Source of the DNA: an uncultured Bacteroidota bacterium
Lineage (GTDB): Bacteria; Bacteroidota; Bacteroidia; Chitinophagales; Chitinophagaceae
Length of the DNA stretch: 64,000 nucleotides
Reading direction: 5' to 3'
NCBI GenBank assembly: GCA_903824665.1
Contig: CAIJXT010000003.1
Location: 169,477-233,476 of the forward strand
Shown here: piece after piece, positions 1-64,000 of the stretch
Layout: every line of letters starts with the position of its first letter
Numbering within the stretch: position 1 is the stretch's first letter
Notes under the pieces: generated by a model
Database searches by the model: none
What the model was told of the DNA's origin: nothing
What the model saw: the letters and a program-made list of their open reading frames with translations, nothing else
Position numbers and translations under genes: made by a program

Positions 1-226
1 TCTTTCTTAATTTTTTTCTTGCGTCTGCGTAAATAGTATCGTAAATGACAGCCAGGCTGGCGCTTCTGTAATCAGTAGTATCGCCCCTAACCAAAAGCGA
101 CACCCGAACTCCCTGCAAAGGTTGACCAGACTTGTCATGGACTATTCCATGGAACATTATCCAACGGTCGCATGAAGACAGCAGCAACAATGTTGCCATC
201 AATACTATGGGAGCTATTCGTTTCAA
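1..226 (-). CDS. Putative lipoprotein with carboxypeptidase-regulatory-like domain, partial
   Basis: The reading frame runs off the left edge, so only the first 75 residues are visible. It opens with a typical lipoprotein signal (basic MKR start, hydrophobic stretch, LLLSSC lipobox with the lipidated Cys at residue 19). The mature part, with FHGIVHDKSGQPLQGVRV, resembles the beginning of a carboxypeptidase-regulatory-like or transthyretin-like beta fold often found on Bacteroidota surface proteins. A TTG at 226 is chosen as start because it supplies the positively charged n-region; an ATG at 199 would leave a very short signal. An in-frame stop lies just upstream of the TTG. Function unknown. 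Confidence 0.6.
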   Translation of the reverse strand, partial: MKRIAPIVLMATLLLLSSCDRWIMFHGIVHDKSGQPLQGVRVSLLVRGDTTDYRSASLAVIYDTIYADARKKLRK

Positions 227-354
227 AATCGAGGATCAACTGAGGATTGATTTATCCGTTGTCAGCGGTTAAGTCTTGCGCAACATTGATGACAACTAAA
301 CCCTGCCTAAAACTACAAAACACAGGCAATATAGCGTGAACATAATATAAAACA

Positions 355-380
355 ACAAAGCCGCAACAATGCGGCTTTGT
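355..380 (-). terminator. Rho-independent terminator of the FN3-repeat gene
   Basis: A perfect 10-bp stem (ACAAAGCCGC / GCGGCTTTGT) with a 6-nt loop lies 22 bp past the stop codon of the minus-strand gene ending at 403. On the minus strand it is followed by a T-rich tract. Confidence 0.75.
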
Positions 381-402
381 GGCAATGAACTGAAGAGTAT
401 AA

Positions 403-2355
403 TTATTGTTTGCTGACCCTGATGGTGCGGGTGTTGCTTGCGTCTGTGTATTTGGCGATATACAAACCAGCGGGTAATGCGTTCATATCAAAGATAGCGG
501 TGTTGCCGGTTACCTGTGCTGTGGCAATCACCTTGCCGGTGATGTCGGCAAGGATCACAATGCCATTGTTGTCGGCATTGCCGCTGACACCAATGGTGAG
601 TATGCCTTTTACCGGATTGGGGAATGCCATTACATTGAATGAAGCATTGCCATCAGCATCTGCTATGCCAACAGTAGCCAGCGTGGTGAACGGTATAGTA
701 ACCCAGGCAGAAAGCGCTGCCGCACCGCAACTGTCGCGCACGTGTGCATAGTAGGTAGTAGATGCTGAAAGACCAGAAATGGCGGCAGTGGATGTGGTAG
801 ACAGGGTGCCTGAAATAGTTGGGTCGGCAGGAATATTGTCAACTACATATTTTGCAGCCACTGCACCTGTAGCCATAGTCCAGTTGAGGGTGGCGCTGCT
901 GGCGGTGATAGCACTGGCAGTAAGGCCGGTAACGGCGTTGCAGGTGCTGGACAATGTGGTGAAGGGTATTGTGTTCCAGGGAGAGAAATTGCCTACACCA
1001 CAACTATCGCGCACGTGGGCATAGTAGGTAGTGCCTGCCGTGAGCCCTGTAGGGCTGGTGCTGGTAGCAGTAGTATTGGTACCTGACCCTGTGGGGGCAG
1101 TGACCGTATTGTTGATGACATATTGATAGCCCAGTGATCCTGAAGTCACAGCAGTCCAGCTGACGGTGGCGCTGGTGCCCGTAATGGCACTTGCGGTGAG
1201 CCCTGTGATAGCCGGGCATGTAGAAGCGGCAGTGGTAGAGAAAGAGCGGGTGATCCAGGCAGAGAATAGTGTAGCACTACATTTAACCCGTACATGGGCG
1301 TAATAGGTTGTAGTCGCCGTAAGCCCGCTGGCAGTGGCAGTGGTAAGCGTAGTAGCGGTACCTGAAGCAGGAGGAGTAGCTGATGTGGATACAGACCACT
1401 CATAACCGATAGCACCGGTAACGGCTGTCCAGTTGAGTATGGCCGAGCCACTGGTGATACTGCTCATAGTGAGGCTGGTAGTGGTGTCGCAGGTAGTAGG
1501 TGCTGCAAGTGTGGTGAATGCGGTGCTGGTGACCCAGGTAGAAAAAGAAGTGCCACATTGTGTGCGCACATGCGCATAGTAGGTAGTAGATGCTGTAAGA
1601 GGCGATGCTGTGACACTGGTGGCAGTGGTGGCGGTGCCTGATGCAGGCGGGGTGGCAGATGTGGTGACCGCCCACTCATAGCCAGTGGCGCCGGTAACAG
1701 CGGTCCAGCTAACATTGGCAGAACCGGAAGTGATGGAACTGACTGTGAGGCCAGTGACAGGAGCACATGTTGTGGTGCTACCGGTAATATTAACGGTATA
1801 GTCGTGGGTTTCGCCATTGAGTGCTACCAGTGAAGTAGGACACGGACTCACCGCGGGGTAGGTCTCTGAGCCAGAAACAACAATGCGCAGGCGATGTGGC
1901 CCTGAGGCTGCACCTGATGGAATTGTGATTGGGAAGTTGGTAGAACCAATGATGTTAAAAACACCACCGCCAACACTCTCTCCCGGATCTGCAAAACTGA
2001 AGTTATTGTTGAAGTCAATAAAAATCTGCCCGTTGGGCGCGCCACTGACTACTATTGTGGCCCTGGCAACAACGGTATAGGTTGATGCGGGGTTGAGTGT
2101 CACGACCATTGAAGTGTGATCGAGATAAGCAATAGTAGCAGGCGGGAATCCGGAACCGGTAGCACTGGAACAGCCAGTTGAAAGGTCGCTTATGCTGCTG
2201 CTGACGCCAGTGAGCGAAAAATCCTCAAGTGCGCCACCCAATGCACAGCCCTGAAAATACTCTGGTGTGCAATACTGTGCAAAAGCGGGACTGGTAAAAA
2301 AAGCAAGTGTTAAAACGGTAACCAGCTTAAAAATACGTGAAGTACATTTTTTCAT
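403..2355 (-). CDS. Secreted protein with GEVED domain, four fibronectin type III repeats and T9SS type A sorting domain
   Basis: Secreted, surface or extracellular protein of about 650 residues. The start is taken at the ATG giving MKKCTS with a clear Sec signal peptide ending near AFAQ; an upstream ATG at 2391 would add 12 hydrophobic residues and is less likely. After the signal, residues about 30-200 look like a GEVED-type domain (IFIDFNNNFSFADPGE). Four fibronectin type III modules of about 90 residues follow, each starting with a Cys and containing a WTAVTG core and a TTYYAHVR strand. The C-terminus (AFPNPVKGILTIGV, ending in an ITGK and LPAGLYIAK pattern) is a T9SS type A sorting signal. 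The repeats suggest adhesion or matrix binding; no catalytic motif is visible. Terminator hairpin at 355-380. Confidence 0.88.
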   Translation of the reverse strand: MKKCTSRIFKLVTVLTLAFFTSPAFAQYCTPEYFQGCALGGALEDFSLTGVSSSISDLSTGCSSATGSGFPPATIAYLDHTSMVVTLNPASTYTVVARATIVVSGAPNGQIFIDFNNNFSFADPGESVGGGVFNIIGSTNFPITIPSGAASGPHRLRIVVSGSETYPAVSPCPTSLVALNGETHDYTVNITGSTTTCAPVTGLTVSSITSGSANVSWTAVTGATGYEWAVTTSATPPASGTATTATSVTASPLTASTTYYAHVRTQCGTSFSTWVTSTAFTTLAAPTTCDTTTSLTMSSITSGSAILNWTAVTGAIGYEWSVSTSATPPASGTATTLTTATASGLTATTTYYAHVRVKCSATLFSAWITRSFSTTAASTCPAITGLTASAITGTSATVSWTAVTSGSLGYQYVINNTVTAPTGSGTNTTATSTSPTGLTAGTTYYAHVRDSCGVGNFSPWNTIPFTTLSSTCNAVTGLTASAITASSATLNWTMATGAVAAKYVVDNIPADPTISGTLSTTSTAAISGLSASTTYYAHVRDSCGAAALSAWVTIPFTTLATVGIADADGNASFNVMAFPNPVKGILTIGVSGNADNNGIVILADITGKVIATAQVTGNTAIFDMNALPAGLYIAKYTDASNTRTIRVSKQ

Positions 2356-2528
2356 AAACAAAAAAATTAGTGATAAAATAATAACCAACACAAGATAGTA
2401 AAAATAACATTTACGGTATACAATTTGTTATAAATAAATTATCGCATAGAAAGATGTCGTGCTATTTTCCAGTTTGCAGATCAAAGGAATACAACAAGAA
2501 AATGGGCTGCATTGCGCATCTACACCAA

Positions 2529-3281
2529 TCAGGCGGTGCGGTGTGCATTCATTGCCTGTGCTGCCTGCGCCATGTCTCTGATGAGCATGGGGTCGCGTTC
2601 GATGGCATTGCCGACAACGATAATATTGGCGCCTGCCCTGCAATTTTCATAGACTTTGTCGGGAGTGCTGATACCACCGCCCACGATAAGTGGAATATCG
2701 ATATTGGCGCTGACCTTTTCGATGATCTGCTCCGAAACCGGGCGGCGGGCGCCGCTGCCGGCATCGATATAAATAACGTGCTTGCCTTGTAACTCACCTG
2801 CCCAAGCGGTACAGAGCACAATCTCTGGTTTGTCCCAAGGGATGGGCGTGGTATTGCTCATATAGGATACAGCAGTCTGGTTGCCACCATCTACAATGAT
2901 GTAGCCAGTAGAGATGATCTCGAGTCCGCTTGCTTTGACCTGGGGTGCCGAAGCTACATGCTGCCCGATGAGGAGGTCGGGGTTGCGACCTGAAATGAGT
3001 GTGAGGTACAGCAACGCATCGGCATAGGGCGTAACCTGTGCCGGACTGCCGGGAAACAATACTACCGGAATGTCACTTTCTGACTTGAAGCGCTGAATGC
3101 ACAACTCCATCTGGTGGGCCATCAGCAGGCTGCCACCCATAAATAGGTAGTTGACGCCCGCGTTGTTGCACAAACGGGCGAGGTGCTGCATATCGGCAGG
3201 CGCAATTTTGTCGGGGTCGGCAAGTACTGCGAATCCGCTTTTATGTTGCGCCTTCAGCGCCTGTAGTTGTTTCAGTACCAT
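2529..3281 (-). CDS. Geranylgeranylglyceryl phosphate synthase (PcrB/GGGP synthase family)
   Basis: Predicted cytoplasmic or membrane-associated TIM-barrel prenyltransferase that joins a polyprenyl diphosphate to sn-glycerol-1-phosphate by an ether bond. Visible family signatures: FAVLADPDK near the N-terminus, YLFMGGSLL, VVLFPGSPAQV, YIIVDGGNQTAV, YIDAGSGA and the phosphate-binding IVGGGISTPDKV followed by GANIIVVGNAIE. The 250-residue length fits group II GGGPS enzymes, which occur in archaea and in many Bacteroidota. The bacterial role is not well understood. Followed by mscL on the same strand after about 45 bp. Confidence 0.9.
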   Translation of the reverse strand: MVLKQLQALKAQHKSGFAVLADPDKIAPADMQHLARLCNNAGVNYLFMGGSLLMAHQMELCIQRFKSESDIPVVLFPGSPAQVTPYADALLYLTLISGRNPDLLIGQHVASAPQVKASGLEIISTGYIIVDGGNQTAVSYMSNTTPIPWDKPEIVLCTAWAGELQGKHVIYIDAGSGARRPVSEQIIEKVSANIDIPLIVGGGISTPDKVYENCRAGANIIVVGNAIERDPMLIRDMAQAAQAMNAHRTA

Positions 3282-3326
3282 TTGTCCGGTTGCAAAATGT
3301 TACCCCGGGATGCCCCGAAGCAAGTA

Positions 3327-3773
3327 TCAATGCTTTTTCTTGAGCTCGTCGCGAATCTCTGTAAGCAACATATCTGTGCCTGACATAGGTGGCGGCGGTG
3401 CTGCAACCTTCTTTTCTTCTTCTTTTCTGACCACCCTGGCCATAAAACGGATAACGAGGAAAATGAAAAAAGCTATGATGAGAAAATCTACAATTGTCTG
3501 GATAAAGTGACCATATGCAAAGACGTTTGCACCGGCTTTCTTTGCTTCGGCGAGGGAAGCATATACTTCGCCCTCCTTTGCAGACTTGAGTACAAGAAAC
3601 TTGTCGGCAAACATTTCGCCCTTGCCAGTAAAAACACCTACAACAGGCATAATTACATCTTCGACCATTGCGGTTACTATCTTGCCGAATGCACCACCAA
3701 TAATCACACCCACGGCGAGGTCTATGACCGAACCCTTCATGGCAAAAGCCTTAAAATCTGATATAAAACCCAT
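3327..3773 (-). CDS. mscL: Large-conductance mechanosensitive channel MscL
   Basis: Inner-membrane pore that opens under membrane tension and releases solutes during hypo-osmotic shock. The protein has the classic N-terminal amphipathic helix and TM1 (FKAFAMKGSVIDLAVGVIIG, then AFGKIVTAMVEDVIMP), a periplasmic loop, TM2 (VDFLIIAFFIFLVIRFMARV) and a charged cytoplasmic helix ending in EIRDELKKK. At 148 residues it is of normal family length. The ATG at 3773 begins MGFISDF, as expected for the family. Confidence 0.95.
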   Translation of the reverse strand: MGFISDFKAFAMKGSVIDLAVGVIIGGAFGKIVTAMVEDVIMPVVGVFTGKGEMFADKFLVLKSAKEGEVYASLAEAKKAGANVFAYGHFIQTIVDFLIIAFFIFLVIRFMARVVRKEEEKKVAAPPPPMSGTDMLLTEIRDELKKKH

Positions 3774-3816
3774 ACTCTTTGTATTTAGAAAAACGTCGTA
3801 AATATAACCAAATATC

Positions 3817-4725
3817 CTACAACTGTGTTATCATTTCGTTCCAATTGTATTCTGGCGGCTGCCAGTTCTTCTTCAGCAGTTTGTCGGTAATGTCCCGATT
3901 GTGCAGGAAGTTGACCTTCTCCTGCATGAGTACCGGCATCTGAATCAGATCGCTCCAAACAGCGAGCTCTGACCAGGTACGCGCCCTGAAGTGCGTAAAG
4001 AAAGATGCCAGCAGCGAGCGCACCTCCTTGAGATTCCAGTAATGGAGAATGCAGGGTGCGGCAGTTTTGACAACACCTGCCTGGCGGAAGAACACCGAGA
4101 ATGCGAATTGCTCTACAATGTGTTTGGGAAACTTGGGGTATTCTGTATCGGTAAAGGTGAGCACATCGTCGAGCAGGTAACGGCAACTGGTATTAAAACC
4201 CAGTACACCGGCATTCCACATGGCCAGGTCCCAGAGTGGTTTGCCATTGACCTGCATTGGGGTGTTTTCGCGCAGGTAGGAATCGAGCTTGGCGAAAATG
4301 GGGTTGCTGCGGCTGCTTACAATACCCTCCATAACGTGCATGTACAAAGTGCCGGCAGCAACAGCCTGAAAAATATCGTCGAGACAGCGATTGAACACTA
4401 CATCGGTATCGGCATAGAGCACATTGCCCTGCTTGTCGCGGGTAAAGTCTTTAAGCATTTCGATCTTGACCCTGTGGACGAAATCTATCGTGCCGCGCCA
4501 GCGGGTAATCTTGTCTTTGTCGATATGAGCAAAATGGAGCGGGAGCGTGACACCGTTGAATGCCTGAAACCAAGCCGCATTGTCGGTATAGATCCAGACT
4601 TCCGTATCGGGAGGGAGCGTGCCTTTGTAGATACGTGTGAGTGATAGCAATGCGTAGGCACATTCGTGGAAGATACCCTCATTGCCATAACACTGAAAAA
4701 CCAGGTAGTTTTTTTGCTGATCCAT
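3817..4725 (-). CDS. Putative nucleotide-sugar glycosyltransferase with DxD motif
   Basis: A 302-residue soluble protein whose N-terminal part looks like a GT-A fold: LVFQCYGNEG, repeated beta-strand/helix pattern, and a DTD motif at residues 106-108 in LYADTDVVF, which normally coordinates the metal and sugar-nucleotide. A second conserved patch, LWDLAMWNAGVLGFN, resembles the substrate loop of GT8/GT77-like transferases. No signal peptide or membrane segment. It starts 10 bp after the histidine ammonia-lyase gene, so the two are probably co-transcribed, although no functional link is obvious. The acceptor is unknown. Confidence 0.65.
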   Translation of the reverse strand: MDQQKNYLVFQCYGNEGIFHECAYALLSLTRIYKGTLPPDTEVWIYTDNAAWFQAFNGVTLPLHFAHIDKDKITRWRGTIDFVHRVKIEMLKDFTRDKQGNVLYADTDVVFNRCLDDIFQAVAAGTLYMHVMEGIVSSRSNPIFAKLDSYLRENTPMQVNGKPLWDLAMWNAGVLGFNTSCRYLLDDVLTFTDTEYPKFPKHIVEQFAFSVFFRQAGVVKTAAPCILHYWNLKEVRSLLASFFTHFRARTWSELAVWSDLIQMPVLMQEKVNFLHNRDITDKLLKKNWQPPEYNWNEMITQL

Positions 4726-4735
4726 AGGATTTTGA

Positions 4736-6226
4736 TCAAAAATTAAAGCCGTACTTCTTTTCCGGATCGCTGTTTAGTAATTGTTCGACAGCCGCCATGC
4801 GGTAGTGCAGCACCTCGTCGGCAGCCATAAACGGAGCAACTTCCCTTACGGATTGGAATACCTTTTCGAGCAGTGGTGATGACTGGTGCGGACGGCGAAA
4901 CTCCAGACCCTGAGCCGCTGTGAGCAACTCGATAGCCAGCACACGTTGTACATTTTGCACTACCCGACGCAGCTTTGTAGCTGCATTGGCACCCATGCTT
5001 ACATGGTCTTCCTGGCCGTTGCTGCTGACTATACTGTCTACAGATGCGGGGGTGCAGTATTGCTTGCTCTGGCTCACGATAGCGGCAGCAGTGTATTGAG
5101 CGATCATAAAACCGCTGTTCAAACCCGCATCGGGTGCAAGGAACGGTGGCAGATCGCGTTGACCACTGACAAGCAGGTAGGTGCGGCGCTCAGAAATATT
5201 GGCCAGCTCGGCCATTGCTATTGCCAGAAAATCTGCATGAAGCGCAAGGGGCTGTCCGTGAAAATTACCACCACTCATGATGGCATCTTCGTCGTGAAAA
5301 ACGATGGGGTTGTCGGTAACAGAGTTGATCTCTGTTTCTGCCACTCGCAATACGGTATCAAATACATCTTTGGTAGCGCCATGTACCTGTGGAATGCAAC
5401 GGAAAGAATAGGGGTCCTGCACCTGTTGCTTATGCAGTTTCTGTATTTCGCTGCCATTGAGCATTTCCAGCATTCTGGCTGCGGTTTTGACCTGACCGTT
5501 GTGCGGGCGAACAAAGTGTATCGGTGCTTTGAATGGTTCGTCTTTTGCCATGAATGCCTCGGCAGAGAGTGCACCTATAATATCGGCCCAAACGAGCAGG
5601 CGACGGGATGCCAGCAACGACCAGGTAATGTATGAACTCATGAACTGGGTACCGTTGAGCAAAGCCAGACCCTCCTTGGCCGCAAGCGCAATAGGCTGCA
5701 AACCAGCAAGCTGCAATGCAGCAGCGGCCTGCATTCTGGTGCCCTGATAATACACATCGCCTTTGCCAAAAAGTGGCAGACACAAATGCGCAAGCGGTGC
5801 AAGGTCGCCGGAGGCGCCTAGTGAGCCGAGCTCATAAACTACAGGTGTGATGCCCAGATTATAGAAATCAGCGAGGCGCTGCACAATTTCGGTACGTACG
5901 CCACTGTACCCCCGACAGAGTCCCTGAATTTTGAGCAGGAGCATTAACCGAGTGATCTCCCGGGGCACCTCGTCGCCCATGCCACATGCATGTGAGCAGA
6001 CCAGATTTTCCTGCAGTTGGGATAATTCGCTGTCTTTGATGCGCACATTGCACAGCGACCCGAAGCCAGTGTTGATACCATAATAGGTTCCGCCTCCCTT
6101 GAGTACATTGTCGAGGTATGCTCGATTGTGTGCGATTCGTTGCGTTGCCTGATCAGACAAATCGATTTTATTTTCCCAAAAACCTTCGGACAATTGCTGT
6201 AAGGACAAATGATCTGGTAATTCCAT
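4736..6226 (-). CDS. hutH: Histidine ammonia-lyase (MIO enzyme)
   Basis: Cytoplasmic lyase that deaminates L-histidine to urocanate. The MIO-forming Ala-Ser-Gly triad is in GSLGASGDLAPLAHL at residues 138-140. Ser78-His79 (LVCSHACGMG) matches the HAL rather than tyrosine or phenylalanine ammonia-lyase selectivity position. Further family signatures: YYGINTGFGSL, NGTQFMSSY, GGNFHGQPLA and QEDHVSMG. The start is set at 6226 (MELPDHL), giving 496 residues; the longer frame from 6277 adds a Cys/Arg-rich extension unlike the family. No other hut gene is nearby, so another aromatic amino acid cannot be fully excluded as substrate. Confidence 0.9.
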   Translation of the reverse strand: MELPDHLSLQQLSEGFWENKIDLSDQATQRIAHNRAYLDNVLKGGGTYYGINTGFGSLCNVRIKDSELSQLQENLVCSHACGMGDEVPREITRLMLLLKIQGLCRGYSGVRTEIVQRLADFYNLGITPVVYELGSLGASGDLAPLAHLCLPLFGKGDVYYQGTRMQAAAALQLAGLQPIALAAKEGLALLNGTQFMSSYITWSLLASRRLLVWADIIGALSAEAFMAKDEPFKAPIHFVRPHNGQVKTAARMLEMLNGSEIQKLHKQQVQDPYSFRCIPQVHGATKDVFDTVLRVAETEINSVTDNPIVFHDEDAIMSGGNFHGQPLALHADFLAIAMAELANISERRTYLLVSGQRDLPPFLAPDAGLNSGFMIAQYTAAAIVSQSKQYCTPASVDSIVSSNGQEDHVSMGANAATKLRRVVQNVQRVLAIELLTAAQGLEFRRPHQSSPLLEKVFQSVREVAPFMAADEVLHYRMAAVEQLLNSDPEKKYGFNF

Positions 6227-6419
6227 AAAACTGATGAATTGGCGGCAAAAATAAGAAATGCGGCGACAGTATAACAAGGGATTATGTGCGGTTGGCGCCT
6301 CAATGCCGCCGGTATCGGGGCGCGATCAAGGCTCTACTGCATTGTTAATTTTACTTATGTATGTATGTCACCCAATCAGGATCAGGAATCCCGTCAAGTA
6401 TTTTTCATACCTTGCCAAC

Positions 6420-7193
6420 ATGTTTTCAAGACTATTCGGCAGAAGAAACAAAGAAGACTCTAAATATGACGATCTTCCGGCACCGGCAACAGCCAACTGG
6501 GGTGCTTTGGGAGCAGATATGCACTCTCATTTTTTACCGGGGATAGATGATGGTGCGAAGAATATTGACGATAGTCTGCTGCTGCTGAGGACGATGGCCG
6601 ATATGGGCTACAAAACGATCATTACAACACCCCATGTGATGATAGACTACTACCCAAATACTACCCAAACGATACAAACCGCGCTGCTTGCGGCTCAAAA
6701 TGTGTTGAAAGAAAACAATATTGATATCCAGCTACGTGCTGCTGCAGAGTACTATATCGATGATTATTTCACACAACTAATTGAAAAAGAACCACTACTG
6801 ACCATTCATAAAAATGAGGTGCTGGTAGAATTTTCGATGCTGTATGAGCCACCTATGCTGGGTCAGGCACTGTTCAGTATGCAAACGAACGGATACAAAC
6901 CGATCATTGCGCATCCGGAACGATATATGTTCTTTCACCGTGATCTGAGCAAGTACAGCGAATTGAAAGACAGAGGCTGCCTGCTTCAGCTTAATATGCT
7001 GTCGATAGCCGGTTATTATGGTCAAAACATTAAAAATGTTGCAGAGCAATTGTTGGCAAAAGGACTGTATGACTACTGTGGCAGCGATGCGCACCACGAA
7101 AAGCATCTAGCCGTACTACGGGCTATGGCGTGCTCTAAAGACTACCACAGAATCACAGGCTATCCTTTTTTAAATTCAAGATTGTGCCTGTAA
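6420..7193 (+). CDS. PHP-domain protein-tyrosine phosphatase (CpsB/YwqE-like)
   Basis: Metal-dependent phosphatase of the PHP family, predicted to dephosphorylate the tyrosine cluster of the autokinase encoded downstream. Metal ligands are visible in DMHSHFLPGIDDGAKN (HxH), in the central TTPHVMIDYYPN, in IAHPERY and in the C-terminal YCGSDAHHEKH. The start at 6420 (MFSRLFGRRNKED) gives 257 residues, the normal family length; the frame continues upstream without family similarity. It is the first gene of the polysaccharide locus, as expected for a Wzb-equivalent partner of Wzc in Gram-negative Bacteroidota. Confidence 0.88.
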   Translation: MFSRLFGRRNKEDSKYDDLPAPATANWGALGADMHSHFLPGIDDGAKNIDDSLLLLRTMADMGYKTIITTPHVMIDYYPNTTQTIQTALLAAQNVLKENNIDIQLRAAAEYYIDDYFTQLIEKEPLLTIHKNEVLVEFSMLYEPPMLGQALFSMQTNGYKPIIAHPERYMFFHRDLSKYSELKDRGCLLQLNMLSIAGYYGQNIKNVAEQLLAKGLYDYCGSDAHHEKHLAVLRAMACSKDYHRITGYPFLNSRLCL

Positions 7194-7195
7194 GG

Positions 7196-7227
7196 TTTCT
7201 CTTATAATACAGGAAAGTATATTTTTG
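7196..7227 (+). promoter_or_regulatory. Candidate Bacteroidota-type promoter for the sugar dehydrogenase and downstream locus
   Basis: The -7 box TATTTTTG (7220-7227) matches TAnnTTTG exactly. A TTTC about 20 nt upstream (7196-7199) could serve as the -33 element. It would start transcription near 7235, about 55 nt before the chosen ATG at 7292. Confidence 0.45.
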
Positions 7228-7291
7228 CGGGAATTTTTACAAATGGATGGTACTGCCCAATGAAAAATGGCATTACCCTAATTATTATAGA

Positions 7292-8584
7292 ATGGAATAT
7301 TCATCACACAGGATAGCGGTAATAGGACTTGGTTATGTAGGGCTGCCCCTTGCGGCAGAATTTGCAAGGTATTTTACCGTTATAGGCTTTGATATCAACC
7401 GTAAACGTGTTGGTGAATTGCGGGAAGGGCTGGACCTGACGCTGGAAGTTGAAGAAGATTTCCTGAAACAAGTGAGCATTGATCAACCCGGCAATGAGGC
7501 AGGCCTGTATTGCAGTTACGATCCGGCTGACCTGAACGGTTGCAATGTATTTATAGTGACCGTGCCGACGCCGGTAGACAAAAACAACCGCCCTGACCTG
7601 ACACCGCTGTACAAAGCGAGCGAAACCGTGGGCAAGGTGCTGAAAAAAGGTGATATCGTGGTGTATGAGTCTACGGTATACCCGGGTGTGACCGAGGAAG
7701 AATGTGTGCCTGTGCTGGAGAAGTGCTCCGGACTGGTATTCAATACAGATTTTTATTGCGGCTATTCGCCCGAACGCATCAATCCGGGCGACAAGCTGCA
7801 TACCGTAGCCAAAATAAAAAAAATAACCTCCGGATCAACTCCGGAAATAGCTGAAGTGGTTGACAGTATCTACCGGACTGTGATCACTGCAGGTACCCAT
7901 AAAGCATCGAGCATAAAGGTAGCCGAAGCTGCGAAAGTGATCGAAAATTCGCAACGTGATATCAATATCGCATTTGTTAATGAACTGGCGATGATCTTCA
8001 ACCGGCTGGGCATTGATACCCATCAGGTACTGGAAGCATCGGCCACAAAGTGGAATTTTCTTCCATTTAAGCCGGGGCTGGTTGGTGGTCACTGCATAGG
8101 TGTAGACCCTTATTATCTGGCCCAGAAGGCACAGGAAGTAGGATATCACCCGGAAATAATACTGGCAGGCCGCAGACTGAACGATGGCATGGGCAAGTAT
8201 ATAGCCGGTGAGTTTGTGAAGCTTATGATCAAGAACAGCATCACTGTTAAAAATGCAGAGGTACTGGTACTGGGCATCACCTTCAAAGAAAACTGCCCCG
8301 ACGTGCGCAATACCCGTGTAGTAGACATTATCAGCGAGCTGGCATCATACCACATCAAACTGAGTGTGTACGATCCATGGGCAAAACCTGAGGATGTGCA
8401 GCACGAATATGGAATTAACATTATGACAGAACTACCGGAATCTCAACAATTTGACTCGATGATTCTGGCTGTGGCTCATAATGATTTTAAGGATATCAAC
8501 TGGCGGGAACGCGTAAAAGCAGGCGGTGTTATCTATGATGTCAAGGGTTGCCTTGATCGTAATATGTCTGATGCAAGACTTTAA
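7292..8584 (+). CDS. Nucleotide-sugar dehydrogenase (UDP-N-acetylhexosamine 6-dehydrogenase type, WbpA/TviB-like)
   Basis: NAD-dependent enzyme that oxidises the C6 hydroxyl of a UDP-sugar to a uronate in two steps, feeding acidic sugars into the surface polymer. The N-terminal Rossmann motif is [17 protein letters not shown]. The catalytic Cys lies in [16 protein letters not shown], and the NAD/UDP-binding C-terminal half carries [17 protein letters not shown]. The [19 protein letters not shown] segment is typical of the Vi-antigen/TviB branch rather than UDP-glucose dehydrogenase. The ATG at 7292 ([12 protein letters not shown]) is preferred over one at 7247 because the glycine-rich motif should be near the N-terminus. 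Confidence 0.9.
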
Positions 8585-8596
8585 ACCGGGAACACA

Positions 8597-8655
8597 ACGG
8601 CATAAATACTTATATTATTAGTATTTATCGCGACTGCATGGCTATGCCGTTTTTT
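8597..8655 (+). terminator. Terminator or attenuator between sugar dehydrogenase and export genes
   Basis: ACGGCATA (8597-8604) pairs with TATGCCGT (8643-8650), followed by a T run. A nested AAATACT/AGTATTT stem sits inside. It lies directly after the dehydrogenase stop and 30 bp before the Wza-like gene, so it could limit read-through into the export genes. Confidence 0.55.
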
Positions 8656-8684
8656 CATTTTTAGCATATTTTAAACTATTTTTG

Positions 8685-9506
8685 ATGAAAATTCCTGAAA
8701 TGCGGCAATTATTGGGGCGTGGCATCAATGTAGTATGCCTGGCTTTTATTTTTTTTATATATCTGTCAGTAAGTTCCTGTGTTACATCAAAAAAGTTCAC
8801 CTACTTTGACAATCTAAAGTCGGATACATTACACCCCAACAAAATAGTGATTGATGGGACTACCCAGTTTGTGGAACCCAAAATAATGGTGAACGACATC
8901 CTGTCTGTATCTATACAAACACTGGCACAGAGCGAAACGAGTGAGTTGGTAACGCCAAAAGGCAATTCCGACGCAGATCCGATGAGTGGTTTTCTGGTAG
9001 ACAGGAACGGGTATATTGAGGTATCGCTGATTGGATTTGTAAAAGTTGCTGGGCTGACAACAGCCGAAGCAAGGGAACTGATCAAGCAGAAGGTTAAAGA
9101 ATTTTACAAAGATCCGGTTGTAAACGTACAGATATCCAACTTCGACATTACCGTTTTGGGTGATGTAGCACACCCGGGGGTAGTAAAAGTACAAGGGGAA
9201 AAGGCAAATATCCTGGATGTACTGGCACTGGCCGGCGACCTGACCATTACCGGACAGCGTAAGAATATATTGCTGGCAAGAACCGAAGGGACACAAACTA
9301 CGTTTGTAAGATTCGATCTTACCTCGACAGATGTGTTTAAGTCACCCTATTTTTATGTACGTCAGCACGACTATATATATGTAGAACACAACAATTTCAA
9401 GAAGCAAACCAGCGACAACTCATTTGGCAGATACATCAGCTATCTGAGTGCCGTGATAGGTGTGACTTCACTTTTGTTCTTATTTAAAATCATAAAAATC
9501 TATTAA
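8685..9506 (+). CDS. Polysaccharide export lipoprotein (Wza/BexD-like, poly-export and SLBB domains)
   Basis: Outer-membrane auxiliary protein predicted to form the exit channel for the polymer. It has a lipoprotein signal with lipobox LSVSSC (Cys at about residue 32), a poly-export domain (IMVNDILSVSIQTLAQ, GFLVDRNGYIEVSLIGFVKVAGLT) and an SLBB segment (DITVLGDVAHPGVVKVQGEK). A hydrophobic C-terminal segment (ISYLSAVIGVTSLLFLFKII) is likely membrane-spanning, as in Bacteroidota homologues. ATG at 8685 is used; a TTG directly before it is possible. The stop codon abuts the start of the kinase gene, indicating tight coupling. Confidence 0.9.
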   Translation: MKIPEMRQLLGRGINVVCLAFIFFIYLSVSSCVTSKKFTYFDNLKSDTLHPNKIVIDGTTQFVEPKIMVNDILSVSIQTLAQSETSELVTPKGNSDADPMSGFLVDRNGYIEVSLIGFVKVAGLTTAEARELIKQKVKEFYKDPVVNVQISNFDITVLGDVAHPGVVKVQGEKANILDVLALAGDLTITGQRKNILLARTEGTQTTFVRFDLTSTDVFKSPYFYVRQHDYIYVEHNNFKKQTSDNSFGRYISYLSAVIGVTSLLFLFKIIKIY

Positions 9507-12023
9507 ATGGATGGCAATATTAAACCAGTGGTGAACGACCCTGTGAAGCGCCCTGACCCGATGTTGCCTAAAATGGACGAGGCCGCGGGACCGGGCGGAG
9601 GAAGTACATTCAATATCAAGTGGCTGCTTACTACAGTACTGGCTATATGGCCATGGCTGCTGGGCAGCATCATCATTTCGCTCATTGCCGGTAACATTTA
9701 CCTCAGGTATTATACCCCTATCTACAAAGCATCTGCCGAGCTGTTGCTGAATGACTCGAAAAAAGGCGGATCTGCATCTGATGACGTGCTGAGCGCACTG
9801 AAGATGAATAAAAATAACATCAACATTGACAATGAGATAGAAATACTGAAGAGCCGAACTACGATGACCAAAATCGTAAACAAGCTCAATCTGAACATAG
9901 GTTATTCGATAGAAGGCCGGTTCAAAAGAACCGAATTATATAATAACAAGCCTTTTGAACTGATAAAGATCGATTCGTTTGACGGACAGTATAGCTGCAA
10001 AGTATCTATACTGAATGATAATGAATACCTGCTGACCGACTTTGCTGGCAAAAAAATCAGAGGACATTGGGGCGACACAATACAGATGCCGGAAACGGGC
10101 AGAATGTCGCTTGTGAAGACAGATGTATTCAGTGTATCGAATGGTGAGTATTTTGTAGATCATTCCCCTGCCCTGAATGTGGCGCTGGGCCTGCTGGGCG
10201 CGGTGTCTTATAGTATTCCTAATAAATCGGCAAGTTGTATACAGATCACGATGGTTAACACCATACCCGAGCGGGCTATGGACGTCATCAACAAGTTGAT
10301 GGAGGTGTATAAAGAAAAGAACGTTGAGGACAGAACCAGAATAGCAGTGAGTACTATGGCCTTCATTGAAGACCGTATGGAAATACTGGGTAAGGAACTG
10401 TCTGAGGTGGAAGAAGATATCGAGAAATTCAAGCAGGACAACAGTATCGCCGACATGCCTGCTCAGGCTAGTCTTGTAGTAAGTGCAAAGGCCAATACAG
10501 CGCAAAAGCTGGAAGAAGCACGGATACAGCTGGAAATTATAGGTGCAATCAGCGACCATTTGCAGAAAGTGGATGAAAGGTCGATGACCTTGCCTGCTTC
10601 ACTGCTGGATAATGCCGGTCTTGCGGGACTTATGAATCGCTACAACGCGATCACCGAATTGATAGACAAGTCTTTGCTGACCATGACGCCCAACAACCCG
10701 ACGATCATAACAATGGTGCGGCAAAAGGCGGAGGTGAAAAAAAGTCTGGCGGCCGCACTCGCATCGTCTAAAAAGGAAATGGAGCTGAAGGTGCAGAATA
10801 CAGAAAAAGCACTGGGCATGAATATCAGGGACATCAGGGATGTACCATCGGTAGAAAGAGAGTACCTGGAATACTCACGTAAACAGGCAATCAAGCAGGA
10901 TCTGTTCATATTCCTGCTGAAGAAACGTGAAGAAACTGCGATCGAAAAATCATCGACTGTGGCTGATGCTATGGTTGTGGACCCTGCGATCACGAACGGT
11001 ATCATTGCGCCTAATAAGAAGCGTATCCTGATGATTTCTTTCCTGATTGGTGCACTCACTCCGTTTGCGGTGATACTGCTGCGTCGCGGACTGAATATCA
11101 GGATCATCAGCAAGAGCGACATCTCTAAAGTTACCACTATACCGATCATCGGTGAGATAGGTAACAATGGCGGTGGCGAAAACGTTGCGGTAAGCAGAAA
11201 CAGCCGTACCATCATTTCTGAGCAGTTCCGTGCGTTGCGTACCAACCTCCAATACCTGTTTACAGATAAGAACCAGAAGATTATCATGATCACATCAAGC
11301 ATGAGTGGTGAGGGCAAATCATTCATCGCGATCAATCTGGCGGTGACACTTGCTATGTCTGGTAAGAAAGTGGTGATCGTAGAGCTTGACCTTAGGAAAC
11401 CCAAGATCTCTAAATTGCTGGGTCTGAACAATGAAGTAGGCTTCTCGAACTATTCTATCGGCAAGGCTACTTTTGATGAAATACTGATCCCGTCGGGTGT
11501 AGACGATAATCTGCTGGTATTGCCATCGGGTCCTATACCACCCAACCCTGCGGAGTTGATACTGCTGAAGAGTACGGATGATCTGTTTCAGTACCTGCGT
11601 GAGAACTTTGACTATGTAATCGTCGATACCTCGCCGGTGGGTCTGGTAACGGATGCGCAGTTGCTGAACAAACATGCGGATACCGCGATGTATGTGGTAC
11701 GTCAGGGTTACACCTACAAACAGCAGCTGGGTATACCCAACGAACTGTACTATGGCGGCAGGATGCCCAAACTGAACTTTATCCTTAATGACGTTGTTGC
11801 CAACCGCGGTTTCGCTTATGGTTACGGGTATGAAGAAGGATATGGTTATGGCTATGGTTATGGCTACGGTTATGGTTATGGGTATGGCTACGGATATGGT
11901 TATGGTTATGGCTACGGATATGGTTATGGAACGTACGGAAACGGATATTACCTTGAAGACGAGAAAAAGAAGAAAAAGAAGAGTTCCGGAATCCTGTCTA
12001 TGTTAAAGTCAAAAAAGAAGTAA
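9507..12023 (+). CDS. Polysaccharide co-polymerase/tyrosine autokinase (Wzc-like BY-kinase)
   Basis: Inner-membrane protein that combines a Wzz chain-length domain with a bacterial tyrosine kinase. TM1 lies around residues 37-70, then a long periplasmic coiled-coil region, and TM2 at about residues 505-530 (ILMISFLIGALTPFAVILL). The cytoplasmic kinase carries Walker A (SGEGKS, about residues 598-604), Walker A' (VVIVELDLRKPKIS) and Walker B (FDYVIVDTSPVGLV). The C-terminus is an unusually long uninterrupted Gly-Tyr repeat (residues about 778-808), presumably the autophosphorylated tyrosine cluster, then a lysine-rich tail. Partner of the PHP phosphatase encoded at 6420-7193. 838 residues is near the family's upper length. 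Confidence 0.92.
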   Translation: MDGNIKPVVNDPVKRPDPMLPKMDEAAGPGGGSTFNIKWLLTTVLAIWPWLLGSIIISLIAGNIYLRYYTPIYKASAELLLNDSKKGGSASDDVLSALKMNKNNINIDNEIEILKSRTTMTKIVNKLNLNIGYSIEGRFKRTELYNNKPFELIKIDSFDGQYSCKVSILNDNEYLLTDFAGKKIRGHWGDTIQMPETGRMSLVKTDVFSVSNGEYFVDHSPALNVALGLLGAVSYSIPNKSASCIQITMVNTIPERAMDVINKLMEVYKEKNVEDRTRIAVSTMAFIEDRMEILGKELSEVEEDIEKFKQDNSIADMPAQASLVVSAKANTAQKLEEARIQLEIIGAISDHLQKVDERSMTLPASLLDNAGLAGLMNRYNAITELIDKSLLTMTPNNPTIITMVRQKAEVKKSLAAALASSKKEMELKVQNTEKALGMNIRDIRDVPSVEREYLEYSRKQAIKQDLFIFLLKKREETAIEKSSTVADAMVVDPAITNGIIAPNKKRILMISFLIGALTPFAVILLRRGLNIRIISKSDISKVTTIPIIGEIGNNGGGENVAVSRNSRTIISEQFRALRTNLQYLFTDKNQKIIMITSSMSGEGKSFIAINLAVTLAMSGKKVVIVELDLRKPKISKLLGLNNEVGFSNYSIGKATFDEILIPSGVDDNLLVLPSGPIPPNPAELILLKSTDDLFQYLRENFDYVIVDTSPVGLVTDAQLLNKHADTAMYVVRQGYTYKQQLGIPNELYYGGRMPKLNFILNDVVANRGFAYGYGYEEGYGYGYGYGYGYGYGYGYGYGYGYGYGYGYGTYGNGYYLEDEKKKKKKSSGILSMLKSKKK
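11838..11930 (+). repeat. In-frame tandem repeat encoding 15 Tyr-Gly units
   Basis: 93 bp of degenerate GGN-TAY codon pairs (mainly ggttat, ggctat, ggctac, ggatat) encode G followed by fifteen YG dipeptides without interruption. The arrangement of 12-bp and 18-bp sub-repeats suggests growth by slippage. Confidence 0.9.
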
Positions 12024-12040
12024 CCTAAAGTAATCAATCT

Positions 12041-12907
12041 ATGACAGATCACGCTACCGATAATGATACCGGTAAATGGGATATTACTATCGCTTCGGCA
12101 CGCGGACGTCTGAGTATAGACGTGAAAGAGCTTTGGCGATACCGTGACCTGCTTTCGATGTTTGTAAAGAAGGATATCATCACAGTATACAAACAAACCA
12201 TACTGGGGCCGATATGGTTTTTGCTGCAGCCGGTATTTACCACATTCATTTATGTAGTCATATTCGGAAACGTAGCCAAAATATCTACAGGCAGCATTCC
12301 ACCGGTTCTCTTCTACCTGGGCAGTGTAACGATGTGGAACTATTTTTCTGAGACGCTCAATGTTACTTCAAAAACTTTCTCAGAAAATGCGTCTGTATTT
12401 GGAAAGGTATACTTCCCCCGACTGATACTGCCGCTATCTAAAGTAGTATCTGGTCTTGTGAAACTGATGATACAATTCGGGCTGTTTTTGGTTTTCTGGC
12501 TGTACTACCTGCTGGTAAAGCATTCGATAACGCCCAACTGGTACATGCTGAGCTTTCCATTGATTTTGCTTGTACTTGCATTGCTAAGCCTGAGTTTCGG
12601 TATCATTATCACGTCACTGACTACCAAGTACAGAGACCTTACGTTCCTGATCGCGTTCGGGGTGCAACTGATGATGTATGCGACACCGGTAATCTACCCG
12701 ATATCCATCGCGTCTCCTGACAAACAATTCTGGTTGTGGCTGAACCCGCTCACCTCTTTGTTTGAGGCGTTTAAGTTTTCGTTTCTGGGCGAGGGGGTAT
12801 TCAGTCTGTACTGGCTGGGATACAGTGCTGCATTCACGATGGTCATGCTTATGATCGGAGTGTTTATTTTTAATAAAGTTGAAAAGCGTTTTATAGATAC
12901 TGTATAG
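12041..12907 (+). CDS. ABC-2 type polysaccharide exporter permease (Wzm-like)
   Basis: Integral inner-membrane half-transporter that moves lipid-linked polysaccharide across the membrane together with the ATPase encoded immediately downstream (5-bp gap). It has an N-terminal amphipathic section (LWRYRDLLSMFVKKDIITVYKQ), the family signature TILGPIWFLLQPVFTTFIYVVI and about six hydrophobic segments. The C-terminal part LNPLTSLFEAFKFSFLGEG is characteristic of O-antigen/teichoic-acid permeases. 288 residues is slightly longer than the usual 260 because of a 25-residue N-terminal extension. Confidence 0.93.
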   Translation: MTDHATDNDTGKWDITIASARGRLSIDVKELWRYRDLLSMFVKKDIITVYKQTILGPIWFLLQPVFTTFIYVVIFGNVAKISTGSIPPVLFYLGSVTMWNYFSETLNVTSKTFSENASVFGKVYFPRLILPLSKVVSGLVKLMIQFGLFLVFWLYYLLVKHSITPNWYMLSFPLILLVLALLSLSFGIIITSLTTKYRDLTFLIAFGVQLMMYATPVIYPISIASPDKQFWLWLNPLTSLFEAFKFSFLGEGVFSLYWLGYSAAFTMVMLMIGVFIFNKVEKRFIDTV

Positions 12908-12912
12908 CACTC

Positions 12913-14175
12913 ATGAGCAAGGAAGTAGTTATAAAGGCTGAACATATATCGAAACAGTACCGCCTGGGCCAGGTAGGTACCGGCACGCTGAGTCACGACC
13001 TGAAACGGTGGTGGGCGCTGGCACGCGGCAAGGAAGACCCCTACCTGAAAGTAGGTGTGGAAAACGACCGTACCCGCAAGGCTACCAGCGAGTATGCATG
13101 GGCTGTAAGAGACATCAGCTTTGAGATATGCCAGGGCGATACGATTGGTATTATTGGTAAGAATGGTGCAGGTAAGTCTACCCTGCTGAAGCTGTTATCG
13201 AGGGTAACCAGCCCAACGCAGGGCGAAATAAAAATAAAGGGAAGAATAGCCTCTCTGCTCGAAGTAGGGACCGGATTTCATCCGGAGCTTACAGGCCGGG
13301 AGAATATATACATGAATGGGGCCATACTGGGTATGACCAAGAAAGAGATCACCCGGAAATTTGACGAGATTGTTGATTTTGCTGGTGTAGCCATGTATAT
13401 CGACACACCGGTAAAAAGGTATTCGTCGGGTATGTATGTGCGGCTTGCATTTGGCGTGGCGGCACACCTGGAGCCGGAGATACTGATCGTAGATGAGGTG
13501 CTGGCGGTAGGTGATGCTGAATTTCAGAAGAAGTGTCTGGGCAAAATGAACGATGTGGCCAGCCATGGCCGCACCATCATCTTTGTTAGTCACAATATGC
13601 AGGCAGTGCAGGGACTGTGTAAGTCTGCGATGTACCTGAAATCGGGTAAGGTTGTAGATATAGGCCCTACAGATAAAGTGATCAACAACTATCTGAGCAG
13701 GGAAGTAAAAAACTGTCTGGAAAGAAAGTGGAACTTGGATGATGATGCCCCGGGCAATGATAAGATAAAGCTGCTATCTGCAGAGATCATACTGGACAGT
13801 ACGGAAGATGGTGCCGTGATCGATGTAAATACGGCATTTGATATACGGTTTGGTTTTCACAACAATGTGGAGAACCAGATGGTGAACCTGAGTTTCTTCC
13901 TGTACACGGCATCGGGTATTTGTGTGTTCAACGTGGGCACAGTGGCCCAACGATTGACAAAGGGGCACCACAGCAGCACGCTGCGGATACCTGCAAAACT
14001 GCTAAATGATGATGTGTATACAATAAACCTGTTTTTTGTGAAAGATACCGCGTCTGTATTGTACAAGACAGAGGACCTGCTGACATTTGAAGTGGTAGAC
14101 GGGCAGAGAGATGTGGCGTGGTACGGCAAATGGCCCGGAGCGGTGCGCCCGGCACTGGATTTCACGGTAAGCTGA
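12913..14175 (+). CDS. ABC transporter ATP-binding protein with C-terminal glycan-binding domain (Wzt-like)
   Basis: ATPase of the polysaccharide exporter. Walker A is GIIGKNGAGKSTLLKLLS (about residues 76-93), the signature motif lies in RYSSGMYVRLAFGVAAHL and Walker B in ILIVDEVLAVGDAEF; the H-loop is FVSHNMQAV. The last 170 residues follow the nucleotide-binding domain as a separate beta-rich unit (FDIRFGFHNN, VNLSFFLYTASGICVFN), as in Wzt C-terminal domains that recognise the finished chain end. Export by this route is usually coupled to a terminal modification such as methylation, and a methyltransferase gene occurs at 19388-20563. Confidence 0.92.
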   Translation: MSKEVVIKAEHISKQYRLGQVGTGTLSHDLKRWWALARGKEDPYLKVGVENDRTRKATSEYAWAVRDISFEICQGDTIGIIGKNGAGKSTLLKLLSRVTSPTQGEIKIKGRIASLLEVGTGFHPELTGRENIYMNGAILGMTKKEITRKFDEIVDFAGVAMYIDTPVKRYSSGMYVRLAFGVAAHLEPEILIVDEVLAVGDAEFQKKCLGKMNDVASHGRTIIFVSHNMQAVQGLCKSAMYLKSGKVVDIGPTDKVINNYLSREVKNCLERKWNLDDDAPGNDKIKLLSAEIILDSTEDGAVIDVNTAFDIRFGFHNNVENQMVNLSFFLYTASGICVFNVGTVAQRLTKGHHSSTLRIPAKLLNDDVYTINLFFVKDTASVLYKTEDLLTFEVVDGQRDVAWYGKWPGAVRPALDFTVS

Positions 14176-14234
14176 CCGGAAATATGGCAGAGTAAACACT
14201 AAAAAACAAAGAGAACATATAATAGCTGAAATCT

Positions 14235-15320
14235 ATGATCAACGTAACAAAACCATTCCTGCCACCCTACGAAGAATACCGCCATTATCTGGAAGGCATA
14301 TGGGAAAGGAACTGGCTTACGAACAACGGTCCGCTGGTGAATGACCTGGAACTGAAGCTGAAGGAATACCTGAAAATAAAACATCTGCTGTTTCTGAGCA
14401 ATGGAACTATTGCACTGCAGATAGCGATAAAAGCACTGGGATTGAAGGGTGAGATCATCACAACACCATTCAGCTATGTAGCTACTACCAGCAGCATAGT
14501 GTGGGAAGGATGCAAACCGGTGTTTGTGGATATAGACCCCAAAACACTGAATATTGATGCAGCAAAAATAGAGGAACGTATAACGGATAAGACCACCGGT
14601 ATACTGGCAACCCATGTATATGGCAACCCATGTGATGTGGAAGCTATAGAAGTGATAGCCAAAAAGCACAATCTGAAGGTGATCTATGACGCGGCCCACG
14701 CGTTTGGCGTAACTTATAAAGGGCGGAGCCTGTTTGAATACGGCGACATCTCTACCGCCAGTTTTCATGCTACCAAAATATTTCACAGTACAGAAGGCGG
14801 TGCTGTAATATCCAACGATCCGGAACTGATCAAAACTATGTCGCTGTTGCGCAACTTCGGGCACAGCAGCTCTGAGACCTTCGGACCTGCGGGTATCAAC
14901 GGTAAGAATTCCGAGTTTCATGCTGCTATGGGTCTTGCTGTGCTCAAGCACATTGATGCACTACTGCTGGCACGTAAAACACAGGCAGCTGCCTACGATA
15001 AGGCACTGGCAACACTGAATGTGCAGCGGCCTGAAATACTGAATGGGGCAGCGTGGAATTATTCTTACTACCCTATTGTGTTTGAAACCGAGGAGCAACT
15101 GCTGAAAAGCGTGGAAACACTTAACGGTCACTGGATATACCCGCGCAGGTATTTTTACCCCAGCCTGTCTACCCTGGATTATGTGGACAAATACGAAGTG
15201 CCAATCTCAGAAAGCATCAGCCGCCGGTCGTTGTGCCTGCCCATGTACCACTCATTAAAGCAGGAAGATATTGACTTTATTGCCCGGCTTTTGTTGCGGG
15301 TTCAAAACAACCCGATATGA
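14235..15320 (+). CDS. DegT/DnrJ/EryC1/StrS family sugar aminotransferase
   Basis: PLP-dependent enzyme predicted to transaminate a keto nucleotide-sugar, giving an amino sugar for the polymer. Visible signatures: NNGPLVNDLELKLKEYL near the N-terminus, LFLSNGTIALQIAIKAL, TTPFSYVATTSSIVWEG, DAAHAFG and the PLP-lysine region ASFHATKIFHSTEGGAV. The C-terminal active-site region contains YPRRYFYPSLSTL. 361 residues is normal. Its stop overlaps the next start by four bases (ATGA). Confidence 0.92.
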   Translation: MINVTKPFLPPYEEYRHYLEGIWERNWLTNNGPLVNDLELKLKEYLKIKHLLFLSNGTIALQIAIKALGLKGEIITTPFSYVATTSSIVWEGCKPVFVDIDPKTLNIDAAKIEERITDKTTGILATHVYGNPCDVEAIEVIAKKHNLKVIYDAAHAFGVTYKGRSLFEYGDISTASFHATKIFHSTEGGAVISNDPELIKTMSLLRNFGHSSSETFGPAGINGKNSEFHAAMGLAVLKHIDALLLARKTQAAAYDKALATLNVQRPEILNGAAWNYSYYPIVFETEEQLLKSVETLNGHWIYPRRYFYPSLSTLDYVDKYEVPISESISRRSLCLPMYHSLKQEDIDFIARLLLRVQNNPI

Positions 15321-16093
15321 GTATCGCGATCATGCAGCCCTATGTATTCCCGTACATTGGGTACTTCCAGTTAGTGTTTGCGTCCGATGTATTCGTGTTT
15401 TATGACGATGTGAACTTCATTAACAGGGGCTGGATACACCGTAACAGAATATTGCTGAACGGCAAGGACCACATGATCACTATTCCGTGCAGAGATGCCA
15501 GCCAGAACAAGCTGATAAAAGATATTGATACTCTGGACGACCCAAAAGCGATCCAAAAAATTCTGGCAACCATACGTGCTGCCTATGGCAAAGCACCATT
15601 TTTTGCCGGTGTATACCCTATTATAGAGCAAACGTTGACAGCAATGCGTATGCCTATTCTGCATCCTGAGCCCACATCTGCTTTTCCGATGTTCTCTATG
15701 AATGTGGCTGAAAAAAACGCACCACCTACTATTGCAGACGTAGCGGTAGAAAGTGTACTGAACATTTGCGCCTACCTGGGTATAAACCGGACTTTTAAGA
15801 GAAGTTCGGAACATTATAATAACCGCGAACTAAAAAAAGCCGACAGATTGATAGATATTTGCCATCTGGAAGGCATAACACACTACATCAACGCCTCGGG
15901 CGGGAAAGAGATATATACAAAAGAATACTACAACGAAAAGGGTATTCAACTCGATTTTCTGAACGCAAAGTTGTATGAGTATCCGCAATTCGGCAACTCA
16001 TTCGTACCTTGGCTCTCGATGATAGACATACTTATGTTTAACCCAAAGGAGGACATCGTCAATAAGATTCTGCCCTCCTATTATCTGGATTAA
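15317..16093 (+). CDS. WbqC family protein
   Basis: The N-terminus (IAIMQPYVFPYIGYFQLVFASDVFVFYDDVNF, read in parts) is the hallmark of the WbqC family, together with RGWIHRNRILLNGK and YPQFGNSFVPWLSMIDILM near the end. The family is common in O-antigen and capsule loci next to sugar aminotransferases; its biochemical role is not firmly assigned as far as I know. Here it is translationally coupled to the aminotransferase and followed by an acyl carrier protein, so a role in acylating the new amino group is a reasonable inference. Confidence 0.88.
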   Translation: MSIAIMQPYVFPYIGYFQLVFASDVFVFYDDVNFINRGWIHRNRILLNGKDHMITIPCRDASQNKLIKDIDTLDDPKAIQKILATIRAAYGKAPFFAGVYPIIEQTLTAMRMPILHPEPTSAFPMFSMNVAEKNAPPTIADVAVESVLNICAYLGINRTFKRSSEHYNNRELKKADRLIDICHLEGITHYINASGGKEIYTKEYYNEKGIQLDFLNAKLYEYPQFGNSFVPWLSMIDILMFNPKEDIVNKILPSYYLD

Positions 16094-16106
16094 AAAAACA
16101 AAACTG

Positions 16107-16334
16107 ATGACATTAGCTGACATTATAAAGGAGTCTTTTTCGCTGAAAGAAGCAGACCAGAAAGATGAGGTAGTACTGAATACACTGGAAGAGTGGGAGT
16201 CGATGGCGCACATGCTGTTCATCACGCGTGTAGAAGAAGTGTTTGGAGTAGAATTTACCGGCGACGACATTTTCGCTATGCAAAGCATAGGTGATATAAA
16301 GCGCGTCCTGAGGGAAAAGGGGCAGACAGTATGA
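16107..16334 (+). CDS. Acyl carrier protein-like
   Basis: A 75-residue acidic protein with the four-helix acyl-carrier pattern. The predicted phosphopantetheine serine is Ser32 in LEEWESMAHMLFI, a variant of the canonical DSL motif (ESM) in which Trp precedes the site. The C-terminal FTGDDIFAMQSIGDIKRVL matches helix III-IV of carrier proteins. Its place between WbqC, an SDR and an adenylating ligase argues for a dedicated carrier in polysaccharide decoration rather than fatty acid synthesis. Stop overlaps the SDR start by four bases. Confidence 0.85.
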   Translation: MTLADIIKESFSLKEADQKDEVVLNTLEEWESMAHMLFITRVEEVFGVEFTGDDIFAMQSIGDIKRVLREKGQTV

Positions 16335-17080
16335 AACTGAATGAATCAAATATTCTGATAACCGGTGGTGCCAGCGGGCTGGGCAAAACCATGGCCATGC
16401 ACCTGCAGGGTGTTGCCGCCAATGTGATTGTGGCCGACAGAAACGCCGAAGGACTGGCGGCGCTGCAGCAGGAATGCCCGGGCATAAAATGTTACCATGC
16501 AGATCTTACAGACTATGCAGCGGTGCAGGAAATGGTAGGCAAAATATTTGCTGAGTTCGGCAAACTGAATGTGCTGGTGAACAATGCCGGTATCATACAC
16601 AGTGAGCCACTCATCAATATTTTGCAACGTCCCGATACCAAACACAGTCTGGAAAACTGGCAAAAGACAATTGATGTGAACCTCAATGCGGTTTTCTATG
16701 TAACGGTAAATGTAGCCGAGCAGATGGTGAAGACACGCAGTAAGGGCGTGATCATCAATATCAGTTCTATATCGTCTTACGGCAATATGGGTCAGTCGGC
16801 CTATTCTGCCACCAAGGCCGCGCTAAATGCACTGACCGTAACATGGAGCAAGGAGCTGGGGATGTTTGGCATAAGATGTGCGGCGATAGCACCGGGATTT
16901 ATAGATACACCCAGCACACGCGCAGCACTGACTGAAGCGAAAATAAAATCGTACGAGCAGGCTACCCCTATCAGGCGGATGGGCACAACAGCAGAGTTGC
17001 TGCACGGCATCGTGTTTATCATAGAGAACGACTTTTACAACGGAACGATAATGGACCTAAACGGCGGCCTTTCGCTTTAG
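16331..17080 (+). CDS. SDR family oxidoreductase (FabG-like)
   Basis: NAD(P)-dependent short-chain dehydrogenase of 249 residues. The cofactor motif is LITGGASGLGKTMAMHL, the structural NNAG motif is LVNNAGI, and the catalytic Ser-Tyr-Lys set is in NISSISSYGNMGQSAYSATK. The C-terminus (MDLNGGLSL) is FabG-like. Its overlap with the acyl carrier protein gene suggests it acts on a carrier-bound keto or hydroxy acyl group; a nucleotide-sugar substrate is the alternative. Confidence 0.85.
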   Translation: MKLNESNILITGGASGLGKTMAMHLQGVAANVIVADRNAEGLAALQQECPGIKCYHADLTDYAAVQEMVGKIFAEFGKLNVLVNNAGIIHSEPLINILQRPDTKHSLENWQKTIDVNLNAVFYVTVNVAEQMVKTRSKGVIINISSISSYGNMGQSAYSATKAALNALTVTWSKELGMFGIRCAAIAPGFIDTPSTRAALTEAKIKSYEQATPIRRMGTTAELLHGIVFIIENDFYNGTIMDLNGGLSL

Positions 17081-17160
17081 GTCCAAAAACGGTGACCAAC
17101 GGTTTGTAAAACAGTGTTTTGGGGTACGGCGAAAACGAAATAAAGGAAAGAAATATAACA

Positions 17161-18705
17161 ATGGGGTACATTTACAACACCGGTTTACTTTTTTCAAAAA
17201 TAGCCGGCGAAAACGCCGGTCGTACGGCATTGAAATATCCAGACGGTGCCACGGTCACCTACGAGCAACTCAATAGTCTCAGTAACAGGATTGCCCACTA
17301 TTTTGCTGCCCATGGATTGAAAAGCGGGGATGTCATCGCAATTTTCAACAACAAATCCCCTATCGGGTATGCGTGTATGCTGGCTGCGCTGAAGACAGGC
17401 ATTATATACACCAATCTGGACCTTACATCGCCCTACCAGCGAATAAAAAAGATAGCAGAACGGTGCAAACCCAAGCTGCTGCTTTACGATATCGACTGCG
17501 CATTGCGCAGCGAAATGGAAGCGTTACAAATTCCGTATGTGAACCTTTATGAAGGCTTTGAAGCCGGTCTGGCAGCATTCAGTGCAGAATTGCCGGCATT
17601 TACAAGGGATGTTACCGGTGCAAATGGTGCCTATATCATGTTCACGTCCGGATCTACCGGTTTTCCGAAAGGAGCCGTGATCTCTCATGCCAATCTGATC
17701 AATTTTATAGCATGGGGTCAGGCTGAGTTCGGGATAACCAGCGATGATATTATGACCAATGCCAACCCTATTTACTTTGACAACTCAGTATTTGACTTTT
17801 ACGTTGCGTTGTTTTCCGGAGCACAACTGGCACCGCTGACCAATGAGGTTACCCGCGAGCCATTCGGGCTGGTGAAGGCAGTAGCTGCGGCAGGGTGCAC
17901 CACCTGGTTCTCGGTACCCTCTCTACTGGTTTACCTCATCACCACACGAGCTCTGGGTGCCAACAGCCTGCCTGCAATGAAGCGGTTTATATTTGGTGGC
18001 GAGGGTTTTCCTAAACCTAAACTGAAAAAATTGCATGAATTGTATGGGCATGCTGCAAGCCTGTACAATGTATATGGTCCTACAGAATGTACCTGCATCT
18101 GCTCATCCTACAAGATCAGCGAAGTTGATTTTGAAGATATGAACAATCTGGCACCGCTGGGTTACCTGGCACCCAATTTCAGTTACGTGCTTACCAACAC
18201 AGATGAAACAGGCAAATTTGGTGAGCTTTGTCTGAAAGGGCCAAACGTTGGTGCAGGATACTATAATGACCCCGAGCGCACCCAAAAATCCTTTATTCAG
18301 AATCCATACAATACCGACTTTAACGAAACAATCTACAGCACCGGAGATCTGGTACAGGTTGACGAAAAAGGTTGGCTGCACTTCAAGGGACGTGCCGACA
18401 ATCAGGTAAAACATATGGGTTACCGGATAGAGCTGGAAGAAATAGAATCTATGCTCAATACCCTGCCTTATGTGCACGAATCAGCGGTGATATATGAGCA
18501 TATCAATGAATCGCTGGGTCAGATAGTGGCTTTTGTTTCAGCGGCAGGTGGAGCTGCAGAGTCGGCACAGGTGATTGCCGACATCAAAAAACTGGTTCCT
18601 GAATACATGGTACCACGGAAAGTGCATATCTTGGAGGCCATGCCCAAGAATCAGAACGGCAAAACCGACAAAGGGGCATTGAAGCAATTAAAAATACAAG
18701 CATGA
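17161..18705 (+). CDS. AMP-forming adenylating ligase (amino acid/acyl adenylation domain, DltA-like)
   Basis: Stand-alone adenylation enzyme that would activate an amino or carboxylic acid with ATP and load it on the carrier protein encoded just upstream. Core motifs: P-loop YIMFTSGSTGFPKGAV (about residues 158-173), NVYGPTECTC, YSTGDLV, GRADNQVKHMGYRIEL and the C-terminal catalytic lysine in NQNGKTDKGAL. 514 residues from the ATG at 17161 (MGYIYNTG), which aligns with family starts; an upstream frame extension to 17119 is ignored. No condensation or thioesterase domain is attached. Substrate cannot be read from sequence by eye. Confidence 0.87.
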   Translation: MGYIYNTGLLFSKIAGENAGRTALKYPDGATVTYEQLNSLSNRIAHYFAAHGLKSGDVIAIFNNKSPIGYACMLAALKTGIIYTNLDLTSPYQRIKKIAERCKPKLLLYDIDCALRSEMEALQIPYVNLYEGFEAGLAAFSAELPAFTRDVTGANGAYIMFTSGSTGFPKGAVISHANLINFIAWGQAEFGITSDDIMTNANPIYFDNSVFDFYVALFSGAQLAPLTNEVTREPFGLVKAVAAAGCTTWFSVPSLLVYLITTRALGANSLPAMKRFIFGGEGFPKPKLKKLHELYGHAASLYNVYGPTECTCICSSYKISEVDFEDMNNLAPLGYLAPNFSYVLTNTDETGKFGELCLKGPNVGAGYYNDPERTQKSFIQNPYNTDFNETIYSTGDLVQVDEKGWLHFKGRADNQVKHMGYRIELEEIESMLNTLPYVHESAVIYEHINESLGQIVAFVSAAGGAAESAQVIADIKKLVPEYMVPRKVHILEAMPKNQNGKTDKGALKQLKIQA

Positions 18706-19385
18706 GTAAGGACATAATAATATTCGGAACGGGAAAGATCGCCGATGTGATCCAGTTTTACATGCGCGAAGAAAGCGGGCTGCCTGTAAAGGCCTTCACC
18801 GTAGATGAAAAATATATTACCGGACCGGAATTCAACGGACTGCCAGTTGTTCCATTTGAGGGCATTGAAGCGATATTTCCGCCGGATAAATACAGTGTTT
18901 TTGTAGCCATTGGCTACCATGATCTGAACGCCGTGCGGGCAGAAAAAATAAAGGCAGTAGAAGCGTTGGGCTATGAGTTGATCTCCTATATACATCCCGA
19001 TTCGTCTGTACCAAAAGACCTGATTCACGGCAAGAATTGTTTCATCATGAACAATGTATGCATTCATCCCCGCGTAACGCTGGGTGATAATGTATTTGTG
19101 TGGAGCGGCGCCATGATAGGCCATCACAGCACAATTGGCAACAACTGCTGGTTTACATCATGCTGCAATATATCCGGTAATGTCACCATTGGCAACAATT
19201 GCTTTTTTGCAGTCAATAGTACGGTTGGTCATAGTGTGACGATAGGCAATGAGTTGTTTGCCGGGGCCAATGTACTGATCATCAAAAACGTGGAAGACGG
19301 AAAGGCTATCATCAAGGAAAGTGATAAGCCATTGAAATTAAGTTCAAAACAATTCCTGCGATTCTCTAATTTTTCAAATCTCTAA
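18702..19385 (+). CDS. NeuD/PglD-like sugar O- or N-acyltransferase
   Basis: Left-handed beta-helix acyltransferase. The N-terminal 90 residues form a small Rossmann-like sugar-nucleotide domain (IIIFGTGKIADVIQFYM). The remainder carries hexapeptide repeats (LGDNVFVWSGAMIGHHSTIG, NVTIGNNCFFAVNSTVGH, VTIGNELFAGANVLI), with a catalytic-type His in SGAMIGHHS. This is the architecture of enzymes that acetylate sialic acids or N-acylate 4-amino sugars. It starts inside the stop codon of the ligase gene (ATGA), which suggests a shared pathway. Confidence 0.85.
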   Translation: MSKDIIIFGTGKIADVIQFYMREESGLPVKAFTVDEKYITGPEFNGLPVVPFEGIEAIFPPDKYSVFVAIGYHDLNAVRAEKIKAVEALGYELISYIHPDSSVPKDLIHGKNCFIMNNVCIHPRVTLGDNVFVWSGAMIGHHSTIGNNCWFTSCCNISGNVTIGNNCFFAVNSTVGHSVTIGNELFAGANVLIIKNVEDGKAIIKESDKPLKLSSKQFLRFSNFSNL

Positions 19386-19387
19386 TC

Positions 19388-20563
19388 ATGGTTATAAATG
19401 AATGCCAGGTTTGCGGCGCTACAGAATGGACTGCCCTCCCTGACCCCAATAAACACCAGTCGGTAACAACCGCCAGCCGTATACTTAACGAACCTCTGGG
19501 AAAATCACAATGCAACAGTTGTGGTTTTGTACAACGGACAAGAATAGAATTCCTTGGTTTAACCGATTATTACGAACAGGACTATGCGACCTATTACGAA
19601 AGGCCGGGAACAGACCTGTTTCATAAAAAAAGGTATGCTGCCATTGTAGACTGGATGAAGTCTTACCTGGATCCTGCATCGTCTCTGAAGAAACAGATCG
19701 ATATTGGTTGCGGACAAGGCTGGGCTATGGAGGCCATACGTGAATACTATCCCGGCAGCGTGATAGAAGGATTGGAGCCATCGCACTACAATGTGAAGAT
19801 AGCCCGTGAAAAAGGTTTCAGGATATACGAAGGGAAGATGGAGGATACAGAAGTAGAATCCGGATCGTACGACCTCGTATTCAGCAACAATGTGATCCAG
19901 CATGTAAACAATGCAAAAGCGTTCCTGCTGCAGCTGAAAACACTGCTTGCTGATGACGGTGTAATGGTGATCACATGCCCCGATGGGTCGCGCCCGAATA
20001 TTGAAATTCTATGGGGTGACCAGAATTTCTCTTTCCTGCCCATGAACCTGCTGAAACTGGCGGAAGACATAGGGTTCAAGACTGTGTTCTGGACATCGTC
20101 AGCCGACTCACCATCACTACCACCGGCACAGTTGTTGCTGATGACCAACAATAAAAACTACGAGCATCTGCACCTGAACCGGGATGCAATGGATATACCG
20201 CTTGCAGACATTTTTAGGAAACGCGCTGACTATCTTTCATCGTTTGAAAAGATAAATGAGTACCTGATGCAGCATATTCCAGAGGGTGCAAAAGTATACA
20301 ACTTCGGTGCCAGCTACTGGACATCGGTTCTTGCGGCGTACTGCCCTGACTACTGGAAGAAAACGACGGCTTGCCTGGTTGATGAAGATACCGGTAACAG
20401 CAAATTTCTGGGCAAGGATGTGCAGTTGTACAACAGCATTACACCCGGCGAAAACGATGTACTGGTGATAGGTACCGGACCCGGATGGCAGAAAAACCTG
20501 CAGGAGAAACTATCAGGCAAGTGGAAGAATATTGTAACCTGGGATTCATTTATCAATTACTAA
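19388..20563 (+). CDS. Class I SAM-dependent methyltransferase with N-terminal zinc-binding domain
   Basis: Three-part methyltransferase of the type used in deoxysugar C-methylation. The N-terminus holds two Cys pairs (CQVCG and CNSCG) forming a putative zinc site. The central SAM-binding motif is KQIDIGCGQGWAMEAI, followed by YDLVFSNNVIQHV. The C-terminal third (VYNFGASYWTSVLAAY, LVIGTGPGW) resembles the C-methyltransferase C-terminal domain. 391 residues is close to the 400 typical of TylC3-like enzymes. It may methylate a keto sugar in this locus or cap the chain end before ABC export. Confidence 0.82.
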   Translation: MVINECQVCGATEWTALPDPNKHQSVTTASRILNEPLGKSQCNSCGFVQRTRIEFLGLTDYYEQDYATYYERPGTDLFHKKRYAAIVDWMKSYLDPASSLKKQIDIGCGQGWAMEAIREYYPGSVIEGLEPSHYNVKIAREKGFRIYEGKMEDTEVESGSYDLVFSNNVIQHVNNAKAFLLQLKTLLADDGVMVITCPDGSRPNIEILWGDQNFSFLPMNLLKLAEDIGFKTVFWTSSADSPSLPPAQLLLMTNNKNYEHLHLNRDAMDIPLADIFRKRADYLSSFEKINEYLMQHIPEGAKVYNFGASYWTSVLAAYCPDYWKKTTACLVDEDTGNSKFLGKDVQLYNSITPGENDVLVIGTGPGWQKNLQEKLSGKWKNIVTWDSFINY

Positions 20564-20576
20564 ACGAAAGATTACT

Positions 20577-21515
20577 GTGATCACCGAATACAACAAGATA
20601 GGCCTCATATTTCAGGCAAATGCGCACTACGACTGGATGCACTATTATGCTGCGCCCATGACAGCGGTTGAGTTTCCTGATTTTATCCGTGTTTATTTTA
20701 CCACCCGTGGCAAGATCGACGAACAAGGCTTTTTTCGAACGTACATCTGCTTTCTGGATTGTGATAAGAAAGATCCGACGAAAATACTGTACCTGCACAA
20801 CCAGCCTGTGCTGGAAGTGGGCACCGCTGGTACCTTTGACGAGCATGGCACCATGATAGCCGATGTGATAGAACACAATGGCAAGTACTATATGTACTAC
20901 ATAGGCTGGCAACGCAGTGGTACAGCTCCTTATATCAATACCATTGGCCTGGCAATGAGCGATAACGGCAAAGACTTTACCAAAGTAAGTGCGGGGCCGA
21001 TAATAGGACTCAACAGATCTGTACCTTACGGGCTGGGCAACCTGTCTGTGATCGTAGACAATGGCGTGTTCAGGATGTGGTACACGCATTACAAACCCTG
21101 GATCAAAACACCGATTGGGTACAGACCACACTACGACATCAGGCATGCCTACTCTGCCGATGGAATAGACTGGCAGTTTGATGAAGAAAGCGTAATACCT
21201 GCCAACGAAAACGAAGCAATTGCAACACCTTGCACCCGTAAAATAAACGGCACCTATCACATGTGGTATTCGTACCGCCCATCGGTAGATGCAACGGGTA
21301 AGAGCGGAGCATATATGATAGGATATGCAGTGTCTGAAGACGGAAAGCTTTGGAAAAGGGCAGATGATGTGGTGACACTGAAACTGTCGGAAAGCGGATG
21401 GGACTCAGAAATGATCTGTGCACCCGATGTGCTGGAGCTGGACGGTGTAACCTACATGTTCTACTGCGGCAATATGTATGGCCGTGACGGTTTCGGGTAT
21501 TCGATCATCAAATAA
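20577..21515 (+). CDS. Glycoside hydrolase-like five-bladed beta-propeller protein
   Basis: A 312-residue protein without signal peptide, rich in the repeated strand patterns of GH43/GH130-type propellers: VYFTTRGKIDEQG, YMYYIGWQ, FRMWYTHYKPW, YHMWYSYRP and CAPDVLELDGVTYMFYCGN. Acidic residues at strand ends (for instance FDEHGTMIADV) could be catalytic, but I cannot assign the family with certainty. Start codon is GTG at 20577; no good ATG lies nearby. A cytoplasmic propeller in a polymer-assembly locus could be a glycan phosphorylase, a transferase or a non-catalytic sugar binder. Confidence 0.65.
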   Translation: MITEYNKIGLIFQANAHYDWMHYYAAPMTAVEFPDFIRVYFTTRGKIDEQGFFRTYICFLDCDKKDPTKILYLHNQPVLEVGTAGTFDEHGTMIADVIEHNGKYYMYYIGWQRSGTAPYINTIGLAMSDNGKDFTKVSAGPIIGLNRSVPYGLGNLSVIVDNGVFRMWYTHYKPWIKTPIGYRPHYDIRHAYSADGIDWQFDEESVIPANENEAIATPCTRKINGTYHMWYSYRPSVDATGKSGAYMIGYAVSEDGKLWKRADDVVTLKLSESGWDSEMICAPDVLELDGVTYMFYCGNMYGRDGFGYSIIK

Positions 21516-21581
21516 ATCCGGGTAAGGAACCGATTAAAAAACTTTCTACCGGCAGCTGCCGCTGAAAAACAAAAGATTGTT

Positions 21582-22529
21582 ATGTCCGGATACGTGGTTG
21601 ATGTGATGATGCCTGTATATAACCATGAGCGCTATCTGGCACAGGCTATAGAGAGTATCGTAACCCAGAAAACAAATTTCAGGTTCAGGCTGATAGTGGC
21701 CGATGATTGCTCTAAAGACAATTCGCGGTCGATCATCAGTGATTTTGCTGCCCGCTATCCTGATATTGTGGAACCGGTTTTTCACAAACAGAACGTAGGC
21801 GCATCGGCCAATGGTGCCTACCTCAACTCACGGGCAGCGTCGAAATATGTGGCAATTTGCGAAGGTGATGATTACTGGATAGACCCATTCAAACTACAGA
21901 AACAGGTAGATTTTATGGAAGCCCATCCGGACTTTACGATCTGCTTTACTGATGTGGAGATCATAAATGAGCGTGGTGTACATACAGACGAATACTTTTC
22001 GAGAAAGGACGGGGACACCTACACGATAGCCGATTTCATACTTTCTATTCAGAACATCATCCCTACACCAACCATATTGTTCCGCAACGTGCTGCCCAAT
22101 CCGCTGCCGGCATTCTATCTGGACAGTATAGGTGCGGACAGGTTTATACAGATATGCCTTGCTGACAAAGGAAAGGCGAAACACCTGAAGGAAAAGACAG
22201 CTATGTACCGCGACCACTCGCAGGGACTAACCAAGTCAAAGGAACTGGAAGAACGCGGGCTGAAGGCCAAAATCGCGCTCTATAAAAACCTGAACGAATA
22301 CCTGGGCTATAAGTACGACAAATATTTCCGGATCCGGCTGTTTGACCTTTGCAAGACCAATCTGATCTTTGAATCGAGAAATAAAAAAGGGATGGCCAAA
22401 CTGCAACACTACCGGAAAGCCATGGGCGACTACCTGAAGTATTCGGACAAGCTAAACCTGAAAGAAATAGTGTACTACCATCTGGTTTTGTTTTTTCCGG
22501 CTGTACTGAAGCTGAAAAAGAAAGCCTGA
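21582..22529 (+). CDS. Glycosyltransferase family 2
   Basis: Predicted inverting GT-A transferase adding one sugar to the growing repeat. The N-terminal nucleotide-binding pattern VVDVMMPVYNHERYLAQAIESI and VADDCSKDNSR is typical. The metal-binding acidic cluster is in ICEGDDYWIDPFKLQKQV, with the conserved FTICFTDVEII following. It has no clear transmembrane segment; the basic, hydrophobic C-terminus may contact the membrane. 315 residues is normal for this class. Sugar specificity is unknown. Confidence 0.9.
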   Translation: MSGYVVDVMMPVYNHERYLAQAIESIVTQKTNFRFRLIVADDCSKDNSRSIISDFAARYPDIVEPVFHKQNVGASANGAYLNSRAASKYVAICEGDDYWIDPFKLQKQVDFMEAHPDFTICFTDVEIINERGVHTDEYFSRKDGDTYTIADFILSIQNIIPTPTILFRNVLPNPLPAFYLDSIGADRFIQICLADKGKAKHLKEKTAMYRDHSQGLTKSKELEERGLKAKIALYKNLNEYLGYKYDKYFRIRLFDLCKTNLIFESRNKKGMAKLQHYRKAMGDYLKYSDKLNLKEIVYYHLVLFFPAVLKLKKKA

Positions 22530-22593
22530 CAAAAAATACCCTAATAGACATAAGCCCATTGTATCTTCATTCATACTCGTATAAATCAACACT

Positions 22594-23823
22594 ATGCGCA
22601 TCTGGGCTTTCCCTTCGTTTTATCCTTACGACTATCCGGACCTTCACTGGCATGGTATTTTTGCCCACCGGCAGATAAAGGCTATGGTGGAAAATGGTGC
22701 TGATATACAGGTGGTACAACCGGTGTACTGGCATCCCGGGGGACTGCTGGCAGGGCTGCACCCTGACTGGAAGCGTGCGCATGAGCTGAACTATCCGGCA
22801 AAACGAGTGCATGATGGCGTAACCGTTTACCACCCGCGGATCGAAAACCTGAAGCCGAGCCGTATATTCCGTAAATCTTATCACGACAGGTACGTATCGT
22901 CTATCATTGGGTTTTTCAAAAACAACGGGATCAAGCTGGATCCTAAAAATGACATTTTCTACTCTCAGTGGGCGCCCGATGCAGGAATGGTGCAGGAAGC
23001 GGCACAAAAGCTGGGTGTACGATCGGCGGTGATGGTGGTGGGCGACGATGTGCTGATACTACCCCAGCGCAGCAAGCATAACCACGACTTCTTTGTACGT
23101 ACCTGGCAGCAGGCTGATATCAGGCTGGCTGTAGCTGCCTATCTGGGCAAGGAGGCTAACAAACTGGTGGGCACCGAACTGCCATTCTACACGATACACC
23201 GGGGTGTAAACTACGACTTCTTCAAGCCGGCTGCTCAGGGAGAACAGGAACTGTTGAAAAGAGAATTCGGGCTGCCGGAAGATAAGCTGCTGATACTGAC
23301 CATAGGTGCGCCCAATGAGCGAAAGGGCTGGCACGACCTGTTTGACGCGCTGAAAACGGTGAAGGACAGTTACAGCAACTTTGTACTGGCGGGTGTAGAC
23401 GGCGGTCTGAAAATACTGGATCTGAAAGAGGAAGCACGTAAAAGAGGTCTGGAAAATCATTTTATAAGTCTGGGCGAGGTAGTTCCTCAAAAGATCAACA
23501 GGTTGTATAATGCTGTCGATATATTCTGCCTGCCATCGCACTCTGAGGGCATTGCCAATAGTGTTGTAGAGGCCATGTCGTCGGGGAAGGCGGTGATCAC
23601 CACCAATATATGCGGACACCCGGAGCTGATAAAAAGCTACGAAACCGGCATACTGATACCACCAAAAGAACCGAAGGTACTGAGTGATACACTGCTGGAG
23701 CTGATAGGTGACGAAGCACTGCGGAGCCGGCTGGGCGCTAATGCCAGACATTTCATTACGGCGCATTGGGGCAATTTTGCCGACAATGCGAAAATCCTCC
23801 AGGATATTCTGCAAACGCGCTAA
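22594..23823 (+). CDS. Glycosyltransferase family 4
   Basis: Retaining GT-B transferase of 409 residues. The N-terminal acceptor domain begins MRIWAFPSFYPYDYPDLHWHGIFAHRQ (read in parts). The nucleotide-sugar-binding half shows LLILTIGAPNERKGWHDLFDAL and FISLGEVVPQKINRLYNAVDIF. The E-x7-E motif is HSEGIANSVVEAMSSGK, followed by GHPELI. It is the last clear gene of the polysaccharide locus. No initiating phosphoglycosyltransferase (WecA or WbaP type) is present in the window, so chain initiation must be encoded elsewhere. Confidence 0.92.
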   Translation: MRIWAFPSFYPYDYPDLHWHGIFAHRQIKAMVENGADIQVVQPVYWHPGGLLAGLHPDWKRAHELNYPAKRVHDGVTVYHPRIENLKPSRIFRKSYHDRYVSSIIGFFKNNGIKLDPKNDIFYSQWAPDAGMVQEAAQKLGVRSAVMVVGDDVLILPQRSKHNHDFFVRTWQQADIRLAVAAYLGKEANKLVGTELPFYTIHRGVNYDFFKPAAQGEQELLKREFGLPEDKLLILTIGAPNERKGWHDLFDALKTVKDSYSNFVLAGVDGGLKILDLKEEARKRGLENHFISLGEVVPQKINRLYNAVDIFCLPSHSEGIANSVVEAMSSGKAVITTNICGHPELIKSYETGILIPPKEPKVLSDTLLELIGDEALRSRLGANARHFITAHWGNFADNAKILQDILQTR

Positions 23824-23930
23824 GTAGCCCGACCTGATAAAATAAGTGCACATTTTGACGTGTATTTTGAATAATTTTGAACAAATTCCGTTATTAGTGT
23901 GTGACCCCCAGGGGCTGCGTTTTCTACATC

Positions 23931-24497
23931 ATGCGTTATTTAAGTATCATCATCCTTTTTCTGGCGCTCGTAATGGGGTTGGCTTTCTCGTGCAAAAAGT
24001 GGGAAGACCCTGCACCTGTAGACGATCCGAGGCTGACGAACCCCTATTGTAACGACCCTAATGCAGTAAACTATAACTGGGGGTTTCCGGGTAAGCCAGA
24101 TAACACAATATGCTTCTACCCGTCTGACCTGTTTAAGGGGACTTATAAATTCTTTGATACGGTATATAACTCGCAAACAGACCTGTATTTATCTGCCGAC
24201 TCATTAACACTTTTCATATCCAAAATCTCCTCCACCCAGATCGGTATTGAAGGGCTTTGTAATTCGAACCGAATGCTGGTCATGACTGCAGGTGCCACTT
24301 ATCAGGCAACGATTGACACGACTGTAGGTGATTCGCTGACCCAGCATCCGGGTCAGTTTTTCTGCCGTACTCAGGACACCGTGACCGGAACATTCACCCG
24401 CGACAAAGTAGATAGTACGCTGATCTACGTGGATATGACCGTAAGAAGCGATACCGGCTCTACACTGCACCGCGGACGAGCCATAAAAAGACAATAA
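23931..24497 (+). CDS. Hypothetical lipoprotein with cysteine-containing calcium-motif-like segment
   Basis: 188 residues from the ATG at 23931. The signal peptide MRYLSIIILFLALVMG ends in a lipobox (LAFSC). A short segment after it, CNDPNAVNYNWGFPGKPDN then TICFYP, resembles the C-DP-A-NYN-x-C-Y motif found in many Bacteroidota secreted proteins. The remainder is beta-rich with no family I recognise. It ends directly before the riboflavin synthase ATG, so the two may be co-transcribed by position alone. Confidence 0.7.
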   Translation: MRYLSIIILFLALVMGLAFSCKKWEDPAPVDDPRLTNPYCNDPNAVNYNWGFPGKPDNTICFYPSDLFKGTYKFFDTVYNSQTDLYLSADSLTLFISKISSTQIGIEGLCNSNRMLVMTAGATYQATIDTTVGDSLTQHPGQFFCRTQDTVTGTFTRDKVDSTLIYVDMTVRSDTGSTLHRGRAIKRQ

Positions 24498-25097
24498 ATG
24501 TTCACAGGCATTATAGAATCGCTGGCTACTGTAGCCGCTGTACAACACGAAGGTTCGAATATACATTTCAGCATAGAGAGCACACTGACGAACGAACTGA
24601 AGGTAGACCAGAGCGTGGCGCACAATGGTGTATGCCTGACGGTAACCGCTATACAGGGCAATACTTATACTGTGACCGCTGTGGCTGAGACACTGGCCAA
24701 AACTACGCTGGGCGAGTGGAAAGCCGGCGACAAGGTAAACCTGGAGCGATCGCTGAAGCTGGGCGACCGGCTGGACGGTCATTTTGTGCAGGGGCATGTA
24801 GATGCCGTGGGGCACTGCATAGCCAAAGAAACACTGGATGGCAGCTGGCTGTTCCGATTCAGGTTTCCGGAGCGGTATGCCATGCTGGTGATCGAGAAAG
24901 GCTCGATCTGCATCAATGGTGTGAGCCTGACTGTGTTCAATACCGGCAGGGATGAGTGCACAGTAACCATCATACCTTATACCTACACCCATACCAACTT
25001 CCAAACAATAGAAACGGGCACAGTTGTAAATCTGGAGTTTGATGTACTGGGCAAGTACCTGCTGCGGATGAAGGAAACGGAGTCTTTCGGCAGCTGA
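24498..25097 (+). CDS. ribE: Riboflavin synthase, alpha chain
   Basis: Catalyses dismutation of two 6,7-dimethyl-8-ribityllumazine molecules to riboflavin. The protein begins with the near-invariant MFTGIIE and has two tandem lumazine-binding barrels of about 95 residues, with matching motifs VDQSVAHNGVCLTVTAI and EKGSICINGVSLTV. GDRLDGHFVQGHVDAVG spans the domain junction. 199 residues is the normal length. No other rib gene is adjacent. It converges with rpiB, 12 bp away. Confidence 0.95.
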   Translation: MFTGIIESLATVAAVQHEGSNIHFSIESTLTNELKVDQSVAHNGVCLTVTAIQGNTYTVTAVAETLAKTTLGEWKAGDKVNLERSLKLGDRLDGHFVQGHVDAVGHCIAKETLDGSWLFRFRFPERYAMLVIEKGSICINGVSLTVFNTGRDECTVTIIPYTYTHTNFQTIETGTVVNLEFDVLGKYLLRMKETESFGS

Positions 25098-25109
25098 TTA
25101 CAGTGCGCC

Positions 25110-25559
25110 TCAGATCTTATTAACCCGTTTTTCGTGGCGCCCCCCTTCGAAGGCTGTATTCAGAAATACGTCGGCCATCAGCTCAGCTACTGCATACGAC
25201 ACGAAGCGTGAGGGTATACACAGTACGTTGGCATTGTTGTGCTGCCGGGCGAGTGCTGCCAGTTCTTCGTTCCAGCAGAGGGCTGCACGAATGCCCAGAT
25301 GCTTATTGGCGGTCATACAAACGCCATTACCACTGCCACAAACCAGGATACCGGCGGCCGCCCTACCCTCCTCCACCATCAGTGCTACGGGGTGCGCATA
25401 GTCGGGATAGTCTGTGCTATCTGTACTGTAGGTGCCTTTATCATCGGTCTGCCAGCCTGCGGCAGCAAGCATTTTTTTCAGATTTTCTTTGTAGTCAAAC
25501 CCTGCATGGTCGCAGCCTATGGCTATTGGCAGGTTTTTGTCGAATGTGAGATTGCTCAT
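25110..25559 (-). CDS. rpiB: Ribose 5-phosphate isomerase B
   Basis: Interconverts ribose 5-phosphate and ribulose 5-phosphate in the pentose phosphate pathway. Visible signatures are IAIGCDHAGFDYKENLKK at the N-terminus, YPDYAHPVALMV and the active-site Cys region GILVCGSGNGVCMTANKH, then IRAALCWNEELAALARQHNNANVL. 149 residues is standard for the RpiB/LacAB family. Confidence 0.95.
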   Translation of the reverse strand: MSNLTFDKNLPIAIGCDHAGFDYKENLKKMLAAAGWQTDDKGTYSTDSTDYPDYAHPVALMVEEGRAAAGILVCGSGNGVCMTANKHLGIRAALCWNEELAALARQHNNANVLCIPSRFVSYAVAELMADVFLNTAFEGGRHEKRVNKI

Positions 25560-25658
25560 ACACTTTTATTAGCAGGGTAAAGATACTGGTATCGCTGAAA
25601 AACTCTATTTGAATACAACAAAATAACACGGATGGCGCAAGCCAATGGCTCAGCACTA

Positions 25659-26519
25659 TTATTCCTCATTCTGCTCCCTTGCCTCCCTAAGCTTTCTTGC
25701 CTTTACGGCGCGGCCGCTAATCTTGACAGAAATCTCGAAGAGGATGTACAATGGTACAAATATGAGCAGACAACTGAACACATCGGGCGGTGCAATAACC
25801 ATAGCCAGTATGAACAGTATGAGGAACGCATAGCGGCGGCGGGCACGGAGAAACTCGGGCGTGAGGATGCCGATACGGGTGAGAAAGTAAACCAGCATGG
25901 GCAACTCGAACACTACACCAAGGGCAATGACGAGATTGCTCATGGTATCATAATAATTGTCTATGGTGATGATATTCTCGAACAGTGGGCTGAGCTTGTA
26001 ATTGCCAAAGAAGTTGATGGTGTAGGGAGCCACTATAAAGTAGGCGAACATAACGCCCATAAAAAACAACAAAGAGCACCAGAACACGATACCCCGGGCT
26101 GCCTTGATCTCGTTGGGCTTGAGGGCTGGGCGAATGAACTTCCAGAGTTCCCAGAGAATGTAGGGGAACATCAATACAAACCCCAGCATAAAGGATACAG
26201 ACAGACTCATCATGAACTGACCTGTGACGGCAGTGTTCTGAAATTTCATCTGTATCTCGTTCATACAGAACGATTCGGCGTGTAACAGCTTGCCCAGGGC
26301 GCAGAACATGCGGTAGGAGATAAACTCCTTATGTGCGGGGCCGAGGATGACGTGGTCAAATATCCACTCTACCTTCCAGAACACAAGGCAACCGCCGATC
26401 ATAATGGCTGTGGCTGCCCGTACAATATGCCAGCGAAGCTCCTCGATATGATCGAGGAAGTTCATTTCACCATTGGGGTTGGCGTTTCGTTTGTCCAGAA
26501 ATTTATCAATGAAGCTCAA
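25659..26519 (-). CDS. tatC: Sec-independent protein translocase TatC
   Basis: Polytopic inner-membrane receptor for twin-arginine signal peptides; works with TatA/B proteins encoded elsewhere. The N-terminus carries the conserved MNFLDHIEELRWHIVRA, followed by six hydrophobic segments. FMLGFVLMFPYILWELWKFIRPALKPNE and FELPMLVYFLTRIGILTPEFLRARRRYAF are characteristic. At 286 residues it is slightly longer than E. coli TatC, with an inserted loop (residues about 75-100) and a charged C-terminal tail. Confidence 0.95.
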   Translation of the reverse strand: MSFIDKFLDKRNANPNGEMNFLDHIEELRWHIVRAATAIMIGGCLVFWKVEWIFDHVILGPAHKEFISYRMFCALGKLLHAESFCMNEIQMKFQNTAVTGQFMMSLSVSFMLGFVLMFPYILWELWKFIRPALKPNEIKAARGIVFWCSLLFFMGVMFAYFIVAPYTINFFGNYKLSPLFENIITIDNYYDTMSNLVIALGVVFELPMLVYFLTRIGILTPEFLRARRRYAFLILFILAMVIAPPDVFSCLLIFVPLYILFEISVKISGRAVKARKLREAREQNEE

Positions 26520-26537
26520 AATCGCGTATTAGGGTTG

Positions 26538-26545
26538 CAAAGTTA
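26538..26545 (-). promoter_or_regulatory. Candidate -7 box for tatC
   Basis: TAACTTTG on the minus strand matches the Bacteroidota consensus TAnnTTTG and ends 18 bp before the tatC ATG. No convincing -33 element was found. Confidence 0.4.
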
Positions 26546-26699
26546 GTTGTTTGAAAGGAGATATGCGGGTGTTGCAGGAATAAGGGAATGCGGTATTTGT
26601 ATATTGGTTTAAAAGGGTGAAGTAAGGATATTTGACTTGTGCCGGTAGTAGTTGGTTAATTACTAATAAATGACGCTAAAACTGTGTGGCCTGGCATTT

Positions 26700-26716
26700 T
26701 TGCGCACAGTGCGCAA
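26700..26716 (+). repeat. Palindrome TTGCGCAC-A-GTGCGCAA followed by T run
   Basis: A perfect 8-bp inverted repeat around one base, followed by six T. It could be a stand-alone terminator or an operator; its half-site TTGCGCAC recurs about 100 bp downstream at 26803-26810. Confidence 0.6.
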
Positions 26717-26786
26717 TTTTTTCTGAAAGAGATCGAAAAGTATCTATTTTATTGATTATCAATTATTTAACGAATTTTTGATCGAC

Positions 26787-26810
26787 AATTTTTGCGCAAA
26801 AATTGCGCAC
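26787..26810. repeat. 18-bp perfect palindrome overlapping a TTGCGCAC half-site
   Basis: AATTTTTGCGCAAAAATT (26787-26804) is self-complementary along its full length. Its right edge overlaps TTGCGCAC, the half-site of the palindrome at 26700-26716. This is a plausible binding site for a dimeric regulator. Confidence 0.55.
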
Positions 26811-26925
26811 TTGCTGCCTGAATGATATTGTTAAAATTTGATTTTGTGATCATGGCTTTGGTCTTAGGTATGAAGATCGGTTGCATTAGCGAAATACCCA
26901 AAATGGTTATTAGTGACAGCAGGCT

Positions 26926-27148
26926 AGCGGGATATGATATGACGCATGCTGCTTATGATAAAAATAGAAAGCGACTGTGGGCAAGGGTTTGGGGCGAAAA
27001 GTACTTATTTTTGGTGTTGCTATAGGTGTGTGAAAAAGCGTATGTGATGGTGTTGCTTCGCCAGTAGAAAAGACTGGCTGAAGTATTGGCACGGAAGCGC
27101 GACGCTTCGGTGAGAGAGGACGCAACAAGACGCTGCGACCAGGTAGGA
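26926..27148. repeat. Long direct repeat, copy 1
   Basis: First of two near-identical units spaced 232 bp apart, roughly 93-95% identical by eye. The unit contains an imperfect hairpin (CTTCGCCAGT ... ACTGGCTGAAG) and conserved blocks around gacgcatgctgcttatgata, gtttggggcgaaaag and gaggacgcaac. No coding capacity that I trust. Confidence 0.8.
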
Positions 27149-27157
27149 CAGCCAGCC

Positions 27158-27375
27158 AGCGGTATATGATACGACGCATGCTGCTTATGATAAAAATAGA
27201 AAGCGACTGTGGGTGAGGGTTTGGGGCGAAAAGTACTTATTTTTGGTGTTACTATAGGTGTGTGAAAAGCGGATGTGATGGTGTTGCTTCGCCAGTAGAA
27301 AAGACTGGCTGAAGTATTGGCACGGAAGCGCGACGCATCGGTGAGAGAGGACGCAACGAGACGCGACCAGGTGGG
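27158..27375. repeat. Long direct repeat, copy 2
   Basis: Second copy of the unit at 26926-27148, with scattered substitutions and small indels (for example agacgctgcgacc in copy 1 against agacgcgacc here). It ends about 190 bp before the ATPase gene. Confidence 0.8.
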
Positions 27376-27565
27376 AGCTTGTTTTATTTCGTCTGTTGAA
27401 AAGGTTGTATTGCTCAAACAACTTAGGTTCCCTGTCTCCGCCAGGTCTTGCGAAAGGGCGAAGACCCGGCGGAGAGATATGTATTTGTAAGCGAAATTCT
27501 AAATGTTGAATTTCAAAAAAGTGGTAATTTAGCACACGACAAGTTTTTTACACAAACTATTTTTA

Positions 27566-28870
27566 ATGGTTGGATCTGCTCTCTATATCGGGAAATTGAA
27601 ATTTGCAAATTGTCATTCATTTAAAGGCAATAACTTGATTGGTTTATTAGATAAAGAAAATCAACTATACCAATGGACTGTTTTCTTGGGAAATAACAAT
27701 ACAGGAAAAACCAATCTCCTTAAAGGAATCGCTGATTTGGAACCAATTGAAAATAGATTTGGCCCGAATGACGCTAAATTTGATTTCGTTCCGCTCAATA
27801 TGCATAGGGGCAATAAAATAAGGTACAATAATAGATTTGGAGCAAGTATAAGCGATAATTACTACGGATGTGAAATTGTGTCTGTTCAAATTGATGAAAA
27901 ATCCACTAATGTATCCCCATTTTCAGCCAAACCAGAGTTGTACACCAATCACTGGGAATTTTCACCGCTCGGTAGATGGAGTTCCTATCCAAATATTGAC
28001 ATACTAAATTTTCAAATATATGGGTATGGTGTGTCTAGAAGAATTTCAAAAAATGGCATATCAGAAAATAGCGAAGAACTGAATGCTGCTTCACTTTTTA
28101 ATCCAGACCATAAATTAACAAACATTGAAGAATGGCTTTTTCAGCTGAAATTTGCATCTCAGAATGGTCAGCCAACGGCAGAAACCAGATTAAATCTTAT
28201 AAAAGATTTAGTTGTTAGTGAAGTCTTCCCTGAAATACTGGATTTTAGATTTACTACAACGGATGATTTGAAGAATTTTATTGAGTATCAAACAAAAGAA
28301 GGCTGGTTTTTATTTGAAGAATTAGGGTACGGTTATCAGACAACACTTTCATGGATAATAGACCTATGTAAGAAGATGTTTGAACGTTACCCTACCTCTC
28401 CCAACCCCTTGACAGAACCCGCTGTCGTACTGGTTGATGAACTGGATTTGCATTTGCATCCGAAATGGCAAAAGTCCATAGTCGACTATTTGACAAAGAA
28501 TTTCACATCAACGCAGTTTATAGTAACAACACATAGCCCTCTATTATTACAAACGATTGAAAAGGTAAACCTGTTTGCGTTGATTAAAAAGGAGAATTCT
28601 GTCCTCATCAAACATATTCCAACGGAAAGTTTTGAAGGATGGAGTGTGGAGGAAATATTATCTGAAGTAATGGAGATGGAGGAAGGGGTGTTTAGTGACA
28701 AACACAATGCACTCTACAAAGAATTCGATGAGGCTTTAGACAAAGAGGATTACGAAAGCGCAAAAGCCGCTTTTGATAAACTCATGGAAATATTGCATCC
28801 CAAGAGCCCTGAACGAAAAATACTGAAATTGCAGCTCTCACAAATTACCCCTGTAGATGATAAAGCTTAA
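27566..28870 (+). CDS. ptuA: Septu-type AAA/SMC-like ATPase (PtuA-like)
   Basis: A 434-residue ABC/SMC-class ATPase of the OLD/RecF-like group used in defence islands. Walker A is GNNNTGKTNL at about residues 42-51, directly after beta-strands (IGKLKFANCHSFKG, WTVFL). The signature region is around EELGYGYQTTLSWI. Walker B is VVLVDELDLHLHPKWQ at about residues 287-302, followed by the switch motif FIVTTHSPLLLQ. The C-terminus is an acidic helical tail. The following HNH gene overlaps it by 14 bp in another frame, the arrangement of Septu systems, in which ATPase and nuclease form one complex. Codon use is clearly more AT-rich than that of the neighbours, pointing to horizontal transfer. Confidence 0.85.
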   Translation: MVGSALYIGKLKFANCHSFKGNNLIGLLDKENQLYQWTVFLGNNNTGKTNLLKGIADLEPIENRFGPNDAKFDFVPLNMHRGNKIRYNNRFGASISDNYYGCEIVSVQIDEKSTNVSPFSAKPELYTNHWEFSPLGRWSSYPNIDILNFQIYGYGVSRRISKNGISENSEELNAASLFNPDHKLTNIEEWLFQLKFASQNGQPTAETRLNLIKDLVVSEVFPEILDFRFTTTDDLKNFIEYQTKEGWFLFEELGYGYQTTLSWIIDLCKKMFERYPTSPNPLTEPAVVLVDELDLHLHPKWQKSIVDYLTKNFTSTQFIVTTHSPLLLQTIEKVNLFALIKKENSVLIKHIPTESFEGWSVEEILSEVMEMEEGVFSDKHNALYKEFDEALDKEDYESAKAAFDKLMEILHPKSPERKILKLQLSQITPVDDKA

Positions 28871-29603
28871 TCTGCCTGAAAAACCTGATTTATTGACCGA
28901 CGAATTAGTACGAGATTTAACGGCAAAATTTAAGGCTGAAGGTTCTGATGTCTGGAATGCGAAATTTATCAGAGAAGCAGTGCTAGCATTTTCTTACGGA
29001 AAGTGTTGCTATACTGAATGCAAACTAGATGAAGAAAGTAAATACATGGAGATAGATCACTTTTATGCAAAATCTGCTTTCCCTGACAAAGTTGTTGAAT
29101 GGGGAAATCTTCTTCCGTCAAGCAAAAAAAGCAATACAACCAAGGGAGAACACAACATCCTTACAAATCCAATAGTAAATCCATGTATTGACAACCCTAA
29201 AACGCATCTTTACATTTCAAACTACAGGTACTACCCTATAACCCGAATCGGTAAGGAAACTATTGAAGTAGTTGCCTTAAATGACAGGCAACATTTTGTA
29301 AACAAACGATCTAGGATTGGTCATCAAGTGTCAGAAATGCTGAACAACATCCATGATGAAATTGAAGACGAGGCAGCGACAATCATAGGCTCCCCGCGCA
29401 GGCAGAGAAAATTGGCGAAGAATCTGAAGAGCCTGATGCAGGAATCGACAAGGACAAATGAGTATTCAGCAACGATTTCTACAGTTATTTTGACTGATGA
29501 GTACTATCCAGCGATTGAACGTTTTTTTATTGATAATGGTTTTTGGGACGAGGAATTGACAGAGCTGAAAGTGGAATTGGAATTTTGCAGCCTTAGGAAG
29601 TGA
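28857..29603 (+). CDS. ptuB: HNH endonuclease of Septu type (PtuB-like, TIGR02646 family)
   Basis: A 248-residue nuclease predicted to cut phage DNA when activated by its ATPase partner. The HNH core reads GKCCYTECKL (residues 48-57), MEIDHFYAKSAFPD (catalytic His68) and WGNLLPSSKKSNTTKGEHN (Asn93), then NPIVNPCIDNP. In family members I recall, the last block has SCxxCN, supplying two zinc-ligand cysteines; here both are serine (S89, S92). The first pair is also altered (CCYTEC). The protein may have a metal-independent scaffold or weakened folding. The rest is helical and unassigned. ATG at 28857 overlaps the ATPase stop by 14 bp. Confidence 0.82.
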   Translation: MIKLNLPEKPDLLTDELVRDLTAKFKAEGSDVWNAKFIREAVLAFSYGKCCYTECKLDEESKYMEIDHFYAKSAFPDKVVEWGNLLPSSKKSNTTKGEHNILTNPIVNPCIDNPKTHLYISNYRYYPITRIGKETIEVVALNDRQHFVNKRSRIGHQVSEMLNNIHDEIEDEAATIIGSPRRQRKLAKNLKSLMQESTRTNEYSATISTVILTDEYYPAIERFFIDNGFWDEELTELKVELEFCSLRK

Positions 29604-29807
29604 GTGTTTTGCGTTTCACTGTTTTATTGTTGACTTTCGCATACCATAATTAGACGGCAAACTCAGTACAGATATTTGCCTTGGACAGGTGCGGCACCAT
29701 AAGGTTGTTTTCCATCTAGTGACATCCTGCTATTTGACTGGCGGGCAGGAGAGTTACCACCAACCAAAATTTTCATGAAATGGTAACGCAACAATCAAAA
29801 ATTGTAG

Positions 29808-29815
29808 TATATTTG
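29808..29815 (+). promoter_or_regulatory. -7 promoter box for rimP-nusA-infB
   Basis: TATATTTG matches TAnnTTTG exactly, 58 bp before the rimP ATG. Just upstream, GTTACCA (29753-29759) and TGGTAAC (29781-29787) form an inverted repeat that could be an operator. The -33 element is weak. Confidence 0.5.
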
Positions 29816-29836
29816 CATCGGATAGAAACTAAAAGA

Positions 29837-29859
29837 GAGGGGACACTGGTTGTCCCCTC
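29837..29859 (+). promoter_or_regulatory. Leader hairpin upstream of rimP
   Basis: GAGGGGACA and TGTCCCCTC form a perfect 9-bp stem with a 5-nt loop. It lies between the predicted transcription start and the rimP ATG at 29873, without a proper T run, so RNA-level control is more likely than termination. Confidence 0.5.
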
Positions 29860-29872
29860 GTTTATTGCCGGT

Positions 29873-30331
29873 ATGTCTGATACAATCGAAAAGACCTATG
29901 CATTGCTGGAGCCGTTGCTTGACGGTACCGACATATTCATAGTGAACATCAAGGTAAAACCCACCAACAACATCAAGGTATTTCTTGATGCGGACAGTGG
30001 TTTTTCTATACAGATGGCATCGTCTGTAAACCGCAAGCTGTATGCTGGCATTGAGGCATCTGGGATGTTTCCGGATGGTGATTTCTCGCTGGAGGTATCG
30101 AGCCCGGGCATTGACGAGCCGCTGGGTCAGGTACGGCAGTACCGCAAGAATATAGGGCGCAAAGTGACGGTGACAGACAATGAAGATAAAGAGGTAACAG
30201 GAATGATGACGGCCGTGACGGATGAACATATAACACTGGAAGTAAAGGGAAAAAAGCCGAAAGATCCGCTGGTTGTTGCTGAAATACCATTTACAAACAT
30301 CAAAAAAACTATCGTTCAAATCATTTTTTAA
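29873..30331 (+). CDS. rimP: Ribosome maturation factor RimP
   Basis: Cytoplasmic factor needed for maturation of the 30S subunit. ATG at 29873 (MSDTIEKTYALLEPLL) matches family starts and gives 152 residues; the frame extends upstream to 29780 across the leader hairpin and is not used. The conserved core is FLDADSGFSIQMASSVNR followed by DFSLEVSSPGIDEPL, and the C-terminal SH3-like domain carries TLEVKGKKPKDPL and IPFTNIKKTIVQIIF. First gene of the rimP-nusA-infB operon. Confidence 0.92.
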   Translation: MSDTIEKTYALLEPLLDGTDIFIVNIKVKPTNNIKVFLDADSGFSIQMASSVNRKLYAGIEASGMFPDGDFSLEVSSPGIDEPLGQVRQYRKNIGRKVTVTDNEDKEVTGMMTAVTDEHITLEVKGKKPKDPLVVAEIPFTNIKKTIVQIIF

Positions 30332-30374
30332 TTAACACTCCGTCCGGGCAGGACGGCACGAAAAAGAGAGCAAT

Positions 30375-31622
30375 ATGGCAAGTATCAACCTCATTGACTC
30401 CTTCCAGGAGTTTAAAGACGCCGAAAACATTGACAGGCCTACCCTCATGAAGGTGCTGGAAGACGTTTTCAAAACGCTGCTGCGCAAGAAGTATGTAACG
30501 GATGAAAACTTTGACGTTATCGTAAATGATCAGACGGGTGACCTTGAGATTTTGAGGAGGCGTGAAATAGTGGAAGACGATAATGTAACGGATGAAAATC
30601 TGCAGATACCTTATTCGCAAGCCATAAAGATAGAGCCTGACTACAGTGTGGGTGAGGAGGTGTATGAGGAAGTAGATGTGCGCAACTTTGGCCGCAGGGC
30701 GATACTGGCTGCCAAGCAAACGCTGGCTGCACGTATAGGCGACCTGAAAAAGAATAATCTGCTGAAGAAATATGCTGACCGGGTGGGTGACATCATTAAC
30801 GGCGAAGTGTACCAGATATGGAAAAAAGAAATACTGCTGCTGGATGACGAGGGTAATGAACTGATCATGCCCAAATCGGAGCAGATACCGACAGACTTCT
30901 TTAAGAAGGGTGAAACGGTACGCGCGGTGGTGAAAAAAGTAGAGATGCGCAACAACTCGCCCATCATCATACTGAGCCGCACGCATCCGTCGTTCCTGGA
31001 GAAACTGCTGGAAATAGAGGTACCTGAGATCATGGATGGCCTGATAGTAGTGAAGAAAATAGTACGTGAACCGGGCGAGCGTGCCAAAGTAGCTGTAGAA
31101 AGCTATGACGACCGTATAGACCCGGTAGGCGCCTGTGTGGGTATGAAGGGCAGCCGTATACACGGTATAGTGCGTGAATTGCGTAACGAGAACATAGACA
31201 TCATCAACTACACCAACAATCTGCAGCTGCTGCTGCAACGCTCGCTGACACCGGCCCGTATCAACAAAATGGAGCTGAATCACGAGACAATGCGCGCAGA
31301 TGTGTATCTGGACCCGGATCAGGTATCGCTGGCGATAGGCAAGAAAGGTGTGAATATAAAACTGGCACAGGAATTGACGGGTTACAACATAGATGTATAC
31401 CGTGATGTGAAGGATGATGTGGAATATGACATTGATCTGGATGAATTTGCAGATGAAATAGAGGCATGGGTTATAGACGAGTTCAAGCGTATAGGGTGCG
31501 ATACCGCGCTGAGTGTGCTGGAGCTGTCGGCCGATGAGCTGGTGCGCCGTACGGACCTGGAGGAAGAAACGGTACGTGATGTGCGTAGGATACTGGAAGC
31601 AGAATTTAATGAAGAACAATAA
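30375..31622 (+). CDS. nusA: Transcription termination/antitermination factor NusA
   Basis: RNA polymerase-binding factor governing pausing, termination and antitermination. Domain order is normal: N-terminal polymerase-binding domain (FQEFKDAENIDRPTLMKVLEDVF), S1 domain (about residues 130-200, GDIINGEVYQIWKKEI), then two KH domains, with DPVGACVGMKGSRIHGIVREL and VSLAIGKKGVNIKLAQELTG. A short C-terminal helical region (LVRRTDLEEETVRDVRRIL) follows, without the extra acidic repeats of E. coli. 415 residues is typical for Bacteroidota. Confidence 0.96.
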   Translation: MASINLIDSFQEFKDAENIDRPTLMKVLEDVFKTLLRKKYVTDENFDVIVNDQTGDLEILRRREIVEDDNVTDENLQIPYSQAIKIEPDYSVGEEVYEEVDVRNFGRRAILAAKQTLAARIGDLKKNNLLKKYADRVGDIINGEVYQIWKKEILLLDDEGNELIMPKSEQIPTDFFKKGETVRAVVKKVEMRNNSPIIILSRTHPSFLEKLLEIEVPEIMDGLIVVKKIVREPGERAKVAVESYDDRIDPVGACVGMKGSRIHGIVRELRNENIDIINYTNNLQLLLQRSLTPARINKMELNHETMRADVYLDPDQVSLAIGKKGVNIKLAQELTGYNIDVYRDVKDDVEYDIDLDEFADEIEAWVIDEFKRIGCDTALSVLELSADELVRRTDLEEETVRDVRRILEAEFNEEQ

Positions 31623-31764
31623 CAACGAAAATTAAATTGTTCTTATGGAATAGAGGATAACACAGGCCCCCGATGCCTTTTTCACTGAAAAATGGCGTAG
31701 GTTTGTGGTGGGCGACAAGCCGTGGGGCGATTTTGAAAAAAAATATCAGAAGGAAAAAAGAAGA

Positions 31765-34700
31765 ATGACTACAACATCAAATACACCCAGGTTGCTCGCT
31801 GCTGCCAAAGAATTTAACATAGGTAGGGAAACCCTAGTGGAATTTCTTACTGACAAAGGCTTTGAGATAAGCAGCAACCCGAGTACCAAGCTTTCGGAGC
31901 AGATGTATCATGCCCTGCAGGTGGAGTTTGCCCAGGACAAAAAAGACAAGCAAAGGAGTGAGGGGATAGCCCTGCCCAAGGGTCCGCTGTTGGACAACAT
32001 CAAGAAGACCAAGGAAGACCTCGATATCACGGCAAAAGACAGGAAGGAAGAACCACCGGTGAAAGCCGCTGAAGTGAAGCCAAAGCCTGCGGAAGAAAAG
32101 CCAAAGGAAAAGCCGGCAGAGGTGAAGGTACCTGAACCCGCAAAGGTGGTGGTACCTGAACCTGTAAAAGAAGTACCTGCCGCACCAGTGGCAGCCGCAC
32201 CAGCAGCACCCGTAGCGGAGCCCGCTGAACCGGAGGTAAAACCCAAAAAAGCCGCTGCCAAGAAGGAAGAGGCTGCACCTGAAAAACCAGTGGCAGAAGA
32301 ACCCGAGCACCTGGATGTGAAGGCACCTAAAATAGGTGGCCCGAACATAATAGGCAAAATAGATCTGGACCAGCTGAATCTGGAGTCGCGCCCGAAAAAA
32401 GGAGCCGCGAAAAAGCCAGTTGCAGCAAAAGAGCCAGCTAAAAAAGAAGCAAAACCCAAGGTAGAGAAAGAAGCAGAGCAGGAAGAAACAGCACCTGTGG
32501 CGGCAGTAGTTGCCCCTGTAGAAGTGCCTGCCCCAGCGCCTGTAGCGGAAGAGAAAACAGTAACACCTGAGGATGATGCTGCCACGAAGCGTGAGCACAT
32601 AGAAATGAAGGCCCCCAAACTGGAGGGTCCGAAAATAATAGGCAGGATAGAGCTACCGGTATCACAGCCATCTGGCAACAGACCTGACAACCGTGAAAAA
32701 CGCAAGCGTAAACGTATACCTGTAGATAAAAAACCTGACCCGGCAAGGCCCGATACGGCCAACCGAGACAGGAGCCTGCCACCGGGACAACGCCCACCTC
32801 TGGGACCCAATACCGGCAGAGAGCGGGACCGCAGACCACCGGGAACACAACCAGGACAACGCCCCGACAATCGTGGCGGCGGAACCGGCAGGCCAGTGGG
32901 CAGAGATGCTGCAGGTGGCGACCGCAGAGGCGCACCACGCAGTGCACCAATGACGGCACAGCAACAGGAGATAGATACTAAGGCAATACAGGATAAAATA
33001 CGCGAAACACAGGCGAAGCTGACGGGATCGACCAGAAGCAAAAACCTGAAAGCCAAGTACCGCCGTAATAAGCGTGATGAAATGGCTGAAAAACGCGCTG
33101 CAGCCGAAAACTCTGAACAAAGCAATGTGATACAGGTTACCGAGTTTATCTCGGTAAGTGAGTTGGCCGGCCTGCTGGATGTGAGCTTTGCTGACATCAT
33201 CAGCAAGTGTATGAGCCTGGGTATCATGGTATCCATCAACCAGCGTCTTGACGCGGAAGTGATAGAGCTGGTATCATCTGAATTCGGGTATGATGTGGAA
33301 TTCATCAACCTGGAGCAGGAAGCTGAAGAAGATGTAGAAGTAGAAGACAAAGAGGAAGATCTGCTGCCCCGTGCGCCGATTGTAACGATAATGGGTCACG
33401 TAGACCATGGTAAAACATCGCTGCTTGACTACATACGCAGTGCGAATGTGGTAGCAGGTGAGGCTGGTGGTATCACACAGCACATAGGTGCCTATCAGGT
33501 AACAACAGCAGCGGGCAAAAAAATCACCTTCCTGGATACACCGGGTCACGAAGCGTTTACAGCGATGCGTGCGCGTGGTGCCAAGGTAGCTGATATAGCT
33601 GTAATAGTAGTGGCTGCGGATGATGCGATCATGCCGCAGACAAAAGAGGCGATATCGCACGCACAGGCTGCAAGCTTGCCAATGATATTTGCGATCAACA
33701 AAATAGATAAAGAAGGTGCCAACCCCGAAAAAATAAAGGAACAGCTGGCCCAACTGAACATATTGGTAGAAGACTGGGGTGGTAAGTACCAGAGTCAGGA
33801 AATATCGGCCAAAAAAGGACTGAATATAGACCTGCTGCTGGAAAAAATAGGACTGGAAGCCGAACTGCTGGAACTGAAAGCCAACCCGGACAGATCTGCA
33901 ATGGGTAGCGTGATAGAAGCGTCGCTGGATAAGGGTCGCGGATACCAGTCGACCGTGCTGATACAGAACGGTATGCTGAAGCAGGGCGATATGGCAGTAT
34001 GCGGACAGCATTACGGCAAGATCAAGGCCATGTTCAACGAACGCGGCCAGCGTGTAACGAGTGCAGGACCATCGGCACCGGTACAGGTACTGGGTCTGAA
34101 CGGCGCACCGCAGGCGGGAGAGAAATTCAGAGTATATGCCGACGAAAATGAGGCAAAAGATATAGCCAATCACCGTGCACAGATCATGCGTGAGCAGGGT
34201 ATCAGGGCGCGCAAACACATCACACTCGACGAGATCGGCAGACGTCTTGCACTCGGCAACTTCAAGGAGCTGGGCGTTATCATCAAGGGCGACTTCGACG
34301 GTTCTGTGGAGGCACTCAGCGATTCGCTGCAGAAACTCTCTACAGAAGAAGTGGCGATCAATGTGGTACACAAGGGCGTGGGCCAGATCACAGAGAGCGA
34401 TGTATTGCTGGCAACGGCTTCGGACGCGATCATTATCGGATTCCAGGTACGTCCGTCGATGCAGGCTGCAAGGCTGGCAGAACAGGAGAATATCGAGATC
34501 CGCACTTATTCTATCATCTACGACGCGATAGAGGAGATAAAGAGCGCGATGGAAGGTCTGCTGGAACCGAAGGTGGAAAAGAAGACGATGTGCAATATCG
34601 AGATCCGCGAGATCTACAAGATCAATGGTGTTGGTACAATTGCCGGCTGCTATGTGCTTGATGGTAAGATGACCCGCCAGACCAAGCTGAATCTGGTACG

Positions 34701-34875
34701 TGATGGCATAGTAGTGTACACAGGTGAACTGAGCTCTCTGAAACGCTTTAAGGACGACGTGAAGGAAGTAAACCAGGGCTACGAGTGTGGTCTGATGGTA
34801 CGCAACTACAACGATCTGCGCATTGGAGACATCATAGAAGGCTTCGAAGAAGTAGAAGTGAAACGTACACTGTAA
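31765..34875 (+). CDS. infB: Translation initiation factor IF-2
   Basis: GTPase that recruits initiator tRNA to the 30S subunit. The start is at 31765 ([20 protein letters not shown]), the conserved IF-2 N-terminal helix. Residues about 95-430 are a low-complexity linker rich in Ala, Pro, Lys and Glu, then Arg/Pro/Gly, containing two copies of an [18 protein letters not shown] element. The G domain has [28 protein letters not shown] and NKIDK; domains II-IV follow to the C-terminus. 1036 residues is at the long end, mostly because of the linker. A 142-bp gap with a small hairpin (31675-31696) separates it from nusA. Confidence 0.96.
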
Positions 34876-34898
34876 CATTGATTCAATACATAATTACC

Positions 34899-34929
34899 AA
34901 GCCGGCTCACAAAATGAGCCGGCTTTTTT
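34899..34929 (+). terminator. Terminator of the rimP-nusA-infB operon
   Basis: Perfect 11-bp stem AAGCCGGCTCA / TGAGCCGGCTT with a 5-nt loop and a run of T, 24 bp after the infB stop. Confidence 0.9.
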
Positions 34930-35064
34930 GTAACCTTTCACCTTCCGATAGTTATCGCAATCTCCAACGCAGCGGGTGACACCGGGCGAGCGTTTTGCAG
35001 GCATCAACCCGGTATCAAATACAAGATGAAATGAAGTTGCAGGCGATGATGATGGGCGTAAAAA

Positions 35065-35090
35065 AAACCGGCACAAGATGCGCCGGTTTT
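35065..35090 (-). terminator. Terminator of the Ig-repeat T9SS gene (convergent with infB)
   Basis: AAAACCGGC and GCCGGTTTT form a 9-bp stem around a 9-nt loop; read on the minus strand it is followed by a T run. It lies just beyond the stop of the gene ending at 35112. Confidence 0.75.
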
Positions 35091-35111
35091 TGAAATAGCA
35101 GTGTATCGAAA

Positions 35112-36878
35112 TTATTGCAGCACCATTTTGGCGGTGTATTGATGTAGCATTGTGGCAGCAGAAACGATGTATACGCCACGGGGCTGGTTCAGGTGGAATT
35201 CAGAAACGGTATTAGTGATGATGGTTGTTTCTTTCACTACCCTTCCGGTCACGTCGGAGATGATGATGCGCACGGGCTCCGCATCTTCAGATGCTACCTG
35301 CAATGAGAAGGCTCCGGTATTGGGGTTAGGGAAAATCTGCAGACCAGCTTCTGGCTGATTATTGATAACAAGTATACCGGTGGGGCAGGCTGAAGCTGCA
35401 AGAACCGTCATGGCATGCGTGGCGCTATCGGTACCACATGCTGTGGTCACTTTGTACTTTATAGTAACTGTACCGGTGGTGATGCCTGTAACAATACCAG
35501 ATGATGCGCCTACAGTGGCCCGTGCGGTATTGCTGCTGGACCAGGTACCGCCGGCAGGCAGTGCATTGAGTGTTGCGGTAAGCCCTACGCAAACAGTAGC
35601 AGAACCCGTGATAGCCGGATCGCCTATAACAGTAACGACGGTAGCTGCGTAACAGCCACTGGTGCCGAATGTATACGAAATAGTAGCGGTGCCGCCGGTG
35701 ATACCCGCTACGATACCGGCAGTGCTCACTGTGGCTACAGCAGGTGTGCTACTGCTCCAGGTGCCGCCGGGAATGGAGTGCGTCAGCGTGGTTGTGGCAC
35801 CTGCACAAACGGTATTGGTTCCAGTGACAGGAGGTACGGTATTTACGGTTACCAGCAGTGTACTGTAACAGCCTGTACTTAATGTGTAAGAGATGGTGGT
35901 AGTTCCAGACGTAATACCGGTTACTGAACCTGTGGCAGCAACAACGGTAGCAATAGCTGTATTGCTGCTGCTCCAGGTGCCGCCGGTGGGAGTACAAGCC
36001 AGTGGGGTGTTGCCGCCCGGACATACAGCAGGCGTACCGGTAATAGTGCCTGGGTTGGGGTTAACAGTAACGGTAGCGGTAACACTGCCAGTACCGGTTA
36101 TATAAGAGATAACAGAGGTACCGGGTGCTATGCCGGTAACAACGCCAGAGGCGTTGATAGTGGCGTTGGCTGGGGTACCGCTGCTCCATGCGCCACCGGG
36201 TGTGGCATCGGCTAGTGCTGTGGTACTGCCTACACATACATTGAGCGTACCGGTAATAGGCGCTACGCCTGATGAGGTTGCTTCTGTGATAGTAGCCGAG
36301 TTTGCATTTGCAACATCGCCGGCAGTGGTACTGGTACCGTTTACTGCATTGATGATGCCTCTGATGGTAACTGTACCGCTGCCTGCTATTGGTGCGGTCC
36401 AGGGAACATCGACAGTATAGACAGTGCCTGCTCCTCCAGCGCCTGTAGTGGCTGTGAGCGGAGATGAATGCTCAATAATATTGATAGCGGAGATGGTAGA
36501 ACTATGCGAACCTGCAGGTGCTGACATGGTGCCGGCATTGTTGGCGGGAGCGCCCTTTACAGCAGTAACCTGATAACCGAACTTAGGAAAGATAGCAGTA
36601 GAGGAAGAAGATGTGTTAGTAGCACTGACGCGTATAGTATAGCTGCCACCGGGTGTGTAGGTAGTGGTAGGTGTAGCGCCCGAAAGCAACTGCACCGTGG
36701 TGGAAATGGAGGAGGATGCAGAAGCCGTGGTATGGCAACCACCACCACCGCAGCTTGCAGCGCCTGTGACGCCGGTACACTCAACGGAGGCTCCGAGTGC
36801 AGGACCGTTTGTTTTGGAAGTGAGCACCAGATAACACAAGGCGCAGACAAATGGAAGGAGGATAAAATGTTTCTTCAT
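35112..36878 (-). CDS. Secreted Ig-like repeat protein with choice-of-anchor/Reeler-like N-terminal domain and T9SS sorting domain
   Basis: 588 residues with an N-terminal signal (MKKHFILLPFVCALCYLVLT). Residues about 25-190 form a Reeler or choice-of-anchor-V-like domain, beginning with a cysteine cluster (SCGGGGCHTTASA) and containing YTIRVSATNTSS and FGYQVTAVKG. Four Ig-like (BIG2-type) modules of about 75 residues follow, each with a VCVG or VCPG element, a GGTWSSS turn and an ITYTFG-like strand. The C-terminus (LQIFPNPNTGAFSLQV through QPRGVYIVSA) is a T9SS type A sorting domain. Probably cell-surface or released; no enzymatic motif seen. Confidence 0.88.
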   Translation of the reverse strand: MKKHFILLPFVCALCYLVLTSKTNGPALGASVECTGVTGAASCGGGGCHTTASASSSISTTVQLLSGATPTTTYTPGGSYTIRVSATNTSSSSTAIFPKFGYQVTAVKGAPANNAGTMSAPAGSHSSTISAINIIEHSSPLTATTGAGGAGTVYTVDVPWTAPIAGSGTVTIRGIINAVNGTSTTAGDVANANSATITEATSSGVAPITGTLNVCVGSTTALADATPGGAWSSGTPANATINASGVVTGIAPGTSVISYITGTGSVTATVTVNPNPGTITGTPAVCPGGNTPLACTPTGGTWSSSNTAIATVVAATGSVTGITSGTTTISYTLSTGCYSTLLVTVNTVPPVTGTNTVCAGATTTLTHSIPGGTWSSSTPAVATVSTAGIVAGITGGTATISYTFGTSGCYAATVVTVIGDPAITGSATVCVGLTATLNALPAGGTWSSSNTARATVGASSGIVTGITTGTVTIKYKVTTACGTDSATHAMTVLAASACPTGILVINNQPEAGLQIFPNPNTGAFSLQVASEDAEPVRIIISDVTGRVVKETTIITNTVSEFHLNQPRGVYIVSAATMLHQYTAKMVLQ

Positions 36879-37050
36879 ACAATATATTTTTTGAGTTGTT
36901 TAATACAAATACACACAACGTTTTACCAGTGATAAAACGACCTACGTAAGGCGTATAAAACTATAAAAATGTTAGCAACAGTTTAAAATAATAATACGAC
37001 CTACCAAACAATACGATAAAAAAGCCCGAAGTACTACCTTCGCATGTATT

Positions 37051-39078
37051 ATGCTACAGCAATACTGCCCCTCGCTTACAGATTATGTGCGCCTGCCCAC
37101 GCGTGAAGTGAAGATCGGTGATCTATCTATTGGTAACGGCCATCCGATACGGATACAGACGATGACCACTACTGATACCATGGATACAAAGGCAACGGTA
37201 GAACAATCTATAAGGTGTATAGAGGCCGGAGCAGAACTGGTGCGTATCACAGCGCCCAGCAAAAAAGAAGCAGAGAACCTGCTAGCTATCCGCAATGAGC
37301 TGCGCGCCCGCGGATATAATACCCCACTGGTAGCAGACATTCACTTCACACCCAATGCAGCAGAGATAGCAGCACGGATTGTAGAAAAAGTGCGGGTGAA
37401 TCCGGGTAATTATGTAGACAAAAAGAAGTTTGATGTAATAGACTATACAGATGCGGAATACGCATCGGAAGTATTGCGCATTGCAGACCGGTTTACACCG
37501 CTGGTGCGGATATGCCGCGAATATGGTACGGCAATGCGTATAGGTACCAATCATGGGTCGCTGAGTGACCGCATCATGAGCAGGTATGGCGATACCCCGA
37601 TAGGTATGGTAGAGAGCGCGATGGAATTTCTGCGCATTGCCCGCAGCGAAAGCTACCACCAGATAGTACTGAGCATGAAGAGCAGTAACCCACAGGTAAT
37701 GGTACAGGCTTACCGGCTGCTGGTGCGGCAAATGCAAGATGAGTTTGGGGAGTGCTACCCGCTGCACCTGGGTGTAACAGAGGCAGGAGACGGTGAGGAT
37801 GGCCGCATAAAAAGCGCCATCGGTATAGGTACATTGCTGGAAGATGGTATAGGTGATACGATACGGGTGTCGCTTACAGAAGATCCCGAATTTGAGCTAC
37901 CGGTGTGCAGGGATATAGTGGCCCGCTACCCCGCTATCATCAATGGGAATACAGCAAAAAGTGCAATCACAAACACCGGTACCAACATTGCAAACACCGG
38001 CATTGGACCACTACCCTATAATCCATTTGAATACAAAAGGCGGAATACTATAGTTGTTGGGAATATAGGCAATAACCATGTGCCTGTTGTGATAGCAGAC
38101 TATTCTGATAACACGACACTGACGCCACAGCACCTGCAGCAAATAGGCTATACCTATGATGAGCAAACGGACAAATGGAACATCAGCGATGGCGCAGCCG
38201 ATTATATATACACTGGCGATTCGTTGCCGGGGTTTGCACTGCCGGGAACACTGCAGGTGATCTGTAATTACCCTACATGGCTGCATGCTGCGGACCAGAC
38301 AACACACCATCCGTACATTGCTGAAAAAGACTACCTGACGTGTGATATACCTGCGGGCAAGCTGCATTTCGCAGGGGTAACAATAACAGACTATACTACA
38401 GATTACCGGGAGTTATTCGCACGGCTGAAAACGGCCTCTGGCGCGGTACTGATTGTACGGTCGGACTCGCCAAATGGCCTGAAACCTATGCGCGGGTTCT
38501 TTACGCTGCTGATGCAACAAGGTGTTTCATGCCCGGTGGTATGCGGGGTAACTGCCAGTGAAGACACGGCAGACAAGCTGCTGATCAAATTTGCGACGGA
38601 TACCGGTGGCCTGCTGCTGGAAGGCATGGGCGATGGCATAATGCTGCGCAACCATGGTCCGGTGCAGAATGTGCAGGTCAGCGGACGCACCTACCTAGAG
38701 GTGAAAAGCAATGAACAGTTCGCCAATAATACAGCCTTCTCTGTGTTGCAGGCTACACGTACCCGCATCAGTAAGACAGAGTATATAAGCTGTCCCAGCT
38801 GCGGCAGAACGCTGTTTGACCTGCAGGAAACTACGGCTAAGATACGTGCTGCAACCAACCACCTGAAGGGTGTGAAAATTGCGATTATGGGTTGCATTGT
38901 AAACGGACCCGGTGAAATGGCAGATGCAGACTTCGGGTATGTAGGCAGCGGTCCGGGCAAGATCACGCTATACAAAGGGAAGGAAGTAGTAAAACGCAAT
39001 GTACCGAGTGAAACCGCGGTGAATGAACTGATAGGTCTGCTGAAAGAAAACGGCGCCTGGGTAGAGCTGGCCAATTGA
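37051..39078 (+). CDS. ispG: 4-hydroxy-3-methylbut-2-enyl diphosphate synthase, long Bacteroidota/plant-type form
   Basis: Iron-sulfur enzyme of the MEP isoprenoid pathway that converts MEcPP to HMBPP. The TIM-barrel part begins with VKIGDLSIGNGHPIRIQTMTTTDT and includes RVNPGNYVDKKKF and HLGVTEAGDGEDGRIKSAIGIG. A large insertion of about 270 residues precedes the Fe-S domain. The cluster ligands are Cys581, Cys584 (CPSCGRT), Cys615 (MGCIVNGPGE) and the following Glu. 675 residues is normal for the long form of Bacteroidota, Chlamydiae and plants, against about 370 in E. coli. Confidence 0.95.
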   Translation: MLQQYCPSLTDYVRLPTREVKIGDLSIGNGHPIRIQTMTTTDTMDTKATVEQSIRCIEAGAELVRITAPSKKEAENLLAIRNELRARGYNTPLVADIHFTPNAAEIAARIVEKVRVNPGNYVDKKKFDVIDYTDAEYASEVLRIADRFTPLVRICREYGTAMRIGTNHGSLSDRIMSRYGDTPIGMVESAMEFLRIARSESYHQIVLSMKSSNPQVMVQAYRLLVRQMQDEFGECYPLHLGVTEAGDGEDGRIKSAIGIGTLLEDGIGDTIRVSLTEDPEFELPVCRDIVARYPAIINGNTAKSAITNTGTNIANTGIGPLPYNPFEYKRRNTIVVGNIGNNHVPVVIADYSDNTTLTPQHLQQIGYTYDEQTDKWNISDGAADYIYTGDSLPGFALPGTLQVICNYPTWLHAADQTTHHPYIAEKDYLTCDIPAGKLHFAGVTITDYTTDYRELFARLKTASGAVLIVRSDSPNGLKPMRGFFTLLMQQGVSCPVVCGVTASEDTADKLLIKFATDTGGLLLEGMGDGIMLRNHGPVQNVQVSGRTYLEVKSNEQFANNTAFSVLQATRTRISKTEYISCPSCGRTLFDLQETTAKIRAATNHLKGVKIAIMGCIVNGPGEMADADFGYVGSGPGKITLYKGKEVVKRNVPSETAVNELIGLLKENGAWVELAN

Positions 39079-39100
39079 TCTGCCGGCAACAATAGTATGT

Positions 39101-39364
39101 CTATATTTTTTCTATTGCGTCGCTTACCGCGAGCACCAGCTCGTAAGGTATTGCGGGCGGGTCGTCTCCGGCTATGTCGTAGCGGCCAAGGACACTCCAT
39201 GCCATATAAAAGCGCGGGTAGCTTTTGATGTTGACCTCATAATGAACTCCATCCTTACGGGCCTGCGGAATGATGACCGCAAGCAAGGATCGCTTGTTGT
39301 AAACAATATGTCTTGAGCAGCTTTCGGGCATGCGGCAAATGTAAATACTATTCGTTACCGGCAA
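39101..39364 (-). CDS. Small hypothetical protein
   Basis: At most 87 residues; the true start may be the second Met (MPESCSRHIVYNK). The composition is protein-like: KDGVHYEVNIKSYPRFYMAW and IPYELVLAVSDAIEKI suggest a compact alpha/beta fold. I do not recognise the family, but similar short unannotated proteins occur in related Bacteroidota as far as I recall. It lies between ispG (convergent) and an XRE regulator (divergent). Confidence 0.5.
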   Translation of the reverse strand: MPVTNSIYICRMPESCSRHIVYNKRSLLAVIIPQARKDGVHYEVNIKSYPRFYMAWSVLGRYDIAGDDPPAIPYELVLAVSDAIEKI

Positions 39365-39531
39365 GTGACTTTAACGGAGGGGAATATTTGATTAAAATGA
39401 AAATTCGTTGGAACTACCAACGTTTTGTCTGTTGTTTACGTCTTATATAGTATGCAGCAAACAAATAAAACAAAAGCTGCTAGTTTAAAACCTATAACAC
39501 TATTCAATTAAAAAATTAAAACCCAAAAAAA

Positions 39532-39855
39532 ATGAACATCGGATCCGCTATCAAGTCAATCAGAAAGAAACTCTCGATCACTCAGTATGAACTTGCTGAC
39601 AAATGTGATCTTTCTCAAACCTCTCTTTCTCAAATAGAAACAGGGATAAAGCGTCCCAGCCAACGAACGATATCAAAAGTTTGCGCCGTACTGGATATAC
39701 CAGAGTCTATCATATATATTGTAGCCATGCAGGAGTCTGATGTTCCGGCAAGTAAAAGAGGTGTATACGAGTTGGTATACCCATCGATCAAGAGTCTGGC
39801 CTTGCAGATGGTAAGCTCAGAACATCTGGATCTGGTGACATCGAAACCAAACTAG
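39532..39855 (+). CDS. XRE-family helix-turn-helix transcriptional regulator
   Basis: 107-residue DNA-binding protein. Residues 1-60 are a Cro/C1-type HTH: IGSAIKSIRKKLSITQYELADKCDLSQTSLSQIETGIKRPS (read in parts), with the recognition helix around QTSLSQIE. The C-terminal 45 residues are uncharacterised and may mediate dimerisation. No toxin or restriction gene is adjacent, so the target is unclear. Followed by a strong terminator at 39942-39971. Confidence 0.88.
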   Translation: MNIGSAIKSIRKKLSITQYELADKCDLSQTSLSQIETGIKRPSQRTISKVCAVLDIPESIIYIVAMQESDVPASKRGVYELVYPSIKSLALQMVSSEHLDLVTSKPN

Positions 39856-39941
39856 TAATGAACTTTGTCGGCAGCGCTGTGGTACATACCGCAGTGGGCT
39901 GCGGATAAGAGATAAAACATTAATGTGCGTTTAAAATAAGG

Positions 39942-39971
39942 GCTATCGGTTTTTACCGATAGCTTTTTTTT
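39942..39971 (+). terminator. Terminator after the XRE regulator
   Basis: GCTATCGGT / ACCGATAGC, a 9-bp perfect stem with a TTTT loop, followed by eight T. Confidence 0.9.
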
Positions 39972-40027
39972 GTGGTGAGACGTGTCGGGGACCGTAATAT
40001 TTGGTAATTTAGATAAAAATACCTGTC

Positions 40028-41671
40028 GTGCGCAAGTTGTTAGTAGGCCTCCTATTCCTGTTTTCAAGCGTTTCAATTTGCCTTGCCGAAGAAAAATACG
40101 AGATCAGTACGGCTCTCGGTTTCGGCGAGTCGGGAATTAATAAGGTGCTGTGCATGAAGAACGGAACTACATTCCTGCTTCATTTTGAAAATAACAAACC
40201 AATCAAGACGATAGTATTTGACAGCAGCCACAAACGGGTTGCCGGGTCTACGCTATCGTGCCGGGTATTCGATATATTCATGTTGTCAACAGCAGTGTTC
40301 AAAGGGCTGTATGAGATCAATGGCGAGGTAGTATTGTTTCTGGAGCAGCAAAATACGGCAAGGCATGCCCTGATACGCCTGCAACTGAATGCAGCCACAG
40401 GAAAGCTGACCGATGAAACTACTGTGGGCCGTGCGCTCAGTATATCGAAGCCGACGAGGTTTTTTGTGATGAGGCACAAAACCGATCCGGGTTATCAGAT
40501 CCTGTTCTGCCAGGACGCCCAGCAGTTTGGTGAAAGCAAGATACATCTGGCCTATTACAACGCTAGACATGAGGTATACAAAGATATACCCCTGGTGTTT
40601 AACCGGAAAAAGTATGACTACATGCATGTGGTGGGTGCTGAGGCACAGCCAGAGGGGGTATGTGTGTCGCTGGGACTTTCTAATATGCTTGTAAATGGCA
40701 CCGGCACCACTGTGGCGGCGATGCCTTTGTACAACCATTACCTGCATGTGTTCTACATACCAAGAGACAGTACACGCCCCCTGCAAAAGACCGCTGATCT
40801 GGCGTCGGATGTGATACCCTATTATACCAATTTCACTTACAATCCGTTTGCAGCTACTGTAAACCTGCTGATGCTGAGTTATAAAGATGCATTGTTCAGG
40901 TATGGTATAGATATGCGGCCAACTGCTTTTGTATCGAATCTGCTGTTTCGGTTTGAAGAGACGAACCTTGGCGCGAACTATAACTGGCTAACCAATAAGC
41001 TGGCCAATAAAAAACTCCTGGAAACAAAGGACACTTCCAATCTTTTTACGGGGTTTCCGGTGATGATGACGACAAACAGTAACGGACTAACGACGGTAGT
41101 ATCCGAATCGTATGACCGGTATATCAATGCGGAGAACTTCAGCCGGTCGCAGGTGTTTGAGACGTTTATAGGCAACTTCTGCATTACGCAATTTGACGAT
41201 GAGGGCAAGGAGTTGTGGGGCACTGTACTGCCCAAGTCGCAATATTACCGGAGCTACAGGCATTATTACCGGCCTGCAGATTTTGCTAAGCGGTGGCAAA
41301 ACCAGGCAATGTTCAACGACCTGCCACCACAAATCTATGAGCGGCAATTTGTGGCGTCTAACATCTACGAGCGGGGCGGCGACTTCTATCTGGTATTTAA
41401 TGATTGCGGGAAGAACTTCAACAACAGCCTGCAAACACCGGGCGATACTGTTTTTACATCCGCGTTATCTAATGCATGTTATTATAAGATCAATCGAAAA
41501 AAAGAGGTTTCAAAACACTTTCTGCTGGGTGCACCGCTGAATAAAGAATACAAAAGCTGCTGTATAGAAGGTGCCGGCTTCGATGAGGAGCGTGGAGTAT
41601 ATGCCGCAGTGATCAGGTACAAGCGGGGCAGTTACATATCACAGCGTATGGCATGGGCTCGTCTGGATTAA
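40028..41671 (+). CDS. Hypothetical secreted protein, 547 residues
   Basis: Begins with GTG (MRKLLVGLLFLFSSVSICLAE), a clear Sec signal peptide. The mature protein has many beta-strand patterns and short repeats of the form VLFLEQQ, YQILFCQD, GDFYLVFNDCG that recall a propeller-like fold, but no motif I can name. There is no T9SS domain, lipobox or transmembrane helix after the signal. It is conserved-looking, with normal codon use, and ends about 60 bp before the ribosomal-protein promoter. Function unknown. Confidence 0.72.
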   Translation: MRKLLVGLLFLFSSVSICLAEEKYEISTALGFGESGINKVLCMKNGTTFLLHFENNKPIKTIVFDSSHKRVAGSTLSCRVFDIFMLSTAVFKGLYEINGEVVLFLEQQNTARHALIRLQLNAATGKLTDETTVGRALSISKPTRFFVMRHKTDPGYQILFCQDAQQFGESKIHLAYYNARHEVYKDIPLVFNRKKYDYMHVVGAEAQPEGVCVSLGLSNMLVNGTGTTVAAMPLYNHYLHVFYIPRDSTRPLQKTADLASDVIPYYTNFTYNPFAATVNLLMLSYKDALFRYGIDMRPTAFVSNLLFRFEETNLGANYNWLTNKLANKKLLETKDTSNLFTGFPVMMTTNSNGLTTVVSESYDRYINAENFSRSQVFETFIGNFCITQFDDEGKELWGTVLPKSQYYRSYRHYYRPADFAKRWQNQAMFNDLPPQIYERQFVASNIYERGGDFYLVFNDCGKNFNNSLQTPGDTVFTSALSNACYYKINRKKEVSKHFLLGAPLNKEYKSCCIEGAGFDEERGVYAAVIRYKRGSYISQRMAWARLD

Positions 41672-41733
41672 CCAGGCAATAGTCGCAGTACAATTTTTTT
41701 TCTTTTTTATTTTTTCGTTCAGAAAATTCATCA

Positions 41734-41741
41734 TACCTTTG
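41734..41741 (+). promoter_or_regulatory. Promoter -7 box of the rplKAJL operon
   Basis: TACCTTTG matches TAnnTTTG exactly. A TTTT-rich stretch about 19 nt upstream (41711-41716) can act as the -33 element. The predicted leader is about 115 nt long. Confidence 0.6.
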
Positions 41742-41801
41742 CGCTCCAATTCTAATATTGCTCTTTTATAAGGTTGCATTTGGAAGATCCCACGGCGGGT
41801 G

Positions 41802-41822
41802 ATGAATGAGTTGTTCATTCAT
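41802..41822 (+). promoter_or_regulatory. Leader hairpin upstream of rplK
   Basis: ATGAATGA and TCATTCAT form an 8-bp perfect stem with a 5-nt loop, 42 nt before the rplK ATG. Possible target for autogenous control by a ribosomal protein; inference only. Confidence 0.4.
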
Positions 41823-41864
41823 TGCAAGTCAGGAACAGGTATCGTTAACACCAAAAAATTAAAC

Positions 41865-42317
41865 ATGGCAAAAGAAATCAGCGGCTTAGTGAAGCTGCAG
41901 GTAAAAGGCGGTGCAGCAAACCCCGCACCACCAATCGGCCCGGCGCTCGGCTCTAAAGGCGTCAACATTATGGAATTCTGCAAGCAGTTCAATGCTCGTA
42001 CGCAGGATAAAGTAGGCAAAGTATTGCCGGTAACACTTACCGTTTACACAGACAAATCATTCGACTTTGTAATTAAGACACCTCCTGCCGCTGTGCAGTT
42101 GATGGAGTTTGCAAAGCAGTCTAAAGGATCGAAAGAACCAAACCGCCAGAAAGTAGGTAAGGTAACCTGGGCTCAGGTTGAAGAAATCGCCAAAGACAAG
42201 ATGCCTGATCTGAACTGCTTCACGCTGACCAGTGCTATGAGCATGGTAGCCGGAACAGCAAGGAGCATGGGCTTCACGGTTGAAGGTACAGCACCAGAAG
42301 GCATCACTGTTAAGTAA
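41865..42317 (+). CDS. rplK: 50S ribosomal protein L11
   Basis: Binds the GTPase-associated centre of 23S rRNA. The start is at 41865 ([20 protein letters not shown]), matching family starts; the upstream frame from 41799 runs through the leader. Family landmarks are [36 protein letters not shown] and the C-terminal [14 protein letters not shown]. 150 residues. First gene of rplK-rplA-rplJ-rplL. Confidence 0.97.
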
Positions 42318-42368
42318 TAGCCGAAAGCGAAACGAAACAGTATTTTTTACCTTATTTAAAGAACTACA

Positions 42369-43061
42369 ATGGCAATCACTAAAAAAAGAAAAGCTGTAGA
42401 AGCTAAACTTGATAAAAACAAGCAATATACACTGGCTGAAGCTGCCAGTGTGGTGAAGAGCATCAACCTCACCAAATTTGACAGTTCAGTAGACGTTCAC
42501 ATCCGTTTGGGTGTGGATCCAAAGAAAGCCGACCAGGCGATCCGCGGTACTGTTACTCTTCCACATGGTACAGGTAAGACCAAGCGTGTACTGGTTCTGT
42601 GTACTCCTGATAAAGAGGCAGAAGCAAGAGGCGCAGGTGCTGACTTCGTAGGTCTGGATGAATTTGTATCTAAGATAGAAGGTGGCTGGACAGATGTAGA
42701 CGTGATCGTAGCAACACCGTCGGTGATGCCTAAGATAGGTCGTCTGGGTAAGATCCTTGGTCCACGTAACCTGATGCCAAACCCTAAGACCGGTACTGTT
42801 ACCAATGATGTAGCCAATGCAGTTACAGAGGTAAAAGGCGGTAAAATTGCATTCAAGATCGACAAAGCAGGTATCATTCACGCATCAGTTGGTCGTGTAT
42901 CATTTGAGCCAAAGAAACTGGCTGAAAATGCGCAGGAACTTATCAATACCCTTGTAAGGATGAAACCAGCAACAGCAAAAGGTATCTACCTGAAAGGCAT
43001 CAGCATGGCATCTACAATGAGCCCTGGCCTGAGCATTGATACCAAGAGCGTAGGCGCGTAA
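42369..43061 (+). CDS. rplA: 50S ribosomal protein L1
   Basis: Stalk-base ribosomal protein that in many bacteria also represses its own operon. Landmarks are [38 protein letters not shown] and the signature [25 protein letters not shown] (read in parts), followed by [19 protein letters not shown]. 230 residues is standard. 51 bp after rplK. Confidence 0.97.
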
Positions 43062-43201
43062 TAACAACCTGCGGTGAAACGCCGAACAGCGTTTTGCAGC
43101 GAATGAGAAAAGCAAAAAACATTATTAACAGTTTGAGTGTGCTTATCGGATCAGTTACAGATTGAAAAGATAGACCGGTTCAAATTTACAAATTTCAAAA
43201 A

Positions 43202-43714
43202 ATGACACCTGCTCAAAAATCTGAAGCAATAGAAGTACTGAAGGCCAAATTCACCCAGTACAGCAACTTTTACGTCACCAATACCGAATCATTGACGGTA
43301 GACCAGGTGAGCAAGCTCCGCAGGCTTTGTTTCGAAAAGAACGTTGAAATCAAGGTTGCAAAGAATACGCTTATCAAAAAAGCGCTTGAAAGTTTCAATG
43401 ACGATAAGTATACCGGCATTTACGAATCACTGCATGGCGTTACTGCGCTGATGTTTTCTGAGTCGCCAAAAGAGCCGGCAATGATCCTCACATCATTCCG
43501 TAAGACGAACAAAGAAAAGCCTGTACTTAAGGCTGCTTTGATTGGTTCGGATGTTTTCACCGGCGATAACGAACTGGTGAATCTGACGAAGATCAAAACG
43601 AAGAACGAGCTTATCGGCGAAGTTCTCGGATTGCTGCAATCTCCTGCAAAACGCGTACTGGCTGCACTGTTGCACCACCACGAGCAGAAAGCAGAAGGTG
43701 CTACTGCTGAGTAA
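43202..43714 (+). CDS. rplJ: 50S ribosomal protein L10
   Basis: Anchors L7/L12 dimers to the ribosome. Landmarks are an N-terminal globular part (AQKSEAIEVLKAKFTQYSNFYV, LRRLCFEKNVEIKVAKNTLIKKAL) and a C-terminal helix that binds L7/L12 (VLGLLQSPAKRVLAALLHHHEQ). 170 residues. A 140-bp gap after rplA could house L10-leader control; no clear structure was worked out. Confidence 0.96.
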   Translation: MTPAQKSEAIEVLKAKFTQYSNFYVTNTESLTVDQVSKLRRLCFEKNVEIKVAKNTLIKKALESFNDDKYTGIYESLHGVTALMFSESPKEPAMILTSFRKTNKEKPVLKAALIGSDVFTGDNELVNLTKIKTKNELIGEVLGLLQSPAKRVLAALLHHHEQKAEGATAE

Positions 43715-43889
43715 GCATAACCGTGCAAACAGCTGCAACCCAGCTTTGCGCAGTTTACAAAACGTTTGCCTGCCCAACGGCAGTATCCGTAAGTGTGGCA
43801 GACGTACAAAATCAGGCTTCCAAGTCAATATATATTAAGTTACAAAGTATTAGTAAACAATTTTTAACACAAACAAAAAACAATATACA

Positions 43890-44264
43890 ATGGCAGACGT
43901 TAAAGCATTAGCCGAACAATTAGTTGCCCTTACTGTAAAAGACGTACAGGAACTGGCGAACGTATTAAAAACAGAATATGGCATCGAGCCAGCTGCTGCT
44001 ACAGTAGTTGCTGCTGCCGGTGGTGGCGACGCTGCACCAGCTGCAGTTGAGAAAACAGCATTCAATGTAATATTGAAGAGTGCAGGTGCATCTAAGCTGA
44101 ACGTTGTAAAAGCAGTTAAAGATCTTACAGGTCTTGGTCTGAAAGAAGCGAAAGAACTGGTTGACGGCGCTCCTAAGAACGTGAAAGAAGGCATCAGCAA
44201 AGCTGAAGCTGACGATATCGCTAACAAGCTGAAAGAAGCAGGTGCTGAAGTTGAGATCGCTTAA
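43890..44264 (+). CDS. rplL: 50S ribosomal protein L7/L12
   Basis: Flexible stalk protein that recruits translation GTPases. N-terminal dimerisation helix ([21 protein letters not shown]), Ala-rich hinge ([18 protein letters not shown]) and conserved C-terminal domain ([23 protein letters not shown], then [15 protein letters not shown]). 124 residues. It is the last gene of the operon here and is closed by a perfect terminator. Confidence 0.97.
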
Positions 44265-44278
44265 TTTCTGATCTGATA

Positions 44279-44326
44279 GCACTAAATAATAAAACCCCGC
44301 AAATGCGGGGTTTTATTATTTAGTGC
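44279..44326. terminator. Bidirectional terminator with 22-bp perfect stem
   Basis: Left arm 44279-44300, loop AAAT, right arm 44305-44326, complementary over all 22 positions; the core is AACCCCGC / GCGGGGTT with A and T tracts on either side. It serves rplL on the plus strand and the lipoprotein ending at 44352 on the minus strand. Confidence 0.95.
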
Positions 44327-44351
44327 ATGTATGAACGAAAATGAATTCGGC

Positions 44352-44891
44352 TTACAATAATTTATCGATCTTGAAATATCCGTTGCTGATATTAACGATC
44401 TTACCATTAGGCGAAATGCCTTTAAAATAGAAAAGACCTTTGATTACAGCTGAGTCATTCTGAACAATTTTGAGTCCACCGGAGTTGCTGAGGTAACTGT
44501 AAAACGTACCATCTATATACCCCAGACTGTCTGTAAACACAGCATAACGGTTGTAGTTTTTCCACTCCATAGAATAATCATTGCCCGACCAAACGTCTTT
44601 CAGGTAGAAACCGATACGTGGTGTTTTACCAAACTGAAAGCCATAGAGGAGATTTGCGCCACTATCGTCGAGATAAAAAGAAACACTATCAGCTACCCAG
44701 CGTGTACCGTTGATGTCGCAGCTCATAGGTTCTGTGCCTGACCAGGTAAACTCTGAAGAGGCAAGTGGTGTTATGGGATTAACGGCACCGTTTCCGTTGC
44801 TGGCGGGATCGGCCTGATAGTCTCCGTTGCTACACGAAGCAAGTCCTAGAACTACAAAGCAAACTAACAGGGCATGAGCAATCTTCTGCAT
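44352..44891 (-). CDS. Hypothetical lipoprotein
   Basis: 179 residues with a lipoprotein signal (lipobox GLASC, Cys at residue 20). A Ser/Asn/Pro linker precedes a beta-rich domain: MSCDINGTRWVADSVSFYL, LLYGFQFGKTPRIGFYL, and a C-terminal GKIVNISNGYFKIDKLL. The C-terminal pattern resembles DUF6252-type Bacteroidota lipoproteins, but I hold that loosely. Probably anchored in a cell-envelope membrane. Function unknown. Confidence 0.72.
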   Translation of the reverse strand: MQKIAHALLVCFVVLGLASCSNGDYQADPASNGNGAVNPITPLASSEFTWSGTEPMSCDINGTRWVADSVSFYLDDSGANLLYGFQFGKTPRIGFYLKDVWSGNDYSMEWKNYNRYAVFTDSLGYIDGTFYSYLSNSGGLKIVQNDSAVIKGLFYFKGISPNGKIVNISNGYFKIDKLL

Positions 44892-45156
44892 AAGACAAAA
44901 ATTATCAGGCTAAAGATAAAACAAAAAAATCCGTTTTGGAAAATATTTTGATCCAATACGGCAAATACAAAGACGAGTGTAGCGCACCAAACGTTGGTAA
45001 AGATGAAAAACAAAGTCTGTGACAGCAGCAGCGCAAGCGGAGTATCCGGAGCAAAGTCACAGACCCGGATAGTTGTGGTAAGAACGAAAAAAAAACGAGC
45101 AACCAATATGGCCGAATACGCTTTAACTTTAGATCAGCGAAAAATACCTGCCAGCT

Positions 45157-47163
45157 ATGAATCAAAACAACAGGGCAAATGAGGCCAGCGAGGGTATACG
45201 ATACCGCCACAGTACATGGCGCAATACCGCACTGGTGGCACTGTTTGTGTTGCTTTCTGTGCCGGTATGCGCACAAACCAATGCACTGCATGCAGAAAAT
45301 GACTGTAAGGGTATGTCGGGGAAACCTGATCGTATCCTGAGCAAACAAACGATTGCCAGTGTATTTGAAGATGATTATGACATCCGCAGTATTCACTTCG
45401 ACCTGCAACTTTCAGACGTATCTGCGGCCCTGACGGGCGCTGTGACGACCAGGGGAGTAGTAACATCGCCGCAGATGGACAGGTATACTTTCGAGCTCGA
45501 CGACACACTGATTATTGATTCGGTGGTGCTGAATGGCGCTGTGCTGCCCGTATCGTCCAATGGCAAAATCCGTACGGTGACACCCGGCGCAGCACTTCCG
45601 CAGGGTACTTTGTTCAGCGCTCGGGTGCACTACCACGGGTATCCCCGGGGCGCAATGGACATACACAACCCGGGCCTGCACCACGACACTGCCACCAATA
45701 TCACATTCAGTATGGCGGAGCCCTATTTTGCACACCTTTGGTGGCCATGCAAACAATCGCTGCGGGACAAAATCGACTCTGTTTCGATGTGGATCACGGT
45801 ACCTGGCGGAGTGTCGGCAGGAAGCAACGGGCTGCTGGAGCGAGTGACAACTATGGATGCCGGCAAGCGCAGGTATGAATGGAAAACCCGCTACCCTATT
45901 GACTACTACCTGATATCGGTAGCAGTAAGCAAATACTATGAATACTCGTACATGATGCGGTTTGACAACAGTACAGACAGCATGCCCATCGTCAACTACA
46001 TTGTCAACAACCCGATGGAAATTGCGCGGATAAAACCATGGCTTGACTCAACTGCACTACTGATCAACTATATGTCGGATCTATTTGGGCGGTATCCCTT
46101 CTGGAAGGAGAAGTATGGACATTGTCAGACCCCTTCAGGCATCAATATGGAGCACCAGACCATGACCAGCACAAAGTTTCCGCGGCTGAATGTGGTAGTA
46201 CATGAACTGGCCCATCAATGGTTTGGCAATCAGGTGACCTGCGGCGCATGGAATGACATATGGCTCAATGAGGGATTTGCCACATACGCTCAGTACCTGG
46301 CGTATGACAAGTATGACGGACTGGGACCAACCTATATGCGCATCATACAGGAGCATGCCACCAGTGCTATAGATGGCAGTGTGTATGTAACAGATACTAC
46401 AAACTGGAACAGAATTTTTGACGGACGGCTGACCTATAACAAAGCAGCATGCGTGATACATATGTTGCGATACGTGGTGAATGATGATGCAAAATTCTTT
46501 GGGATGCTGCGTGCCTACCTGCAGCAATTCTCCTTTGGCAATGCCACCACCAACGATTTTAAACTGGCAGCCGAAAAAGCTACCGGCATAGCTCTGGATA
46601 CATTTTTCAAACAGTGGATCTATGGAGAAGGGTATCCGTATCTGAGCGCCAACTGGAATCAGGTAAATGATGCGGTATTTCTCCGGATAAGGCAGGCATC
46701 ATCTGCCCCATGGTCTACCTTTCATTTTTCGATGGAGGTACCGATCAGGTTCTATTCTGCAAGTGGTGATACTACGCTGCGGATACCCATCAATGATGAT
46801 ACCCATCAGCTCAGGTATGTGTTTGACAGAAAAGTAGACAGTATAGCAATAGACCCTGACAGGTGGCTGCTTTTCAGAAAGGCGGGTGACCCGCTAAGAG
46901 ATCCCGGTCTGAACCTGCTGCCTGAAACACCATCGGTACACCCCAACCCTACCAACGGTTGGCTGTATGTGTCGTACAAGAACCTGAAAGAACCTTCGCT
47001 GATCATACAGGATGCCACTGGCAGAAAGGTAATAGCTGAGCGGTTGGCGTGGGATGCCGGCATTGCACCAATTGATATCTCCAACTTACCCAAAGGGATA
47101 TACCTCTATCAGGTGGTGAGCAATGGAAAGATTGCTGCTACAGGCAAGATAAGCAAGGAATAA
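45157..47163 (+). CDS. Secreted M1-family zinc aminopeptidase with T9SS sorting domain
   Basis: Gluzincin metallopeptidase of 668 residues. The zinc site is HELAHQ (His349, His353) with the third ligand Glu372 in LNEGFATYAQYL. The upstream substrate-binding region GINMEHQTM replaces the GAMEN motif of canonical M1 enzymes. An N-terminal signal peptide follows a 21-residue polar leader (VALFVLLSVPVCAQ). A beta-domain follows the catalytic region, and the C-terminus (VHPNPTNGWLYVSYK to LPKGIYLYQVVSNGK) is a T9SS type A sorting domain. Likely releases amino acids from peptides outside the cell. Confidence 0.92.
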   Translation: MNQNNRANEASEGIRYRHSTWRNTALVALFVLLSVPVCAQTNALHAENDCKGMSGKPDRILSKQTIASVFEDDYDIRSIHFDLQLSDVSAALTGAVTTRGVVTSPQMDRYTFELDDTLIIDSVVLNGAVLPVSSNGKIRTVTPGAALPQGTLFSARVHYHGYPRGAMDIHNPGLHHDTATNITFSMAEPYFAHLWWPCKQSLRDKIDSVSMWITVPGGVSAGSNGLLERVTTMDAGKRRYEWKTRYPIDYYLISVAVSKYYEYSYMMRFDNSTDSMPIVNYIVNNPMEIARIKPWLDSTALLINYMSDLFGRYPFWKEKYGHCQTPSGINMEHQTMTSTKFPRLNVVVHELAHQWFGNQVTCGAWNDIWLNEGFATYAQYLAYDKYDGLGPTYMRIIQEHATSAIDGSVYVTDTTNWNRIFDGRLTYNKAACVIHMLRYVVNDDAKFFGMLRAYLQQFSFGNATTNDFKLAAEKATGIALDTFFKQWIYGEGYPYLSANWNQVNDAVFLRIRQASSAPWSTFHFSMEVPIRFYSASGDTTLRIPINDDTHQLRYVFDRKVDSIAIDPDRWLLFRKAGDPLRDPGLNLLPETPSVHPNPTNGWLYVSYKNLKEPSLIIQDATGRKVIAERLAWDAGIAPIDISNLPKGIYLYQVVSNGKIAATGKISKE

Positions 47164-47174
47164 ATACAAAAAAG

Positions 47175-47199
47175 CTAGGTTCAGGCACTAATCACCTAG
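47175..47199 (-). terminator. Short terminator overlapping the lipoprotein stop codon
   Basis: CTAGGT and ACCTAG pair across 13 nt; on the minus strand the stem is followed by CTTTTTT. The stop codon at 47196-47198 lies inside the stem. Confidence 0.45.
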
Positions 47200-48044
47200 A
47201 GCGGCACATCTATTCGGATCTGTTTGGAGAATGTTCTGCCATTCTGATCCTTACCATCGACCTTCCACATTACAGAACGCAGCACAACAGTCATTGGCTT
47301 CTGATTGGCAGACCTCACATTACGCACACTGCTTACCAGTTCCTGTACTTTTTTGCGGCTCAGACGGCGGCGTTGTGCAGCACGCTGCACGGCATTGCGT
47401 ATGTCTGAAGCATCGGCATCATAGTATTCGAGCGACTTAGTATCGAGACCGGCAACGGGAAAAGCGTTGTTGCCACCCTTCATCTGTTCCCAACGGGTAG
47501 TTACGGAAAGTTGTTCGAGCGGTATCGGTCCGTAATTGCTTTTCATAATCACTACTGTATGGTAGCGCTGCGAAACCTTTGTTACATTACCAGACACCCT
47601 GAGTGTTGCTTGCTCAATAGATCCACTGACAAGCGTATATACTGCACCATTGGCCCTCTGCAGGTTCTTATTGCCAGCCTGCTTTACCTCTATACCCGGC
47701 AGCATAACAGTAACCTCGCCGAACTCGGCTTTCATACCGGGTGTATTGGGAAGGGCTGGTGCAGCGGCTGGCTTTTCGGGTACTGCAGGTGCTGTGGTGG
47801 CGGTTTTTGTGGTGTCCTTAGCGGGTTCTGCCGCAGTACCTTCATCGGCACCCTCTGACGGAGGAATAACAGGCTGCAGGTCCGTTACAAGATCCTTGAG
47901 CTGCTGCTCATCAGATTCGGTAACGATGGAGCTGGAATCACCGAGCGTAATGGGACCATTACCCGCCGGTTTCGAATCATCGCATGAAGCCAGCATCAGG
48001 GTGATACCCGCAATAAACAATATACTTCCACGCCTGTTTACCAT
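47196..48044 (-). CDS. Hypothetical lipoprotein
   Basis: 282 residues. The signal peptide has a lipobox (LMLASC, Cys at residue 21). Residues about 25-105 form an acidic, Pro/Ala/Thr-rich linker. The remainder is a beta-sandwich-like domain (GEVTVMLPGIEVKQ, YTLVSGSIEQATLRVSG, YHTVVIMKSNYGPIPLEQLSV) followed by a basic helical stretch (RNAVQRAAQRRRLSRKKV). No family recognised. It lies directly downstream of the E1 fusion gene, about 70 bp apart. Confidence 0.7.
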   Translation of the reverse strand: MVNRRGSILFIAGITLMLASCDDSKPAGNGPITLGDSSSIVTESDEQQLKDLVTDLQPVIPPSEGADEGTAAEPAKDTTKTATTAPAVPEKPAAAPALPNTPGMKAEFGEVTVMLPGIEVKQAGNKNLQRANGAVYTLVSGSIEQATLRVSGNVTKVSQRYHTVVIMKSNYGPIPLEQLSVTTRWEQMKGGNNAFPVAGLDTKSLEYYDADASDIRNAVQRAAQRRRLSRKKVQELVSSVRNVRSANQKPMTVVLRSVMWKVDGKDQNGRTFSKQIRIDVPL

Positions 48045-48114
48045 ATCCAGTTTCTATTACGAATGTAATGAAAAGAATTTAGTGTTAAACCAAATTCCGT
48101 TTCACGGTATTCTG

Positions 48115-50091
48115 CTAGTAATTCAGCAGTTTGTTCACTGCCTGATCGAGTCTGTTGCTGGCCATAAAGTTCTGTTCGAGCTCTATTGCAAATGGCACCG
48201 GTGTATCCAGACTTGCACAACGCATAACCGGTGCGTCGAGCCATTGAAAACAATGTTCTGCGATCCAGGCTGCAAGCTCTCCGCCAAAGCCACCAAATAA
48301 GGTGTCTTCATGCAGCACCAGCACCTTACCGGTACTGCGTACAGCAGCGGTGATGGCCTCGTAGTCGAGCGGCAGCAATGTACGCAGATCTAATATCTCT
48401 ATTGAAATACCGGGATGTGCTGTGGCATAAGCAGTAGCCCAATGCACTCCCATACCATAAGTAATGATGGTGATATCCTCACCTTCGCTCACGCGCCTTG
48501 CCTTTCCGATTTCTGTGGTATAGTACTCATCAGGTACCAGGCCATGAATACCTCTGTACAATGCCTTGTGCTCGAAGAACATCACCGGATTGGGGTCCTG
48601 TATTGCTGCGATCAGCAGGCCTTTGGCATCAGCAGGAGAAGATGGGTAAACTACCTTAAGCCCGGGTGTATGTGTAAACCAGGCTTCGTTGCACTGTGAA
48701 TGGAACGGACCAGCGCCCACGCCACCACCTGTAGGCATACGTACCACGACGTCTGCATTCTGCCCCCAGCGATAGTGAATCTTGGCCAGATTGTTGACAA
48801 TCTGATTAAAACCAACGGTGACAAAATCGCCAAACTGCATCTCCATCATGGCTTTGTATCCCTTAATAGAGAGACCAAGCGCTGTACCTACAATGGCGCT
48901 TTCGCACAGTGGCGTATTGCGCACCCTGTCTTTACCGAACAGGGGTACAAAACCTTCTGTAACCTTGAAGGCACCTCCATATTCGGCAATATCCTGCCCC
49001 ATGAGCACGAGGTTGGGGAAACGCTCCATACTCTGGCGCAGGCCGTCGGAAATAGCCTGTATGAATTTCTTTTCAGTACCAGCAGAAACAGGTGCAACCT
49101 CAGGCAGTGCCAGTGGCGCATATACATCGGCAATTTCTTCGGCAGTATCTGGCTGAATGTGAGGCGCTTCGAAACCTTCTGCAAGTCCGGCTTCGATCTC
49201 CTGCTGTATGCCTGCCCTGATGGCAGCTATCTTATCATCATCGAGAATCTGAATCTCTTTAAGGTAAGTTTCAAAATTATGCACCGGGTCTTTCTTTCCC
49301 CACTCCTCAAAAAGCTCTTTGGGTACATACTTCACGCCGCTTGCTTCTTCATGCCCTCTCATTCTGAATGTCATGCACTCTATGAGTATAGGCTTCTGCT
49401 CGGCTATGCAATATGCACGTGCCTTGGATATTTCGCGGTAGACTTCCAGTATGTTGTTACCATCGATAGTGATGCCCCTCATTCCATATCCGAGCGCCCT
49501 ATCAGCAAGTTGCTCGCATACAAACTGTTCGTTTACCGGTGTACTTAGTCCATATCCGTTGTTCTCAATGATAAAGATCACCGGCAGGTTCCATACTGCG
49601 GCAACATTGAGTGCCTCATGAAAATCGCCCTCACTGGTTCCACCGTCGCCGCTGAAGGCTACAGAAACGCTTTTTTCGCCTTTCAGTTTGTGGGCGAGGC
49701 TGATACCATCGGCAATGGCCAACTGGGGCCCCAAATGCGATATCATACCACAGATATGATACTCATTGGCGCCAAAGTGAAAGGAACGTTCGCGGCCTTT
49801 GCTGAAGCCCTCTTTACGGCCCTGCCACTGCATGAAGAGCTTTGCAAACGGCATTTTGCGCACCGTAAATACGCCCAGATTGCGGTGCAGGGGCATCACG
49901 TATTCGTTATCTGCGATGGCCATGGTAGCTCCAACAGATATGGCTTCCTGGCCAATGCCGCTAAACCACTTGCTGATACGGCCCTGACGGAGCAGTACCA
50001 GCATTTTCTCCTCTATCATGCGCGGGCGCAGTAATTCTGTATACAACTGCAAAAGCAGTTCGTCAGGCAGGCCCTTACGATCAAATTGCAT
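48115..50091 (-). CDS. 2-oxoacid dehydrogenase E1, fused alpha and beta subunits
   Basis: Thiamine diphosphate-dependent E1 that decarboxylates branched-chain 2-oxoacids or pyruvate and reductively acylates the E2 lipoyl group. Residues about 1-330 are E1-alpha: RISKWFSGIGQEAISVG, the TPP motif GDGGTSEGDFHEALN ... ENNGYGLSTPV and FRMRGHEEASG. Residues about 340-658 are E1-beta: LMGQDIAEYGGAFKVTEG, NTPLCESAIVGTALGLSIKG, MPTGGGVGAGPFHSQ and the C-terminal LHEDTLFGGFGGELAAWI. The single-chain fusion is common in Bacteroidota. No E2 or E3 gene is adjacent. Branched-chain type (EC 1.2.4.4) is favoured but pyruvate is possible. Confidence 0.9.
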   Translation of the reverse strand: MQFDRKGLPDELLLQLYTELLRPRMIEEKMLVLLRQGRISKWFSGIGQEAISVGATMAIADNEYVMPLHRNLGVFTVRKMPFAKLFMQWQGRKEGFSKGRERSFHFGANEYHICGMISHLGPQLAIADGISLAHKLKGEKSVSVAFSGDGGTSEGDFHEALNVAAVWNLPVIFIIENNGYGLSTPVNEQFVCEQLADRALGYGMRGITIDGNNILEVYREISKARAYCIAEQKPILIECMTFRMRGHEEASGVKYVPKELFEEWGKKDPVHNFETYLKEIQILDDDKIAAIRAGIQQEIEAGLAEGFEAPHIQPDTAEEIADVYAPLALPEVAPVSAGTEKKFIQAISDGLRQSMERFPNLVLMGQDIAEYGGAFKVTEGFVPLFGKDRVRNTPLCESAIVGTALGLSIKGYKAMMEMQFGDFVTVGFNQIVNNLAKIHYRWGQNADVVVRMPTGGGVGAGPFHSQCNEAWFTHTPGLKVVYPSSPADAKGLLIAAIQDPNPVMFFEHKALYRGIHGLVPDEYYTTEIGKARRVSEGEDITIITYGMGVHWATAYATAHPGISIEILDLRTLLPLDYEAITAAVRSTGKVLVLHEDTLFGGFGGELAAWIAEHCFQWLDAPVMRCASLDTPVPFAIELEQNFMASNRLDQAVNKLLNY

Positions 50092-50265
50092 ATCCGGTAT
50101 TTGGGTGCAAAAGTAAGGCTGTATCCTTTAACTACGAGATGAAAATTTGATGGAGGTGCCGTAACACAGCAACTGGGGGAGCAGTAAAATACCTGATAAA
50201 CGAATAATGACGATAAAAACAAACGGCCTACATAAGAGAAATGCAAAAAAATGTAGCGTATTCTA

Positions 50266-50505
50266 TCAAATTTTCGCGTAGTGAAGTTCTCTTTTAAAGT
50301 CAAAGAAGCTCTCCAAAGAAAGGTCTTCGTCAATTTCCGGCCAATGGATACTTTCGGCAAAAGGACCTAATTCAAAATTACTACGCTGATCTGGAGATGC
50401 ATTGGCCAACCTGCTAAACCAAGCCAGTGGATTACCTATAGTATGCCCACTGTCTGTTACAACATAGATATTATCACTATCAAACCAAACACGAACAATT
50501 TTCAT
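50266..50505 (-). CDS. DUF2442 domain-containing protein
   Basis: 79-residue protein matching the DUF2442 pattern: WFDSDNIYVVTDSGHTIGNPLAWFSRLANASPDQRSNFEL (read in parts) and a WPEIDEDLSLESFF end. DUF2442 proteins are usually encoded beside DUF4160 proteins, as here (11 bp downstream of its partner). The pair is often suspected to be a toxin-antitoxin module; that is not demonstrated by this sequence. Confidence 0.8.
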   Translation of the reverse strand: MKIVRVWFDSDNIYVVTDSGHTIGNPLAWFSRLANASPDQRSNFELGPFAESIHWPEIDEDLSLESFFDFKRELHYAKI

Positions 50506-50516
50506 AAAAGAGATTT

Positions 50517-50747
50517 TCAGCCATGAATTTCATGCCATTTTGCAATAATTTCTACTTGTCGCTCCTCAATGATGGCTTCAGCAAGTGAAAGGTCTTTTAT
50601 CTTCATCCCCTTACTTTCAACAAGTTTCACTGGTTCCAACTCGAACTTTGCCGTTCCATCAGCATTCCTGACATGTATATGCATTGGCAAATGCTCAAGA
50701 CTGAAAAAAAAGAACTTCATTCCAAAAAACCTAAACAACTCGGGCAT
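50517..50747 (-). CDS. DUF4160 domain-containing protein
   Basis: 76 residues from the ATG at 50747 (MPELFRFFGMKFFFF); an upstream Met at 50783 adds 12 residues that are unlike the family. The conserved DUF4160 pattern is visible: PMHIHVRNADGTAKFEL and a C-terminal EAIIEERQVEIIAKWHE. First gene of the two-gene unit with the DUF2442 protein. Predicted cytoplasmic; function unproven. Confidence 0.8.
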   Translation of the reverse strand: MPELFRFFGMKFFFFSLEHLPMHIHVRNADGTAKFELEPVKLVESKGMKIKDLSLAEAIIEERQVEIIAKWHEIHG

Positions 50748-50842
50748 GTGAAAATAATTCAATACAAATATAGCAAAACTCATCCCTTGTTCACAAATAA
50801 AAGCCTATAAAAATTGCCGGACATATCTCAAAATAGCACGCT

Positions 50843-50850
50843 TACCTTTG
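50843..50850 (+). promoter_or_regulatory. -7 box directly in front of hemW
   Basis: TACCTTTG matches TAnnTTTG and ends four bases before the hemW ATG, which predicts a leaderless or nearly leaderless transcript. A good -33 element was not found at the expected spacing. Confidence 0.45.
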
Positions 50851-50854
50851 CCTT

Positions 50855-52030
50855 ATGCAAACACAAGAAATAAAGCCGGCTACTGCCGGAATATACCTGC
50901 ACATCCCTTTTTGCCGGCAGGCTTGTGTCTACTGCAATTTTCACTTTTCCACATCGCTGCGGCACAAAGATGATGTGTTGCGGGCTATGCTGCTGGAGAT
51001 AGAACTGCAAAGCGAATACCTTCAGGGTGCAGCAATAGAGACGATATATTTTGGTGGTGGTACACCTTCTTTGCTCACGGCAGACGAGATCAACCGGCTT
51101 ATAGAAGCCATTTACAAATACCACAATGTGGCTGCACTGAAAGAATGTACACTGGAAGCTAATCCGGACGACCTAAGCACAACCTATCTGAAATCGCTGC
51201 GAACGACACCCGTGAACCGCTTCAGTATAGGTATACAGTCGTTCAGGGAGCAGGACCTGCTGTATATGAAGCGGGCGCATAGCGCACAGCAGGCTGATAC
51301 GGCGATCAAAGCATCGCAGGATATGGGGTTTGAAAAGCTAAGCATAGATCTGATTTATGGTGTGCCAGGTATGGACGATGTCGCATGGCGCCAGAACCTG
51401 GCAAGGGTGAAGGAACTGGCAATACCCCACTTCTCGGCATATGCACTGACAGTGGAGGACAAAACAGCACTGCAATACGCCATAGCACACAAAAAAGCTG
51501 CCGCAGTAGATAGCAACCAGGCGGCGGGTCAGCTGGAGCTACTCATGGATACCGCAGCGGCCATGGGATACGAACACTACGAGATCTCTAATCTGTCCCT
51601 GCCCGGCCAGTATGCCATACACAATACCAATTACTGGCGCGGCCTGCCGTACCTGGGTGTCGGTCCATCGGCACACTCCTTCGACGGGGTGGCCGGACGC
51701 AGGTGGAATGTGGCCAACAATGCATTGTACAGCAACAGCTTGCTTGCAGAAAGAAAGCTGAACTACGAAGAAGAGCAACTGAATCCGGCAGAGCAACTGA
51801 ATGAATACATTATGACCTCGCTGCGCACCCAGTGGGGATGCGACCTTGACTATATAACGGCGAGGTGGGATGCTACAACAGCAAAGACAGTTGAAAAAAG
51901 CAGCCATTTGTTTCAGGAAAAAAAATGGATAACACAGCAACAGAACACATTGGTGCTGAGCAATGCAGGGCGGCTCTTTGCCGACAGGATAGCGTCTGAA
52001 ATGTTTGTGACAAGTGAGATGTACGTATAA
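50855..52030 (+). CDS. hemW: Radical SAM heme chaperone HemW (coproporphyrinogen oxidase-like)
   Basis: Radical SAM protein that binds heme and is thought to deliver it to respiratory enzymes; formerly annotated as oxygen-independent coproporphyrinogen III oxidase. The Fe-S motif is CxxxCxxC at Cys20, Cys24 and Cys27 (IPFCRQACVYCNF). Further landmarks: IETIYFGGGTPSLL, TLEANPDDLS, RFSIGIQSF and SIDLIYGVPGMDD; HemW-type GLPYLGVGPSAHSF follows. 391 residues and the absence of an extra N-terminal HemN segment favour HemW over HemN. Confidence 0.92.
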   Translation: MQTQEIKPATAGIYLHIPFCRQACVYCNFHFSTSLRHKDDVLRAMLLEIELQSEYLQGAAIETIYFGGGTPSLLTADEINRLIEAIYKYHNVAALKECTLEANPDDLSTTYLKSLRTTPVNRFSIGIQSFREQDLLYMKRAHSAQQADTAIKASQDMGFEKLSIDLIYGVPGMDDVAWRQNLARVKELAIPHFSAYALTVEDKTALQYAIAHKKAAAVDSNQAAGQLELLMDTAAAMGYEHYEISNLSLPGQYAIHNTNYWRGLPYLGVGPSAHSFDGVAGRRWNVANNALYSNSLLAERKLNYEEEQLNPAEQLNEYIMTSLRTQWGCDLDYITARWDATTAKTVEKSSHLFQEKKWITQQQNTLVLSNAGRLFADRIASEMFVTSEMYV

Positions 52031-52075
52031 AGGAGGATACAAGGCACTAAATAGATTTTTCACCAAATTTGCAAT

Positions 52076-52297
52076 ATGAGCACGCTAACAATTCATCCGG
52101 CAGATTTGAATCAGGAAACAGCTGTCAGAATGTTTCTTGATGCGCTGCATATTGATTACAAAACCAGCGAAAACGCCATGGATGACACAGAGTATTTTAA
52201 TATGTCTCCAGAGATGAAAGAACGGCTGAAGAAAGCTAAATCGCAGGAAGAAAACGGCGAAGGCATTGCGGTAAGTCTGGATGATATATGGAAGTGA
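52076..52297 (+). CDS. Antitoxin of a YefM/RelB-like toxin-antitoxin pair
   Basis: 73-residue small protein with a helical N-terminal part (AVRMFLDALHIDYKTSE) and an acidic C-terminal half (SPEMKERLKKAKSQEENGEGIAVSLDDIW) of the type that wraps a RelE/YoeB toxin. The C-terminal motif resembles DUF2683-type antitoxins. Its 3' end overlaps the toxin gene by 10-17 bp, as usual for such operons. A near-consensus -7 box CAAATTTG lies four bases before its ATG. Probably autoregulated with its toxin. Confidence 0.78.
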   Translation: MSTLTIHPADLNQETAVRMFLDALHIDYKTSENAMDDTEYFNMSPEMKERLKKAKSQEENGEGIAVSLDDIWK

Positions 52298-52550
52298 TCT
52301 TTATGCCGTCGCAATTGAAGATCTTGACTTCTGGAAGAAATCAGGAAATGTTATGATTCTCAAAAGAATCAGGCAACTGATAGAAGCTATTCAAATAACC
52401 CCATATGCCGGCATTGGCAAACCGGAGCGGCTTAAATATGAATGGAGTGATTGGTATTCAAGACGAATAAATGCGGAGCACCGCATTGTGTACAAATGCT
52501 TTGACAATAAAATTATCGTTTACTCTGTAAGATATCATTATCAGAAATAA
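52281..52550 (+). CDS. YoeB/Txe-like mRNA interferase toxin, possibly frameshifted near its start
   Basis: RelE-superfamily toxin that would cleave mRNA on the ribosome. The body is a clear YoeB: LDFWKKSGNVMILKRIRQLI, YAGIGKPERLKYEWSDWYSRRINAEHRIVY and a terminal SVRYHYQK with the catalytic His/Tyr region. In this frame the start is ATG 52281 (MIYGSDLYAV), unlike the family. A second ATG at 52288, in the usual overlap with the antitoxin, reads MEVIFMPS, exactly as expected for YoeB, but in the other frame; one missing base at about 52310 would join them. So this is either a frameshift mutation rescued by a different start, or a sequence error. Confidence 0.75.
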   Translation: MIYGSDLYAVAIEDLDFWKKSGNVMILKRIRQLIEAIQITPYAGIGKPERLKYEWSDWYSRRINAEHRIVYKCFDNKIIVYSVRYHYQK

Positions 52551-52611
52551 CCATTGAATATATAGTTGGCCACTGAAAATGAATCGGGGAAAAAGCAGGA
52601 TTGTATTGGCA

Positions 52612-53760
52612 CTACTCCCAATCGTTGTACTCTTTATTCCACCTGATCTTTTCGCCGGCATTACCCAATCCGAAAAGTTTGTTCATCTTCATGGTCAGGC
52701 CGATCTCGTTGTATGCACCGGCAATATGGTAGTAGGACCTGCCATAGTGTACCACAAACTTGTTGAGATCTATACCAACCCCAAAAGCAAACCCAGCAAC
52801 ACCGGGCAATGTCTGTAGCAACATCTCTTTGCGGCGCAGGTAATTGTACGAACCGGTAAGCGTGACACGCTTGCCCAAAGTAAACTCTGCACCAAAAATA
52901 AAATGTCTGAACAGCTTGTCAGTAAAATAAGACTTGGTTTTCTGATTGCTGTCTACGCCTCCGAGCACTGAATTGCCGGAGAGGTCGTCCGGATTATCGT
53001 ACCGTATATCCCATTCGTACAGGTGATGCACGGTAGTGAAGAGCTTTAGCGGTACATGCTTGAAACGTTTAGAAACGCCCAACTGCAAATCAAAGGGAAT
53101 GGGCTCCGCAGGGTTTACATCGGTATATTTATCAAGCATCACACCCATGTTTTTGGCTACAACACCAAAGTCCCAAAGGCTGGCAGTATCGTAATAATTA
53201 ATGCCGATATCCATCATAGCTGCTGTGGCGCGCTGGGTATACAATGCCGAGTGTGCCAACCTGACGTTGGCACCATACCTCCAGTGCTCGAGATAGCTGC
53301 GTGATGCTCCCAGTGTCACGGAGTAATCAATAGCTTTAAAATCACCAATTTCGGTTCCTATGGCATTGGTTTCTTTAAAGCTTCCGTAGTTTAGGTATTG
53401 CACACCCATCAGAAAAGAAGTGTTGATGCGCTCTGAATGGTACCCATAATTGAGATTGGTTGCGCTGGCACCTGCATATAGACCGTTGTAACTGAGCTGT
53501 AACTGATTGTGCAAACCCGCACGCATCATAGAAGGATTCTGTAGCGCCAGCGAGACATCGTTGTCGGGGTTGGCAACACTCATACCCCCCAAAGCCGACA
53601 CATGGGGCGAATTGGACAGCCTTAAAAACTCAAAAGCAACCTGACCTCCGGTAACCTGCCCGTAAGCGTGTGTACCTGTAAAAAACAAAGTGCAGCATAC
53701 CAATGTTATGGTATGTTGCCAGTTGATAAAAAGGGTTTTATACTGTTGCGCTATTCGCAT
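52612..53760 (-). CDS. porQ: Type IX secretion system protein PorQ
   Basis: Outer-membrane beta-barrel protein of the T9SS, which exports and attaches proteins carrying the C-terminal sorting domains seen elsewhere in this window. The signal peptide ends near HAYGQ. The N-terminal hallmark is VTGGQVAFEFLRLSNSPHVSALGG, followed by NPSMMRAG and repeated amphipathic strands. C-terminal LPGVAGFAFGVGIDLNKFVVHYGRS matches the PorP/PorV-like barrel pattern. 382 residues is typical. Confidence 0.88.
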   Translation of the reverse strand: MRIAQQYKTLFINWQHTITLVCCTLFFTGTHAYGQVTGGQVAFEFLRLSNSPHVSALGGMSVANPDNDVSLALQNPSMMRAGLHNQLQLSYNGLYAGASATNLNYGYHSERINTSFLMGVQYLNYGSFKETNAIGTEIGDFKAIDYSVTLGASRSYLEHWRYGANVRLAHSALYTQRATAAMMDIGINYYDTASLWDFGVVAKNMGVMLDKYTDVNPAEPIPFDLQLGVSKRFKHVPLKLFTTVHHLYEWDIRYDNPDDLSGNSVLGGVDSNQKTKSYFTDKLFRHFIFGAEFTLGKRVTLTGSYNYLRRKEMLLQTLPGVAGFAFGVGIDLNKFVVHYGRSYYHIAGAYNEIGLTMKMNKLFGLGNAGEKIRWNKEYNDWE

Positions 53761-53899
53761 GATATTCTTAGTGAGCTTACTCCAATTAACGTACGACTAC
53801 CGATAATATTGTATTGCCAACACACCTGCACCGGTAGTGAGAGCCGTGCACCTTGCCAAACGAATTGCAATTTACCGGTATAAAATTGCGGCACAGTGC

Positions 53900-54724
53900 C
53901 TAGGCATTATCCGGCTGTTTCATACTTTCTATAACGAGGCTGCTGACACCAGTGTTGGAGAAGCCGCCATCGTGAAACAGATTCTGCATAGTGACCATGC
54001 GGGTAAAGTCGCTAAACATCATTGCACAGAACTTTGCACAATCTTCAGCGCTGGCATTACCTAAGGGAGACATTTTTTCGGCATAGTTGTAGAATACATC
54101 GAAGCCCGAAACGCCTGAGCCGGCAGTGGTAACCGTTGGCGACTGAGATACTGTATTCACACGTACTTTCTTTGCAAAGCCGTAATGGTAGCCGAAACTG
54201 CGCGCTATGCTCTCCAGCACCGCCTTTGCATCGGCCATATCATTGTAACCTGGGAACGTGCGCTGGGCAGCGATATAACTTAACGCCAGCACAGAACCCC
54301 ACTCATTGATCGCATCGGCCTTCATAGCTGCCTGCAATACCCTATGCAGCGACAATGCGGAGATATCCAGTGTCTTCAGGAAGTTTTCGTGATTGGTGTT
54401 GGTGTACTCTATGTTCTTGCGCACATTGGGCGACATACCGATAGAGTGCAGGATAAAATCTACTTTACCACCCAAAACCTCCATGCTCTTTACCATCAAT
54501 GCATCAAGATCTGCGTCGCTGGTTGCATCAGCACCTATCACCTGAGCGTTGCAGGCTTTGGCCAGCTCATTTATCTTGCCCATACGCAGCGCAATAGGCG
54601 CATTAGTCAGTACGATTTCGGCACCTTCTGCAACAGCTACCAGGGCTGTCTTCCAGGCTATTGAACGCTCATCCAGCGCACCGAATATGATTCCTTTTTT
54701 TCCTTTCAGCAATTGGTTAGACAT
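53900..54724 (-). CDS. fabI: Enoyl-ACP reductase FabI
   Basis: NADH-dependent final reductase of each fatty-acid elongation cycle. The N-terminal cofactor region is LLKGKKGIIFGALDERSIAWKTALVAV (read in parts), and the family motif FILHSIGMSPN is present. Active-site Tyr and Lys are in PGYNDMADAKAVLES (Y-x6-K), and VNTVSQSPTVTTAGSGVSGF is the substrate loop. 274 residues. It belongs to the SDR superfamily, distinct from FabK/FabL/FabV types. Confidence 0.94.
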   Translation of the reverse strand: MSNQLLKGKKGIIFGALDERSIAWKTALVAVAEGAEIVLTNAPIALRMGKINELAKACNAQVIGADATSDADLDALMVKSMEVLGGKVDFILHSIGMSPNVRKNIEYTNTNHENFLKTLDISALSLHRVLQAAMKADAINEWGSVLALSYIAAQRTFPGYNDMADAKAVLESIARSFGYHYGFAKKVRVNTVSQSPTVTTAGSGVSGFDVFYNYAEKMSPLGNASAEDCAKFCAMMFSDFTRMVTMQNLFHDGGFSNTGVSSLVIESMKQPDNA

Positions 54725-54994
54725 AAACTCGTTTAAGCAGTTAAGAATTTACAGACAGGTATCAGGCCACAAACCGCCGTTGCGGTTCCCATTCCTGACA
54801 CCACCAGAAGTCCTGTTTGTGGTGTAAAAGTAGAAAAAAGAAAATAAAAGTTGACGTGTATCTGACTCGGAGGCAGCAATGCTGAGCCTGGCTGAGACTG
54901 AGGCTGCACCTGTGACCCTGCCTGCATTATCATTTTACCACCAGTCAAAACAGTTTAAAGGCACTATATTTATCGAATTATCTGCCGGAAAACA

Positions 54995-55603
54995 ATGGAC
55001 ACACCCAACAACCGCTACTTTATTATCAATAAACCCTATGATATGGTATCGCAATTTGTGAGTCCGGAAGATGTTGGCTTGCTGGGCGACATCGACTTTG
55101 ATTGGCCAGAGGGCACTCATGCCATCGGGCGGCTCGACAACCTATCGGAGGGGTTGCTGATACTTACCACCAACAAACGGGTGACCAAGCTGCTGTTTCA
55201 GGGCAAAAAGCCACACAAGCGCACCTATCTGGTGCGTGTAAAAAACGTGGTGAGCCCCGAAAGTCTGGAGCAACTGAGAACTGGTGTGACTATTCGGGTA
55301 AAGGGGGGTGGCGACTACCTGACACCACCGTGCGAAGTAGACATTGTAGAAAACCCTGAGGGTTTGTTTCCGCATCAGCTTGAGACGCGTCCCTATGCAC
55401 CCCATTCGTGGCTCACTATATCTCTTTACGAAGGCAAGTTTCATCAGGTACGTAAGATGGTGACCGCGGTAAGCCATCCCTGCAAACGCCTGATACGCGT
55501 ATCAATCGAAGATCTGGTATTGGGCGATCTTGCACCCGGCTGCGTACGGGAGCTGGATGAAGAGACCTTCTTCAGGCTGCTGAAGATAGACGACTATCAA
55601 TAG
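54995..55603 (+). CDS. rRNA pseudouridine synthase, RsuA/RluB/E/F family
   Basis: RNA-modifying enzyme that isomerises a uridine in rRNA. The catalytic Asp is in the GRLDNLSEGLLILT motif, with YFIINKPYDMVSQFV as motif I and YEGKFHQVRKMVTAVSHPCKRLIRV as the C-terminal motif. The protein lacks the N-terminal S4 domain of RsuA/RluB and at 202 residues is close to RluE, which modifies 23S rRNA. RluE assignment is therefore likely but not certain. Confidence 0.87.
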   Translation: MDTPNNRYFIINKPYDMVSQFVSPEDVGLLGDIDFDWPEGTHAIGRLDNLSEGLLILTTNKRVTKLLFQGKKPHKRTYLVRVKNVVSPESLEQLRTGVTIRVKGGGDYLTPPCEVDIVENPEGLFPHQLETRPYAPHSWLTISLYEGKFHQVRKMVTAVSHPCKRLIRVSIEDLVLGDLAPGCVRELDEETFFRLLKIDDYQ

Positions 55604-55610
55604 CACAAAA

Positions 55611-55639
55611 AAAGAGCCACCCAACAGGGGCAGCTCTTT
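55611..55639 (-). terminator. Terminator of the large Ig-repeat gene
   Basis: AAAGAGC and GCTCTTT pair, with an inner CCC/GGG extension, and are followed on the minus strand by a run of T. It lies in the convergent gap between the pseudouridine synthase and the Ig-repeat gene. Confidence 0.65.
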
Positions 55640-55664
55640 CCAACAATTTTCAATCTTTAAAATA

Positions 55665-58340
55665 TTATTGCTTGATCAGCTTGGTGACAGATATCTGTAT
55701 ACCTTCCTGATCGTACAATGTTACCAGGTACAAACCGTCAGCAAGGTCTTTAATGCTGATATCCTTAGCATTCGGACGATCTATAAGCACTTTGCCATCT
55801 ACGCTGGTAATGGTTGCGCGAACGTTTACCGGAGCTTCGATATGTACCATCTCGCTGGTTGGGTTGGGGTATATCCGGTATCCGGCAGAAGACACATCGC
55901 CGAAACCGATTGAAGCATTGTACGGATGATGAGCTGACTCTGACATACAACCATTACCATCGGTAACTACCACCCAATAGAAGCCAAAATACACGGCGGC
56001 AGTACTAATACTGGTTGCACCCGGTATGAGTCCCTGAATGGCATCGTACCACTGGTAGGACACGTAACCACTTTCTGTGTAAAATGTATTCGTAGCAGCA
56101 AGGTAAGACACTGTAGGGCCTGGTGCAGGGTTCACAGAAAACGACTTGCTGGTGAAGCAACCGGTGGGCAGCGTATACCTGATCACAGCAGTACCACCTG
56201 AAAGCACGGTGACAATGCCAGCAGCATTGATGGTTGCAACAGCTGGGGTTGTACTGCTCCATGTGCCGCCCGGTGTTGGGTTATAGAGCGTGTCAATGTC
56301 TTTGGCACAATAAATCACATCGCCAACAATGGGTTCCGGATTCGGGTTAACCAATACAATTTCGTACACCTTGCAGCCCGGAGGCGTAGTATAGGTAATG
56401 ACAGCAGTACCTGCAGAAACGCCGGTAACAGAACCGGAGGTAGCACCTATGGTAGCTATAGCGTTGGCACCGCTGGTCCATACGCCACCGGGAGTAGTAT
56501 TAGCTAAGTTGGTAGTCGCATTGGGGCATACGGTAGCTGTGCCGGTAATGTCGGCAGGCATAGGCACTACTGTAACCGTTTCTGTAATAAAGCAACCGCC
56601 GGGCATGGTATAGGTTATAACAGCAGCACCGGTGGCATTGCCGGTTACCAGACCAGATGTGAGCAATACTGATGCAATTGATGGGTCGTTACTGCTCCAG
56701 GTGCCTCCTAAAGTAATATCGGCAAGTGCATTGGTAGCTCCCAGACAAATGATACTGTCGCCAATAATAGCGGCAGGTAACGGATTGATGGTTACGACAA
56801 CCACCGCATAGCTGCAGTCGTTGATGTACGAAATAGTAGTGGTTCCGTTGGTAACCCCTGTCACCACACCGCCCGCATCTACCGATGCAATGCCTGGTAT
56901 AGCGCTGCTCCATGTGCCACCGGGAGTACCGTTGGTGACAGTCAGCGTCTGACCAACACAAATCGGCACCGAACCTGAAATCACTGTAGGTGCAGGATTT
57001 ATCGTAACGACTCTTGAAGTAATGCAGGTAAGCGGAGATGTGTAGGTGATAGATGCTGTGCCCAGCACAACACCCGTGATCAGTCCGGTAAACGTACCTG
57101 AAGTGGTAGCTGTAGCAAACGCTGGCGCGCCACTGCTCCATGTTCCGCCGGGTGTGGCGCTGGTCCATGTGATGGTAGCACCACCCTCACAAACATAGGC
57201 AGGTCCGGTAATTGCTGCCGGATTGGGGTGAACACTCACTACCGCGGTAACAAATCCACAACCTGTATATGTGATCTCAGCGGTACCTGTTGTGATGCCG
57301 CCTACCACACCAGTTGTGGCATTTACAGTAGCGACAGCGGGCATAGAGCTACTCCAGGTGCCACCCGGAGATGGGTTGGAGAGCGTGGTGGTAGCGCCCG
57401 GGCACACCTGAGTGGTACCAGTGATAGCACCCGGCACAGGGTTAACTGAAACCAGCTTTGTAGTGTAACAACCCGTTGAAGGAATAGCATAAGTAATTGT
57501 TGCAGTGCCGCCACCGGTTCCGGTAACAACGCCTGATGTATTAATCGTTGCCACACTTCCGTTGCTACTGGACCAGTTGCCCCCTGCAGTAGTACTGGCA
57601 AGCGATGCTGTGGCACCCTGGCAGACTGTTACCATACCCGCGGGTGTAATAGCTGCAGGTGTTGCGTATACAGTGACGACTCGGGTGGCTGCGCAGCCGG
57701 CTGTTGTATAGGCTATTGTGGCGGTACCCGGTGATACCCCCATCACCACACCGCCTGCTACGGTAGCTATCCCGCCGGCGCTGGTACTCCAGGCCCCTCC
57801 TGTAGATGTGGTGGACAATGTTGTGGTGCTGCCTACACAGACCGTAGCAGTACCCGTAAGTGCGGCCGGAGGTGGCGTAATGGTAATAGTTTGTGTGTTT
57901 GAGGTGAAGTCTGAGGTACAGGTACCAGTTGTAGCCCAGGTGAAATAACAGAAATAATAAAACGTGCCAACTGTACTGGTGAGTGGCGTGTAGGATTCAG
58001 ATCCCGGACCACCTGCAGGAGAGATATTGCTGATCGGTGCCCCCAGTGCTGTAGAAGCTGGTATAGAAGTTCCGCCGGTAGTGTTGTAATACCACTGGGC
58101 GGTGTATGGAACGCCATCATCGAAAATACCGCCGCCAAGTGTACATTGGTCGTAGTTCAAGGTATTGGGGGTGGCTGTTGCGCCCTGACAATAACTAGTT
58201 GTTCCCGTCATGGAAAGTGTGGTGCTCGGCGAGTATATATTAAAAAGGCACGACGACATACTCATACTTACCCAACCCAACATAATGAACATAAGCAATC
58301 TGCTGGACAGTAATTTTGTCAAATTTAATTTCATAATCAT
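55665..58340 (-). CDS. Giant secreted Ig-like repeat protein with T9SS sorting domain
   Basis: 891 residues. An N-terminal signal with a possible lipobox-like MSSC sequence (Cys near residue 31) precedes a non-repeat N-terminal domain (residues about 45-150). At least eight Ig-like (BIG2-type) modules of about 75-80 residues follow, each with an xxCxG start (VCVG, VCQG, VCPG, VCEG, ICVG, ICLG, VCPN, YCAK), a GGTWSSx turn and an ITYT-like strand. Then comes a short Ig-like domain (VSYQWYDAIQGLIPGATS) and a T9SS type A tail (YRIYPNPTSEMVHIEAP to LADGLYLVTLY). Likely an adhesin or surface scaffold. Either Met of MIM can be the start. Confidence 0.88.
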   Translation of the reverse strand: MIMKLNLTKLLSSRLLMFIMLGWVSMSMSSCLFNIYSPSTTLSMTGTTSYCQGATATPNTLNYDQCTLGGGIFDDGVPYTAQWYYNTTGGTSIPASTALGAPISNISPAGGPGSESYTPLTSTVGTFYYFCYFTWATTGTCTSDFTSNTQTITITPPPAALTGTATVCVGSTTTLSTTSTGGAWSTSAGGIATVAGGVVMGVSPGTATIAYTTAGCAATRVVTVYATPAAITPAGMVTVCQGATASLASTTAGGNWSSSNGSVATINTSGVVTGTGGGTATITYAIPSTGCYTTKLVSVNPVPGAITGTTQVCPGATTTLSNPSPGGTWSSSMPAVATVNATTGVVGGITTGTAEITYTGCGFVTAVVSVHPNPAAITGPAYVCEGGATITWTSATPGGTWSSGAPAFATATTSGTFTGLITGVVLGTASITYTSPLTCITSRVVTINPAPTVISGSVPICVGQTLTVTNGTPGGTWSSAIPGIASVDAGGVVTGVTNGTTTISYINDCSYAVVVVTINPLPAAIIGDSIICLGATNALADITLGGTWSSNDPSIASVLLTSGLVTGNATGAAVITYTMPGGCFITETVTVVPMPADITGTATVCPNATTNLANTTPGGVWTSGANAIATIGATSGSVTGVSAGTAVITYTTPPGCKVYEIVLVNPNPEPIVGDVIYCAKDIDTLYNPTPGGTWSSTTPAVATINAAGIVTVLSGGTAVIRYTLPTGCFTSKSFSVNPAPGPTVSYLAATNTFYTESGYVSYQWYDAIQGLIPGATSISTAAVYFGFYWVVVTDGNGCMSESAHHPYNASIGFGDVSSAGYRIYPNPTSEMVHIEAPVNVRATITSVDGKVLIDRPNAKDISIKDLADGLYLVTLYDQEGIQISVTKLIKQ

Positions 58341-58531
58341 GCGTTTTAGGTAAAAAAGATAACCCTAACTTATTATAGGCGTTTACTGTGCGTCAAGTGT
58401 TAGCAAGTTAATCATTTTTTGTTTCCTATCTGCTGCCTTCTCCTAACAATTACAAAAAAATCACTTAAATAATATTTTTTATTGCGTAACACACTAAACA
58501 GCAGCTCAAAATGAAAACTTTCTTAAAAAAA

Positions 58532-58568
58532 GATAGCAAAACCAACCCAAAAGGTTGGCTTTGCTATC
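58532..58568 (-). terminator. Terminator of the tail-specific protease gene
   Basis: A 16-bp stem (GATAGCAAAaCCAACC / GGTTGGcTTTGCTATC), complete with one G-U pair on the minus-strand RNA, loop of 5 nt, then seven T on the minus strand. It ends 20 bp after the protease stop. Confidence 0.9.
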
Positions 58569-58587
58569 AAAATAAATGCCTGAATGC

Positions 58588-60771
58588 TTATTTCAACCCG
58601 TTACCAAGGCTCATTTTCACTTCGCCCTTGCGGATATCGTGTATGATATTCACCGTTTCTGCTATGTAAATATCCTTACCCAGCGCTTTCAGCCAGTCGG
58701 CATTCTTTGCTATAGATGCACTATCTACGTTAATACGGGTGAGATCTGCTGCCGGGTTGGTCATTTCGAGCAATACTGCGTTTTTCTGCAGTTCTTCCAG
58801 CTTTTTAGAAGTGGCATTGATCTCCTCCTGCTCCTTTTTGTATTTCACCTCGTTGAGGGATACCCTGTTATCATCGCGCTTTTTACGGATGATCTTGGCA
58901 TTTTCGCTGATCAGCTTGAAGGTTGGGTTGGCATCTATCCTGCTTTTGCTCATTGCTACCACCTGCTGCAGGTTAGGGATACTGTTCACCGGAGTATACT
59001 TCACCGGAGGTATTTCGTCCCATGCCAGCGCCGATTTGTTGTGCCTTTCGCCCAATTCTTCGTCATCATAGCCATCATAAGGATCGGGCATATCCACGTG
59101 CGGGGTTACACCCTTCAACTGTGTAGATCCGCCATTAACCCGGTAAAACTTCTCCATAGTGAGCTTCAGCGCACCTATAGAACCCTGTACGCCCGTTGTA
59201 TCGTTCATGAGGTTGAGGCGGGTCATCGGGTCTACCATATCATCCAGCGATACCATTTTCTGCACAGTACCCTTGCCATAGGTTGTAGAACCTACTATAA
59301 TGGCGCGGTTGTGGTCCTGCAGCACTGCGGCAAGGATCTCTGATGCAGAGGCGCTACCCTGATTGACCATGATGGCCAGTGGACCGCTGTACAATGCAGT
59401 ATCATAAGGGTGTGAATTGTACACATTGGCATTCGACCTGCCGCTTTTCACCTGCACCACAGGCCCACGTCCCAGGAAAATGCCTGCCATATCCACCACA
59501 TCGCCCAGTGAGCCACCACCGTTGTAACGGAGGTCGAGGATAATGCCGGTAACACCGGCAGCCTTCAGCTTCTTCACCTCCTCGGCTACGTCCTTGCTAC
59601 AGGTGCGGCCACTGGTATGATTAAAGTCGGCATAGAACTCTGGCAGATAGATAAACCCAACAGGTCCTTCCTTGCTCTTTATGATTGCCGAACGGGCAAA
59701 TGTTTCTTCGATCTCCACCACCCCTCTCTTAATGGGTATGATTTTCACTGCCCCGCCGGCATCTTTCACCGTCAGGCGCACTTCCGAACCCTTTTCGCCG
59801 CGTATCAGCTTCACCACATCATCGAGCTCATATCCGGTAATGTCCACAGGTTCTTTTTCGCCCTGTGCCACTTTCATGATCTCGTCGCCGGCTTTCAGGT
59901 CGCCCTGCTTCCATGACGGGCTGCCGGTGATGATAGACGCAACAGTGGTTTTATCGTCGCTCTGGTTGAGGCGGGCACCAATACCTACAAAACTGCCGCT
60001 CATTTTTTCTTCGAAAGCACTTTTGTCTACCGGCGGAAAATAAGAAGTGTGGGGGTCGTGCGCCTCTGTTAGTTTGTTTACATAGTAGGTAAACCGGTCA
60101 TCATCCTTGGCTTTGCGCAAACGCTTCATGTAGCGCTGGTTGCTCTTCAGGATATCTTCACGTGCTTTTACTTCCAGCTCTTCGTCGGTCTTCAACTTTA
60201 CGTTTACAGAGTCTTTGTTTTCTTTTTTCTTGTCCTGCTCCGATTTCAGGTCTACAAATTTCACCAGCGTACGGTATTTCAGGTATTTGCGCCAGCGCTC
60301 CTGCAACTCTTTCTCATCAGCCACATAGTCGTTCTTCTCGGCATTCAGCTGCAATATCTCGTCGGTACTGAAAGAAAACGGCGTCTTCAATATTTCGTCA
60401 TACAGGCGTTCAGAACCATACAATCTGCGCAGGTAGATGGCTTCCAGTGTATCAAAAAACTCGGTAGAACCTGATTTGATCTGATCGTCTATGCTTGTTT
60501 CGTATTTTTTCATTTTCGCAATATCGGCGCGCGTGAAGTAAAGCTTCTCGCGGTCGAAATCATTGATCATGCCTCTGTGCACCCTTGCTGAAAAAGAATC
60601 GTCAACCGGGCGGGCACCATAGTGGCCTGCCTGTATGGTCTTCATCACAGTCTCAATCACCAGTGCGCGCCTTTCGTGCGATGAACGTCCACCTGCGCGT
60701 ACGTACTTGAACGAAAAGAAAGCCGCGAGCACCCCAACAACCAATAGCGGTATCAGTATTTTATTTTTCAT
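58588..60771 (-). CDS. Carboxy-terminal processing protease (S41 family, Prc/Tsp-like)
   Basis: Periplasmic serine protease that trims or degrades proteins from the C-terminus. An N-terminal signal/anchor (MKNKILIPLLVVGVLAAFFSF) is followed by a helical Tsp-type domain (residues about 30-230), a PDZ domain (SFVGIGARLNQSDDKTTVASIITGSPSW, read in parts) and the S41 core. Catalytic Ser is in VNQGSASASEILAA and Lys in STTYGKGTVQKMV. The C-terminal DUF3340-like region is coiled-coil prone (KKEQEEINATSKKLEELQKN). 727 residues from the Met at 60771; an upstream Met (60783) is possible. Confidence 0.92.
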   Translation of the reverse strand: MKNKILIPLLVVGVLAAFFSFKYVRAGGRSSHERRALVIETVMKTIQAGHYGARPVDDSFSARVHRGMINDFDREKLYFTRADIAKMKKYETSIDDQIKSGSTEFFDTLEAIYLRRLYGSERLYDEILKTPFSFSTDEILQLNAEKNDYVADEKELQERWRKYLKYRTLVKFVDLKSEQDKKKENKDSVNVKLKTDEELEVKAREDILKSNQRYMKRLRKAKDDDRFTYYVNKLTEAHDPHTSYFPPVDKSAFEEKMSGSFVGIGARLNQSDDKTTVASIITGSPSWKQGDLKAGDEIMKVAQGEKEPVDITGYELDDVVKLIRGEKGSEVRLTVKDAGGAVKIIPIKRGVVEIEETFARSAIIKSKEGPVGFIYLPEFYADFNHTSGRTCSKDVAEEVKKLKAAGVTGIILDLRYNGGGSLGDVVDMAGIFLGRGPVVQVKSGRSNANVYNSHPYDTALYSGPLAIMVNQGSASASEILAAVLQDHNRAIIVGSTTYGKGTVQKMVSLDDMVDPMTRLNLMNDTTGVQGSIGALKLTMEKFYRVNGGSTQLKGVTPHVDMPDPYDGYDDEELGERHNKSALAWDEIPPVKYTPVNSIPNLQQVVAMSKSRIDANPTFKLISENAKIIRKKRDDNRVSLNEVKYKKEQEEINATSKKLEELQKNAVLLEMTNPAADLTRINVDSASIAKNADWLKALGKDIYIAETVNIIHDIRKGEVKMSLGNGLK

Positions 60772-60989
60772 GAATTCCAACATAATAGTTTACTTGATAT
60801 AGTCTAAAACAAATGTAGGGCAATTGCTGTTAATAAAAGTATAATCAAAAACCATGCTAACGTTAAAAGCAGGGTGAGATTTTGTGCTTTATTTTACATC
60901 TTTGACCCGCACAATAGTGGCACCCTGCCGACCAGCGGTATGAGGCCTGCAAGGTGCACACGCTCACCCCAAACTGATACAGCACCCTG

Positions 60990-61637
60990 ATGCACATACC
61001 TATACTTACAGAACAGCTGTGGTTTCCGCCGGTTGGGGATGCGCTGCCCGACGGCCTTCTGGCAGCTGGTGGCGACCTCAGCCCTGAGCGCCTGCTGCTG
61101 GCCTACAGGAGTGGTATTTTCCCGTGGTTTTCTGAAGACGAGCCGCCCCTGTGGTGGTCGCCCGATCCACGCTTTGTACTGTTTCCCGAAAACCTGTATG
61201 TGAGTAAAAGCATGCAGAAAGTGCTCCGTTCCGGTCAGTTCGAATTCCGTATCAATTCGGACTTCACCAATGTGATCAATAATTGCGCACAGGTATCGCG
61301 AAAGGGGCAACCCGGCACCTGGATCACCGACGATATGGTTGCAGCCTATACCGCACTGCACCATGCCGGATATGCAGTTTCGGCAGAGGCATGGCAGAAT
61401 GGCGAACTCGTGGGCGGCCTTTATGGCGTGCGGCTGGGCAAAGCATTCTTTGGTGAGAGTATGTTCAGCAAGGTGAGCAATGCCAGCAAATTTGCCTTCA
61501 TCAGGTGGGTACAGTATCTGCAGGCACAGGAGGTAGCCCTGATAGATTGCCAGGTGCATACCGACCATCTTGAAAGCCTGGGTGCGACCATGATACCGCG
61601 GGAACAATTCATGCTGTTGCTTACACAGCTTGTCTGA
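60990..61637 (+). CDS. aat: Leucyl/phenylalanyl-tRNA--protein transferase
   Basis: Transfers Leu or Phe from charged tRNA to the N-terminal Arg or Lys of proteins, marking them for Clp-dependent degradation (N-degron pathway). Family signatures: FPPVGDALPDGLLAAGGDLSPERLL, YRSGIFPWF, PPLWWSPDPRFVLFP, TWITDDMVAAYTALHHAGYA and GGLYGVRLGKAFFGESMFSKVSNASK (read in parts). The C-terminal LIDCQVHTDHLESLGATMI is also typical. 215 residues. Confidence 0.95.
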   Translation: MHIPILTEQLWFPPVGDALPDGLLAAGGDLSPERLLLAYRSGIFPWFSEDEPPLWWSPDPRFVLFPENLYVSKSMQKVLRSGQFEFRINSDFTNVINNCAQVSRKGQPGTWITDDMVAAYTALHHAGYAVSAEAWQNGELVGGLYGVRLGKAFFGESMFSKVSNASKFAFIRWVQYLQAQEVALIDCQVHTDHLESLGATMIPREQFMLLLTQLV

Positions 61638-61690
61638 TTATAGCCATACTAGCTAATATTGGTTTAACTTCGTTTCAATTATTCCTTACC

Positions 61691-63025
61691 ATGACATTTC
61701 GCGAATTAAACTTAAATACACCATTACTGAATGCGCTGGATGATCTGGGGTATGAAACCCCGACCACCATACAGCACAAAATATTCTCCGTGATCATGTC
61801 TGGCAGAGACGTGTGCGGAATAGCCCAGACCGGTACCGGCAAGACTCTTGCTTACCTGCTGCCCTGCCTGCGCCTCTGGAAATTCACAAAAGATAAGAAT
61901 CCGCAAATACTGATCGTAGTACCTACACGTGAGCTGGTAAAACAGGTGACCGAAGAAATAAACAAGCTGACCACCTACATGAATGTGGTAGCGGTAGGTG
62001 TTTTTGGCGGGGTGAATATGAAACCCCAGAAGATGGAAGTAGAGCAGGGCTGCGATATTGTGGTGGCCACACCCGGGCGCCTGCTGGACCTCGTGCTCGA
62101 CGGATCGCTAAAACTGAAGAATATAAAAAGACTGGTAATAGATGAGGTAGATGAACTCTTCAACCTCGGCTTCCGCACACAGATCAACAATGTACTGGAC
62201 AGGCTGCCCGAAAAACGCCAGAATCTGCTGTTCTCCGCAACAATAACCCAGGAAGTGGAAACCCTGATGGACAACTACTTCCTGCAACCCGAACGGGTAG
62301 AAGCAGCGCCTACAGGTACACCGCTTGAAAATATCAACCAGTACCTGTATCGCGTACCCAATTTTTATACCAAGGTGAACCTTCTGGAAATGCTGCTCAT
62401 GGAAAATGAGACCATGACCAAGGTGCTGGTGTTTGCCGCTACCAAGCAGATGGCAGATGATATTTTTGTGGAGATGGAAGCCAAGTTTGCGGGGCAGGCA
62501 GGAGTCATCCACTCCAACAAAGCACAGAATCACCGGTTCAATACCATCAATTGCTTCCGTGATGGCACTTACCGCTTCATTATCGCAACCGACCTCGTTT
62601 CGCGCGGTATAGACATATCAGAGGTTAGCCATGTTATCAACTTTGATGTACCCGACGAACCTGAAGCCTACATACACCGTATAGGCCGTACGGGCCGTGC
62701 CGACAAAAACGGTATTTCCATAACGTTTGTTACAGAGCAGGAAATGGAAAATCTGGCAGCTATAGAAACGCTGATGAACTATACCGTTCCACAACTGCCA
62801 CTACCCGATACACTGACCATATCAGACGTGCTGACCGAAGATGAAAAACCCAAGGTGCGCATGCGGGAAACCCTGATTGTGCTTCCCAAAGTTTCGGAGT
62901 CAAAGGGAGCATTTCACGAGAAACTGGCCAAGAATGTAAAGGTCAATGTAAAGGTGAGCTACAAGGATAAAATGAAGGCCAAATACGGTAAACCAAAAAC
63001 CAGAGGTGCCAAGAAAAAGAAATGA
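61691..63025 (+). CDS. DEAD/DEAH-box RNA helicase
   Basis: ATP-dependent RNA helicase of 444 residues. The N-terminal Q motif region TFRELNLNTPLLNALDDLGYETPTTIQ precedes motif I (AQTGTGKT), Ia (VPTREL), Ib (ATPGRLLDL), II (IDEVDELF, a DEVD variant of DEAD), III (LFSATI), V (IATDLVSRGIDI) and VI (YIHRIGRTGR). The Lys/Arg-rich C-terminal tail probably contacts RNA. Likely role in ribosome assembly or mRNA turnover. Its stop overlaps the corA start by four bases. Confidence 0.92.
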   Translation: MTFRELNLNTPLLNALDDLGYETPTTIQHKIFSVIMSGRDVCGIAQTGTGKTLAYLLPCLRLWKFTKDKNPQILIVVPTRELVKQVTEEINKLTTYMNVVAVGVFGGVNMKPQKMEVEQGCDIVVATPGRLLDLVLDGSLKLKNIKRLVIDEVDELFNLGFRTQINNVLDRLPEKRQNLLFSATITQEVETLMDNYFLQPERVEAAPTGTPLENINQYLYRVPNFYTKVNLLEMLLMENETMTKVLVFAATKQMADDIFVEMEAKFAGQAGVIHSNKAQNHRFNTINCFRDGTYRFIIATDLVSRGIDISEVSHVINFDVPDEPEAYIHRIGRTGRADKNGISITFVTEQEMENLAAIETLMNYTVPQLPLPDTLTISDVLTEDEKPKVRMRETLIVLPKVSESKGAFHEKLAKNVKVNVKVSYKDKMKAKYGKPKTRGAKKKK

Positions 63026-63927
63026 TAAAGGATCTGACGGCAAACAGCGGCAGCCTGCCCTATGAATGGATAGACGTAAGTGACCCCAGCGAGCAGGATC
63101 TGGCTAAGGTTGCGGCTCAATACGGGCTGCATCCGGCATCTGTAGCCGACTGCCTGCAACCGGGACACCTGCCCAAGTATGAGGCATTTCACGACCATAC
63201 ATTCATCATACTGCGCGTATGCTTCACGCAACCCGCTTCAGAAGCCGATACCGTGCAGGAATTGACCAGCAAGATTGCGGTGTTTATCTCAGACAAATTC
63301 ATCATTACCATTCACCGCAAACACTGGGCGCCATTAGACAATATCAGTGCGCAGTATGTACAGGCGGGCCGCTGTACCCAACCCGCTCATGTACTCAACA
63401 TTATTGTAAAAACAGGACTGCATTCGTTCGACGAACCTGCCACTACGCTCACGCAATCTATAGACTTCTTCGAAAAACAGGTATTTCTCAAGTCGCGTAA
63501 GATTCCGCTGCTGAAGGGCATGTACTTTCTGAAACGAAAGCTGGATGTCATACGACGACTGCTTTTGCTTTCTTACGATATAGTTGACAAACTGGATGCA
63601 CAGGAAGCATCTAATGCCTATACGCGGGATATAAGAGACCTGTACATCAAGCAGAAGAGCCTCTATGATTCGATGTATGAAAACACCAATCACCTGCTCA
63701 ATATCTATTTCAACATATCGTCGCAGCGCACCAACGAGACCATCCGGGTACTCACCATTTTTAGTGTATTTTTTATGCCGCTCACCTTTATTGTTGGCGT
63801 GTATGGTATGAACTTCGAGCACATGCCTGAGCTCAAGTGGCGCTACGGATATCCGTTTGCAATGCTACTGATGGTGGTAGTGATTATTGTGATATTCGCG
63901 TGGTTCCGGCGCAAGAAATGGCTGTAA
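63022..63927 (+). CDS. corA: CorA-like magnesium/divalent cation transporter
   Basis: Pentameric inner-membrane channel for Mg2+ (or Co2+/Ni2+). A long soluble N-terminal domain (residues about 1-235) ends with the helical coiled region (SLYDSMYENTNHLLNIYFNI). Two C-terminal transmembrane helices follow: LTIFSVFFMPLTFIVGVYGMNFEHMPE contains the signature GMN selectivity motif (read in parts), and FAMLLMVVVIIVIFAWF is TM2. 301 residues. Beyond its stop, 63928-64000 holds nothing recognisable. Confidence 0.93.
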   Translation: MIKDLTANSGSLPYEWIDVSDPSEQDLAKVAAQYGLHPASVADCLQPGHLPKYEAFHDHTFIILRVCFTQPASEADTVQELTSKIAVFISDKFIITIHRKHWAPLDNISAQYVQAGRCTQPAHVLNIIVKTGLHSFDEPATTLTQSIDFFEKQVFLKSRKIPLLKGMYFLKRKLDVIRRLLLLSYDIVDKLDAQEASNAYTRDIRDLYIKQKSLYDSMYENTNHLLNIYFNISSQRTNETIRVLTIFSVFFMPLTFIVGVYGMNFEHMPELKWRYGYPFAMLLMVVVIIVIFAWFRRKKWL

Positions 63928-64000
63928 TACCAACCAATCGTCCCCCAATACCACTAAAAACCACTCCATAACTGCCCAATAAAAAGGCGACCCGCTGCAT

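Follow-up and report, generated by a model that had tools for sequence, protein, structure and literature searches.

Septu EcB88 of Escherichia coli is described as an abortive-infection-like system that requires its Walker and H-N-H residues and that, only when the cell is infected, cuts tRNA-Tyr within its variable loop; mutation of H75/N91 in its PtuB abolished immunity (PMC13096335). In retron Ec78/Eco7, a PtuA-PtuB effector pair works with a reverse transcriptase that is part of the system. The retron-Eco7 PtuAB is reported to deplete tRNA-Tyr, and another report describes retron complexes as remaining inactive until they are broken apart by phage infection (PMC12887533). The Septu of E. 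coli ATCC25922 is reported to target DNA, not tRNA, and retron-Eco4 likely does not target tRNA either (PMC11555353), so that the target of such a pair is not readable from its family. As for the nuclease, most HNH nickases are described as sharing a general [CxxC]2 zinc site (PMC5304195), and the loss of such a site could therefore impair activity. We found no paper on the zinc site of PtuB in the literature covered, in which print coverage was incomplete.

The window, which is the whole analysed stretch of 64,000 nucleotides, carries on its plus strand ptuA (27566..28870), encoding the SMC/OLD-like ATPase of a Septu pair (434 residues), directly upstream of ptuB (28857..29603), encoding its HNH nuclease (248 residues). 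Both frames start with ATG and are full length, with an overlap of 14 bp in the ORF listing. The PADLOC models PDLC00304 and PDLC00342 (PtuA1-PtuB1, Septu type I) match the pair over nearly its full length, and the ptuA-ptuB arrangement is alike in 71 of 72 relative loci. Since the best fold matches of both proteins are also PtuA-PtuB effectors, those of retron Ec78/Eco7 (9u9y, 9nnb, 9vh1), the Septu identity proposed in the initial annotation holds. The profile searches suggested there gave a divided answer, because the PADLOC models for PtuA and PtuB matched but the NCBIfam equivalogs of retron Ec78 PtuA (NF041760, 147.3 bits against a curated cut-off of 500) and PtuB (NF041761, 44.2 bits against 150) and TIGR02646 (28.5 bits against 52.15) all stayed below their thresholds, as did Pfam HNH_4 for PtuB. 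By these scores the pair is only distantly related to the retron effectors characterised so far. Its PtuA is also shorter than that of retron Ec78/Eco7 (about 550 residues), and the E. coli Septu PtuAB (PDB 8ee7/8eea) is only 14% and 19% identical to the pair in structural alignments. With type I Septu the pair shares the two-gene order, the overlap, and the combination of an ATPase with an HNH protein, whereas it differs in the signature-like motif LGYGYQ of PtuA and in the lack of three of the four predicted zinc-ligand cysteines of PtuB. Burkholderia phage KS9 (FJ982340.1 2955-3632; H12, H13) encodes a PtuB relative that is 29% identical, and the record NC_013055 names an HNH endonuclease and an AAA family ATPase under this match. 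In Alkalihalobacillus deserti (L111, 4001-4713), PtuB is matched in pieces, the longest from residue 55, which may reflect a frameshift or a diverged start.

The motifs of both proteins are strongly conserved. In PtuA, Walker A (GNNNTGKTN, residues 42-50, 27689..27715, plus strand) keeps K48 in 119 of 120 homologues, the remaining row being gapped, and the region of Walker B and the D-loop (VVLVDELDLHLHP, residues 287-299, 28424..28462, plus strand) keeps D291 and E292 in all 120, in agreement with the SMC/OLD-type ATPase read initially. Between them lies LGYGYQT (residues 253-259, 28322..28342, plus strand), with G256 and Y257 in 120/120 and L253 and G254 in 119/120; its position suggests that it acts as the ABC signature motif, where retron Ec83 PtuA has LSQGEKT. 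In PtuB, the predicted general base of the HNH motif, H68 (29058..29060, plus strand), occurs in 214 of 214 homologues, and N93, K96, K49, K72, and W82 are likewise invariant, including in the rows poor in zinc ligands. His68 and Asn93 had already been named as catalytic-type residues, which is upheld together with the gene overlap, but N84 had not. This residue (29106..29108, plus strand; 213/214) probably supplies the central N of H-N-H, lying 16 residues after H68, the same spacing as between H75 and N91 in Septu EcB88 PtuB. With the Walker A/B and H-N-H residues in place, the pair is an intact and probably active Septu system.

The first of the two zinc-site blocks reads CCYTEC (C50 C51 Y52 T53 E54 C55; 29004..29021, plus strand), where T53 replaces the second cysteine of the CxxC, in contrast to retron Ec78/Eco7 PtuB, which keeps CxxC as CAYCE; the second reads SKKSN (S89 K90 K91 S92 N93; 29121..29135, plus strand). 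The readings CCYTEC and SSKKSN of the initial annotation are thus correct, and C50 alone is left of the four predicted ligands, so that this PtuB falls outside the HNH nucleases with a four-cysteine [CxxC]2 site and presumably contains no zinc. A first homologue set (99 of 103 proteins) gave, at residues 50/53/89/92, the patterns CCCC (40), CSCC (21), CSSC (11), CSNC (11), CTCS (8), CSLC (4), CTSS (2), CSSS (1), and CSCS (1). In the set later enlarged to 214, C50 is present in 214, C53 in 134, C89 in 173, and C92 in 200 rows, all four cysteines are found in 134 rows, and 80 lack C53. Both C89 and C92 are kept in 134/134 rows with C53, while among the 80 rows without it C89 is missing in 41 and C92 in 14. 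The full set also becomes rarer with increasing identity to the window protein, being found in 90 of 97 rows below 40% identity, 42 of 63 at 40-45%, 2 of 32 at 45-55%, and 0 of 22 at 55% or more, the window itself counted.

The missing cysteines, initially regarded as unusual, are therefore unusual only in part: loss of three, including both of the second site, is uncommon (4/214, the window among them), but at 45% identity or more 52 of 54 rows, window included, lack at least one of the four. Likewise, the possibility that most family members lack these cysteines, on which the initial annotation had made its reading depend, is realized among the rows of at least 45% identity and not among all 214. 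A loss unique to this protein is ruled out by the same table. The solved E. coli Septu PtuB (8ee7), which gives E 7.6e-6 in a profile match, shows CCYSE and SALDS at the two sites in a weak phmmer alignment (E 0.078) that places G at the position of N93; if the register is right, this protein would also be without three ligands.

We placed these losses on a quick maximum-likelihood tree, built without the cysteine-site columns. The fewest changes required are 2 at residue 53, 10 at 89, 4 at 92, and 9 at 244, against 22 at 51 and 26 at 55. Clades without C53 make up 37.5% of the tree length and yet hold 8 of the 10 changes at 89 and all 4 at 92, whereas control positions show 10/22 (51), 9/26 (55), 3/17 (197), and 2/9 (244) of their changes there; the other two changes at 89 probably fall on the branches that lead to two small groups lacking C53. 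With P0103 as the root, the rows without C53 split into three groups of 75, 4, and 1, and since the 75-row clade has an SH-aLRT of only 74, it is not firmly established that the first loss happened just once. The rows nearest the window are CSSC and CSNC, whereas P0020, which is also CTSS, and P0027, which is CSSS, fall among CTCS rows, so that the loss of these three ligands probably happened more than once; SH-aLRT values near the window are mixed (5 to 99). The best reading of these patterns is that the zinc knuckle decayed stepwise in this lineage, and that the window protein stands at the far end of the trend while being otherwise a mostly ordinary member. The invariance of C50 even when the other three ligands are gone suggests that it has a role other than zinc binding.

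Taken together, these features make it likely that the type I Septu-like pair works as an abortive-infection nuclease system, a reading we hold with good confidence, and it would likely protect through cleavage of nucleic acid in the infected cell. By analogy with the reports on EcB88, retron-Eco7, and the retron complexes, PtuA would hold PtuB in check before infection, phage infection would release PtuB from this control, and the freed nuclease would cut nucleic acid, most likely tRNA and possibly DNA, tRNA being favored because the fold is nearest to that of retron Ec78/Eco7 PtuB. PtuB would fold and cut without a zinc knuckle, having lost C53 first and then C89 and C92 in different branches, with C50 and the catalytic residues retained throughout. 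The nearest solved relatives of the pair are retron effectors, and its best NCBIfam names, though below cut-off, are those of retron Ec78 PtuA and PtuB, which could mean that it serves a retron as effector module, with the reverse transcriptase encoded elsewhere. However, the reverse transcriptase family PF00078 has 0 matches in the whole genome, which is 99.42% complete by tool estimate, whereas 3 of 14 control genomes gave a match when searched in the same way. The pair thus lacks the reverse transcriptase that accompanies the effectors of a type I-A retron, the initial statement that it is not a retron-Septu hybrid is supported genome-wide, and we give next to no weight to this origin.

It is also conceivable that the loss of three zinc ligands, found in so few homologues, together with the weak HNH_4 score, signals that PtuB has ceased to cut and that the pair is a decaying insertion. 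We consider this very improbable, given that both frames are full length and overlapping, the HNH residues are fixed even where ligands are few, and the same pattern of cysteine loss recurs in separate branches; the PtuB model is confident as well (pLDDT 96.7), which is not by itself proof of activity. A metal or disulfide site might instead have been rebuilt from the invariant C50 and the C-terminal C244 (29586..29588, plus strand), with C51 or C55, as C244 occurs in 74 of 80 rows without C53 against 29 of 134 rows with it. But C244 is thus also found alongside C53, C51 and C55 change often on the tree, and only 1 or 2 independent contrasts in C53 exist there, so we claim no compensation by C244 and regard a rebuilt site as unlikely. 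Quite doubtful too is the bolder proposal that a Bacteroidota-rich PtuB lineage shed its dependence on zinc in a set order (C53, then C89 and C92), kept C50, and recruited C244 as a structural or redox partner, which would yield a zinc-free, possibly redox-gated Septu nuclease. The PtuB nucleases offer a natural series with four, three, two, and one predicted zinc ligands and fixed HNH residues, in which one can ask whether the HNH fold needs the zinc knuckle and, if not, what takes its place. The locus itself is ordinary from the standpoint of defence biology, and the decay of the knuckle is a lineage trend of modest biochemical interest.

The pair is flanked by tatC (25659-26519, minus strand) and rimP-nusA (29780 onward), neighbours named from their translations, and the tatC-rimP interval is about 3.26 kb. 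We compared this site in related genomes by a RimP search (60 genomes, 53 positive, giving 30 loci) tested with the neighbouring proteins. In two congeneric loci (L003 and L005), tatC adjoins rimP with no pair, the aligned parts being 137 and 135 bases apart; the loci of the remaining relatives lack tatC in the stretch compared (about 1.5 kb or less upstream) and are uninformative on the empty site. The intergenic stretch of L003 aligns to the window flanks up to about 26555 and from about 29753, and no clean target repeats were seen by eye at the insertion ends in this comparison. Strong full-length PtuB matches (E below 1e-90) occur in 3 of 35 genomes of the genus, this genome counted, and 9 further genomes have weaker matches only. 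This sporadic presence, together with the empty sites, supports lateral acquisition of the pair and its insertion between tatC and rimP. The composition of the pair is also foreign-looking and, as noted initially, richer in AT than its flanks: G+C is 37.1% (PtuA 36.1%, PtuB 38.7%) against 47.4% for the window, in which no stretch as long as the pair and more than 1 kb away from it falls below 42.4% (1118 positions compared).

A defence island was rejected, as 10 other window ORFs, picked from the 60 of at least 180 residues (many of these being spurious frames), gave 0 PADLOC matches at 1e-10. Just 5' of ptuA, within the inserted segment, a unit of 231-232 bp occurs in two tandem copies (26915-27376) that are 93-97% alike, and segments of it have matches at 19 further sites of the genome (20 rows including itself), indicating a dispersed repeat. 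The same genome encodes two weak PtuB relatives (G000:C35:58911-59579, L045 and L051; G000:C15:182962-183177, L050; E 2e-8 and 6e-7), both near a PtuA-like stretch, and may hold further Septu-like pairs.
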